A DNA stretch of 36,593 nt from a virus, in IMG/VR virus record IMGVR_UViG_3300043466_002608, positions 1 through 36,593 of that record; one strand, written 5' to 3'. Both the position numbers and the translations under genes were made by a program. How positions within the stretch are numbered: position 1 is the stretch's first letter; each line of letters begins with the position of its first letter. The notes below the pieces were generated by a model that saw only the letters and a list, made by a program, of their open reading frames with translations, was not told where the DNA came from and made no database searches. This document shows, in pieces, positions 1-36,593 of this stretch.

Positions 1-6
1 CTTGGC

Positions 7-273
7 ATGACATTAGGAACAATCCTTTTGTTTACAACTATGGGTATCCTATATGCCCTTGTTTTTGTAACACAACCAATAGGTGAGCAGTCAGAAAATG
101 ATAAGATGTTCTTTAATGTTTTGTCATCCGTAGCAACATTTATTACTGGCACACTTGCTGGCATCTTAATTGGTAAAAATGGTGGGGGTACAGATAACTC
201 ACAGCCTATTCAGACATCTACACCTGATGTAACAGTAGATGATCTTGATGATTTTAATGATTTTATTGAATAA
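7..273 (+). CDS. Small membrane protein, unknown
   Basis: An 88-residue protein with two hydrophobic segments (about residues 3-22 and 38-56) and an acidic, Asp-rich C-terminus (about 73-88). The frame stays open to the window edge upstream of this ATG, so the true start may lie outside the window. The two-helix layout would suit a holin-like or other phage membrane protein, but no family is recognised. A strong promoter for the next gene follows its stop codon. Confidence 0.6.
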   Translation: MTLGTILLFTTMGILYALVFVTQPIGEQSENDKMFFNVLSSVATFITGTLAGILIGKNGGGTDNSQPIQTSTPDVTVDDLDDFNDFIE

Positions 274-285
274 ATAGTACATTAC

Positions 286-314
286 TTGACACTATATGGG
301 GTAGCTGGTATACT
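286..314 (+). promoter_or_regulatory. Consensus sigma-70-type promoter
   Basis: TTGACA at 286-291 and TATACT at 309-314 with a 17-bp spacer. It lies just ahead of the methyltransferase-like gene that starts at 343. Confidence 0.8.
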
Positions 315-342
315 TAAGTATATCTAATCTTGGGGGATAACT

Positions 343-1044
343 TTGTACAATGCTGAGTCTGTTCCAAGTTTTTTTATTAAAGAAGGATCTTCTGGAAATA
401 TAAAGATTGTAGATAAAGGTAAGGGTTTTATTCTTTATGAAAACAATAAATTTTGGATGAATTCTCTCAAAAAAAATGACTCTGCTATTAAACAACTGTA
501 TTCTTCTTACGATTTAGCATATGGAAATGTTATTATTTCTGGTTTAGGGTTTGGCATACTTGCTTTATGGCTGTGTAATAAGCCAGATGTTGTTAGTGTT
601 ACAGTTATAGAGTTTTCTGAAGATGTTATAAAACTATTTAAAGATTCAAACAGTATTCCAGATAAGTTAAATATTGTTAATATGGATATTAGAAATTATA
701 ATACAGATACAGAGTACGACGCAATATTACTAGATCATTATGAAACAGAAAGTTTTGACTTTATACTAGATGACATTCAAAAAATTTCTAGCAAAATTAA
801 ACATAAAAATATGTGGGCTTGGCCTTTAGAGGAAATGTATTTATTTAAGATGTATGCAAATGAAAATCATAGAGTAGTACACGATTTAGTAGATAAATGC
901 GACAAAGACTTTAGCCTACTATGGAATGATTTTGTAGATACTTTTTTCCCTAAAGAAGAAATGTTAAAAAATATAAGCAGTCAAAAACTAAATGAATATA
1001 TATACACATATTTTAACAAAAAATATATTGGGGTTGACTTTTAA
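343..1044 (+). CDS. SAM-dependent methyltransferase / spermidine-synthase-like protein
   Basis: A 233-residue protein with a Rossmann-type SAM-binding core. The glycine-rich loop SGLGFG is at residues 66-71, an acidic residue ends the second strand (IEFSED, about 89-94), and NMDI and DAILLD follow at about 113-131. This order matches class I methyltransferases and the spermidine synthase fold; the substrate cannot be read. The TTG start is chosen because GGGGG lies 6 nt upstream and no in-frame ATG is nearby. It has its own near-perfect promoter. The C-terminal third is not recognised. Confidence 0.6.
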   Translation: MYNAESVPSFFIKEGSSGNIKIVDKGKGFILYENNKFWMNSLKKNDSAIKQLYSSYDLAYGNVIISGLGFGILALWLCNKPDVVSVTVIEFSEDVIKLFKDSNSIPDKLNIVNMDIRNYNTDTEYDAILLDHYETESFDFILDDIQKISSKIKHKNMWAWPLEEMYLFKMYANENHRVVHDLVDKCDKDFSLLWNDFVDTFFPKEEMLKNISSQKLNEYIYTYFNKKYIGVDF

Positions 1045-1061
1045 AGTGGTAATGGTATAAT
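1034..1061 (+). promoter_or_regulatory. Promoter of the Ntn peptidase gene
   Basis: TTGACT at 1034-1039, a 16-bp spacer and TATAAT at 1056-1061. The -35 overlaps the last codons of the preceding methyltransferase gene. Confidence 0.75.
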
Positions 1062-1087
1062 TAAGTGTTGGCTAATTGGGGGTTTTT

Positions 1088-1618
1088 GTGACATGTATCG
1101 CTGTAGTTCGTGATGAAATAAATAACAAGATATATATGGCAGGGGATCGTGGAGCATCTGATGATGGTACCATTCTGGCATTAACAAGCCCAAAGGTTTG
1201 GAAGTTGGGCCCGTACTTAATTGGATATGCAGGAGCAATGGATGGAGAGCGTATTCGTTATAACTTTAATCCATATGTTCCAGACATCAAAGATACAGAT
1301 AAGTTTATGCAGACTAAATTTATTAAGCAACTTAGGGGATTTTATAATGACTTCTGGGTTGATACATCTAAAGATGGAGACCTTGGATTGATTATTGCAG
1401 TTCGTGGTCAGATATACGAACACAGCTCTGCAGATATGTCTTTGTCTAAATATACAGTTCCATATCTTGCTATGGGTTCAGGTGCAGAATATGCTTATGG
1501 ATACCTTAACGCTACAGAAAAAGCAAAAGATGCAAGAAAGCGTGTTGTAGGTGCTGTAAATGCAGCAATTAAATTTAGTCCATCGTGCATGGGCCCAGTT
1601 GACGTAGTTAGCGTTTAG
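1088..1618 (+). CDS. Proteasome-beta/HslV-type Ntn-hydrolase peptidase
   Basis: Threonine peptidase of the HslV/20S-beta superfamily, 176 residues. Starting at GTG 1088 puts Thr directly after the initiator Met (MTCIAVV), the arrangement needed for a catalytic N-terminal Thr after Met removal. AGDRGAS (18-24) aligns with HslV AGDGQAT, SPKVWKL (34-40) supplies the expected Lys, and GYAGA (46-50) matches the GFAGG region. A GGGGG ribosome site at 1078-1082 supports this GTG over the in-frame TTG at 1076. No HslU or other ATPase is seen here, so it may use a host partner or act in virion maturation; that role is inference. Confidence 0.75.
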   Translation: MTCIAVVRDEINNKIYMAGDRGASDDGTILALTSPKVWKLGPYLIGYAGAMDGERIRYNFNPYVPDIKDTDKFMQTKFIKQLRGFYNDFWVDTSKDGDLGLIIAVRGQIYEHSSADMSLSKYTVPYLAMGSGAEYAYGYLNATEKAKDARKRVVGAVNAAIKFSPSCMGPVDVVSV

Positions 1619-1627
1619 GAGTATACT
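1599..1627 (+). promoter_or_regulatory. Promoter for a leaderless transcript
   Basis: TTGACG at 1599-1604, 17-bp spacer, TATACT at 1622-1627. The ATG at 1634 lies exactly 7 nt beyond the hexamer, where transcription would start. It overlaps the end of the peptidase gene. Confidence 0.65.
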
Positions 1628-1633
1628 TATAAT

Positions 1634-1828
1634 ATGGATGAAGAGTTATCAGTAGAAGATCAAGAATTTGGTATCTGGTTAACATCTGGACTTGAGAGAG
1701 GCTGGATATCAGATCCATATTGCAATACTCACGATGGTGGGTATGAATACATGTCAGAAGAAGAAATTGCAGAGTGGGATGAGGGCGGAGATCCTTGTTG
1801 CCACGTTGTTAGATTACTAATATCTTAA
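1634..1828 (+). CDS. Small acidic protein, unknown
   Basis: 64 residues, strongly acidic, with scattered Cys/His (DPYCNTHDGG and DPCCHVV) that could bind a metal. Its ATG coincides with the predicted transcription start of the promoter at 1599-1627; AGGAG is 12 nt upstream, too far to be a typical ribosome site. Acidic proteins with this kind of Trp/Cys-rich core are common among small actinophage proteins, but no function is known to me. Confidence 0.6.
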   Translation: MDEELSVEDQEFGIWLTSGLERGWISDPYCNTHDGGYEYMSEEEIAEWDEGGDPCCHVVRLLIS

Positions 1829-1846
1829 ACTACTAAAGGGGTAAAA

Positions 1847-2650
1847 ATGAAAAAGATCGTATTTGGAATTATTGCTGTACTAGGAATTTTTTATGTTCAA
1901 CCAGCTCAGGCACAAAGTCCTAAGTCTTTGGTTATTATTGATTCATACTTTGATTCAAAGGTTAATGCACCAAACATTAGATGCATTACATTGCAAAATG
2001 TTGCATGCACAGATGTAGTAACTGGTGTCAATCGTTCACTGTCTCACGAATTTAATCATGGTAACGCCATGGCAGAGGTTGCAAAAAGACAGAGTTCTAC
2101 TCTTTCAATTATTCTTCTTCGCTCAGTAGTACCAAGCAAGGCTTCAGTTTCTGCAGTAAATGCTGGAAACTTTATTGATGCATTAAATTGGGTTAATAAT
2201 AATTCATCAAGCATTGGTGCAGTATCAGTATCTAGATTTTTTGAAAATCCTAGAAAGCTCTGCTCACCATCAACTATTAATACTGCACCTTACGGTGGAG
2301 TTGACAAAGCAGATTTAAAAATTAGAGAATTAATATCAGTATTAAAGTCAAAGGGTATACCAGTATTTGCTTCAACTGGCAATAATCGAGGAGCTAATGT
2401 TAGTTATCCAGCCTGTATTACAGATACAGTTTCTGTAACTACTGGAAGCCTAGACTATAGTGGAACATTACAAAGTGGAAATGCTGTAGATGCAAATACA
2501 GACTATGCTGGGGATTCTACTGTGTTTAGCTTTACATCTGCTGTCTTTGGTTTAATTCCAAATACAACATCTGCCTCAACAGTTGCTGTAGCATCTAAGT
2601 ACTTAATCTCAGGTTTTGCACCTAACAAGGTGGTTCCTGTAAATCCTTAA
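1847..2650 (+). CDS. Secreted subtilisin-like (S8) serine protease
   Basis: 267 residues with an N-terminal signal peptide (hydrophobic 4-20, likely cleaved after the AQA near 21-23). Divergent subtilase motifs occur in family order: IIDSYFD (30-36, catalytic Asp), NHGNAMAEV (70-78, catalytic His71), GIPVFASTGNN (170-180, oxyanion Asn179) and TTSASTVAVA (240-249, catalytic Ser242; the usual GTSMAxPxVA is altered). A good ribosome site (GGGG) precedes the ATG. It lies just before the endolysin gene. It could process envelope or virion proteins, but the target is unknown. The missing Gly before TS and the short length are unusual for the family. Confidence 0.75.
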   Translation: MKKIVFGIIAVLGIFYVQPAQAQSPKSLVIIDSYFDSKVNAPNIRCITLQNVACTDVVTGVNRSLSHEFNHGNAMAEVAKRQSSTLSIILLRSVVPSKASVSAVNAGNFIDALNWVNNNSSSIGAVSVSRFFENPRKLCSPSTINTAPYGGVDKADLKIRELISVLKSKGIPVFASTGNNRGANVSYPACITDTVSVTTGSLDYSGTLQSGNAVDANTDYAGDSTVFSFTSAVFGLIPNTTSASTVAVASKYLISGFAPNKVVPVNP

Positions 2651-2669
2651 AAATAGGATACTTGAAATA

Positions 2670-2678
2670 TGGTAAAAT
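2670..2678 (+). promoter_or_regulatory. Possible extended -10 promoter for endolysin
   Basis: TGGTAAAAT at 2670-2678 resembles an extended -10 (TGn + TAAAAT). No good -35 is visible. The endolysin ribosome site follows at 2701. Confidence 0.35.
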
Positions 2679-2710
2679 TGAGGTAACAATTATAGTTCTT
2701 AGGAGGAATT

Positions 2711-3502
2711 ATGTCAGCAAAAGGTTCACTAGAAGCAATTATTGAAGTTGCTAAAAAGGAAATTGGAACAATTGAAGGTCCAAAAGACAATGAAACAAAG
2801 TATGGTAAGTGGACTGGTGCAAACTTCCAGCCATGGTGTCAGTCATTTGTTTCTTGGTGTGCATTTACATCAGGACTAAATCCAAACAAATATCCAAAAA
2901 CAGCTTCAACAGTAGCAGCAGCAGATTGGTTTAAGAAAAATAACCGTTGGGCAGATGCTCGTAATGATGATCCAACACCAGGAGACTGGATTTTCTTTGA
3001 TTTTCCAGATGATGGTGTAAATCGTATTTCACATGTTGGTCTTTGCATTAAGAACAATGGTGATGGAACTATCCAAGTTATTGAAGGAAATACTTCTGGA
3101 ACTGCAAAGGGAGACCAGCGCAATGGCGGAATGTGCGTAGAAAAAACTCGTGCATACGTAAAAAATAAAAAGGGAATCATTAATGCTGTTGTAGGTTGGG
3201 GTCGTCCAGTTTATGCTGGAGAGGAAAACCTTGCATTACTTTCAAAAGGTGGAACGGTTTCAAAGCCAGCAACGCCATCAACTAAAACAGTAACTGAACC
3301 AGCAAAGAAAGAGTTTAAACCATTCAAGATTGGTTCAAAAGGCGAATCAGTAAAGAAGGTTCAAGAGCTTCTTGGACTTAAGGCAGATGGTGATTTTGGA
3401 TCAGGTACTGAAAAAGCAGTCAAAGCATTTCAAAAGAAGTCTTCTTTGCCAGTAACAGGGGTAGTAGATCAGGCAACCCTGAAAGCTTTGAGAGTAAAGT
3501 AA
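2711..3502 (+). CDS. Endolysin: CHAP peptidase/amidase with peptidoglycan-binding domain
   Basis: 263 residues in two domains. The N-terminal CHAP-type domain (about 1-165) has the nucleophile region PWCQSFVSWC (Cys43), NRISHVG (His108) and IEGNTSG (Glu125). After a Thr/Pro/Lys linker (about 180-205), a PG_binding_1 repeat (about 206-263) carries GSKGESVKKVQELLG and DGDFGSGTEKAVKAFQ. It should cut host peptidoglycan at lysis. No signal peptide is seen, so export would need a holin; a candidate is at 9926-10201. AGGAGG at 2701-2706 sets the start. Confidence 0.9.
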   Translation: MSAKGSLEAIIEVAKKEIGTIEGPKDNETKYGKWTGANFQPWCQSFVSWCAFTSGLNPNKYPKTASTVAAADWFKKNNRWADARNDDPTPGDWIFFDFPDDGVNRISHVGLCIKNNGDGTIQVIEGNTSGTAKGDQRNGGMCVEKTRAYVKNKKGIINAVVGWGRPVYAGEENLALLSKGGTVSKPATPSTKTVTEPAKKEFKPFKIGSKGESVKKVQELLGLKADGDFGSGTEKAVKAFQKKSSLPVTGVVDQATLKALRVK

Positions 3503-3503
3503 A

Positions 3504-3704
3504 ATGGAATCAACAAAAAGAACACTATTAAAAACAGCAAGTTGGGAAACATTTCATCTTGTAGGTGTCGCTGGAGTTATTTATCTTTTTACTGGTGAAT
3601 GGGAGTACGCAAGTCTTGGTGCTTTAATTTATATTGGGTGGGAAGCTATTGGATACTTTCTCCATGAAAGAGTATGGGCTAGATTTGGAAAAAAAGTTAA
3701 ATAA
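3504..3704 (+). CDS. DUF2061-like membrane protein
   Basis: 66 residues. The pattern KTASWETFHLVGVAG, a hydrophobic segment (about 17-30), a second segment (about 38-52) and GYFLHERVWAR (50-60) match DUF2061 proteins, small two-helix membrane proteins of unknown role. It starts 1 nt after the endolysin stop and so is probably cotranscribed; a role in lysis is possible but unproven. Confidence 0.7.
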   Translation: MESTKRTLLKTASWETFHLVGVAGVIYLFTGEWEYASLGALIYIGWEAIGYFLHERVWARFGKKVK

Positions 3705-3706
3705 AA

Positions 3707-3892
3707 ATGGCCTTATACGAATATGATTGTATGCCCTGTGGTATCAGATTTACTAAACAAAGATCTATTAGTGAATCTGACCCAGGGTACACATGTGAAA
3801 CTTGCAATCGCTCTTTAGTGCGTGTATACTCTAGTTTCGGGGTAGTGCTAAATGGATCAGGATTTTATTCCACCGATAATAGAAAGCGGTAG
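3707..3892 (+). CDS. FmdB-type zinc ribbon protein
   Basis: 61 residues. The opening MALYEYDCMPCGIRFTK and the second CxxC (CETC, about 30-33) form a zinc ribbon as in FmdB family putative regulators, and the GSGFYSTD near the end is typical of that family. It starts 2 nt after the DUF2061-like stop. The role of FmdB proteins is poorly defined. Confidence 0.8.
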   Translation: MALYEYDCMPCGIRFTKQRSISESDPGYTCETCNRSLVRVYSSFGVVLNGSGFYSTDNRKR

Positions 3893-3898
3893 TATACT
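3893..3898 (+). promoter_or_regulatory. -10 hexamer for a leaderless gene
   Basis: TATACT at 3893-3898 abuts one ATG (3899) and lies exactly 7 nt before a second in-frame ATG (3905). No clear -35 is seen. Confidence 0.5.
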
Positions 3899-3904
3899 AT
3901 GAAG

Positions 3905-4129
3905 ATGATGACTGAAGATGTAGAGCAAGAAATTGTTTGGGAGCTTAGCCCAAAAGATAGATGTGATACGTGTGCTGCAGAGGCCTTAGTAAAGGTAACT
4001 GGTCTTTCAGGAGAATTATTATTTTGTGGTCATCACTATAATAAAATTATGGATGATCCGATTGGGTATAAAAAGATGATGGCTTTTGCTATTACGGTTT
4101 TAGATGAACGAGAAAAGCTAGAGAAATAA
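3905..4129 (+). CDS. DUF7455-like zinc-binding protein
   Basis: About 74 residues. RCDTCAAEALVKV followed by ELLFCGHHYNK resembles small actinobacterial DUF7455 proteins, with Cys/His positions suited to a metal site. Two in-frame starts exist, ATG 3899 and ATG 3905; the second is preferred because it sits where transcription from the TATACT at 3893 should begin, and no ribosome site is visible. Function unknown. Confidence 0.65.
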   Translation: MMTEDVEQEIVWELSPKDRCDTCAAEALVKVTGLSGELLFCGHHYNKIMDDPIGYKKMMAFAITVLDEREKLEK

Positions 4130-4133
4130 AATA

Positions 4134-4973
4134 ATGATTTTAGTAAATAAAGTAGATTTTATATCAATAGAAGAGATAAAATCTAACCCTGACAAATATA
4201 AAGAAATATATTTTAGAGATAAAATCATTGTATTTAAAGATGCTAACTTAAATGAACACCAACAAAAAGAACTAATGATCTTTTTTGGAGATTTATTTGA
4301 ATGGTGCCCCAATTCAAAACACTCTATAATTTTAGATTATACAGAAGATCATCATAGGCACATGAAGGGCGAAAACTCTGCTAGTAAAGATGAACTAATG
4401 CTTGCGTGGCATACAGAGCATGTTCAGGATGAGGAAGACTCGCACCTTGGAGCAACATGGAGAATGGAAAAGTTTGAATGTGATGAAGGTGCTGGACATA
4501 CTTATTTTGTTGATATGGCAAAAATGTTTAAAGATTTAAGCAAAGAAGATCAAGACTTTCTTTCTAAATGTTTAAATAAAGTTAACACAACACAGACTAA
4601 TGATACAGTAATAGTTGAAGTTTCAAAAGAATTTTATTGTATAAAAGCTCACCCAGTTACAGGGGAAAAAACTATCAGGTTATCACTTTTTGCAGAACGC
4701 GGAGATCTAAATTTTCTATCTAAGTTTGATGGTCGAGAACCAAATCAAGAAGAAAAAGATAACTATACAAGATTAGTTTCCTGGATTTGTGATCAGGTCT
4801 GGAACAACAAAGATATAAGAATGGTTCTTAAATGGAATCAAGGAGATCTTGCAGTTCCAGATCTTTTTAAGCTTGCACATTCAGTAGGTGGTGGATTTAG
4901 TGAAAATCAGAGAACACTAAAAGGGGAGTTTGGAAAAGAGTTACCATGGGCTCATGGGAGCAATGCAAAATAA
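4134..4973 (+). CDS. TauD/clavaminate-synthase-like Fe(II)/2-oxoglutarate dioxygenase
   Basis: 279 residues. The facial-triad motif WHTEHV (92-97: His93, Glu95) uses Glu where TauD usually has Asp. KAHPVTGEKTIRLS (171-184) matches the substrate-side HPvTG segment, and WNQGDLAVPDLFKLAHS (234-250, distal His249) is followed by an Arg-containing stretch (260) that could bind 2-oxoglutarate. Family members hydroxylate or desulfonate small molecules; the substrate here is unknown. ATG follows the preceding stop by 4 nt. Confidence 0.7.
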   Translation: MILVNKVDFISIEEIKSNPDKYKEIYFRDKIIVFKDANLNEHQQKELMIFFGDLFEWCPNSKHSIILDYTEDHHRHMKGENSASKDELMLAWHTEHVQDEEDSHLGATWRMEKFECDEGAGHTYFVDMAKMFKDLSKEDQDFLSKCLNKVNTTQTNDTVIVEVSKEFYCIKAHPVTGEKTIRLSLFAERGDLNFLSKFDGREPNQEEKDNYTRLVSWICDQVWNNKDIRMVLKWNQGDLAVPDLFKLAHSVGGGFSENQRTLKGEFGKELPWAHGSNAK

Positions 4974-5000
4974 TTAAAGTTATTTTATAAAAATTGTAGA

Positions 5001-5006
5001 TACAAT
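5001..5006 (+). promoter_or_regulatory. Possible -10 for the nuclease-thioredoxin pair
   Basis: TACAAT at 5001-5006, about 20 nt ahead of the nuclease ATG; no convincing -35. Confidence 0.3.
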
Positions 5007-5025
5007 AGAAAATTGGAGAAATAAT

Positions 5026-5433
5026 ATGTATGAGTACTATGTAAGAAAAGTAGATAATGTTGTAGATGGAGATACCATTGACGTTCTTATTGATTTAGGA
5101 TTTGATATTTTATTTCAATCCCGTGTAAGATTAGCTGGTATTGATACACCTGAGTCACGCACAAAGGATCTCAAAGAGAAGGCTCTTGGTCTTGAGTCTA
5201 AGGAGTACCTAAAGAAGGCTCTAAAGGATGCTAAGTCTGTTGTGATTAAGACTGAAAAAATGGATTCATCTGAAAAGTATGGTCGCATTTTAGGCTGGGT
5301 ATATGTTAATGGAGATACAGTATCTCTCAACGATATGATGATAAACGATGGCTATGCTTGGGGATATCTTGGGGACACCAAGGTAAAAGATTTTAGTGCA
5401 TTGGAAAAGGCTAGAAAAAAGTCTGGCAAGTAA
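5026..5433 (+). CDS. Thermonuclease (SNase family)
   Basis: 135 residues with staphylococcal-nuclease motifs: VVDGDTIDV (12-20), VRLAGIDTPE (34-43) and KYGRILGWVYV (84-94). Arg35, Asp40, Glu43 and Arg87 fall at the same residue numbers as the catalytic set of mature staphylococcal nuclease. No signal peptide is visible, so it probably acts on nucleic acid inside the cell, for example on host DNA; that is inference. GGAGA precedes the ATG. Its TAA overlaps the thioredoxin ATG (TAATG), implying coupled translation. Confidence 0.85.
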   Translation: MYEYYVRKVDNVVDGDTIDVLIDLGFDILFQSRVRLAGIDTPESRTKDLKEKALGLESKEYLKKALKDAKSVVIKTEKMDSSEKYGRILGWVYVNGDTVSLNDMMINDGYAWGYLGDTKVKDFSALEKARKKSGK

Positions 5434-5690
5434 TGAGACATATTCTATACTTTACGGCTGACTGGTGTAATCCATGCAAGCGTACACGACCTATTGTAGA
5501 TGAGCTAAATCGTGACTCCTCTATTAAATTTCAGATAATTGATGTAGATTCAGAGCTAGAAATAGCTAAAAACTTTAATGTTAGCTCTATTCCAACCTTT
5601 GTAGTGATAGAAAATGGATCAGAGTCTTACAGGGCTACTGGAGCACAGACTAAAGAGCAGCTTCAGTCCTTAATGTTTAATGAATTCTGA
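5433..5690 (+). CDS. Thioredoxin-like protein
   Basis: 85 residues: YFTADWCNPCKR carries the redox pair Cys12/Cys15 (WCNPC), and SSIPTFVV supplies the cis-Pro (Pro54). It is shorter than bacterial Trx (about 105), lacking part of the C-terminal helix, as is common in phage thioredoxins and glutaredoxins. It would act as a cytoplasmic disulfide reductant, for example for a ribonucleotide reductase not seen here. It is translationally coupled to the nuclease gene. Confidence 0.85.
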   Translation: MRHILYFTADWCNPCKRTRPIVDELNRDSSIKFQIIDVDSELEIAKNFNVSSIPTFVVIENGSESYRATGAQTKEQLQSLMFNEF

Positions 5691-5696
5691 TATAAT
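5688..5696 (+). promoter_or_regulatory. Extended -10 promoter
   Basis: TGATATAAT at 5688-5696 is a perfect extended -10. It overlaps the stop of the thioredoxin gene; a strong ribosome site for the next gene follows. Confidence 0.65.
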
Positions 5697-5719
5697 GAGT
5701 ATGTAGCTAGGAGGTTATT

Positions 5720-6445
5720 ATGCCATATAAAGTTGGAGCAAAAGGTTCGTACGGATGTTCAGGATACCCTGCCGTAAAAGATGATGGGGAAGTCATGGGA
5801 TGCCATAAAACTAGGGCAGAAGCTGCTGGTCAAATTTATGCTATTAATCGTAGCGAAGGAAATATAGGAAAGTCTATGCATGTTGTACGAGAAGGCGACT
5901 TTGTTATGGGTATGACCAAAGAAGGTATGGTCCATGGCATGGTAGAGCACATTATGACAGAGGGTGGAACACTTGGTACACCTGGAACAGAGTATGCACT
6001 TGAATCAATGCCTCCAGAGAATCCAGCAATGTCTGTTAGAATTTATGAAGAAGAAGACGGTGGCTGGGAACCAACAGCATATAGTATTGGCATGATGTAT
6101 AAAGATGCAGAAGTCATTGATATGGAAACACATTCAATGGAAGAAGATGAGGAAGAGGGTCCAAGCATGGATGAATATGATAACTATATGGGTAAAGCAA
6201 AAAAACCTAATTATGGAGCAATGATCAAGCCACGTAGAGGCGGAAGCACTCCATCAAATCCAAAACTATATGCAAGAGTTGTACAAGCAGCAAAAGATAA
6301 GTTTGATGTTTATCCATCTGCTGTAGCAAACGCATGGGTAGTACAAGAGTATAAGCGTCGTGGTGGAACTTATAAGTCTGATCAACCAGAAACTACAAAG
6401 AGTGTGTGGAATGGGGCATTTGATCCGAAGGGATTTAGAAAATAA
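5720..6445 (+). CDS. Phage protein, possibly virion-associated, unknown
   Basis: 241 residues. The N-terminus (YGCSGYPAVKDDGEVMGCHK, about 11-30) is a Cys-containing module; a Met/Glu-rich middle (about 60-155) is acidic; the C-terminus (about 180-240) has YPSAVANAWVVQEYKRRGG, a motif I associate with phage structural or accessory proteins. AGGAGG sets the start. Its TAA overlaps the next ATG (TAATG). Function not assigned. Confidence 0.7.
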   Translation: MPYKVGAKGSYGCSGYPAVKDDGEVMGCHKTRAEAAGQIYAINRSEGNIGKSMHVVREGDFVMGMTKEGMVHGMVEHIMTEGGTLGTPGTEYALESMPPENPAMSVRIYEEEDGGWEPTAYSIGMMYKDAEVIDMETHSMEEDEEEGPSMDEYDNYMGKAKKPNYGAMIKPRRGGSTPSNPKLYARVVQAAKDKFDVYPSAVANAWVVQEYKRRGGTYKSDQPETTKSVWNGAFDPKGFRK

Positions 6446-6816
6446 TGGCTGATACATATACACCGACATCTGGTATGAAAGCAGCAGCACGTCGTGCTCT
6501 GAAGTGGAAAGAAGATGGAAAAGCAACTGGTGCTGGTACTCCAGTAGGCTGGGGAAGAGCAACTGATATTGTCAATGGTTCTGCAATGTCTCTTGATACT
6601 GTTAAGAGAATGTTCTCTTTCTTTTCTCGTCACGAAGTAGACAAAAAGGGAAAAGGTTTTTATGATGGTCCAGAATTCCCATCAAATGGTCGTATCATGT
6701 GGGATGCATGGGGTGGAGATGCTGGATTTTCTTGGTCACGTGCAATCGTTGAGCGTGAAAGAAAGAAGGCAGATGAAGCTTGGGTAGGAAGTGCTTTTAG
6801 TTTGAGAAAGCTATAA
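6445..6816 (+). CDS. Conserved phage protein, unknown
   Basis: 123 residues. The pattern TSGMKAAARRALKWKEDG, RATDIVNGSAMS, VKRMFSFFSRHEVDKKGKG and MWDAWGGDAGFSW resembles a domain recurring in phage genomes, sometimes near head-maturation proteases. Basic and Trp-rich; no catalytic motif is recognised. It starts on the stop of the previous gene. Confidence 0.65.
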   Translation: MADTYTPTSGMKAAARRALKWKEDGKATGAGTPVGWGRATDIVNGSAMSLDTVKRMFSFFSRHEVDKKGKGFYDGPEFPSNGRIMWDAWGGDAGFSWSRAIVERERKKADEAWVGSAFSLRKL

Positions 6817-6817
6817 A

Positions 6818-7246
6818 ATGAAATATATTATAGCTTCGGGCTTGACACTCATTGTTTCTTGGGCTATACTTATAGTAATAAAGAAAAAGAATAACAAGAA
6901 ATACTCGTATTTGCCTTATCGACAAAGTGATATGCACAATATATTAAAGTATTTTTTTTCTTTAAATGAAAAAGAGAAAGCAAAACCGCTATCTCAATTT
7001 CATAAAAGATTAGAAGAAGGTATGTTGAAAGTTATCGTAGTTGGTAATGAAGCATACTGGGTTGTAGATAATGTTTTTTATGTTGCAGATGCTTTTGAGA
7101 ATCAGGTTGATCCTGAAACAGCAAGGCCAGTAAATGTAGAAAATATGTCTAAGCCAGATATGGAAAAAATGCTATTCATCTTGGATAGCTTAAAAGATGG
7201 GGAAGTAGAAAATGATCGTAGCAGTTCAGGGAACGAAGGATTTTGA
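6818..7246 (+). CDS. Membrane-anchored protein, unknown
   Basis: 142 residues: an N-terminal helix (about 2-21) followed by basic KKKNNKK and a soluble domain. No family recognised. It starts 1 nt after the preceding stop; its last 35 nt overlap the next gene in another frame. Confidence 0.6.
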   Translation: MKYIIASGLTLIVSWAILIVIKKKNNKKYSYLPYRQSDMHNILKYFFSLNEKEKAKPLSQFHKRLEEGMLKVIVVGNEAYWVVDNVFYVADAFENQVDPETARPVNVENMSKPDMEKMLFILDSLKDGEVENDRSSSGNEGF

Positions 7247-7562
7247 AGATTACAGCATCTTTATTCGTGCAATGGGTGTTGCCATGTGCAATATGCAAGA
7301 TTCAGATAAAGAGTTCGTAATATATTCTGCTGGACCTGCTCGTATAAATTCTTTTGTTTCAGAGTTCTCAAATTTATCTGAGCGTGGAATGAAGGCAAGA
7401 GGTCGTAAGATTAAGTTCTATAAGGTTGCAAATGCTTGGCTTGAAGAAAACATTAATCAAATTGATTATGTTGCATTTTTAAGTAAGCCAAAAGAGGCTG
7501 CATCTAAGTTAGTAGATCTTGCTGAAAAGAATAATGTAGAAGTCGGTCTTTTTCGTTTTTAA
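7212..7562 (+). CDS. SLOG/DUF2493-like nucleotide-binding protein (tentative)
   Basis: 116 residues. MIVAVQGTKDFEDYSIF resembles the opening GSRDFxDY of YspA/DUF2493 SLOG proteins, and FVIYSAGPARINSFVSEFS resembles their second SGGArGvD motif. SLOG domains bind nucleotides or nucleotide-derived ligands and occur in phage and defence contexts. The start lies inside the previous gene behind GGGG (about 7199-7202). The family match is partial. Confidence 0.5.
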   Translation: MIVAVQGTKDFEDYSIFIRAMGVAMCNMQDSDKEFVIYSAGPARINSFVSEFSNLSERGMKARGRKIKFYKVANAWLEENINQIDYVAFLSKPKEAASKLVDLAEKNNVEVGLFRF

Positions 7563-7573
7563 TGGGGGATAAA

Positions 7574-7783
7574 ATGATAGTTAAAAGTTTAGAAACAATG
7601 GAAAAAATTGTATCATCTAATAGGTCTCTTGTATGGGTAGGCTGGGATGTTGCAGAAAGAAACAAGACAGAGATGGGTAGAACCTCTGCTAATGGCGTAA
7701 GAGTCAATGATCAGTGGTATACTCAAAAAATATTTAAGCTAAACACAGATGGCTGGGATATTCCAAATAAGTACAAGGTGTAA
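7574..7783 (+). CDS. Small protein, unknown
   Basis: 69 residues (MIVKSLETMEKIV...). The ATG at 7574 is preferred over one at 7562 because GGGGG at 7564-7568 sits at ribosome-site distance before it. Trp-rich centre (LVWVGWDVAE). Directly upstream of the WhiB gene, probably one operon. Confidence 0.6.
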   Translation: MIVKSLETMEKIVSSNRSLVWVGWDVAERNKTEMGRTSANGVRVNDQWYTQKIFKLNTDGWDIPNKYKV

Positions 7784-7785
7784 AC

Positions 7786-8067
7786 ATGAAGCAGCATGTA
7801 TGGAAAGATAATGCTTTATGCTTAGGATTAGACACAAACATTTTCTTTGAAAAATATGAAGATGATAGTGACTCAAGAACAATGGTAGACTCTTTATGTA
7901 TTTCCTGCCCTGTTGCAAGGCAATGCTTTGCTGTAGGAGTTTCTAGCAAAGAATGGGGAGTCTGGGGCGGAGTATATATTGAGTCTGGAGAAATATCCAG
8001 AGAGTTTAATAAGCACAAGAGTAAAGAGGACTGGTCTAGTACGTGGAAAAAATTGACAATGGATTAA
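7786..8067 (+). CDS. WhiB-family iron-sulfur transcription factor
   Basis: 93 residues with the WhiB signature: four cysteines (Cys12, Cys38, Cys41, Cys47; CISCPVARQC at 38-47) for a 4Fe-4S cluster, and the turn WGVWGG (57-62). The basic C-terminus (FNKHKSKEDW) could contact DNA. WhiB proteins are essentially confined to Actinobacteria and their phages and usually act by binding the primary sigma factor; a phage copy may redirect host transcription. It starts 2 nt after the previous stop. Confidence 0.92.
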   Translation: MKQHVWKDNALCLGLDTNIFFEKYEDDSDSRTMVDSLCISCPVARQCFAVGVSSKEWGVWGGVYIESGEISREFNKHKSKEDWSSTWKKLTMD

Positions 8068-8072
8068 GAGAA

Positions 8073-8228
8073 ATGAAGCTATTTGATACACTAAATAGCC
8101 CAGTTACTCTTACCGTAAAAACTAAATCTCCAGAAAAATGGTTGTTAGTAGACAGAGAAACTGGACAAGTATTCCAGGGTAGTCCAGAAGGGCACTGGGA
8201 TAGGCTAGATCCAGTGATTAAGGAGTAG
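8073..8228 (+). CDS. Small protein, unknown
   Basis: 51 residues from ATG 8073 (MKLFDTLNSPVTL...); a GTG at 8043, inside the WhiB gene, would add 10 residues. Contains KWLLVDRETGQVFQG, a beta-hairpin-like stretch. No family recognised. Confidence 0.5.
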   Translation: MKLFDTLNSPVTLTVKTKSPEKWLLVDRETGQVFQGSPEGHWDRLDPVIKE

Positions 8229-8229
8229 T

Positions 8230-8460
8230 GTGTATACTGATTCAATGCGTAGAGCATTTCATGCTGTACAGGCTCCAAAGGGTTTTTCTGTTACTGTTAT
8301 TGACAATGATCACTTTCTTACGATAAAATTAGATGAGTTTAGCTTTACTCGTATGGTCCATGACGAAAAAATAAAAGCTTTACAGTATGTGGTTAATCTA
8401 AAAAAAGCTTTAGAGATGGAAGGTGCAATCGTGTTAGTAACTAGGGAGGCTATAAAATGA
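8230..8460 (+). CDS. Small protein, unknown
   Basis: 76 residues from GTG 8230, with AGGAG at 8221-8225. An alternative start is ATG 8245, which sits exactly where transcription from TATACT 8233 would begin; both could be used. Alternating hydrophobic strands and a C-terminal helix are predicted by eye. Its TGA overlaps the next ATG (ATGA). Confidence 0.6.
   Translation: MYTDSMRRAFHAVQAPKGFSVTVIDNDHFLTIKLDEFSFTRMVHDEKIKALQYVVNLKKALEMEGAIVLVTREAIK
8233..8238 (+). promoter_or_regulatory. -10 hexamer, possible leaderless start
   Basis: TATACT at 8233-8238; the ATG at 8245 lies exactly 7 nt beyond it. Confidence 0.4.
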
Positions 8461-8879
8461 TAAAAGAGATAGTGATAGTTTCACTAGCAACAACTTCATT
8501 ATTATTTTTGGTAGCCTATAGCTTTATGGCTAGGAAATCGTCAAAGCTTGTAAAAGAAATATCTGTATTATATATAGATAACCTTGCATTGAAAAAGTTT
8601 ATTGATAATGAAATCGATAACAAGTTAACTAGTCAAGATATTCATAATGAAAACTTTGTAAAGTTTTTGTCTGACTCCCGTGATTCAGCCTTTGAATATA
8701 TTGAAGACGTTCAGTCTACAATAAAAGAATTTGTAGATGTGGTAGAGCCAGAAATGTCATATTTTGATAAGTATGGCATTGTTGGTTCTGCATATCCACA
8801 CTACGATTCAATGAAAAAAATTTCTGAATCATATAAAAAATTAAAAACAGTCCTTCCAGAAGACTATGGTAAAATTTAA
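8457..8879 (+). CDS. Membrane-anchored protein, unknown
   Basis: 140 residues: N-terminal helix (about 4-24) then a helical, charged domain (coiled-coil-like, about 25-95). No family recognised. Starts on an ATGA overlap with the preceding gene. Confidence 0.6.
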   Translation: MIKEIVIVSLATTSLLFLVAYSFMARKSSKLVKEISVLYIDNLALKKFIDNEIDNKLTSQDIHNENFVKFLSDSRDSAFEYIEDVQSTIKEFVDVVEPEMSYFDKYGIVGSAYPHYDSMKKISESYKKLKTVLPEDYGKI

Positions 8880-8881
8880 TA

Positions 8882-9760
8882 ATGAAGTTTTATTATTTTG
8901 GTGGATTAATGGGACACCCCGAAGATATAAAGTCTCCCTCTAATCTAGAAAAGCATCACTTTGCTGGGGTGATGTTTACACATGACATACCTGAAGGTGA
9001 TATGTTTGTAAAAACAGCAATAGATATAAACCCTGATGAAAAAATTAAGTACTTGGTTGCAATTCGTCCATATACAATATCTCCACAATATCTTTCTATG
9101 ATTAATCAGTCAATGAATAAAATATCAAAAGACAGGCTTCAGATTAATTTTATATCTGGGTATATAAAAGACCATGAATCACACGTTAAAGGAATTGTTG
9201 GAGACATAAATGATCAATCAAGCTCAATTGACAGATCAAGCTATATGATTGATTTTCTTGAAACATTAAACAAAATGCAAACTAATGAAAACAGTCTAGA
9301 CTTTTATGTATCAACAACCAATGAGTATGTTTTTGCAAAAGCAAAAGAATATAATAGCAAAATAATTATTCCCTATAGCAATTATAAAAGAGGAACGTGG
9401 ACAGATCATAGGTATAATCAAAACCCTTCTGCTAATGATACTTTTGATTTACAGGGTTTAGATGTTATGATATCTTTAACACCAATTATTAGAAAAACTC
9501 ATGAGGAATTAAGTTTATTATCAAATTATGCACTAAGACCTGTTTGGAAAAAAGGAGAGATACCAGTCGTTGTTGGAGATGTTGGATACTTCACTTATGA
9601 AGAGTTTGATGATTTCGTCAATACTTTAGAAAAACAAGGAGTCAAAAGCCTTCTTATTAATGCGGTTCCTGCAGAAGAGGTAAGTGTTATAGTACCTTTT
9701 ATTAAAGAGTATGTAGAGGCAAAAGAAAACAAACAAATAGAAAATGGGGAGTTAATATGA
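8882..9760 (+). CDS. Luciferase-like monooxygenase family protein (copy 1)
   Basis: 292 residues. KYLVAIRPYTISPQYL (about 56-71), DRLQINFISGY (84-94) and GVKSLLINAVP near the C-terminus follow the alkanesulfonate monooxygenase (SsuD)/luciferase-like TIM-barrel pattern LVAVRPg-SP and GRLLINVVTGG. The family uses reduced FMN or F420; no flavin reductase is visible here. A diverged copy lies at 23332-24033 on the other strand. Starts 2 nt after the preceding stop; its TGA overlaps the XapX start. Confidence 0.7.
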   Translation: MKFYYFGGLMGHPEDIKSPSNLEKHHFAGVMFTHDIPEGDMFVKTAIDINPDEKIKYLVAIRPYTISPQYLSMINQSMNKISKDRLQINFISGYIKDHESHVKGIVGDINDQSSSIDRSSYMIDFLETLNKMQTNENSLDFYVSTTNEYVFAKAKEYNSKIIIPYSNYKRGTWTDHRYNQNPSANDTFDLQGLDVMISLTPIIRKTHEELSLLSNYALRPVWKKGEIPVVVGDVGYFTYEEFDDFVNTLEKQGVKSLLINAVPAEEVSVIVPFIKEYVEAKENKQIENGELI

Positions 9761-9915
9761 AAGATATTTTTCTTTCAACAATAACAGGTTTTGGATGCGG
9801 TGTAGTATTTGCAGCATTCAAATTGCCAGTACCAGCACCACCAGTTTTTGCGGGAGTCGCAGGAATTATTGGTCTATGGATTGGTTTTACAGTACTAACA
9901 AACGTAATATCCTAG
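9757..9915 (+). CDS. XapX-domain membrane protein
   Basis: 52 residues, found by reading the gap after the luciferase-like gene. GFGCGVVFAAFKLPVPAPP (11-29) followed by FAGVAGIIGLWIG (31-43) is the XapX/DUF1427 pattern: two short hydrophobic Gly-rich segments around a PxPAPP turn. Function of the family is unknown. The ATG overlaps the preceding stop (ATGA). The stop is embedded in the ribosome site of the next gene (TAGGAGG). Confidence 0.75.
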   Translation: MKDIFLSTITGFGCGVVFAAFKLPVPAPPVFAGVAGIIGLWIGFTVLTNVIS

Positions 9916-9925
9916 GAGGAAAATT

Positions 9926-10201
9926 ATGAATACAGAACAACTAAAGGCACTACTAGCATCATATGGTCGCTCAGTACTTGCATCAGGTCTAGCACTCTAC
10001 ATGGCTGGCGTAACAGATCCAAAGGATCTATGGACAGCACTAGTGGCTGCAATCGCACCAGTAGCAATTAGAGCAATCAACCCTAACGACAAGGCTTTTG
10101 GCGTATTGCCAGATGCTAAGGAAGTAGAGAAGGCTCTTAAGTCTGCTAAGGCTCCAGTCAAGAAGGCAGTTAAAAAGGCAGTTAAGAAGACTACAAAGTA
10201 A
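9926..10201 (+). CDS. Putative holin
   Basis: 91 residues: two hydrophobic segments (about 13-27 and 34-51) separated by a turn, then a soluble tail ending in AKAPVKKAVKKAVKKTTK. Small size, two helices and a strongly basic C-terminus fit actinophage holins (r1t-like). It would permeabilise the membrane so the endolysin can reach the wall. AGGAGG at 9913-9918 sets the start. It is the last gene of the plus-strand block, before a terminator. Confidence 0.7.
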   Translation: MNTEQLKALLASYGRSVLASGLALYMAGVTDPKDLWTALVAAIAPVAIRAINPNDKAFGVLPDAKEVEKALKSAKAPVKKAVKKAVKKTTK

Positions 10202-10216
10202 TATAATAAGTGAGAG

Positions 10217-10248
10217 GCCAGTCTAGAAATAGGCTGGCTTTTCTTTTT
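10217..10248 (+). terminator. Rho-independent terminator after holin
   Basis: 8-bp stem (10217-10224 with 10231-10238, one G-U pair), 6-nt loop, then TTTTCTTTTT. It separates the plus-strand block from the convergent glycosyltransferase operon; the other strand lacks a good U-run. Confidence 0.9.
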
Positions 10249-11284
10249 ATTCGTTAATTATATTTAAATATTTTTGTTTTAAATTATCAACAGAAAAATT
10301 TTCTATACCTATTTCATAAGCTCTATTTTTTATATTACTTTTGTTATTATCAAGAACATATTTATCAATTGTTTTAGCTAATATTCTAGGGTAAGCATCA
10401 TAAACATTAACAATAGACTTACCTCTAAATTTATCTATCATCGCCGACTCTGATAGCCACTCTGCTGGTAAAATTGCATTATTTGGAGAAATGTTTGTCA
10501 TAAAAACTGGAATACCACTCATAAGAGCCTCATTCATTGGTAAACAAAGTCCAGCATACCTTCGTGGAAGAACCATGGCATCAAAGCCTTTATACATGTC
10601 TTGCCTATTTTTTGGATTACCTATCTCAATTTTTAATCTAGGATCTTTGGTAGCATAGTCAATATTAGTCTGAGACTTAATAACTATTTCATAATCTCCT
10701 TTATAGTATCTCATCATTTCAAAAATACTGTTAGTGCCATTTCTATCCTTTGCTGCTTTTTTACCAGCTATATGTAGTATTCTTTTGTGATCTTTTGATA
10801 GGTTTATTTCTTTTGCCTCAGAAAATAATGAACTATCTGTTGGTGGTGGCAAGTGAATTACCTTTGATCTTGTACCAAATTTTTTAATAATTACATCTAG
10901 ATTCCATGTACTTGGTGCAATAAGCACATCTGGCAATGTCCATTCTGGGTGAGCTAAGTGTCCAAATAGTTCATAGTTGTATTGAAGTATAGTCTTAATT
11001 CCTTTTTGTTTAGCAAGATCAACTAACTCTAAATGATAAAATGTTTCACAACTTATAACTACATCTAAATCATCAAGAAATGTCAATACTTCTGTTGTAT
11101 CTGGCATACCATTTGCGGTTTCAAGAACATTGTATCCTTTATACCACTCTGGATGCTGTTCATTATTATTAAAAGGGGTAGAATTTATTAAAAGTATCTT
11201 ATGAGGATTAAGCATCTTAACAAGTTCCATTGTTTGATTACCTAGGCCAGTGTTATCTGATCTAGCAATAATGCCTAGTCTCAC
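10247..11284 (-). CDS. Glycosyltransferase group 1 (GT4-like)
   Basis: 345 residues. N-terminal Rossmann-like half begins MRLGIIARSDNTGLGNQT; the C-terminal half has HLPPPTDSSLF, RILHIAGKKAAKDRNGT and a donor-binding stretch (AMVLPRRYAGLCLPMNEAL) like the EX7E region of GT-B enzymes. It would transfer a sugar from an activated donor. GTG start with GGGGG upstream, overlapping the stop of the preceding gene. Last gene of a six-gene operon. Confidence 0.7.
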   Translation of the reverse strand: MRLGIIARSDNTGLGNQTMELVKMLNPHKILLINSTPFNNNEQHPEWYKGYNVLETANGMPDTTEVLTFLDDLDVVISCETFYHLELVDLAKQKGIKTILQYNYELFGHLAHPEWTLPDVLIAPSTWNLDVIIKKFGTRSKVIHLPPPTDSSLFSEAKEINLSKDHKRILHIAGKKAAKDRNGTNSIFEMMRYYKGDYEIVIKSQTNIDYATKDPRLKIEIGNPKNRQDMYKGFDAMVLPRRYAGLCLPMNEALMSGIPVFMTNISPNNAILPAEWLSESAMIDKFRGKSIVNVYDAYPRILAKTIDKYVLDNNKSNIKNRAYEIGIENFSVDNLKQKYLNIINE

Positions 11285-12042
11285 TTTTTATACCCCCAGA
11301 TATCATCATCCGATGTAAATTTCCTGGTTCCTTCACGACCATCAAGATGGTAAGAACGCTTTATGTTTCCTTCTGGATGGTATATCCAAAGCTTATGAAC
11401 ATCCCAGCCTTCTTGACTAAAGGAGTCGTAAGGCAAACAATCGTCTTGGACTTTGCCATGAAATCTATCTTCAATAAAAGTTTTTTCATGAGAAAAAGGT
11501 AGGATAATATTTCTATAATATGAAACTCTGCTAAGGTGTGGTCTCTGGCTCCATTGAGCTGTTTTCATAAATCCATCCTCAAGACCAAACATTAAATGTT
11601 TATGGGGTTCAGGAATCAATGCTTCAAAGTGAAAGCGTATTGTGTTTGCTTTTTCATATTCAATAAGATCAAGACACTTTTGCCAATCAATAGGTTCATC
11701 TGGTGTAAGGGGTGTGTCTCCTTCAACGTATAGCAATAATGATGTTTGGATTTCATCGATAGTCTCACGCATCATTGTGGTTTGATGGCTATGGTTATCA
11801 AAAATTATTGGTAATACATTTTTATATTCATGCAAACATTTCCAAAGAATCCTATTTTTATATTCGTTATAGTCATCCCTGCGATCAGATTGTTCTTGTC
11901 TCAATCCATCTATCTGCATAATAATTTCATTACTTGGAAAGTGAACTCTAAGACATTTAATTGTTTCATCAATAATATCTGTACTAGGATGACTTGGCAA
12001 AACTGAGGTAGCTAATATAATTGTTACATCATTTTTATTCAT
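11281..12042 (-). CDS. Glycosyltransferase family 2-like protein
   Basis: 253 residues. N-terminal DVTIILATSVLPSHPSTDIIDETIKC resembles a GT2 opening, and LLLYVEGDTPLT sits where the metal-binding DxD-type motif (here EGD) is expected. WDVHKLWIYHPEG is near the C-terminus. The acceptor is unknown. Translationally linked with the previous gene (its ATG overlaps that stop). Confidence 0.6.
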   Translation of the reverse strand: MNKNDVTIILATSVLPSHPSTDIIDETIKCLRVHFPSNEIIMQIDGLRQEQSDRRDDYNEYKNRILWKCLHEYKNVLPIIFDNHSHQTTMMRETIDEIQTSLLLYVEGDTPLTPDEPIDWQKCLDLIEYEKANTIRFHFEALIPEPHKHLMFGLEDGFMKTAQWSQRPHLSRVSYYRNIILPFSHEKTFIEDRFHGKVQDDCLPYDSFSQEGWDVHKLWIYHPEGNIKRSYHLDGREGTRKFTSDDDIWGYKK

Positions 12043-12907
12043 TTACTTGCCTCATAATATTTATTCCCAGATCTCTTTTGTATTTAAGCCACCAAGTAAC
12101 TACTTTGTGCATATTTTTTGGGTATTGATTTAATAGTTCAGGAACTAATTTACGCAACTCAGACCAATTAGAAACATGCTCAACAGGTATATCATATCCA
12201 AAAAGATAGTTATAAAAATCTAAACTATTACCCTTTGGGTCTATCCTATCAGCAATAGGTAGGCACAACATTTCTATAGCTTCAAAAAATCTAAATGAGT
12301 CTATGACTACAGCCCCAGAAGGCGCAGGAGCGATCTTAGAACTGGCTAGGGTGCGGTAGTAGTCTACAGGCTTATCTCCCTGTGCAAAGCCTGCTGTGGG
12401 CTTAAAAAGGGCATTTGGCATGTTCTGTATAGCCTTAGCCAACTGCTGTCGTCTTGGATGAGTTATTTGACCACCAAAATATAAATCATTATCCTTAGAA
12501 GGATATTCAGGCACAAGGTTTTTTAAATGTTGTGGAACACCAATAGGCAATTTATTGTATTCTTTGTGCTGTTCGTGAGGGTATTGAATCCATATCTCAG
12601 CGTTAGGATGACTAATCTTACTTATGTCAAACTTGCCTTCTTCATCCCCCGTAATAAATAAAACAAGTCTAGACATATTTTGTATTTGTGTATTAACATC
12701 TTCCTCATGACCAATATTTTGAGGTCCAGGAACTACCACAAAACCACGATCTGCTTTGGGAATAGAAGTTACCTTAACTTGATCTACTTCATACTTATCA
12801 AATATTTCTTTCAAAAGTCCATAGTCCCACTTATCAGCAGCACAATCTTTTTCATTAAAAGAATATAAATAACATTTAGATTGGTTCATAATAAAGATGA
12901 ACCTCAT
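12035..12907 (-). CDS. Exostosin-like (GT47-type) glycosyltransferase
   Basis: 290 residues. ASSKIAPAPSGAVVIDSFRF followed by FEAIEMLCLPI resembles the exostosin GT47 region (SKFCLxPxG-D-S-R-F-EAlxxGCIPV). DLYFGGQITHPRRQQL is a likely nucleotide-sugar-side segment. Two starts are possible: ATG 12907 (overlapping the FkbM gene by 32 nt) and ATG 12889; neither has a strong ribosome site. Confidence 0.6.
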   Translation of the reverse strand: MRFIFIMNQSKCYLYSFNEKDCAADKWDYGLLKEIFDKYEVDQVKVTSIPKADRGFVVVPGPQNIGHEEDVNTQIQNMSRLVLFITGDEEGKFDISKISHPNAEIWIQYPHEQHKEYNKLPIGVPQHLKNLVPEYPSKDNDLYFGGQITHPRRQQLAKAIQNMPNALFKPTAGFAQGDKPVDYYRTLASSKIAPAPSGAVVIDSFRFFEAIEMLCLPIADRIDPKGNSLDFYNYLFGYDIPVEHVSNWSELRKLVPELLNQYPKNMHKVVTWWLKYKRDLGINIMRQVNE

Positions 12908-13589
12908 GCTGGTAGTCTATTAAGTGTTCGACATACCCAATACCCTTGATAAACTGTCTAAGATCGTAGAGATATTCTTTCCAGTACATCATCATAAACT
13001 CTGGATGACCAGATAGCCAAATCTTTGGCTTAAATTCTCTCATAACCTTTTCTGCACCACCAAGTACACGCCATTCACTACCCTCAACATCGAGAGATAT
13101 TGCTGTAGGAGGCTTTAATCCTTTTTCATATACCAAGGTATCAATCTTTGTCTGTCCATATTTATCTGCTTCATACTGAAGTTCTTTAAATCCATGTGCA
13201 GCTTCGATTAGTGCATCAGCTTCTGGAGGCCATGCATCATAATAAATACGTGCAAGTTCATTGTCTACATCAGATGCAAACCCAGGAATAGACGCAAGAG
13301 GCATTTCTAAATCATTGGCACTCCAAAGCAAAGGAAAATGTGACCAAACCTTTGGATTAGGTTCAAACAAAACTACTTCTGCTCCCCACATCTGACATAA
13401 GGCAGGCATCTCTCCTTCTTCAGCACCAACATAATAAACTACATCACCTTTACCAATGTTCTCATGCATTGACTTAAGTCTTGGTTTTTCCCAACCGTGT
13501 GGCTGATACCAATCTGGTCTGTCTGCACGATGCTTTGGTAATGTTATTTCAAATTCCCCGTTAATAACGGCTTTAACCATCTCTGTCAT
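12876..13589 (-). CDS. FkbM-family methyltransferase
   Basis: 237 residues. GDVVYYVGAEEGEMPALC (about 49-66) is the SAM-binding glycine region, VVLFEPNPKVW the acidic turn, and AISLDVEGSEWRVLGGAE the diagnostic FkbM segment. FkbM enzymes methylate hydroxyls on sugars or related molecules, fitting the surrounding glycosyltransferases. AAGGGG ribosome site; ATGA overlap with the preceding gene. Confidence 0.85.
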   Translation of the reverse strand: MTEMVKAVINGEFEITLPKHRADRPDWYQPHGWEKPRLKSMHENIGKGDVVYYVGAEEGEMPALCQMWGAEVVLFEPNPKVWSHFPLLWSANDLEMPLASIPGFASDVDNELARIYYDAWPPEADALIEAAHGFKELQYEADKYGQTKIDTLVYEKGLKPPTAISLDVEGSEWRVLGGAEKVMREFKPKIWLSGHPEFMMMYWKEYLYDLRQFIKGIGYVEHLIDYQHEVHLYYEPI

Positions 13590-14452
13590 TTTATTCCCCT
13601 TAGTCTGTTATGCTCTATAAGTACTGGATTACATGCCCCACATGTAGTTATTTCTATTTTATTATCAACATTACCCTCAGCGTATGTTGATTTATATTTA
13701 AAAGAATTACCACATGTTGTGCAAGTAATTAATGTTTCTTTAAAGTTTAGATCATTTTTTATTGATTCTTTTTCTATCCATTCATTGTAATAATCATTAG
13801 AAAAATATGTTATATCATTTTCTGGATCATTAAATGGATGTTCATATGTATTTAGAAGGTGCTCTCCAGTTCCAGGAGGTCTGCCCCACTTTTTTTCATA
13901 GTAAACTCTATGATGAGGATCATCTGTTTTTATTTTATTTAACTTCATACTATGTGACATTATTGTATCTTTTACATCAACCAACTCTTTTGTCCAAAGA
14001 AGCATTTTTTCAGAGTTAACAGCAAATCTTTCATCATCTGAAAATGCAAATGGAAATGCTTTTTGAATTCTTACACTAAAGTCAAGATCGTCATATCCAT
14101 ATGGAGTGAAGTTAGTATCCCATTTACCAACTTTATCTATAACATCTTTATGAAAAGCAATTAGGTGCCAACCAAAAACACCCATTCCTTCTACAATTTT
14201 ATGTTGGGTATTTTTTAATTTTTCTATAAAATCTAAACCGCCAGCCTCACCAAAACGGATAGCTGGGCTAATAACTACAAGCCAGTCAGATTCAGTTTCA
14301 TACATCTTATCAACACCAAGGTTGTGGCTTGCCATACAGCCGATATTATTTGTAGTGTTATCAATCTTTAAAACATTTTCAAGTTTACATGTTGCCATAA
14401 ATTCATCCATTACAGATTGTACTGTATAAGGAACAACAGCTACATACTTCAC
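13586..14452 (-). CDS. Glycosyltransferase (GT2/GT-A-like) with C-terminal zinc ribbon
   Basis: 288 residues. DWLVVISPAIRFGEAGGLDFI, GVFGWHLIAFHKDVIDKVGKWD and TPYGYDDLDFSVRIQKAF fit a GT-A fold with the ED-like acceptor helix. An unusual C-terminal tail has paired cysteines (CTTCGNSF and TTCGACNP) forming a probable zinc ribbon. GTG start behind AGGA, overlapping the previous TGA (GTGA). Confidence 0.65.
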   Translation of the reverse strand: MKYVAVVPYTVQSVMDEFMATCKLENVLKIDNTTNNIGCMASHNLGVDKMYETESDWLVVISPAIRFGEAGGLDFIEKLKNTQHKIVEGMGVFGWHLIAFHKDVIDKVGKWDTNFTPYGYDDLDFSVRIQKAFPFAFSDDERFAVNSEKMLLWTKELVDVKDTIMSHSMKLNKIKTDDPHHRVYYEKKWGRPPGTGEHLLNTYEHPFNDPENDITYFSNDYYNEWIEKESIKNDLNFKETLITCTTCGNSFKYKSTYAEGNVDNKIEITTCGACNPVLIEHNRLRGIK

Positions 14453-15408
14453 TTTATTCCTAACTCATCCATAATAGTTGCCCATCTGTGTACATAAGTA
14501 TGGTCTTGCTTTGTTCTTTCATGACCATTTAATCTAATACGTTCTCTATTGAGGTTGTCATCAATATATTTATCTATCTTAATCTTTAGATCTTCAAGAT
14601 TGCCATGCTCATAGAAAACAATCTCATTTCCATCTTCAAAGTAATTCTCAAGCCCTTTAATACCAGGGTAGATAGTAAATCCACCACGACCAGTACTCTC
14701 AAATAATCTATCGCTAGTGTAGTAAGGATAGTTAAAGTTAATGTTAAGACTATCTCCTACAGCAACCTTGCTCTGTGCGTATATCTGGTTTAGCTGATCT
14801 CCACGGACAGTTCCAGTATCACCATCTCCACCTACATGTAGGAAGCGTTTCCCATATGTTTGTCTTAAGAAGTCTATAAGTTGTGGTCTGTATTTATGTT
14901 CAGGGTGATAGCCTTTGCTACCAACAAAAATAACATCATACTTAAACTCATACGGATTATAGTCTTTGTGTATATAACATTCTTTATCATATACTCCTGC
15001 GGGTAAAAAGTGTCCTTTTACTTCTGTATTTTCATTAAACCAATCACACATTAACTTATCTGTAGCAAAAAAATGACCTATGCTAGTATAGAAGTCATCA
15101 TCTTTTAAATCCTTTTCCCGTTCAATACCAAACCATAAATCTAAATGATAAGTCATAGTGGGTATGCCAGCATCCTTTAATTCTTTTAATACATCTGTCA
15201 TTGTTCTAGAACCTGGAGTTTGCCATCTATGTGTGTGTACCCAGATGAATAGATCAGACTTTAGCGCCTTCATTAATATTTCTGAACTACCTGCTTTTTT
15301 CTCCTGCAATTTTTCAACGGTATGTCCAAGAGATTCAAGACTCTTAGCATGATGATTCTCACTACTATAAGGCACTTCAAAGTTACCAAGAAAAACTATT
15401 TGAGCCAA
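14449..15408 (-). CDS. CgeB-like glycosyltransferase
   Basis: 319 residues. DVIFVGSKGYHPEHKYRPQLI, RFLHVGGDGDTG and SDRLFESTGRGGFTIYPGI match the GT1_2/CgeB pattern (donor-binding C-terminal half). First gene of the operon. TTG start is chosen because GGTGGG lies 6 nt upstream. The promoter is an extended -10 in the divergent intergenic region. Confidence 0.75.
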   Translation of the reverse strand: MAQIVFLGNFEVPYSSENHHAKSLESLGHTVEKLQEKKAGSSEILMKALKSDLFIWVHTHRWQTPGSRTMTDVLKELKDAGIPTMTYHLDLWFGIEREKDLKDDDFYTSIGHFFATDKLMCDWFNENTEVKGHFLPAGVYDKECYIHKDYNPYEFKYDVIFVGSKGYHPEHKYRPQLIDFLRQTYGKRFLHVGGDGDTGTVRGDQLNQIYAQSKVAVGDSLNINFNYPYYTSDRLFESTGRGGFTIYPGIKGLENYFEDGNEIVFYEHGNLEDLKIKIDKYIDDNLNRERIRLNGHERTKQDHTYVHRWATIMDELGIK

Positions 15409-15437
15409 TTTTATCCCACCTATTCTGTGTTTAAATA

Positions 15438-15446
15438 ATTATACCA
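15438..15446 (-). promoter_or_regulatory. Promoter of the glycosyltransferase operon
   Basis: Reading the minus strand, TGGTATAAT (extended -10; hexamer 15438-15443). It is interleaved with the divergent plus-strand promoter at 15452-15460. Confidence 0.6.
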
Positions 15447-15451
15447 GACTC

Positions 15452-15460
15452 TGATATACT
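15452..15460 (+). promoter_or_regulatory. Promoter of the Stealth-like gene
   Basis: TGATATACT at 15452-15460, an extended -10, 19 nt ahead of the ATG at 15480 with AGGTAGGA between. Confidence 0.6.
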
Positions 15461-15479
15461 TAGAGTAAAGGTAGGACTT

Positions 15480-16169
15480 ATGGATTTTGTTTATATATGT
15501 AGATCAGGTGAGAACGAAGAGCTTAGATACTCTATTCGGTCTGTTGTTAATTCGTTTCCTGAAGCCCGTATATGGGTTGTAGGTGGGAAGCCAGACTGGT
15601 ACTTAGGAAACTACATAGAGGTAGCTCAAGACCGACACAAGTACGCCAATGCTTTTAATAACATTATTGCTATATGTGACTCAAAAGAGATATCAGAGTC
15701 TTTTGTTTTAATGAACGATGATTTTTTTATACTAAAGAGGTTTGATTTAAATGATATTTTTCATGGAGGATTGCTGTCTAATAAAATAAAAATACATAGA
15801 AAGAGCATGCCCGACTCAAGATACGGAAGAAAACTTATTGAAACACGAGACATGCTTAAATCAAATAATTTATATGATAGTTTAGATTATGAGCTTCATG
15901 TTCCTATGGTATTAGAAAAAAATAAACTTGGTATTATTGTAAAAAAATATCCTGAACTGTTATGGCGTTCTATGTATGGTAATTTATATAAACTGGGCGG
16001 TAAAGAGATAAGAGATGTCAAGGTTTATAGTGATCCAAGACGTTCTGAAAAGTCTATGATAGTAGATAAAGACTCTGTTTTTGTATCAACACAAGACGAA
16101 TCATTCGATGTTATCTATGAGTCTGTTCTTAAAGAAATGTTTTTATATCCAACCAAGCTTGAAGGATAA
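15480..16169 (+). CDS. Stealth-like sugar-phosphate transferase
   Basis: 229 residues. ELRYSIRSVVNSFPEARIWVV (14-34) and SFVLMNDDFF (74-83) match conserved region 2 of Stealth proteins (ELRYSLRS-, NDDxF), and ELHVPMVLEKNKLG resembles region 3. Stealth enzymes are hexose-1-phosphate transferases of capsules and teichoic-acid-like polymers, and occur in actinobacteria. The protein is shorter than cellular members. Divergent from the glycosyltransferase operon and tail-to-tail (1 nt apart) with the HNH gene. Confidence 0.7.
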   Translation: MDFVYICRSGENEELRYSIRSVVNSFPEARIWVVGGKPDWYLGNYIEVAQDRHKYANAFNNIIAICDSKEISESFVLMNDDFFILKRFDLNDIFHGGLLSNKIKIHRKSMPDSRYGRKLIETRDMLKSNNLYDSLDYELHVPMVLEKNKLGIIVKKYPELLWRSMYGNLYKLGGKEIRDVKVYSDPRRSEKSMIVDKDSVFVSTQDESFDVIYESVLKEMFLYPTKLEG

Positions 16170-16170
16170 G

Positions 16171-16446
16171 CTAAGCACTTTTTTTGGTTAGTCTATTGTG
16201 TGTTCTTATTCTATGACAGTTGGCACAAACCACTTCACATTTTGCAATTTCTTTCTTAATTGCTGCCCAGGAAAATCCATCATGGATCATTCTTGAAACA
16301 TTATACTTTTTATCCTTAAGGTGATCAAAGTCTAACAGTATGGGGTTATTGACTCCACAGTCTACACAGCCAGAAGACTCTTTTATTTCTGACAGCTTTC
16401 TCTTAAACTGTTGCTTGTTATAATGTATTAACTCTTTGTCAGTCAT
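16171..16446 (-). CDS. HNH endonuclease-like protein
   Basis: 91 residues. CVDCG (27-31), LLDFDHLKDKK (about 37-47) and CEVVCANCHRIRTHNR (about 70-85) give the zinc-ribbon HNH layout, with DH and NCH as the active-site part. Phage HNH proteins may be homing nucleases or packaging accessories; no intron is seen here. Near-leaderless: ATG 10 nt beyond a TATAAT. Confidence 0.75.
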   Translation of the reverse strand: MTDKELIHYNKQQFKRKLSEIKESSGCVDCGVNNPILLDFDHLKDKKYNVSRMIHDGFSWAAIKKEIAKCEVVCANCHRIRTHNRLTKKSA

Positions 16447-16455
16447 ATTGACATT

Positions 16456-16464
16456 ATTATATCA
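16456..16464 (-). promoter_or_regulatory. Extended -10 promoter for HNH gene
   Basis: Minus-strand TGATATAAT (hexamer 16456-16461); the ATG is 10 nt downstream and no ribosome site is visible. Confidence 0.55.
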
Positions 16465-16468
16465 AGGT

Positions 16469-17266
16469 TTATACAGAGGCAGGTATTTTATGTTTTGGGT
16501 TTATTGGTGAAAGATCGCCTGATATAAGTTTTTCAATCTCAGCACACACTAGTGAATACTCTTCAGCAAATACTTCTGGGGTTCTGCCTTCTCCCATAGC
16601 AGCAGGGGTCCCTTTAGCTATTAAATCTTCTTTTAGTGTCTTTTCAATATCGTAGTTTAATACTGTGCACTGGAACCAATTTGCTACATACCCATCTTTA
16701 TCAATAAGGTACTTTTCAAAGTTTCCACCCTGCATTGCACCATTAGAAATAGGTTGATTTAGCCAAGGTGACAAGTAACCATCTCTATCTGGAATGCCAA
16801 GTTCTTTTTGTTTTGCTGCAAAAGAAATTGTTTGATCTGATATCTCTTTATATAGTTCATGAGTTTCTTGTCTAGGCTGCCCTAAACCGTTTACAGAACT
16901 ATCCCCCTTATATTCACTAAGCTCAGTAGCACTTTCATTTGGGTTTGACGACACCATCTCTGAAAACTTAAAAGTGGTTCCATAAGTGTCTCTGCCATAC
17001 TCTTGTGAGTCTAGTCCACAGGTAATGCCTTGTGACCACTTACCCTTGGTAACTCCTGGTCCACAGTAATCGTTTGTTGGAATAGCAATTATTTCAAATC
17101 CTTGATCTTGATATTTTTCTTGAAGCCATTGAAGAACTTCCATCTGATTAGCATTGCCACAACCGACAGTGGTATTTACTAGCATTGTTACCTTACCCTT
17201 GAATTGTTCAAGGAAGTTAGGGGTTTCTTCAGCAGAATTTAGAGGAATACTATAAATTGATTTCAT
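16469..17266 (-). CDS. Glutathione-peroxidase-like protein
   Basis: 265 residues. FKGKVTMLVNTTVGCGNANQ (22-41) places Cys36 at the peroxidatic position; FEIIAIPTNDYCG (57-69) matches the GPx strand that normally reads GFPCNQF; GGNFEKYLIDKDG (180-192) carries the catalytic Asn. About 75 residues longer than typical GPx, with an insertion (about 95-175). Likely a thiol peroxidase that could use the phage or host thioredoxin; that pairing is inference. ATG coincides with the predicted transcription start. Confidence 0.75.
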   Translation of the reverse strand: MKSIYSIPLNSAEETPNFLEQFKGKVTMLVNTTVGCGNANQMEVLQWLQEKYQDQGFEIIAIPTNDYCGPGVTKGKWSQGITCGLDSQEYGRDTYGTTFKFSEMVSSNPNESATELSEYKGDSSVNGLGQPRQETHELYKEISDQTISFAAKQKELGIPDRDGYLSPWLNQPISNGAMQGGNFEKYLIDKDGYVANWFQCTVLNYDIEKTLKEDLIAKGTPAAMGEGRTPEVFAEEYSLVCAEIEKLISGDLSPINPKHKIPASV

Positions 17267-17272
17267 ACCATG

Positions 17273-17281
17273 ATTATATCA
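17273..17281 (-). promoter_or_regulatory. Promoter for leaderless gpx transcript
   Basis: Minus-strand TGATATAAT (hexamer 17273-17278). The ATG at 17266 is exactly 7 nt downstream and has no ribosome site. Confidence 0.65.
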
Positions 17282-17298
17282 CAATTTACATGAAAATG

Positions 17299-17377
17299 CC
17301 CTACACAGGTATTCCAGGCACAATAGCCACGGTCAAACGAATGGGTAACTAATCCATCTCTAAGGTCCTGTGTAGGG
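17299..17377. repeat. Long inverted repeat enclosing structured region
   Basis: CCCTACACAGG (17299-17309) is the exact reverse complement of CCTGTGTAGGG (17367-17377). The 57 nt between them contain two smaller potential hairpins (GGC/GCC near 17318-17329; ATGG/CCAT near 17341-17357). On the plus strand it is followed by TTTTTATATT (terminator-like); on the minus strand it follows a TATAAT at 17387-17392. An 18-codon frame (17296-17352, plus) lies inside. It could be a small RNA, a terminator or an attenuator between hsp20 and gpx. Confidence 0.6.
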
Positions 17378-17392
17378 ACTTTTTATATTATA

Positions 17393-17806
17393 CTACTTGA
17401 TTTTGATTGCTTTAGGCTTCTTTTCTTCAGGAACAATGCGATCTACATTAATATGCAGCATACCGTCCTTTATCTCAGCCCCAGTTACCTCCATATATTC
17501 ACCAAGAGCAAATGAGCGTGTAAACTTGCGACTTGCGATACCCTTGTGAATTACTTCAGCATCAATTACATCAATAATCTCACCCTTAATAATCAGAGTT
17601 CTATTATCTACAGATACATCAATATCTTCTTTAGTAAAACCTGCAATAGCAAGCGAAATCCTATATGTATCTTCATCTAGTTTAAAAAGATCATATGGAG
17701 GATAAGATTGATTGTTTGTCTTATATACATTGTTTAACTGTGTTAGGTTTTTATTAAACCCAATAAAAAAAGGGTCATTAAAAATGGCCCATGGATCGTT
17801 CATCAT
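17393..17806 (-). CDS. Hsp20 small heat-shock protein
   Basis: 137 residues with an alpha-crystallin domain: YPPYDLFKLDEDTYRISLAIAGF (about 35-57), KEDIDVSVDNRTLIIKG (59-75), FTRSFALGEYMEV and GMLHINVDRIVPEEKKPKAIKIK. The C-terminal AIKIK is the I-x-I/V-like oligomerisation motif. It should act as an ATP-independent holdase. Similar genes occur in T4-like cyanophages. Start ATG 17806 follows AAGGGG. Its leader looks like an RNA thermometer. Confidence 0.9.
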   Translation of the reverse strand: MMNDPWAIFNDPFFIGFNKNLTQLNNVYKTNNQSYPPYDLFKLDEDTYRISLAIAGFTKEDIDVSVDNRTLIIKGEIIDVIDAEVIHKGIASRKFTRSFALGEYMEVTGAEIKDGMLHINVDRIVPEEKKPKAIKIK

Positions 17807-17811
17807 ATTAT

Positions 17812-17827
17812 TCCCCTTTCAAGCGAA
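17812..17827 (-). promoter_or_regulatory. Possible ROSE-like RNA thermometer in hsp20 leader
   Basis: The minus-strand leader reads TTCGCTT-GAA-AGGGGAA: UUCGCUU can pair with the ribosome site AGGGGAA with a G-G opposition and a 3-nt loop. UCGCU matches the U(U/C)GCU anti-ribosome-site motif of ROSE elements. A second hairpin with a TTCG loop (GTAC stem, about 17831-17849) lies upstream. Confidence 0.5.
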
Positions 17828-17861
17828 TAAGTTAGTGTACCCCCGAAGGCAGTACATTACT

Positions 17862-17870
17862 ATTATATCA
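17862..17870 (-). promoter_or_regulatory. Promoter of hsp20
   Basis: Minus-strand TGATATAAT (hexamer 17862-17867), giving a leader of about 50 nt. Confidence 0.65.
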
Positions 17871-17872
17871 TG

Positions 17873-17945
17873 TGCCTCCAGTTGGGCTTGAACCAACGAC
17901 CCGCAGATTAAAAGTCTGCTGCTCTACCAACTGAGCTATAGAAGC
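17873..17945 (-). tRNA. tRNA-Lys (anticodon UUU)
   Basis: Full cloverleaf: acceptor GCTTCTA/TGGAGGC, anticodon loop CTTTTAA, T-loop TTCAAGC. 3' CCA is not encoded. First of a five-tRNA cluster by coordinate. Confidence 0.95.
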
Positions 17946-17950
17946 CTTTG

Positions 17951-18037
17951 CGGAAATAATAGGATTCGAACCTATGGTAGATTTTATTCTACGGTCAGTT
18001 AGCAACCGACTGCTTTAAACCACTCAGCCATATTTCC
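17951..18037 (-). tRNA. tRNA-Ser (anticodon GCU)
   Basis: Cloverleaf with a long variable arm; acceptor GGAAATA/TATTTCC, anticodon loop TTGCTAA, T-loop TTCGAAT. No encoded CCA. Confidence 0.95.
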
Positions 18038-18038
18038 T

Positions 18039-18112
18039 TGGAGCGAATAGCGAGAATCGAACTCGCACATTAACCTTGGCAAGGTTACGCACTACCACTA
18101 TGCAATATCCGC
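18039..18112 (-). tRNA. tRNA-Gly (anticodon GCC), CCA encoded
   Basis: Acceptor GCGGATA/TATTCGC, anticodon loop TTGCCAA, then discriminator T and an encoded CCA (18039-18041). Confidence 0.93.
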
Positions 18113-18116
18113 ATCG

Positions 18117-18188
18117 TACCCTCAGAGGGATTCGAACCCCCGACACACAGGGTAGAAACCTGTTGCTCTTCCTCTGAGCTATGAAGGT
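18117..18188 (-). tRNA. tRNA-Arg (anticodon UCU)
   Basis: Acceptor ACCTTCA/TGAGGGT, anticodon loop TTTCTAC, T-loop TTCGAAT. Reads AGA codons, which are frequent in these AT-rich genes. No encoded CCA. Confidence 0.95.
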
Positions 18189-18189
18189 C

Positions 18190-18265
18190 TGGCTGCCCCA
18201 CCTGGTCTCGATCCAGGGACACCCGAATTAACAGTTCGGTGCTCTACCAACTGAGCTATGGGGCA
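18190..18265 (-). tRNA. tRNA-Asn (anticodon GUU), CCA encoded
   Basis: Acceptor TGCCCCA/TGGGGCA, anticodon loop CTGTTAA, discriminator G followed by encoded CCA. The T-loop starts ATCGA instead of TTCGA, slightly unusual. Confidence 0.93.
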
Positions 18266-18304
18266 ATACTTAATATAAAATAACCACACTATCTACTATA
18301 TATT

Positions 18305-18316
18305 GTAGCATGCTAC
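18305..18316. repeat. 12-bp perfect palindrome
   Basis: GTAGCATGCTAC overlaps the stop codon of the carbamoyltransferase gene, between it and the tRNA cluster. May be an operator or processing hairpin; no U-run follows. Confidence 0.5.
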
Positions 18317-19737
18317 CTAAGTATAGTAAAATTGTATTCTTTTTCCCAATTTACAATATCGATTTCATCATTTAATAATGGCTGTCCTTTAATGTTCAGA
18401 CTTGTATTTAGTAGTAATGGAACACCTGTTTGTAAATAAAATTTATTTATAGCTCGATATAGTCCAGGATGCTGATCCATACTAACTGTTTGAACCCTAG
18501 ATGTTCCGTCTGCGTGTACAACAGAAGGTATTTTTTCTGGCTTTAAACATTTAACAGTATATTGCATATAAGGACTTTCAAAGTTCATATCAAACCATTT
18601 ACTGGCATGGCTTGCAAGTACAACTGGAGCAAAAGGTCTGAACAGTTCTCTTTGTTTAATTAAATTAACTTTGTCTTTAATTGATGGGTCTCTTGGATCT
18701 GCAAGAATGCTTCTATTTCCCAAGGCTCTTGGGCCATACTCTGCCCTACCTGTTGCAACTGCAACTATTCCATCTTTCAATATGCCATCAACAATTTTTT
18801 GAACGGGATAGGTTCCTTCAAGATCATAACCAAGGTAAGGTGTATTCCATTCAATATGTTTACCATATAGAGCAGCTGCAGCACCTAAAGAACTTCCAGC
18901 ATCTCCAGGGTTTGGCATTATCCATATGTCATCAAATATTTTCCAAAGCAAGGTGTTTGCCGATGAGTTAAGTGCACAACCACCCATAAATACTAAGTTA
19001 TTTTTACCAGTAAGTGATTTAGCCATACGCATAAAATCATTAAGTCGTTGTTCATAAACCACTTGAACTGCAGCAGCAATATCAAATTTGTCTTGCTCTG
19101 ATTTAATCCATCCCCAATCATGAATACCCTTATGAAAATTATATTTTTGATGATTGTGTGATGGGAAATATGAATCTACTTTTTTATAATGTTTTGTCCA
19201 GTCACCGTAAGCTGCCATCCCCATCATAATATATTCTTCTTGGTTGGGCATAAGTCCAATTAACTGTGTGAAAGCAGAATAAAATAATCCAAAGCTAACA
19301 GGATAGTTTTGTTTATACTTTAGCTCTATTCTTTCTCCTTCGCCAACCCATATCGTTGAAGTATTATATTCACCAATCGCATCAAGAACAACGATTACAG
19401 CATCACTAAATGTACTAGTATAATATCCAGCTGCTGCGTGAGAGTAGTGATGACTAAAAGATTTAGTAGGAACTCCTGGCAAATCAAAACGTGGCTTCCA
19501 ATCTCCTGCACCACCCTTTAAGAATAGTCTAGAGGCTTTAAGAAGAGGTTTTTCGTAGTAGGCTATATGATCTGGTATACCATATGATAAAGCATCTTCA
19601 ACTAAACCATCATTAACATACCAATCGTTCTTTTGTTTACTGTATCTTTCCGCATGACCTGCAAAAAGTATCTCGCCATTTTTAATTAAAGATACTGATG
19701 CATCATGAGAAGTTTCATTAATTCCAATAATTATCAT
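18313..19737 (-). CDS. NodU/CmcH-family carbamoyltransferase
   Basis: 474 residues. GINETSHDASV (5-15), FSHHYSHAAAG (94-104, metal and catalytic His97/His100), VVLDAIGE (116-123), GGCALNS (252-258), and the C-terminal segment RAEYGPRALGNRS (331-343) with RELFRPFAP (363-371) are the carbamoyltransferase family motifs. The enzyme carbamoylates a hydroxyl, usually on a sugar, via carbamoyl-adenylate. Shorter than typical cellular members (550-600). No ribosome site; AT-rich leader. Neighbouring SGNH-like and glycosyltransferase genes suggest a glycan substrate. Confidence 0.9.
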   Translation of the reverse strand: MIIIGINETSHDASVSLIKNGEILFAGHAERYSKQKNDWYVNDGLVEDALSYGIPDHIAYYEKPLLKASRLFLKGGAGDWKPRFDLPGVPTKSFSHHYSHAAAGYYTSTFSDAVIVVLDAIGEYNTSTIWVGEGERIELKYKQNYPVSFGLFYSAFTQLIGLMPNQEEYIMMGMAAYGDWTKHYKKVDSYFPSHNHQKYNFHKGIHDWGWIKSEQDKFDIAAAVQVVYEQRLNDFMRMAKSLTGKNNLVFMGGCALNSSANTLLWKIFDDIWIMPNPGDAGSSLGAAAALYGKHIEWNTPYLGYDLEGTYPVQKIVDGILKDGIVAVATGRAEYGPRALGNRSILADPRDPSIKDKVNLIKQRELFRPFAPVVLASHASKWFDMNFESPYMQYTVKCLKPEKIPSVVHADGTSRVQTVSMDQHPGLYRAINKFYLQTGVPLLLNTSLNIKGQPLLNDEIDIVNWEKEYNFTILR

Positions 19738-19815
19738 TAGTAAATAAAATTTTTCTTTTTTCTTTTTTTATTTTTAAAAAATATAATTATTTTATAGTAT
19801 TGCCATCTAATATTA

Positions 19816-20766
19816 TTAATCATTTTTAATTTCTTCATATCTCTCTAAAAATCTTTCTGCCATATGATAATGAACATGTTTACCCCAATGTCCCAAATCT
19901 TTTTCTTTATCATAGTCTGCAGCCCAAAAATATAGATCATCATTTTTAAATTTATTAAAACATTCTTCGTGTCCCAACATATCGTGTTTTATATCATCTC
20001 TTGGATATCCAATATCTTTTATGATATCTGATGTTATTAAGAAGTTTTTAGACATATCTGGCAGATTTCTTTTTATGTAGTCATCTATTTTGGGTTCTTC
20101 ATAGACACTATAAATAAACTTTATATTGTGAGAGTCGCAATACTGCTCTAACATTTTTATAAACATAAAATTATAATATATTACAAATTCTTTTGGTATA
20201 GTATAAATTGGGTCATGTGGGACTTTAGAAAATTTCAATAAGTAGGGCTGATGAAAATATGCAACAGATGGACTTAATGCTTCAAGTGCTTCATTTCCAT
20301 ATGAACCATCTTTAGATAAAAACTTTCCTGGAACAACAGGATATTCTAATCTCCACAATGGAAATGCTGCTACAACTATTTTAGGATTTCCTATTTCTTT
20401 AAAATATGAAAATGCTTTGTATACCTGACCATTTATGCTGTCACCACGAGAAGCTAATCTTGAATATTTTTTATTAATCTTGCTGCTAAATATATCTGGC
20501 CACGTAAAATCATTTGGCATACCTGATCCAAAAGTTTGAGAACAACCTAAAACTAAAACTTCATTATCTTTATCAAATTCATCACATCTATATCCATAGT
20601 CATTTATATAGTACTCAACCTTATGATGAGTATCTTGTGGATTATAATTAATTTGACTTGCGTATGTCCAATGTATATGGCTTGTATCTATCAAAGTTCT
20701 ATCAAATAAAAAATTTTTAAGTCCATCATCATCAAAGTTATCGTTAATAAAGTCTGATTTACTCAT
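19816..20766 (-). CDS. SGNH/GDSL-like hydrolase or acyltransferase (tentative)
   Basis: 316 residues from ATG 20766, behind AAAGGA; an in-frame TTG at 20778 is less likely. LVLGCSQTFGSGMPND (71-86) matches SGNH block I, with GCS replacing GDS, so Ser76 would be the nucleophile. A C-terminal DLGHWGKHVHYHMAERF resembles the block V region. Such proteins add or remove O-acyl groups on sugars. It may modify the product of the nearby glycan genes. Confidence 0.6.
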   Translation of the reverse strand: MSKSDFINDNFDDDGLKNFLFDRTLIDTSHIHWTYASQINYNPQDTHHKVEYYINDYGYRCDEFDKDNEVLVLGCSQTFGSGMPNDFTWPDIFSSKINKKYSRLASRGDSINGQVYKAFSYFKEIGNPKIVVAAFPLWRLEYPVVPGKFLSKDGSYGNEALEALSPSVAYFHQPYLLKFSKVPHDPIYTIPKEFVIYYNFMFIKMLEQYCDSHNIKFIYSVYEEPKIDDYIKRNLPDMSKNFLITSDIIKDIGYPRDDIKHDMLGHEECFNKFKNDDLYFWAADYDKEKDLGHWGKHVHYHMAERFLERYEEIKND

Positions 20767-20800
20767 AATTCCTTTCAAAATCTTATAGTTTATTTAAACA

Positions 20801-20806
20801 ATTATA
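20801..20806 (-). promoter_or_regulatory. -10 of the SGNH-like gene
   Basis: Minus-strand TATAAT at 20801-20806, immediately downstream of the tRNA gene; no clear -35. Confidence 0.5.
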
Positions 20807-20816
20807 TACCCATTAG

Positions 20817-20890
20817 TACACCAGCTCGGACTTGAACCGAGGATTACCGAATTATGAGTTCGGGGCTTTAACCAACTAAGCTACTGGTGT
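20817..20890 (-). tRNA. tRNA with CAU anticodon (elongator Met or Ile2)
   Basis: Acceptor ACACCAG/CTGGTGT, anticodon loop CTCATAA, T-loop TTCAAGT; no encoded CCA. The A1-U72 pair excludes the usual bacterial initiator. Met versus lysidine-modified Ile cannot be decided from sequence alone. Confidence 0.9.
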
Positions 20891-20900
20891 TTATGATTAA

Positions 20901-21059
20901 CTATTTTACTACAATGCCAAGCAAGAAACCAATCAAGAACATGCTAATGCCTATAACCCAGTGATATCTTAATGTTAAATAATCTTTAACAATTTTATCT
21001 TGAATATATTCTGGTACTTCAATTAACTCATCTTTACCTAAATCAATTTCATACTTCAT
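20901..21059 (-). CDS. C-terminally membrane-anchored small protein
   Basis: 52 residues, charged N-terminus (MKYEIDLGKDELIEVPEY) and a C-terminal hydrophobic helix (about 35-51). AGGA ribosome site; ATG overlaps the stop of the 30-residue gene upstream (TAATG). Confidence 0.6.
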   Translation of the reverse strand: MKYEIDLGKDELIEVPEYIQDKIVKDYLTLRYHWVIGISMFLIGFLLGIVVK

Positions 21060-21151
21060 TACTTATCCTGTTCTACTCCATATGTCATTGCAACATAGCA
21101 TGCATAATATCCAGCAAAAAATGCGGGAATTAAAAAGAGTGCGTGTATCAT
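21059..21151 (-). CDS. Tiny membrane protein, 30 residues
   Basis: MIHALFLIPAFFAGYYACYV is a single membrane helix. Strong ribosome site AAGGAG 8 nt upstream, formed inside the end of the preceding gene, and TAATG overlap with the next gene support expression. Confidence 0.6.
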   Translation of the reverse strand: MIHALFLIPAFFAGYYACYVAMTYGVEQDK

Positions 21152-21152
21152 A

Positions 21153-21371
21153 TTAAATACTCCTTTCATCTTTCTTCCAATGCATATAAGATTTAATATA
21201 TACAACTGCATATGCTACAGCCATAGCTATAAAACCATATTGATCTGTAGCAAGAGCATAGGCAATCCAAAGACATTCATTTACACATAGGATAAGCCAA
21301 CCCCAGATAGTCTTACGACCAACTAGAAATATTCCTGTTACACCTATTACTGCTAATACCCATGACCACAT
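21153..21371 (-). CDS. Small PnuC-like membrane protein
   Basis: 72 residues with three hydrophobic stretches. ILCVNECLWIAYALATDQYG (about 27-46) and VYIKSYMHWKKD resemble half of a PnuC/SWEET-like unit (W-x-N-xxWI-Y). Possibly a transporter subunit or membrane scaffold. ATG overlaps the preceding stop. Confidence 0.6.
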   Translation of the reverse strand: MWSWVLAVIGVTGIFLVGRKTIWGWLILCVNECLWIAYALATDQYGFIAMAVAYAVVYIKSYMHWKKDERSI

Positions 21372-21631
21372 TAAACAACCTCATCTTTGTTGCTAAGGCC
21401 ATGGTGTTCAAGTTCATGCTTACCCCATGCAATTGCTGCACATATATCAAAAGCTTTTTGGGTCCTGCGTGACTTATTTAATCCTTGAGATTTCCAAAGG
21501 TCTGATGTTGCAAGTATATCTATTGCTATATCATTACGAATTTCCTTAACAGTATAAACAATAAAGTCCCAAATCTGTTCCTTTTGTTCGTCAGTTAAAG
21601 ATTCTGTCCAGCTATCATTTATTTCTTGCAT
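21371..21631 (-). CDS. Small protein, unknown
   Basis: 86 residues, helical and acidic N-terminus (SWTESLTDEQKEQIWDFI); unrecognised. ATG lies 3 nt past the stop of the upstream gene and has no clear ribosome site. Confidence 0.55.
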   Translation of the reverse strand: MQEINDSWTESLTDEQKEQIWDFIVYTVKEIRNDIAIDILATSDLWKSQGLNKSRRTQKAFDICAAIAWGKHELEHHGLSNKDEVV

Positions 21632-21634
21632 AGC

Positions 21635-21802
21635 TTATTTTAAGGCAATCTTTAGATATTCACTAAGATCATTGTAAATACCCTTGATCCATGTATATTG
21701 AAAATTGTTTTCATCTTTTTCAATACCGTTAGCTTCTATAACTTCACTAAACCTTTTATTGATTAATTCAGTAATAAGCTCTATGTCTTTTTTTTCAGCC
21801 AT
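21635..21802 (-). CDS. Small charged protein, unknown
   Basis: 55 residues, mostly helical and charged (AEKKDIELITELINKRF). GGGGG 7 nt before ATG. First gene behind a promoter with TTGCAT and TAGAAT. Confidence 0.65.
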   Translation of the reverse strand: MAEKKDIELITELINKRFSEVIEANGIEKDENNFQYTWIKGIYNDLSEYLKIALK

Positions 21803-21829
21803 TTCATTACCCCCTATTTTCTTGTTATA

Positions 21830-21858
21830 ATTCTATCACGAATCTTTCTTCAATGCAA
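21830..21858 (-). promoter_or_regulatory. Promoter TTGCAT-17-TAGAAT
   Basis: Minus strand: TTGCAT (21853-21858), 17-bp spacer ending TGA, TAGAAT (21830-21835). Drives the 21802-20901 small-gene operon. Confidence 0.6.
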
Positions 21859-21867
21859 CTCAATTTT

Positions 21868-22128
21868 TTATTTTTTTATATCTAGCCTGTAAAATGTTCC
21901 CCACTTAAGATAAGGTTTATACAGTATATATGAAACATATGCATGAAATCTACAAGCAAGACCATAATCGTCATGATCGCTATAATGTAAAAACTTTCCT
22001 AAATGATAGTTGGCAGGTTTTTCACAAAGATTTCCTATCCATCTAAGCGGAAGTGTGTTTGTCCTGTGTATCTTCTTTGAGTTTTTCAGGAACCCATCGT
22101 ATTTTTCCATCCTTATACTCTCTCTCAT
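21868..22128 (-). CDS. Small protein, unknown, overlaps another frame
   Basis: 86 residues. The C-terminal part (LCEKPANYHLGKFLHYSDHDDYG... ) is rich in aromatic and His residues and looks coding. The first 85 nt overlap another short gene (22043-22156) in a different frame; starts ATG 22128 and ATG 22110 are both possible. Confidence 0.5.
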   Translation of the reverse strand: MRESIRMEKYDGFLKNSKKIHRTNTLPLRWIGNLCEKPANYHLGKFLHYSDHDDYGLACRFHAYVSYILYKPYLKWGTFYRLDIKK

Positions 22129-22156
22129 ATCCTAGGGACTTCCAGTCCATCTTCAT
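22043..22156 (-). CDS. Tiny protein, unknown, overlaps another frame
   Basis: 37 residues (MKMDWKSLGYEREYKDGKIR...). The codons look ordinary but no ribosome site is evident. It shares about 86 nt with the 86-residue gene in another frame, so one of the two may start differently. Confidence 0.4.
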   Translation of the reverse strand: MKMDWKSLGYEREYKDGKIRWVPEKLKEDTQDKHTSA

Positions 22157-22160
22157 AATC

Positions 22161-22262
22161 TTAGGCTCTTTTGGCACACCACACCCTATAATCACTCATA
22201 GTTTGATGCGTATCCCAGTACTCAATATTTTCTTTATCCATACCACATTTCTGGCAGTTCAC
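22161..22262 (-). CDS. Tiny CxxC protein
   Basis: 33 residues starting MNCQKCGMDKENI, with a CxxC pair and a later Cys (YRVWCAKR). GTG start 22262 follows AGAGG and overlaps the stop of the previous gene (GTGA), supporting translation. Confidence 0.55.
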   Translation of the reverse strand: MNCQKCGMDKENIEYWDTHQTMSDYRVWCAKRA

Positions 22263-22429
22263 ATAAACCTCTTCACTATAGCCATAGCTTCATCAAATCC
22301 TTCTGCCCACGTCTCAATTTCTTCTTTAGCATAAAGCAAATTTCCATGCTTATCTAAAGATGCACCACGGTACTCTAAGTACTCACGCTTACGGTCTTTA
22401 AGTTGTTGGTATATTTTATATTGGTCCAT
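22259..22429 (-). CDS. Small helical protein, unknown
   Basis: 56 residues from ATG 22429, chosen because AGGGGG lies 6 nt upstream; an in-frame ATG at 22447 would put that site inside the gene. Contains YQQLKDRKREYLEYRG and ETWAEGFDEAM. The stop of the previous gene overlaps its ATG (TAATG). Confidence 0.65.
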   Translation of the reverse strand: MDQYKIYQQLKDRKREYLEYRGASLDKHGNLLYAKEEIETWAEGFDEAMAIVKRFM

Positions 22430-22635
22430 TACCATCCCCCTAAACATTCATTCCTTGTGTGATAACGATGAGTCTTAAGCATATCATATTTGGTCGGGGA
22501 ATACAAGATAGTATTACACGTAGTACAAAGAACAGACCACTCTTGACCAAAGTAATCATACTGATACCCTTTTGCTAGTCCATATTGTTTAGTCTTAGTA
22601 GTGATAAATGGATCGGGAATCTCTAAATTTATCAT
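22429..22635 (-). CDS. Small CxxC zinc-finger-like protein
   Basis: 68 residues from ATG 22635 (MINLEIPDPF...), which overlaps the preceding TGA (ATGA). SVLCTTCNTILY and KTHRYHTRNEC form a likely Cys/His metal site of the zinc-finger type. An upstream in-frame TTG (22653) is less likely. Confidence 0.65.
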   Translation of the reverse strand: MINLEIPDPFITTKTKQYGLAKGYQYDYFGQEWSVLCTTCNTILYSPTKYDMLKTHRYHTRNECLGGW

Positions 22636-22763
22636 TTCTGAGGAGGAATACAATCCATACAGAATGCAACACCAGAGTCAGCTAACTTAGCATTAACTGG
22701 ATTAACAAAGAAGGTTTCCTTTTCTCCTATATGCTTACGACATACATAGCATTTTCTAGTCAT
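22632..22763 (-). CDS. Small treble-clef-like zinc protein
   Basis: 43 residues with two CxxC pairs (CYVC and CMDC). GGGG 7 nt before ATG. Overlaps the genes on both sides by a few nt, as expected in this operon. Confidence 0.65.
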   Translation of the reverse strand: MTRKCYVCRKHIGEKETFFVNPVNAKLADSGVAFCMDCIPPQK

Positions 22764-22869
22764 TTTCTTCCCCATCCATTTCTTTATCCCAAATAATCAA
22801 ACATTTTGTACACTGTATTCCTGGCTCTCTCATATACCACTTATGGCTACATTTTATACTGTCGCCCAT
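22756..22869 (-). CDS. Tiny zinc-finger-like protein
   Basis: 37 residues: IKCSHKWY and IQCTKCLIIW supply Cys, His and a CxxC pair. The ATG lies inside the end of the HNH gene (16-nt overlap) and lacks a strong ribosome site, so the start is uncertain. Confidence 0.5.
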   Translation of the reverse strand: MGDSIKCSHKWYMREPGIQCTKCLIIWDKEMDGEEND

Positions 22870-23300
22870 TTGATAATGTTACACCTTCCGTGAGCAGGTC
22901 TTACGTTCTCTAAAATGTCAAGTCCACCTTTAGACAAGGGATACACATGATCGATATGCAATCCCTTTTCCCAACCTGGTTTGCCACATTGTCTTGGGGC
23001 ATCCATATCTATCGGGGTATTGCAAATATGACAATCTAATCCATAAGTCTCTAATACCATCTGATCAGAGTAGTTACCTGGCTCTGTATTATTTCTACGA
23101 AAATGTCTACGGGCATTAGGAGTGCGAAAACGCCACTCTCTTCGTAATCTATTTATCTGTTCCTTACGGATAACTCTTTGGTTTCTCCAATAGATTCGCT
23201 CTGCATCTGTACAAGGTTGGCAAGGCTCTTCTTTCATATCTCGTCTATGCCAATCATAGCCTGATCGTGTTCCGTGCTCAGGTTCTTGTTTATGCCTCAT
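22854..23300 (-). CDS. HNH endonuclease
   Basis: 148 residues. The C-terminal half has the zinc knuckle CHICNTPID, GLHIDHVYPLSKGG with the catalytic DH, and ENVRPAHGRCNIIKW, the complete HNH layout. The N-terminal half has HGTRSGYDWHRR and PCQPCTDAERIYWRNQR, an extra Cys pair, then a long basic helix likely to bind DNA. ATG 23300 is preferred over TTG 23318 because it coincides with the predicted transcription start of the promoter at 23307-23335. Confidence 0.85.
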   Translation of the reverse strand: MRHKQEPEHGTRSGYDWHRRDMKEEPCQPCTDAERIYWRNQRVIRKEQINRLRREWRFRTPNARRHFRRNNTEPGNYSDQMVLETYGLDCHICNTPIDMDAPRQCGKPGWEKGLHIDHVYPLSKGGLDILENVRPAHGRCNIIKWATV

Positions 23301-23306
23301 ATAATC

Positions 23307-23335
23307 AGTATACCTCAAAAGATCGGTTTGGTCAA
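23307..23335 (-). promoter_or_regulatory. Promoter for leaderless HNH transcript
   Basis: Minus strand TTGACC (23330-23335), 17-bp spacer, TATACT (23307-23312). The -35 overlaps the stop of the luciferase-like gene; ATG 23300 is 7 nt beyond the -10. Confidence 0.7.
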
Positions 23336-24033
23336 GCTAATGTTGCTTTAATAGATTTGATTTCTTTAAATACCCTAGTTGCTAGCTCAAAGTCTGTATC
23401 ACCGTCTGTATGAATCATTATATTGTTATAGCCAGCACTCTTTACATGATTCATTCTGTCGTGTAGGGTTTTGATACTTGAAACTGGAAAGAAGATTATT
23501 GTGTCTTTGTTATAACCCTCAAGCTTGCCTTCAACCAGCATTGCATATGAAACGATATTTGCATCACCAAAATCTAACATGTTTGGACATATATCAGTGA
23601 CCATGCCAGAGAGGTATGTATAGGGTTTCTTGGCTTTCATATTTCTGAATTCTTCGATATAGGAGCAGAAGTATTTTTTTCTATCTTCAAGGCTGCTACT
23701 ATCGTTAATTGGTCCTAAGATGCCTCCAAAGGACTCATCGAAACCACCCATAGTTAAACCTGGAACAAAGTTGATCCTGACCCTATCTTCTTGGATAAGG
23801 TCTAGCCCTTTTGTAATTGCTAACAAGTACTGTGGAGATATCGTGTATGGCCTAACGGCAACTAGATACTTTAGATTTTTCTCTGTATCCATTGATCTTG
23901 CCACCCTAACAAAGGGGTCTGCTAGACCTGGGGCATAGGGAAGAAGCCATCCATAAAATCCAGAGTCTTCAAGTAAATCTGACATATAGGCAAGGTCTTT
24001 ATCAAGATGTCTTCCAAACCAGTATATATTCAT
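23332..24033 (-). CDS. Luciferase-like monooxygenase family protein (copy 2)
   Basis: 233 residues. KYLVAVRPYTISPQYL (55-70), DRVRINFVPGL (83-93) and a C-terminal AGYNNIMIHTDGDTDFE follow the same SsuD/luciferase-like pattern as 8882-9760, sharing a nearly identical core but otherwise diverged and about 60 residues shorter, lacking a middle segment. AAAGG ribosome site. Ligand and substrate unknown. Confidence 0.7.
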   Translation of the reverse strand: MNIYWFGRHLDKDLAYMSDLLEDSGFYGWLLPYAPGLADPFVRVARSMDTEKNLKYLVAVRPYTISPQYLLAITKGLDLIQEDRVRINFVPGLTMGGFDESFGGILGPINDSSSLEDRKKYFCSYIEEFRNMKAKKPYTYLSGMVTDICPNMLDFGDANIVSYAMLVEGKLEGYNKDTIIFFPVSSIKTLHDRMNHVKSAGYNNIMIHTDGDTDFELATRVFKEIKSIKATLA

Positions 24034-24042
24034 AGCTTGCCT

Positions 24043-24177
24043 TTAAGAAGATAGGCCCATAAGCAGGTGGCTTGGACACACCCCAGAGACTTTATATTCA
24101 GAGTCGCCTAAAGGAACCACCTGATCATACTGTGCTTGGTGGTCGCAAAAAAAGCATCTTTCATCTTTGTTGGACAT
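24043..24177 (-). CDS. Small zinc-finger protein
   Basis: 44 residues: CFFCDHQAQYD and VCPSHLLMG give CxxC and CxxH. Near-leaderless: ATG 8 nt beyond an extended -10 (24185-24193). Its stop is 9 nt before the luciferase-like ATG, so both are probably cotranscribed. Confidence 0.65.
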   Translation of the reverse strand: MSNKDERCFFCDHQAQYDQVVPLGDSEYKVSGVCPSHLLMGLSS

Positions 24178-24184
24178 AGTATCT

Positions 24185-24193
24185 ATCATATCA
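24185..24193 (-). promoter_or_regulatory. Extended -10 promoter
   Basis: Minus strand TGATATGAT (hexamer 24185-24190), 8 nt before the ATG of the zinc-finger gene. Confidence 0.55.
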
Positions 24194-24252
24194 CATTGCC
24201 AAAAATTTGGTATTTAAGCTCGGCGCAAAATAGAGGGTTCCAAACCTTCCTA

Positions 24253-24267
24253 TGCCCTAAAAGGGCA
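24253..24267. repeat. Small perfect hairpin
   Basis: TGCCC-TAAAA-GGGCA, 5-bp stem and 5-nt loop, between two small zinc-protein genes. No U-run on either side. Confidence 0.4.
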
Positions 24268-24328
24268 CTAGCTGTTACTATCCTAAATTTGCGGGGTAAG
24301 TAAAGAGATTATAATCCCTAGCAGAATA

Positions 24329-24454
24329 CTACTTAGATAACTTCAAAGGCATAACAGACTCACAAGGACATATGATCGATTCTGGGAGTTCATGGACTTT
24401 GGTATTAATAATAATAGAGGTTTTACACTCAGGACATAGGTAGGTATTTTTCAT
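24329..24454 (-). CDS. Small zinc-ribbon protein
   Basis: 41 residues: LCPECKTSI and IICPCES supply CxxC and CxC. ATG lies exactly 7 nt beyond TGATATGAT, the predicted transcription start; no ribosome site. Confidence 0.65.
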   Translation of the reverse strand: MKNTYLCPECKTSIIINTKVHELPESIICPCESVMPLKLSK

Positions 24455-24460
24455 ATGTAT

Positions 24461-24469
24461 ATCATATCA
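24461..24469 (-). promoter_or_regulatory. Promoter for leaderless zinc-ribbon gene
   Basis: Minus strand TGATATGAT (hexamer 24461-24466); ATG at 24454. Confidence 0.6.
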
Positions 24470-25115
24470 TATGCCAGAGAAACAGGGTTTTGCAACTTTT
24501 CGGGGAAAATAAATAAGCCTCCGTAATCCCTAGTATAAGATACAAACCCTAGTAGTGACATATGCCCATATGCCAGATAGCCAGAACACCAGATAGTCTG
24601 GTTTGATATACCCTGCCAAAATAGGTTATCCACAGGTCAATATGTCTGGTTTGATACTAAAATATGTTAGTTATCCACAGGTTTATCCACAGATAAATCT
24701 TACTGATATTTTTATTATGTGGTTTGGGTGGAGCAAAGTGGAGTAAAGTGGGTTATTGTGCATTTATATAGATGGGCCGTAATCTTTTCTGGAAGCCCAA
24801 ACCCTACCATATCAAACCTCATATGTCAAACCTTCAAACCTTCATAGCGGATTATACCCCCAAACCCCCTATTTGTCAAACCTTTATAGCCTAAAAACCC
24901 CTACAATTTTTGTAGATTTTGTGCAGATTTTGTGGATAAAAATATATAAAGGTTTGGAAAATATATCAAAACCAGGGAAAAATGGTTTGATATCGTAATG
25001 TGTTTTATACTAGGGGAATTTGGTATGCTTTCGTAATCCCCCGCCAAAAAGCGGGGACGCCAAAGGCGTGATCGTAATGTCTTTAAGGATTATCTAACAC
25101 GCTAAAGCGGGGGAA

Positions 25116-25286
25116 TCAAAGAAAGTAAAGAAAACTACCTATAGCAGATAAAGCAATACCAAACCCTATAGCTATAAAATAGAAAAACCCTTTATCTGGT
25201 TTGATATAAGGTTTGTCAGAATGCCTACTAACTCCATCATTAATGAAGAATGGTCCTCCATGCTTTGAAAAATAATTTCTTCCCAT
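25116..25286 (-). CDS. Small protein with C-terminal membrane helix
   Basis: 56 residues: soluble GRNYFSKHGGPFFINDGV and a helix (about 34-55). The gene lies inside the putative origin region and contains one of its repeats. ATG is exactly 7 nt beyond TGTTATAAT. Confidence 0.6.
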   Translation of the reverse strand: MGRNYFSKHGGPFFINDGVSRHSDKPYIKPDKGFFYFIAIGFGIALSAIGSFLYFL

Positions 25287-25292
25287 ATGATC

Positions 25293-25301
25293 ATTATAAC
25301 A
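25293..25301 (-). promoter_or_regulatory. Promoter for leaderless membrane-protein gene
   Basis: Minus strand TGTTATAAT (hexamer 25293-25298), 7 nt before the ATG at 25286. Confidence 0.6.
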
Positions 25302-25459
25302 CTGGTTTGACAGATATAAGGTTTGTATGATATAAGGTTTGATGTGGACTTTCAGGGATTTTTTGAGAAGCCTTCATAATGTCTTTTTGGGGAAAATTTA
25401 TGAGCTTTCGTAATATCGGGGAAATAAGGTTTGGGATCGTAATAAGGTTTACAAGTGGG

Positions 25460-25474
25460 GCCCCGGCCCCGCCA
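25460..25474. repeat. GC-rich element, copy 1
   Basis: GCCCCGGCCCCGCCA, found identically at 32571-32585. Lies just downstream of the last gene of an operon; part of a larger GGGGCCCCGGCCCC tract in AT-rich surroundings. Confidence 0.6.
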
Positions 25475-25493
25475 CCCAGGAGCTAGACTATTT

Positions 25494-25763
25494 CTAGTCT
25501 TCGATCTCTGGTGCGGTCATAACATCTTTAAGATCCGTAAACCCTGTATCCTCAATATCCAATGCAGCCAATAGTAAATCAAAGGTTTCTCCTATATACG
25601 TTTCTGCAAGTTGTGTAGGTAATGCAATCCCCTCAGAAATAAAATATGCAAGAGGCAAACCTAAATCGTTATACTCTACGAAATCTTGTAAGTCCTCATC
25701 TTCACGATGTTCTTGCCATAGCCTAGATAAAATGTCACACTTTGCTTCGAAGGTTGTCTTCAT
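25494..25763 (-). CDS. Acidic protein, unknown
   Basis: 89 residues, acidic, helical (ILSRLWQEHREDEDLQDFVE). AGGA ribosome site 8-9 nt upstream. Overlaps the end of the previous gene by 29 nt. No family recognised. Confidence 0.6.
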   Translation of the reverse strand: MKTTFEAKCDILSRLWQEHREDEDLQDFVEYNDLGLPLAYFISEGIALPTQLAETYIGETFDLLLAALDIEDTGFTDLKDVMTAPEIED

Positions 25764-25974
25764 AGTATCTTCCTCTCTCTCTGTATTCTGATACTTGCTT
25801 ATTATACTCTGTTGCTTCCAATACCGTCAAAGTTCTGACATAAATAACATATGGATTAACTACCGCTAAATATTTTCCTATCGCTTCCAAATCTAAAGAA
25901 AAATCTGAAAGAAGTTTTCCAATACTAACGGCTACTCTTTCTTCCTTGCTGGTTGGCAAAGTAAGGCTTCTCAT
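25735..25974 (-). CDS. Small protein, unknown
   Basis: 79 residues from ATG 25974, set by GAGAGGAG 5 nt upstream (an in-frame TTG at 25989 is less likely). Basic C-terminus (YRERGRYYEDNLRSKV). First gene behind the promoter at 25993. Confidence 0.65.
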   Translation of the reverse strand: MRSLTLPTSKEERVAVSIGKLLSDFSLDLEAIGKYLAVVNPYVIYVRTLTVLEATEYNKQVSEYRERGRYYEDNLRSKV

Positions 25975-25992
25975 GGTGACTCCTCTCAATCC

Positions 25993-26021
25993 ATTATATC
26001 AAAAAGGTGGGGAGAGGGCAA
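25993..26021 (-). promoter_or_regulatory. Promoter TTGCCC-17-TATAAT
   Basis: Minus strand: TTGCCC (26016-26021), 17-bp spacer ending TGA, TATAAT (25993-25998). Confidence 0.6.
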
Positions 26022-26065
26022 CCCACCACAAATTGCCCCCTCACCCTTACTAGGATGACCCTACC

Positions 26066-26431
26066 CTAGTTTGTCTCAACTAAAACCTTCGGTGGTAGTA
26101 AACCATAGGCAGCAATGAAATTATCCCAAGTCACTGGATGTATATCAGTCACTGTCTTATTAACAAAATCAATAACCACTGTCTGCTCCCCTAGGTCATA
26201 GTTAGTATCACTAATAGCATAGATACCAAACCCTGTCTCATCAAGAATGCTATCCTGAATAAGATAACTAATGATCATACGTGTTCCATATGATGAGTCG
26301 CCCCATCTAGGTTTTGAATGCTCTAGGGCACTAGCAATGTCTGTTTGCCATGAGTCTTGGCCCCAGTGACTGTAGAGGACTACACTAGTATCAGTACCGT
26401 CCTTGAATACGAAATTAATACGTGCTCCCAT
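26066..26431 (-). CDS. Conserved-looking phage protein, unknown
   Basis: 121 residues, beta-rich start (MGARINFVFKDGTDTSVVLYSHWGQ), then GTRMIISYLIQDS and EQTVVIDFVNKTV. No motif recognised. ATG overlaps the preceding stop. Confidence 0.6.
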   Translation of the reverse strand: MGARINFVFKDGTDTSVVLYSHWGQDSWQTDIASALEHSKPRWGDSSYGTRMIISYLIQDSILDETGFGIYAISDTNYDLGEQTVVIDFVNKTVTDIHPVTWDNFIAAYGLLPPKVLVETN

Positions 26432-26565
26432 TATTCATCTCCCTCGCTATTTGCCTGAATTGAAATCCACTTGCATACTTCACCGTCATAAACTTCATTG
26501 GTAAGATTAGTAATAGCGTCTAGCCATTGCTCGTCTACCTCTAGTTGAATAAAATAAGTCTGCAT
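26431..26565 (-). CDS. Small protein, unknown
   Basis: 44 residues (MQTYFIQLEVDEQWL...), acidic. TAATG overlaps at both ends tie it to its neighbours, supporting translation in one operon. Confidence 0.6.
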   Translation of the reverse strand: MQTYFIQLEVDEQWLDAITNLTNEVYDGEVCKWISIQANSEGDE

Positions 26566-27275
26566 TAATTTGAAACCTTTCTGTACTCAGGAACCTTGGT
26601 GTCTAAGTATATCTTATGGGTATCGCATTGTGCAACAGCCTCTAGGTCAGCCTCTCCTAGCCAATGACAGTTGCCACAGATTTCTCCACAGTCTGCCTCT
26701 TCGCAGTATTCCATTTGGTCTGTTGCATCACAATCTTTACACATATTATCATACATGGATTCTGATATAACCTTGCCACGAAGAATTTCTGTTTCCCCAC
26801 CCCAACCTGTCTCTTCCTCATATGATAAGGTAAAGAGTAATGTTGGATACTGTCCAGACAGTTTTTCAAGGGCAGCGATAGGATGACTCCATGCAGTTTC
26901 AAAGTTATAATAAACTACTTTGTTATCTCCATTGGCAACAGGTCCTTCCATATATGTAGTAGTATAACTAGCATCTTCGGCTACGGCTACATCCCACTTG
27001 ACACCCCAATTACGAATGTTCCAAGAGTACCAGTCGTTCTGCTCACCCTCTGCTTTAAAGTCAGGCTGTGCCTTATATGCTTCAAGGTCAGTAGGTGAAA
27101 CGATGTTGCGGAATGAAAAGATAGGATTAACATACTTTGTCTGTTTGATATTGTAAGATAAATCTCCATGAGCCTCAATGTAATCAACGAATGGTTGATT
27201 CATCTGTTCAACTAGTTTATCTACTTGCTCAGGATTACCCTCAATGGTTAATCCGTTATATACCCAATTTGGCAT
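26565..27275 (-). CDS. Api92/DUF1281-like protein with zinc-binding tail
   Basis: 236 residues. MPNWVYNGLTIEGNPEQVDKL and SWNIRNWGVKWD match the Api92/DUF1281 ferredoxin-like family found in phages, plasmids and genomic islands. An added C-terminal Cys cluster (CKDCDATDQ and CGEICGNCHWLG, then CDTHK) suggests bound zinc. Function unknown. Confidence 0.75.
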   Translation of the reverse strand: MPNWVYNGLTIEGNPEQVDKLVEQMNQPFVDYIEAHGDLSYNIKQTKYVNPIFSFRNIVSPTDLEAYKAQPDFKAEGEQNDWYSWNIRNWGVKWDVAVAEDASYTTTYMEGPVANGDNKVVYYNFETAWSHPIAALEKLSGQYPTLLFTLSYEEETGWGGETEILRGKVISESMYDNMCKDCDATDQMEYCEEADCGEICGNCHWLGEADLEAVAQCDTHKIYLDTKVPEYRKVSN

Positions 27276-27306
27276 GGTGGCTACTTTCTATTAGTGGTTT
27301 AATACA

Positions 27307-27335
27307 ATCTTACAGCAATAGTGACATTCTGTCAA
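27307..27335 (-). promoter_or_regulatory. Promoter of the Api92-like operon
   Basis: Minus strand: TTGACA (27330-27335), 17-bp spacer, TAAGAT (27307-27312). Confidence 0.65.
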
Positions 27336-27521
27336 TTAGAGTGGGCCCTCAACATTTTTTGATTGGCACTCAGCACATTCCCCGCTAGAGGTCAGCACAT
27401 CGTCATAGTAGTCGTCCTCTACATCATCAAGATCTCCATTAGTATCATAGACCCCAAGCTTGTGTGAGGTTTCCTGATACCAGAAGCGGGTAGTGTTATT
27501 ACAATCAAGACACTTAGGCAT
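27336..27521 (-). CDS. Zinc-ribbon protein
   Basis: 61 residues: CLDCNNTTRFW and CAECQSKNV flank an acidic loop (DVEDDYYDD). Probable four-Cys zinc ribbon. Overlaps the upstream gene by 8 nt. Confidence 0.65.
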   Translation of the reverse strand: MPKCLDCNNTTRFWYQETSHKLGVYDTNGDLDDVEDDYYDDVLTSSGECAECQSKNVEGPL

Positions 27522-27684
27522 TTAGGTCACTCAGCAACCTGATACGGATAATGTCATAAGCGTCAATAACCCCTGCAAGGTATTCATCTAATTCGAAATC
27601 CCCTGCTTCTTGGTCTTGCATACGCTTTTCTGTTAGGGCTTCGATTCTTTCATCTAGAAAGTCTAGAATATCTTGATTATCCAT
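27514..27684 (-). CDS. Small helical protein, unknown
   Basis: 56 residues from ATG 27684, set by AGGAG 5 nt upstream (ATG 27699 would place that site inside the gene). Coiled-coil-like, acidic. Confidence 0.65.
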   Translation of the reverse strand: MDNQDILDFLDERIEALTEKRMQDQEAGDFELDEYLAGVIDAYDIIRIRLLSDLNA

Positions 27685-27946
27685 TTTGTCTCCTGTCATT
27701 AATAGCGAATGATAAATTATATGTCAATGCGTATACATCTGTCAAGCCGTCTAAGATACCTTCCCAGTACTTACGCTCCATTGAATCCATGGCTTCACCA
27801 GATTCATCTTCTGCTTCTTGGGCTAGGTCTAGTTGCTTCTCAGCGTCTAACATCATATTTTTTAGGGCACCATGTAGGATATCAGTTCCAGCAAGTCCAG
27901 CGTCAACCTGCTTTTGTAGGTATGGTTCTAACTCTGTTGTCATCAT
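27677..27946 (-). CDS. Acidic helical protein, unknown
   Basis: 89 residues, Glu/Asp-rich. ATG 27946 overlaps the TGA of the upstream gene (ATGATG) and is also exactly 7 nt beyond the TATACT of a promoter embedded in that gene, so it can be read both from upstream and from a leaderless message. Confidence 0.65.
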   Translation of the reverse strand: MMTTELEPYLQKQVDAGLAGTDILHGALKNMMLDAEKQLDLAQEAEDESGEAMDSMERKYWEGILDGLTDVYALTYNLSFAINDRRQNG

Positions 27947-28113
27947 TTATTAAGTATATCCTCTGCCACTGACAAGAAGTGATTGCATAGTTCTATCTCT
28001 GCTTCTTTAAGTCTGTAGAAGTGATGACTGTTAACATAGTCAATCTTCTCCAAGTCTTGCTCCAGTGAGATTCTGTGAATTTTTATGTACTCTCTTAATG
28101 TATTTAGGTCCAT
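27943..28113 (-). CDS. Small helical protein, unknown
   Basis: 56 residues (MDLNTLREYIKIHRISLEQD...). ATG exactly 7 nt beyond TATAAT at 28120-28125; no ribosome site. Confidence 0.65.
   Translation of the reverse strand: MDLNTLREYIKIHRISLEQDLEKIDYVNSHHFYRLKEAEIELCNHFLSVAEDILNK
27953..27975 (-). promoter_or_regulatory. WTGTCA-class promoter, intragenic
   Basis: Minus strand: TTGTCA (27970-27975), 11 nt, TATACT (27953-27958), inside the end of the upstream coding sequence. Confidence 0.6.
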
Positions 28114-28116
28114 ATA

Positions 28117-28335
28117 TTAATTATAAGGGTTGGAATCTATTTTGACAACTGTACGTGGTGTGATGTTGGTCACATCCTCAATAATAGGGGCATTGCCATC
28201 TGATACCCCAATATAAATAATACTATTAGATCCGCAAGGGCATTGAGGTTCAAAGCACTCTGGCAAGCTGTCCAGGGTAGTGATCTCAATCAATGCGTCA
28301 CAATGAGTGCATACATAATCATGCTTATACCACAT
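28117..28335 (-). CDS. Zinc-ribbon protein
   Basis: 72 residues: VCTHCDALIE and CFEPQCPCGSN give CxxC and a CxC pair, then a beta-rich tail. ATG overlaps the preceding stop. Confidence 0.65.
   Translation of the reverse strand: MWYKHDYVCTHCDALIEITTLDSLPECFEPQCPCGSNSIIYIGVSDGNAPIIEDVTNITPRTVVKIDSNPYN
28120..28148 (-). promoter_or_regulatory. Promoter for leaderless gene
   Basis: Minus strand: TTGTCA (28143-28148), 17-bp spacer, TATAAT (28120-28125). Overlaps the end of the zinc-ribbon gene. Confidence 0.7.
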
Positions 28336-28496
28336 TAGAAGTACCCCTCTGCCATTAGTCCTTCAAGGAAGTCTTTGGTTTTCCACAGGGTATTGTGAAG
28401 CCAAGGGTCGTCATCAGAATTCACGGTAGTCATAACAGACTGAATCCCTAAGATCATATCTAAAGCATCTACTTCTTCATATCCTACTAATGGCAT
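28335..28496 (-). CDS. Small protein, unknown
   Basis: 53 residues from ATG 28496, which overlaps the preceding TAA and follows GGGGAGAG; an upstream in-frame start would run through the previous gene. No family recognised. Confidence 0.6.
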   Translation of the reverse strand: MPLVGYEEVDALDMILGIQSVMTTVNSDDDPWLHNTLWKTKDFLEGLMAEGYF

Positions 28497-28657
28497 TACT
28501 CTCCCCAATACTTTACAATAGTTTCCATAGTAATATGTAAATGGCAATCACAGGGGTCTCCCCCCATGTTCTCCTCAAATTCAAAGTGCGATAGGTTATC
28601 CTCATAAATTTCCATTACGAGTTCTGATATGGTGTAAGGTTTGTATGTTGTGGTCAT
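28496..28657 (-). CDS. Small acidic protein, unknown
   Basis: 53 residues (MTTTYKPYTISELVMEIY...), with DPCDCHLHIT as a possible metal site. ATG exactly 7 nt beyond TATAAT. Confidence 0.65.
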   Translation of the reverse strand: MTTTYKPYTISELVMEIYEDNLSHFEFEENMGGDPCDCHLHITMETIVKYWGE

Positions 28658-28663
28658 ATATTA

Positions 28664-28692
28664 ATTATAGCCAATGGGTCTGACAAATGCAA
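28664..28692 (-). promoter_or_regulatory. WTGTCA-class promoter
   Basis: Minus strand: TTGCAT (28687-28692), directly followed by TTGTCA (28681-28686), 11 nt, TATAAT (28664-28669). Leaderless ATG at 28657. Confidence 0.75.
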
Positions 28693-28809
28693 CTAACTTT
28701 GGGGAAAAATAATCGATCTTCTTAATAAAGTTTTAAATGAGATTTTATTTAGTTACTTATGCGTAATGTCCGTTTTGTACACATTTTCCCGGGGCCCCAT
28801 TTACGCTTG

Positions 28810-28883
28810 CGATTCCAACGGGACTTGAACCCGCAACCTCTACCGTGACAGGGTAGCGATCTAACCAATTGATCTATGGAATC
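28810..28883 (-). tRNA. tRNA-Asp (anticodon GUC)
   Basis: Acceptor GATTCCA/TGGAATC, anticodon loop CTGTCAC, T-loop TTCAAGT; no encoded CCA. Lies downstream of the DUF932-like gene. Confidence 0.95.
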
Positions 28884-28886
28884 TTG

Positions 28887-28909
28887 TGAGCAGTTTTACA
28901 TCATGCTCA
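28887..28909. repeat. TGAGCA hairpin, copy 1
   Basis: TGAGCA (28887-28892) pairs with TGCTCA (28904-28909). On the plus strand it is followed by GGATTTTTG (terminator-like). One of four related hairpins near minus-strand gene ends. Confidence 0.6.
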
Positions 28910-28919
28910 GGATTTTTGT

Positions 28920-29936
28920 TTATGCAATCTGCATTACATTTTGCACAACTTTTAGCAAACGATTTTTTTCTGCATTGATAGCAGGGTCAAAACCACTTGC
29001 ACTTGCTAGCATTGATTCGTTATTACCACCACGAGCAGAACGATACCAATCAAGGCGTTCTGTTAGTGCATTGAAAGCACCCCACGCATTGCCAGCAATC
29101 ATACCATTGAATTCGCCTGTATAGATGTCATTGATGATGTCAATCTTATTTTCCCATTTCTTGATTGCACCCTTAGCATCTTTTTCAGGCTTAGGGTATG
29201 AAGCAAGCAAAATATCGTTGAACATTTTAGCATTGACATCTTTCTCAATCATAGCCTTAGCCATGAGGTCGAATTCGTCCATGTACTTATTCGCAAGCCC
29301 AAGAGTTTCACGAGCAATCTGTACTTTACCATTAGCGGTCTGAGTGTGACGAATCTTGAAAGATTGCTTAGCACCACCCTTGCGCTTAGTGGTATTGAGT
29401 GCAAGATTGAGAGTGTTAGCGCACACTACACGAACAGGTGTAATGCTAGCTTGAATAGCAATCGAGCCATCGTGTGATGTGTTGATGAGCAAATAAGTCT
29501 TTACCTTATCTGCAACACCGCTAGGGTCTAGAACAGTTTCACGCTCTAGTGCAAGAGCACCAAAGACAACACGTCCACCCTTGATTGAGCCAGCGGTTTC
29601 CCAACGTCCGCCACCGTCTAGGATATTATCACCGAATGAGAATAAATCTTCATTCTGCATGACATGGTATCGCTCACCTACAACACCAAGAATATCTGTC
29701 TGAGTGTTATCTGTTGGGTTGGTACGCAATACGTACTGATAGTTTTTATCGCTTGTGAGATGTGATGGGGTTTCTAAATCTTCAAGACGAACATTCCAAC
29801 CATTAAGGCTTGCAGCCTCTAACATTTCTGCGGTTGTTTTTTCTTCTGTAAAGACGGTACCCAATCCATGCCAAGCGGGTTCACGGAAAGATGCAAAAGA
29901 TGTTTTTCCGTTTTGTATTTCTAGGTCATGTGCCAT
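28920..29936 (-). CDS. DUF932/TIGR03299-type phage protein
   Basis: 338 residues. MAHDLEIQNGKTSF with AWHGLGTVF (about 21-29), ERYHVMQNEDLFSFGDNIL, VKTYLLINTSHDGSIAIQAS and PVRVVCANTLNLAL are hallmarks of the DUF932 phage/plasmid-like family. These proteins are often encoded in early or replication regions; biochemical role unknown. Promoter with WTGTCA and an upstream CRP-like box. Confidence 0.85.
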   Translation of the reverse strand: MAHDLEIQNGKTSFASFREPAWHGLGTVFTEEKTTAEMLEAASLNGWNVRLEDLETPSHLTSDKNYQYVLRTNPTDNTQTDILGVVGERYHVMQNEDLFSFGDNILDGGGRWETAGSIKGGRVVFGALALERETVLDPSGVADKVKTYLLINTSHDGSIAIQASITPVRVVCANTLNLALNTTKRKGGAKQSFKIRHTQTANGKVQIARETLGLANKYMDEFDLMAKAMIEKDVNAKMFNDILLASYPKPEKDAKGAIKKWENKIDIINDIYTGEFNGMIAGNAWGAFNALTERLDWYRSARGGNNESMLASASGFDPAINAEKNRLLKVVQNVMQIA

Positions 29937-29969
29937 GAGTTTTCTCTTTTCTGTTTTGTTGTTAATCTA

Positions 29970-29998
29970 ATCATACACCTAGCCACTGACAAATGCAA
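29970..29998 (-). promoter_or_regulatory. WTGTCA-class promoter of DUF932-like gene
   Basis: Minus strand: TTGCAT (29993-29998), TTGTCA (29987-29992), 11 nt, TATGAT (29970-29975). Confidence 0.7.
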
Positions 29999-30038
29999 AT
30001 CAGGCTAATTAGACACGGACATTCAGGACATTTTGGCC

Positions 30039-30054
30039 TGTGATCTTAAACACA
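30039..30054. promoter_or_regulatory. CRP/GlxR-like palindrome
   Basis: TGTGATCTTAAACACA; centre about 83.5 bp upstream of the predicted start of the 29970 promoter. GACATTTT lies 4 bp away. Confidence 0.5.
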
Positions 30055-30107
30055 TCTTCGTAACTTGACAAACCTTAGATTTTGTGCCGGGCCCCAGGCA
30101 GAAAGAA

Positions 30108-30132
30108 TGAGCAGTTTACGTGGCCTTGCTCA
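30108..30132. repeat. TGAGCA hairpin, copy 2
   Basis: TGAGCA (30108-30113) and TGCTCA (30127-30132), followed by GGGCCC. Downstream of the gene ending at 30180. Confidence 0.5.
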
Positions 30133-30179
30133 GGGCCCTTACCTAGTTTAAAGACATTCGGTATGTCTATCATAGCCCC

Positions 30180-30608
30180 CTATGAATTAGATTCAATACT
30201 GATGTTATGAACTTCTGCATTAAACCAAGATATATAATCTGAGTTGTAACTTACAGATTCGAAATCAATATCTTGAATCATTGATTCTGCATCTTCACCA
30301 TGTGGCACCTGCATTTGAATTTCATATTCAACTCGCACTGTTGCGGTAACTTCCTTAGTCAATTCAAAATCACAAATCTGTGCAAGTGTTTCTGCGATTG
30401 TGTCTGACATTTCTCCATTGGCTAGAGATTCTAATACATAGTCCTTGACTTCATTGACAAGGTTTCCACGCTCTAGTCGCATATTAGTTACACGATGAGA
30501 TTGTACGGATACTTCTTCCTGCAGACGATTAATTAATTCATCTTTACTTGCGATGAGTTCAAGCATAGTTGTACTCTGGCGTTCTAGATATTCTACTGTT
30601 GCTGACAT
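30180..30608 (-). CDS. Coiled-coil protein, unknown
   Basis: 142 residues. The N-terminal half (about 5-55) is a coiled coil (LELIASKDELINRLQEEVS), the C-terminal half beta-rich and acidic (VEYEIQMQVPHGEDAE). AGAGGTAG ribosome site. Single gene with its own promoter. Confidence 0.65.
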   Translation of the reverse strand: MSATVEYLERQSTTMLELIASKDELINRLQEEVSVQSHRVTNMRLERGNLVNEVKDYVLESLANGEMSDTIAETLAQICDFELTKEVTATVRVEYEIQMQVPHGEDAESMIQDIDFESVSYNSDYISWFNAEVHNISIESNS

Positions 30609-30640
30609 GGGGCTACCTCTTTCATTGTTTGATTACTTTA

Positions 30641-30670
30641 ATTATAGCAAGGGGGTCTGACAAATTGCAA
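30641..30670 (-). promoter_or_regulatory. WTGTCA-class promoter
   Basis: Minus strand: TTGCAA (30665-30670), TTGTCA (30658-30663), 11 nt, TATAAT (30641-30646). Confidence 0.75.
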
Positions 30671-30752
30671 ACCCTGGTGATCCTGGAGCTTTACCCTTGC
30701 GGGGAGTAGTTTAGCCACTTACTCAGGTGGTTTGTTATTCCCGTTGTGAGAA

Positions 30753-31175
30753 TTATAGGTATCGTGCTACGGCGTTATATGTTGAGGTATTGACTACTTC
30801 CTCATCAGTCATCTTGAGAATACGAATAGCATTAGAGATTTCCTCTTTCTGCTCACGATAGTTATAGATAGAGATTGACTCGAAATCCTTAGTTGGCTCT
30901 TTAGGTAAGTCCTTCTCTGAAACTGTGAGGTCGAAGTCAATGTTAAGTTGGTTGTTCCAAGAACGGAAGTTAGTGCGGAAGTTTTCTGCCTTCTTGATGT
31001 TTGCTACTGCATAGTCAATAAGTTCCTTCTGCCAAGCCTTACGAGCCTTTTCATACTTTGCTTCGTTTGCTTCTTGTGATGTGTAGTCAAGTTCTAGTTT
31101 TGCTAGTGCTTCCTCTAGTGCCTTGATTACCTTTGGTGTTGCGATTTTTACGCTAATTGCTTTCTGTCGTGCCAT
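30753..31175 (-). CDS. Helical charged protein, unknown
   Basis: 140 residues, Lys/Glu-rich with helices (KALEEALAKLELDY, ARKAWQKELIDYAVANIKKA). Looks conserved but no family recognised. Weak purine-rich ribosome site (AAGAGAAAA). Confidence 0.65.
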   Translation of the reverse strand: MARQKAISVKIATPKVIKALEEALAKLELDYTSQEANEAKYEKARKAWQKELIDYAVANIKKAENFRTNFRSWNNQLNIDFDLTVSEKDLPKEPTKDFESISIYNYREQKEEISNAIRILKMTDEEVVNTSTYNAVARYL

Positions 31176-31209
31176 CTGTTTTCTCTTTTCTTTGGTGGGT
31201 TATATTTCT

Positions 31210-31232
31210 ATTATAGGGGTTGGGTCTGACAT
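31210..31232 (-). promoter_or_regulatory. WTGTCA-class promoter
   Basis: Minus strand: ATGTCA (31227-31232), 11 nt, TATAAT (31210-31215); poor conventional -35. Confidence 0.7.
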
Positions 31233-31236
31233 ATTG

Positions 31237-31259
31237 TGAGCCTTTTTAATTCATGCTCA
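31237..31259. repeat. TGAGCA hairpin, copy 3
   Basis: TGAGC (31237-31241) and GCTCA (31255-31259), adjacent to the promoter above and downstream of the gene ending at 31272. Confidence 0.5.
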
Positions 31260-31271
31260 GGAATAATCTAA

Positions 31272-31442
31272 TTACTCAGACTTTGCTGTCCAAGTTGTGT
31301 AGCGTGGCTTTCCGTCTACCATTAACTTCACACGCACATTACCATTTGCCTGTGGAATAATCTCCTCGATTGTTCCTGTGACCTTTGACTTCTGAGTTGT
31401 GAAAGTGTCGCCCACCTTGTATGTTGCATTTGATACTGCCAT
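31272..31442 (-). CDS. Small SH3-like beta protein, unknown
   Basis: 56 residues from ATG 31442 behind AAGGAG; the frame stays open upstream but that part is noncoding. YKVGDTFTTQKSKVTGTIEE and RVKLMVDGKPRYTTWT suggest a small beta barrel (SH3/KOW-like). Function unknown. Confidence 0.7.
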   Translation of the reverse strand: MAVSNATYKVGDTFTTQKSKVTGTIEEIIPQANGNVRVKLMVDGKPRYTTWTAKSE

Positions 31443-31474
31443 TTTGTTTCTCCTTTGTAGTTGTTGATATATTA

Positions 31475-31504
31475 AGTGTAGCATTTTGCTCTGACATTTT
31501 GCAA
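31475..31504 (-). promoter_or_regulatory. WTGTCA-class promoter
   Basis: Minus strand: TTGCAA (31499-31504), ATGTCA (31492-31497), 11 nt, TACACT (31475-31480). Confidence 0.65.
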
Positions 31505-31544
31505 ATCTAAACTGCAAAAATCTCATATTTTGAGACATTTTTTG

Positions 31545-31560
31545 TGTGATATAGGTCACT
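31545..31560. promoter_or_regulatory. CRP/GlxR-like palindrome
   Basis: TGTGATATAGGTCACT, centred about 84.5 bp upstream of the predicted start of the 31475 promoter; GACATTTT 3 bp away. Overlaps the stop of the 23-residue membrane gene. Confidence 0.5.
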
Positions 31561-31627
31561 CGTGCCCCATACCCGCTAGTAGGACTATTAGGAATATCGT
31601 TATGAGTCCTAGTATTATTAGAGTCAT
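31556..31627 (-). CDS. 23-residue membrane microprotein
   Basis: MTLIILGLITIFLIVLLAGM plus HE: one uninterrupted hydrophobic helix. GGGGG sits 4 nt before the ATG, and it directly follows the GP88-like gene. Too short to classify; the hydrophobicity and ribosome site argue it is real. Confidence 0.5.
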   Translation of the reverse strand: MTLIILGLITIFLIVLLAGMGHE

Positions 31628-31635
31628 GATTCCCC

Positions 31636-32358
31636 CTATTTTTTGGTTGCACTAAACACTATATCACTTTTCTCATAAATACACAATTTGCATGTAGCAC
31701 ATGCAGACCCTGCCTGTGAGATAAGTGGGATAGCCTTTTTATTCTCAGGGCACTTAGCCCCAGGCTTATTGGTTAACGCTTTCATGTCTGCTTGACCTAC
31801 CGCAAAATTTTTGGCAAGGTATGCAAGGCTAATCCCGTGATCATTTTTAAGCCCTATACCTATAGCCTTATTCTCGCTATCTGTAGAATAATATAAAGAT
31901 AGATTAGGTTGGTCTTTAAGCATAAGGGCTGCAGACTCTACTCTGGTATATACCCAGAATTGAACATCCCTATAGTCCATGATAACTTGCTTCCATGCAT
32001 AGGCATAAGTATCATTGAAAAAATCTCCGTCCCAGTGGATACGGAATTGTAGTGGTGCGTCTTTCTTTGCACAGTCTTTGATAAAATCAACTAGCATTTC
32101 TTTAAGTAGGATGACCATAGTTTCATAGTCTGCGTCTTTAAGCAATTCCCAATTGTGCAATAGGTTTTTCTTTACTGTTGGGAATACTTTTTCGAGCTTT
32201 CCTGCATAGCACACACTCTCGCAAATAGTCGTTGCGCCAGGGCAAGAATAATTTTTTCCAGCGGGGAGTCCGAATGTGTTTGCGATACTTGCTTGCTTTC
32301 CATTTGGTGTAACGGCATTAGCCACTTTCCTATCTTTGCTTCGTAGTAATTTGGTCAT
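31636..32358 (-). CDS. GP88-like phage protein
   Basis: 240 residues. NYSCPGATTICESVCYAG (37-53: Cys39, Cys46, Cys50) and a C-terminal CPENKK with CATCKLCIYE form a Cys-rich signature resembling phage Gene product 88 proteins; the conserved core FRIHWDGDFFND lies between. The cysteines may bind a metal or Fe-S cluster. Function unknown. Confidence 0.7.
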   Translation of the reverse strand: MTKLLRSKDRKVANAVTPNGKQASIANTFGLPAGKNYSCPGATTICESVCYAGKLEKVFPTVKKNLLHNWELLKDADYETMVILLKEMLVDFIKDCAKKDAPLQFRIHWDGDFFNDTYAYAWKQVIMDYRDVQFWVYTRVESAALMLKDQPNLSLYYSTDSENKAIGIGLKNDHGISLAYLAKNFAVGQADMKALTNKPGAKCPENKKAIPLISQAGSACATCKLCIYEKSDIVFSATKK

Positions 32359-32364
32359 GGTGGT

Positions 32365-32505
32365 TTACTCGCTTTCTTTCTTTAATTCTAACATTAGGGA
32401 CTGACATTTCTTTCTGTCATATTTCTTTTTGTTGGGTATGGCTGAGGCTGCATTGGATCGTCTTAGTTCCATAAGCCTTCTGAGTTCTTCGGGGGTTTTC
32501 TTCAT
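32365..32505 (-). CDS. Small basic protein, unknown
   Basis: 46 residues, Lys/Arg-rich (MKKTPEELRRLMELRRSNA, NKKKYDRKK). ATG exactly 7 nt beyond TAAGAT. A nucleic-acid-binding role is possible. Confidence 0.55.
   Translation of the reverse strand: MKKTPEELRRLMELRRSNAASAIPNKKKYDRKKCQSLMLELKKESE
32385..32407 (-). promoter_or_regulatory. WTGTCA-class promoter, intragenic
   Basis: Minus strand: ATGTCA (32402-32407), 11 nt, TAGAAT (32385-32390), within the end of the 46-residue gene upstream of the GP88-like gene. Confidence 0.6.
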
Positions 32506-32511
32506 ATAATA

Positions 32512-32540
32512 ATCTTAGCAGATTGGGGAAAAAATATCAA
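32512..32540 (-). promoter_or_regulatory. Promoter for leaderless basic-protein gene
   Basis: Minus strand: TTGATA (32535-32540), 17-bp spacer, TAAGAT (32512-32517). Confidence 0.6.
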
Positions 32541-32570
32541 GTCGCCGTAAAGGTATAAAACGGACATTTT

Positions 32571-32585
32571 GCCCCGGCCCCGCCA
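32571..32585. repeat. GC-rich element, copy 2
   Basis: Identical 15-mer to 25460-25474, again just downstream of an operon's last gene; GGACATTTT adjoins it. Confidence 0.6.
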
Positions 32586-32595
32586 GGGGATAGAA

Positions 32596-32835
32596 CTATT
32601 CTTCTTCTACAAATACATATAACTTGAATACATGTTCATAGTTACATTCAAATACATCTTCCTCACCATAGTCATTACGATAAGTAATTGTGTAGTTATC
32701 TCCAGTAGCATCATCTTCAATTGATACAACATCAACAATCACGCCTTCAATCTCTACGAGATCATCTTGCATTAGCTGGCTAGGTGTTAGTAGGTCTGCA
32801 TATACGAGTTCCATAGGATTTATTGTAGCAGTCAT
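32596..32835 (-). CDS. Acidic beta-rich protein, unknown
   Basis: 79 residues: DDLVEIEGVIVDVVSIEDDATG and YTITYRNDYGEEDVFEC suggest a small barrel. One nt before its ATG lies the previous stop codon. No family recognised. Confidence 0.65.
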   Translation of the reverse strand: MTATINPMELVYADLLTPSQLMQDDLVEIEGVIVDVVSIEDDATGDNYTITYRNDYGEEDVFECNYEHVFKLYVFVEEE

Positions 32836-32976
32836 TTAGATAAATTCCGCCAAATCTCTGTCCATGATATCATTTACATCAAGGCCTTCTGATTCTGCAA
32901 TGGCCTCCCAAAGGTCTGCCTCTGTGTAGTTACCTTCAGGATACCAATCTGCAAGAATTGAGTATAGGTTATTCAT
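32836..32976 (-). CDS. Small acidic protein, unknown
   Basis: 46 residues (MNNLYSILADWYPEGNYTEA...). Overlaps the stop of the upstream zinc gene; no ribosome site of note. Confidence 0.6.
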   Translation of the reverse strand: MNNLYSILADWYPEGNYTEADLWEAIAESEGLDVNDIMDRDLAEFI

Positions 32977-33073
32977 TATCTGCCTCATAACAAGCGTAGC
33001 AAGTCCAGCCTTCATCCTTTAGATCATCATCTAACTGATCGCAAGTGCAACCTTTGGTCATTACTTTACTCAT
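32969..33073 (-). CDS. Tiny CxC/CxxC protein
   Basis: 34 residues: KGCTCDQL and WTCYACYE. Strong ribosome site AGGAGG 6-7 nt upstream supports it. Confidence 0.65.
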   Translation of the reverse strand: MSKVMTKGCTCDQLDDDLKDEGWTCYACYEADNE

Positions 33074-33074
33074 T

Positions 33075-33374
33075 TTATTCCTCCTCATCAGAATATGCGA
33101 CTGGCTCAATAAACCATGATAGGTGATGCTGATCTACAATAGCCCATGCAGGTGCTTGCTTGCTTCCCTTATAGAGAATCTGAAAGTCACCAACCTTTGG
33201 CATGTCAATCATGCGGTCATAGTCCTCATCATAGTATGCATCAATGGCTTCAATGCAAGGTTGCACCATCTCTGCGGGTACTGGAGGATAGTGATTACCC
33301 TTCAAGTGATATAGTAATTGTGTTTCAAGGTCAAGGACTGTATCTTGAATTCCTAGTGCTGTTACGCTTCCCAT
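33075..33374 (-). CDS. Protein of unknown function
   Basis: 99 residues. VLDLETQLLYHLKGNHYPPV and DFQILYKGSKQAPAWAIVDQHH suggest a mixed alpha/beta fold. TAATG overlap with the upstream gene. Confidence 0.65.
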   Translation of the reverse strand: MGSVTALGIQDTVLDLETQLLYHLKGNHYPPVPAEMVQPCIEAIDAYYDEDYDRMIDMPKVGDFQILYKGSKQAPAWAIVDQHHLSWFIEPVAYSDEEE

Positions 33375-33589
33375 TATGCAACCACCTTTATATCTCCATT
33401 ACGATAGAATAACCTAGTGTAACACTTGCCTGTTGGCGTGTAGAGATTAACTGTGCGATATTCTTCAGCCATTCCCCAATCAGTAAATAGGAAAAAGTTT
33501 TCCCATGCACCATATTCGTTCTCATAGCGTTGTGTCCAATGAGGTGCGTGTCCGTCATAGGCACTAGTGATTGCGTATTCATATTCCAT
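33374..33589 (-). CDS. Aromatic-rich small protein, unknown
   Basis: 71 residues, many Tyr and Trp. AAGGAG ribosome site inside the end of the previous gene, and TAATG overlap. Confidence 0.65.
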   Translation of the reverse strand: MEYEYAITSAYDGHAPHWTQRYENEYGAWENFFLFTDWGMAEEYRTVNLYTPTGKCYTRLFYRNGDIKVVA

Positions 33590-33735
33590 TAGTTATTCTC
33601 CTTAGTTAAAAATAGTTGGTGAGTGTTAGCATATTCTATCAGAGATTCTGCCTCTCGGTCAATATAGCAACCAAAACAATATAATTCGGTTACATCTACT
33701 GAGTTTTCCTTGCATTGCATACATAGGTCTTTCAT
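33589..33735 (-). CDS. Small CxxC zinc protein
   Basis: 48 residues: LCMQCKENS and LYCFGCYIDRE give two CxxC pairs. AAGGA ribosome site. First gene behind the promoter at 33768. Confidence 0.7.
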   Translation of the reverse strand: MKDLCMQCKENSVDVTELYCFGCYIDREAESLIEYANTHQLFLTKENN

Positions 33736-33767
33736 GTGGGGGTTCCTTCTTTCTACTTAATAATATA

Positions 33768-33796
33768 ATCCTAGCCTATTGGGGTGACAATTACAA
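33768..33796 (-). promoter_or_regulatory. WTGTCA-class promoter
   Basis: Minus strand: TTGTAA (33791-33796), TTGTCA (33785-33790), 11 nt, TAGGAT (33768-33773). Confidence 0.65.
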
Positions 33797-33837
33797 ATCC
33801 AATATGGGATAAATTGGACATTTTCTTAAAAACTTTT

Positions 33838-33853
33838 TGTGAGAAAAATCACA
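33838..33853. promoter_or_regulatory. CRP/GlxR-like palindrome
   Basis: TGTGAGAAAAATCACA, perfect arms; centre about 84.5 bp upstream of the predicted start of the 33768 promoter. Confidence 0.6.
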
Positions 33854-33865
33854 TGCGTCTTAAAG

Positions 33866-33874
33866 TTATCCACA
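33866..33874. other. DnaA-box-like sequence
   Basis: TTATCCACA, followed by an inverted TGTGGA; isolated from the main cluster. Confidence 0.4.
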
Positions 33875-33901
33875 GCCTGTGGACGACACGCCGGGGTTTT
33901 T

Positions 33902-33924
33902 TGAGCAGTTTTCAATCTTGCTCA
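33902..33924. repeat. TGAGCA hairpin, copy 4
   Basis: TGAGCA (33902-33907) and TGCTCA (33919-33924), followed on the plus strand by GGATTTTTTTT. Downstream of the gene ending at 33934. Confidence 0.6.
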
Positions 33925-33933
33925 GGATTTTTT

Positions 33934-34065
33934 TTATTTACGATTCATTAAATCATTTTTTATTTCAGCAAGATCTGTTTTTAAATCGTGCCACATTAAA
34001 CGCAAGCATGCAAGCACACCAAAAAATAAAAGTAGCTGCACTGCGGTTGTTATAATTCTAGTCAT
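33934..34065 (-). CDS. Small membrane protein
   Basis: 43 residues: helix TAVQLLLFFGVLACL (about 7-21) then a charged tail. Overlaps the upstream gene end by 8 nt. Confidence 0.6.
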   Translation of the reverse strand: MTRIITTAVQLLLFFGVLACLRLMWHDLKTDLAEIKNDLMNRK

Positions 34066-34228
34066 TACACGCCTCCACAAATTTATCCAATTTGAAATTA
34101 GGATTATCTTCAGCGAAGAAATCAGAAAACTCCAACACTAGTTCTTCAAAAAGAATTGGATTCTGAATTCCTTCTCTGAAGTCAGAGAGAATCTCTGCAA
34201 CGGCTACATAGTCTTTGCGAGTCATCAT
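34058..34228 (-). CDS. Small acidic helical protein, unknown
   Basis: 56 residues from ATG 34228 (a second ATG at 34225 is possible), directly after the previous stop. LFEELVLEFSDFFAEDNP is acidic and aromatic. Confidence 0.6.
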   Translation of the reverse strand: MMTRKDYVAVAEILSDFREGIQNPILFEELVLEFSDFFAEDNPNFKLDKFVEACND

Positions 34229-34435
34229 TTATGCCACCACCTTCAAGGTTGCAAAAGAATTATTTTCATTTAGCAATTCGATTGCGGGAGTAAGTGCAGG
34301 CACTAGCAATTCTTTAAGCATGCCTTCAAGCATAGCGACCTGTTCTGACTTTGGGAGTGATAGCAAGAGTCTTGCCGTTGGATGTGTTTCGTCAAACTCA
34401 GTTACGAATTTGAGTGAGTGTTCTACTTTTACCAT
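34229..34435 (-). CDS. Small protein, unknown
   Basis: 68 residues: ARLLLSLPKSEQVAMLEGML and a C-terminal ALTPAIELLNENN. AGGA about 12 nt upstream. No family recognised. Confidence 0.6.
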   Translation of the reverse strand: MVKVEHSLKFVTEFDETHPTARLLLSLPKSEQVAMLEGMLKELLVPALTPAIELLNENNSFATLKVVA

Positions 34436-34455
34436 TGTTTTTTATTTCCTATTCT

Positions 34456-34650
34456 TTAGTTTGAGTTAGTAAGTGCAAGAGTGCCACGAAGTGTGCCACT
34501 TATTCCAAGAGTATCGCAAGCGACTTTTACTGATACGCCAACGGGTAATTGTGTTGGGTATTGTGATAAGAATTGAGCAACCGCACCCCGTGAAGGGAGA
34601 GAGATTGTTTTTACTGAGCCGTTAAATGACTCTAGTTTTACTTTATACAT
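34456..34650 (-). CDS. Small beta-rich protein, unknown
   Basis: 64 residues (MYKVKLESFNGSVKTISLPS...). AGGA ribosome site. No family recognised. Confidence 0.6.
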   Translation of the reverse strand: MYKVKLESFNGSVKTISLPSRGAVAQFLSQYPTQLPVGVSVKVACDTLGISGTLRGTLALTNSN

Positions 34651-34669
34651 TAGTTAGTTTCCTACTTTC

Positions 34670-34870
34670 TTAGTTTGTTTTTACTGCAACTGTACGGAAG
34701 GTTGTTTTATAACCTGCGTTAGGTTGTACCTCTACTAGGTAAGTTTCGCAACCCTCATACCATACGGCGTGAGGGTGCTCTTGTGCAGAGATAATTTCTC
34801 CCTGCAAAGTGTTTGAGTAGTAGTTTGTTCCCACTAGTAGGGATTGGACATTGTATACATTGGCTGACAT
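34670..34870 (-). CDS. Small protein, unknown
   Basis: 66 residues from ATG 34870 behind AGAGGTG; the longer open frame upstream would cross the promoter at 34905. YNVQSLLVGTNYYSNTLQGE and TYLVEVQPNAGYK look beta-rich. Confidence 0.65.
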   Translation of the reverse strand: MSANVYNVQSLLVGTNYYSNTLQGEIISAQEHPHAVWYEGCETYLVEVQPNAGYKTTFRTVAVKTN

Positions 34871-34904
34871 AGTGTCACCTCTTTCTTTTTTCTTTATATA
34901 GTTA

Positions 34905-34933
34905 AGTATACCAAAAATATCTGACAAATACAA
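34905..34933 (-). promoter_or_regulatory. WTGTCA-class promoter
   Basis: Minus strand: TTGTAT (34928-34933), TTGTCA (34922-34927), 11 nt, TATACT (34905-34910). Confidence 0.7.
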
Positions 34934-34964
34934 ATTGAGAATCGGACATATCAGACATTTTGAT

Positions 34965-34980
34965 TGTGATGTTCGTCACA
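34965..34980. promoter_or_regulatory. CRP/GlxR-like palindrome
   Basis: TGTGATGTTCGTCACA, perfect arms; centre about 74.5 bp upstream of the predicted start of the 34905 promoter; GACATTTT 3 bp away. Confidence 0.6.
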
Positions 34981-35013
34981 CTTGTTTTGCTACTTATTTA
35001 ATTGTACTCCTCT

Positions 35014-35042
35014 AGAGTACCATAAAAATATCAAAAAGTCAA
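35014..35042 (-). promoter_or_regulatory. Additional upstream promoter
   Basis: Minus strand: TTGACT (35037-35042), 17-bp spacer, TACTCT (35014-35019). No gene lies between it and the 34905 promoter, so it would give a longer leader. Confidence 0.45.
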
Positions 35043-35074
35043 GACGACACGCCGTGTTTTGGGAAAATATTTTT

Positions 35075-35090
35075 TGTGATCTTAAACACA
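35075..35090. promoter_or_regulatory. CRP/GlxR-like palindrome
   Basis: TGTGATCTTAAACACA, identical to 30039-30054; centre about 75.5 bp upstream of the predicted start of the 35014 promoter. Confidence 0.5.
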
Positions 35091-35147
35091 TTCGACACGC
35101 CCGACTGCGCCGGGCCCTGAATTTTTATGCATTGCTATGAATAATTA

Positions 35148-35240
35148 TTAGTAACACTCACCGCACATTGGATAGTAGTACTCTCCGTCATCAGTTACGA
35201 ATTGTGTTGTTTCTTTTTTGCAAGAATCACATTTGTTCAT
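35148..35240 (-). CDS. Tiny zinc-ribbon protein
   Basis: 30 residues: KCDSCKKE and MCGECY, two CxxC pairs. Two nt after the previous stop. Last gene of the 36301-35148 operon; GC-rich DNA follows. Confidence 0.6.
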   Translation of the reverse strand: MNKCDSCKKETTQFVTDDGEYYYPMCGECY

Positions 35241-35241
35241 T

Positions 35242-35430
35242 TTATTTAACTTCCAATCTACTCAGTACAATTTTATTTAGATCATTTGCAAATAACTGTG
35301 CAATTTTTATTTTTTCTTCATCTGGAGTGTTAGCCCATAGATAACCTAGTAAATAGTGTGTGCCTGAGTCATAGTCATTACCACGAATCTGACGGGTTAT
35401 AGAAAGTACATCTCTTAGCTCAATTGTCAT
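35242..35430 (-). CDS. Small helical protein, unknown
   Basis: 62 residues (ELRDVLSITRQIRGND...). ATG overlaps the stop of the upstream gene (TAATG). Confidence 0.6.
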   Translation of the reverse strand: MTIELRDVLSITRQIRGNDYDSGTHYLLGYLWANTPDEEKIKIAQLFANDLNKIVLSRLEVK

Positions 35431-35612
35431 TATTTATTTTCCTCATTTTCTTTAGCGATCATCTCTTTTAGGTAGTCAATCGCTACTTGCCTACCATTTT
35501 TATAGCCAGTACCTACGATTGTTCGAGGTGCAACCTCTTTTGCCATGAGTGCATCTAGCATCTCTTGGTGGCTCATTGTGGCGGTATCGCCTAGATCATA
35601 TTTATATCTCAT
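35430..35612 (-). CDS. Small protein, unknown
   Basis: 60 residues: TMSHQEMLDALMAKE and a Lys/Glu-rich C-terminal helix. Preceded by AAAGGA and, 3 nt upstream, by the previous stop. Confidence 0.6.
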   Translation of the reverse strand: MRYKYDLGDTATMSHQEMLDALMAKEVAPRTIVGTGYKNGRQVAIDYLKEMIAKENEENK

Positions 35613-35615
35613 TGA

Positions 35616-35717
35616 TCAGTATCCTTTCTTACATATTGTGCAAATTGAGTGATTGGTGCAATAGCAAGAATTGATATCGCTAATGCGTTCGTTTTCATAG
35701 TAGTCGTCATATGACAT
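35616..35717 (-). CDS. Tiny Cys-rich protein
   Basis: 33 residues: SCYCTNHSICTICKKGY has CxC and CxxC pairs with a His. GAGG ribosome site and TAATG overlap support this frame; another frame in the same stretch also stays open. Confidence 0.55.
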   Translation of the reverse strand: MSYDDYYENERISDINSCYCTNHSICTICKKGY

Positions 35718-35851
35718 TAGTTAACCTCATTATAGTCAATTACATCAAAGTCAATCTGACTTTCAAGGGGCATGGCCTTTAGCCATGATAGTGCAGACTC
35801 AAAGTCATCTGCCTCTACAGTTACGGATAGATCAAAATTAAAGATAGCCAT
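35717..35851 (-). CDS. Small acidic protein, unknown
   Basis: 44 residues (MAIFNFDLSVTVEADDFESA...), alternating beta then helix. TAATG overlaps at both ends. Confidence 0.6.
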   Translation of the reverse strand: MAIFNFDLSVTVEADDFESALSWLKAMPLESQIDFDVIDYNEVN

Positions 35852-35961
35852 TATTTATTTTCCTCACTTTTCTTTTTAGTATTTGCAAGAATTGCCATAG
35901 CGTCAATGCGTGACATTGCACGCTTATCTTTTACGAATTGTTTATATTCTTCAAGGTTCAT
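35851..35961 (-). CDS. Tiny basic helical protein
   Basis: 36 residues (MNLEEYKQFVKDKRAMSRID...). TAATG overlaps at both ends. Confidence 0.55.
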   Translation of the reverse strand: MNLEEYKQFVKDKRAMSRIDAMAILANTKKKSEENK

Positions 35962-36128
35962 TATTTGTTTCCTTTCTTGTATAAAAAGTCCCAAGCCTTA
36001 CGGCAGATTAGAATTGAGCGACAGTTATCGCAACATACAGACCCATTAGGGTTAAGGTTGAAGTCATAGACATCAACGAAAGTATGTGTGTTTCCACATA
36101 CAGAATCAAGGCGAATTAAGGTAGCCAT
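35961..36128 (-). CDS. Small Cys-rich protein
   Basis: 55 residues with VCCDNCRSILIC and an earlier VCGNTH: likely zinc site. TAATG overlaps on both sides. Confidence 0.6.
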   Translation of the reverse strand: MATLIRLDSVCGNTHTFVDVYDFNLNPNGSVCCDNCRSILICRKAWDFLYKKGNK

Positions 36129-36301
36129 TATTTAGATACCTTCCAATCTGTCCACATAGGTAGACGCTCAGGGTCAGTATCGTTATACCAACGCTCAATA
36201 TTATTTTCACAATCTTGACAGAAAGTAAATTGTGTATCTGCAACTTCTGAGATTGCAGACTTCATAGGGTTATGCTCAAAGCATATTGTCAATGTAGTCA
36301 T
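36128..36301 (-). CDS. Small CxxC protein
   Basis: 57 residues: TICFEHNP and FCQDCENNIERWY. AAAGGTGG ribosome site 7 nt upstream. First gene of an eight-gene coupled operon (36301 to 35148). Confidence 0.65.
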   Translation of the reverse strand: MTTLTICFEHNPMKSAISEVADTQFTFCQDCENNIERWYNDTDPERLPMWTDWKVSK

Positions 36302-36359
36302 TTTATGACCACCTTTCTTTTAAGTGATTGAGAACCTTTCTCAACCTTCTATATATAGA

Positions 36360-36382
36360 AGTATAACAGAGGGGTCTGACAT
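36360..36382 (-). promoter_or_regulatory. WTGTCA-class promoter
   Basis: Minus strand: ATGTCA (36377-36382), 11 nt, TATACT (36360-36365). Drives the eight-gene operon. Confidence 0.7.
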
Positions 36383-36421
36383 CTACTAGCCAGTAATCAT
36401 ACCAAAACGGACATTTTGTTT

Positions 36422-36488
36422 TGTGACCTACATCATGTGGATAACTTGAGCGTAAAATAGAATGTGACTTACATCATGTGGATAACTT
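36422..36488. repeat. Tandem CRP-like and DnaA-box-like repeat
   Basis: 26-bp units at 36422-36447 and 36463-36488, one mismatch, 41 bp apart. Each joins TGTGAC(C/T)TACATCATG (CRP/GlxR-like half match) to TGTGGATAA (reverse of a DnaA box). The first is centred about 76.5 bp upstream of the predicted start of the 36360 promoter. Confidence 0.65.
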
Positions 36489-36515
36489 TTGGGGCCCGGG
36501 ATCGCACCCGGAAAA

Positions 36516-36551
36516 TTTTGTAGAGTTTTATTTCTACAAAACTTTTTATTG
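36516..36551. terminator. Hairpin terminator, possibly bidirectional
   Basis: TTTTGTAG (36516-36523) pairs with CTACAAAA (36534-36541), 10-nt loop, with a T-run after it on the plus strand and TTTT on the minus strand. It follows the minus-strand gene fragment at the window edge. Confidence 0.7.
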
Positions 36552-36557
36552 TTTTAT

Positions 36558-36593
36558 TTATTTTACAAAGATAGCGTGATAACGCTTAGCAAT
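36558..36593 (-). CDS. C-terminal fragment of a gene cut by the window edge
   Basis: Minus strand, open to the edge and ending in a stop at 36558-36560; the last residues are IAKRYHAIFVK. Too short to identify; supported only by the terminator just downstream. Confidence 0.35.
   Translation of the reverse strand: MAKRYHAIFVK

Follow-up and report, generated by a model that had tools for sequence, protein, structure and literature searches.

A predicted ROSE-like two-hairpin leader preceding an IbpA-type hsp20 gene in a bacteriophage genome

The window analyzed here is the whole 36,593-nucleotide stretch of viral DNA in IMG/VR record IMGVR_UViG_3300043466_002608. On its minus strand, positions 17393..17806 encode an IbpA-type small heat-shock protein of 137 amino acids, whose AUG was read from the sequence at 17806. 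The protein matched Pfam HSP20 (PF00011, 4.2e-17) and PHROG 432 Hsp20 (1.3e-36), as expected from its identification as Hsp20 in an earlier note made from the sequence alone. Directly upstream of the leader, ARAGORN placed a tRNA-Lys gene (17872..17945, minus strand), the last of five clustered tRNA genes on this strand (17872-18265), from which transcription may read through into the leader. The 5' to 3' order on the minus strand is tRNA-Lys, an extended −10 promoter read directly from the sequence (TGATATAAT, 17862..17870), hairpin 1 (GUACUGCCUUCGGGGGUAC, 17837..17855, from the predicted fold and comparison), a short linker, the Shine-Dalgarno (SD)-sequestering hairpin 2 (17808..17830, from the predicted fold and pattern matches), and the AUG. 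Within hairpin 2 are UUCGCUU (17827-17821), a GAA loop (17820-17818), and AGGGGAA (17817-17811). The anti-SD strand carries the ROSE motif U(U/C)GCU, here UCGCU (17822..17826), and the SD sequence AGGGG (17813..17817) lies 6 nt 5' of the AUG; in relatives the SD is GGAGG or AGGAG rather than AGGGG. All of the leader elements named in the earlier note were present on the minus strand, with the positions and letters given there. The hsp20 gene and the five tRNA genes lie in an auxiliary-gene region (10247-19737) that also contains glycosyltransferases, a Stealth-like protein, a glutathione-peroxidase-like protein, and a Nol-like carbamoyltransferase.

The earlier note had proposed that UUCGCUU pairs with AGGGGAA across a G-G opposition. 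Folding predicted this pairing within a longer stem: hairpin 2, UUAUUC-G-CUU(GAA)AGGGGAAUAA, which can also be written UUAUUC-G-CUU(GAA)AGG-G-GAAUAA, has nine pairs with a single G opposite G, and the SD is buried in it. Its outer extension UUAUUC/GAAUAA (17830-17825 with 17813-17808) adds three A-U pairs to the core noted earlier, and the G of the ROSE motif (17824) is predicted to be mismatched or bulged. The preceding hairpin with a UUCG loop was found at 17855-17837 as GUAC-U-[G]-CC-UUCG-GG-G-GUAC, with a bulged G; the drawn minimum free energy structure closes the loop slightly differently. The 63-nt leader folded with −15.2 kcal/mol (z = −2.54), and 2 of 200 shuffled sequences were equally stable. 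The 23-nt hairpin occurred once in the window when up to three mismatches were allowed (0 expected). At 37° the energy of hairpin 2 was −5.9 kcal/mol, versus −4.6 for E. coli ibpA and −5.1 for ibpB.

Equilibrium folding from 5° to 50° gave an unpaired SD fraction of 0.28 to 0.31, with no melting. Because the curve for E. coli ibpA, a proven thermometer, was equally flat, the folding curves were not used as evidence. A structure predicted to be stable over the full temperature range would also fit hairpins that act as a fixed brake on translation or as an mRNA-stability element, giving a constant level of Hsp20 and sensing nothing, and stabilization of mRNA by a 5' hairpin has been discussed for Pseudomonas (PMC3669281). 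This explanation seems unlikely to us, however, since it does not account for a strict U(U/C)GCU with a bulged G that is found at hsp20 and is rare elsewhere.

The sequence TGNTATAAT was present in 177 of 180 distinct related leaders, at a median position 57 nt 5' of the start codon and 5 nt 5' of hairpin 1; an extended −10 occurred in the same range at 71 of 493 control genes. Sequence and comparison thus show a dedicated extended −10 of the housekeeping type before the phage leader. Transcription would be expected to start at about 17855, approximately the first base of hairpin 1. The concern that a downstream start might remove UUCGCUU from the transcript is thus answered in part, since the extended −10 in those 177 leaders places the predicted 5' end of the RNA at the base of hairpin 1.

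A protein-guided search of viral contigs identified at least 80 close relatives. Every leader present had the same promoter and both hairpins, and hairpin 2 was almost letter-identical. A scan of IMG/VR with a hairpin 2 pattern gave at least 199 matches in the loci fetched. For 194 of these a reading frame could be read, and all 194 begin an Hsp20 (39 to 100% identity) 1–3 nt downstream; the remaining five lay near a contig or locus end, and most showed the same gene start. A pattern that was too short, used in a scan of genome contigs, gave scattered chance matches only. Because the hairpin 2 scan was conditioned on sequence, the search was repeated with a protein alignment, which yielded, among the matches listed, 47 exact leaders, 2 truncated leaders, and 31 diverged ones. 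In the 31 diverged leaders U(U/C)GCU faces the SD, mostly as CUCGCU or CUUGCU opposite AGGAG; judged by its letters, this is the classical ROSE motif, including the variable Y. The motif was UCGCU in 178 and UUGCU in 2 of the 180 distinct leaders. These and the following counts are of distinct leaders among the matches listed, not of independent events.

The motif T[TC]GCT was found 5' of the start codon in all 162 actinophage-type leaders (the clade of the window) versus 16 of 436 control genes. A survey seeded with the HTVC115P protein gave 51 of 56 pelagiphage-type leaders versus 2 of 34 controls, and one seeded with the Syn1 protein gave 51 of 55 cyanophage-type leaders versus 4 of 36, the controls in both being drawn from the same loci. 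An SD hairpin with a bulged G could be formed in 284 of 286 distinct phage hsp20 leaders versus 53 of 493 control genes and 8% of shuffled sequences, and both hairpins in 258 of 286 versus 3 of 493 and 0.16%; the detector requires some pairs, so it is the control rates, and not complete pairing, that count as evidence. Hairpin 1 was found in 157 of 167 actinophage-type leaders. The two structural proposals of the earlier note, U(U/C)GCU facing the SD and a hairpin with a UUCG loop before it, are thus each supported by hundreds of related leaders. The same arrangement was present at hsp20 of annotated Pelagibacter, Methylophilales, Synechococcus, Sinorhizobium, and Agrobacterium phages and of the unassigned phage C48C1; it was not formed in the hsp20 leader of Vibrio phage PWH3a. 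In two further loci (L548, 1182-1442; L539, 1191-1241) the same ROSE-like leader was seen approximately 250 nt 5' of hsp20. In L548 a small open reading frame (~70 amino acids) lies between the leader and an hsp20 that has a separate SD, so the leader may control a two-gene operon.

For an analysis of pairing, 51 sequences were aligned to a covariance model, R1; this alignment is fitted to the structure and hence biased towards it. In it 99.5% of cells paired versus 81% in shuffled alignments, 111 cells had changes on both sides versus 28, and the covariation score was 0.513 versus 0.154, a value reached in none of 500 shuffles. Sliding the partners by one column reduced pairing to 59–65%. Nearly all of the compensatory change, which was strong, lay in hairpin 1; hairpin 2 was mostly invariant, and within the actinophage clade its conservation was one of sequence, with hardly any compensatory change. 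Mean pairwise identity was 0.88 for hairpin 2, 0.66 for the stems of hairpin 1, and 0.27 upstream. Because compensatory change falls almost entirely in hairpin 1, these alignments indicate that hairpin 1 is held by its shape and hairpin 2 by its letters. Unguided RNAalifold returned a weak consensus of four pairs only, because the types of hairpin 1 cannot be aligned on their letters and there is little variation in hairpin 2. Several of the exceptions to T[TC]GCT have letters swapped on both strands with the hairpin kept; three such lineages are L485 (AGACGCUUUAAGGAGGUCU), L482 (AGACGCUCAUGGAGGUCU), and L540 (AUAACGCUUAACGGAGGUUAU).

A conserved stretch of this kind might instead be a DNA site, either an operator or part of a late promoter, and not an RNA structure, as would be allowed by the almost unchanged letters of hairpin 2 within one clade. 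The compensatory change in hairpin 1, that between lineages in hairpin 2, and a position nearly fixed relative to the SD and start codon all argue against this, and we consider it very improbable. HAIR and CIRCE operators were sought in the window and were not found. The comparisons show a stable predicted hairpin 1 kept by compensatory change and a predicted hairpin 2 whose U(U/C)GCU is paired with the SD except for a G that is bulged or mismatched.

The proposal that the leader is ROSE-like held for the motif, the two-hairpin architecture, and the R1 model, but not for the Rfam covariance models. None of the Rfam ROSE models (RF00435, RF01832, RF02523) matched the window leader at E values up to 10, and RF00435 and RF02523 had no match anywhere in the phage genome; the ROSE assignment therefore rests on motif and architecture. 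Leaders of relatives were scored by ROSE_3 (RF02523) at 34.1 bits for Melnitz (E 5e-4), 28.0 for Atu_ph07, 26.8 for C48C1, and 21.6 for Syn1, all below the gathering cut-off of 43 bits. The true ROSE element of E. coli ibpA scored 20.8 bits with ROSE_3, compared with 100 for its own model, ROSE_2, which gave no listed match on any phage leader scanned. R1 was trained on cyanophage-type and pelagiphage-type leaders and Melnitz, all outside the clade of the window, and was slightly weakened by misalignment of the last two rows of its training alignment in hairpin 1. Its best place in the window was the leader (17813-17855, 20.4 bits, E 2e-4), with the next place at 8.7 bits; in 15 kb of E. coli DNA it scored the ibpA leader at 15.6 bits and the ibpB leader at 16.8 bits. 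Two other Rfam candidates were rejected as chance or unrelated matches. Freshwater-2 RNA (RF02980) gave sub-threshold matches at a few relatives' leaders and none at that of the window, and a preQ1-II match had 15.4 bits versus a cut-off of 47. The leader lies in the 5' UTR directly before a small heat-shock gene, has, by prediction and comparison, two of the two to four hairpins typical of ROSE-like thermometers, with the SD in the 3' one, and has U(U/C)GCU opposite the SD. Because these defining sequence features are present and the Rfam cut-offs are not reached, the data support calling it a phage-borne, ROSE-like leader, filed in no Rfam family.

The closest proven counterparts are the ibpA thermometers of Pseudomonas, which have a two-hairpin design of similar length (PMC3669281). 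They share with the phage leader a length of ~50–62 nt, a stable first hairpin, a second hairpin with U(U/C)GCU opposite the SD around a bulged G, a free start codon, and a small heat-shock gene. ROSE_3 has the same two-hairpin layout, and its consensus shares GAUGCC...GGGUC in hairpin 1 and ACUcGCU...AGGAG in hairpin 2. In contrast to both, the window leader is phage-borne, with a likely actinobacterial host and an extended −10 in place of a sigma32 promoter, and its hairpin 2 has an additional A-U stem and hardly varies in sequence. The ibpA and ibpB elements of E. coli (ROSE_2, RF01832) have the same SD hairpin core (ibpB, CUCGCUUCUUAGAAGGAG). Phage leaders that gate an SD are known from the thermometers of lambda cIII, SPbeta blyA, and a gut-phage sigma70 gene (PMC11182007, PMC10586365); these differ in motif and gene, those of blyA and sigma70 being fourU elements and that of cIII closing on warming.

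We conclude that a two-hairpin, ROSE-like leader probably controls translation of the phage IbpA-type Hsp20. Most likely, the SD hairpin would block translation as long as the cell is unstressed and would open once the temperature rises. At the usual temperature of the host the SD would be closed in hairpin 2; warming, or an infection-raised level of misfolding, would open the weak G-containing helix and allow ribosomes to make Hsp20. Hairpin 1 probably serves as a folding guide and protects the 5' end. With the phage copy on a housekeeping-type promoter, stress, if it is sensed at all, would have to be sensed by the RNA itself.

Warming may not be the signal, because infection need not shift temperature and may well cause misfolding. 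The leader could mainly be a binding site for Hsp20, with free Hsp20 binding the SD hairpin and repressing its own translation until misfolded proteins titrate it away, so that the leader would sense aggregation, whether or not it also acts as a thermometer. In E. coli, IbpA exerts such repression on its own mRNA by way of the 5' UTR and requires Arg93 to do so (PMC10474464). Arg occupies the position corresponding to IbpA residue 93, and was found there in 273 of 277 actinophage-type, 78 of 80 cyanophage-type, and 78 of 79 pelagiphage-type proteins (duplicate contigs included). Conservation of hairpin 2 in its letters rather than in pairing alone also fits recognition by a protein. However, this Arg may be general to IbpA-type proteins and hence not discriminating, the annotated phage C48C1 has the leader with Lys at this position, and RNA binding by the phage protein is assumed by analogy with E. 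coli IbpA. We regard autorepression as a serious competitor of, or partner to, the thermometer, but as less likely than not to be the leader's main role.

Three proteins of the window (DUF932, PHROG 1392, and an endolysin) had their best relatives in actinobacteriophages, and one frame (22854-23318, minus strand) combined a WhiB-like match (residues 7-52) with an HNH endonuclease match. The actinobacteriophage relatives and the WhiB-like match point to an actinobacterial host, and the virus is probably one of freshwater actinobacteria. At E 1e-15, IbpA-type Hsp20 was absent from 296 genomes of the phylum that includes a Coriobacteriaceae genome, a sample outside which the true host group may lie, and from 145 of 146 genomes of a cyanobacterial phylum. 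The sole copy in the latter phylum (L575, G445:C31, minus strand) also has a two-hairpin leader (R1, 25.8 bits), and may be of phage origin or a contamination. At the same threshold, 71 of 78 Pelagibacterales genomes had an IbpA-type Hsp20. The leaders fetched from them contain an SD hairpin of the same kind with (U/C)GCU, and most also have hairpin 1, with R1 scores of up to 40.8 bits. These SAR11 leaders resemble those of the phages in having both hairpins before an IbpA-type hsp20, but they are bacterial and often lie behind a sigma32-like promoter, CTTGAAA...CCCATATAA.

The simplest reading of this distribution, although not a proven one, is a cassette of hsp20 and leader carried by phages. 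We see an even chance that the IbpA-type gene and its ROSE-like leader have been spread by phages among actinobacterial, cyanobacterial, SAR11, Methylophilales, and rhizobial hosts, some of them seemingly lacking an IbpA-type protein of their own; a local promoter would replace the heat-shock promoter in the phages, and the RNA alone would sense heat or misfolded protein in the course of infection, possibly with feedback by Hsp20. ROSE elements have been described as typical of alpha- and gamma-proteobacteria, and a single ROSE-like sequence is on record for a cyanobacterium (PMC4166951). A 2024 study counted very few phage RNA thermometers and described none as ROSE (PMC11182007), and we came across no account of phage ROSE elements in the literature searched, which covered few subscription papers, so an earlier report is possible. 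If our reading is correct, phage hsp20 genes are commonly under ROSE-like control, which extends to phages of actinobacteria and cyanobacteria, and these leaders could readily be used to ask why heat-shock genes are carried by phages, whether to sense warming or to sense misfolding during infection.

Elsewhere in the window, positions 31440-31536 (minus strand) gave the window's best match to freshwater-2, which was sub-threshold (31.2 bits, cut-off 49.9, E 0.0047), overlapped by a weaker match to manA-II at 31491-31628 (35.2 bits, cut-off 100). The freshwater-2 match ends at AAAGGAGAAACAAAAUG 5' of a gene, and is possibly a second structured leader in this phage.
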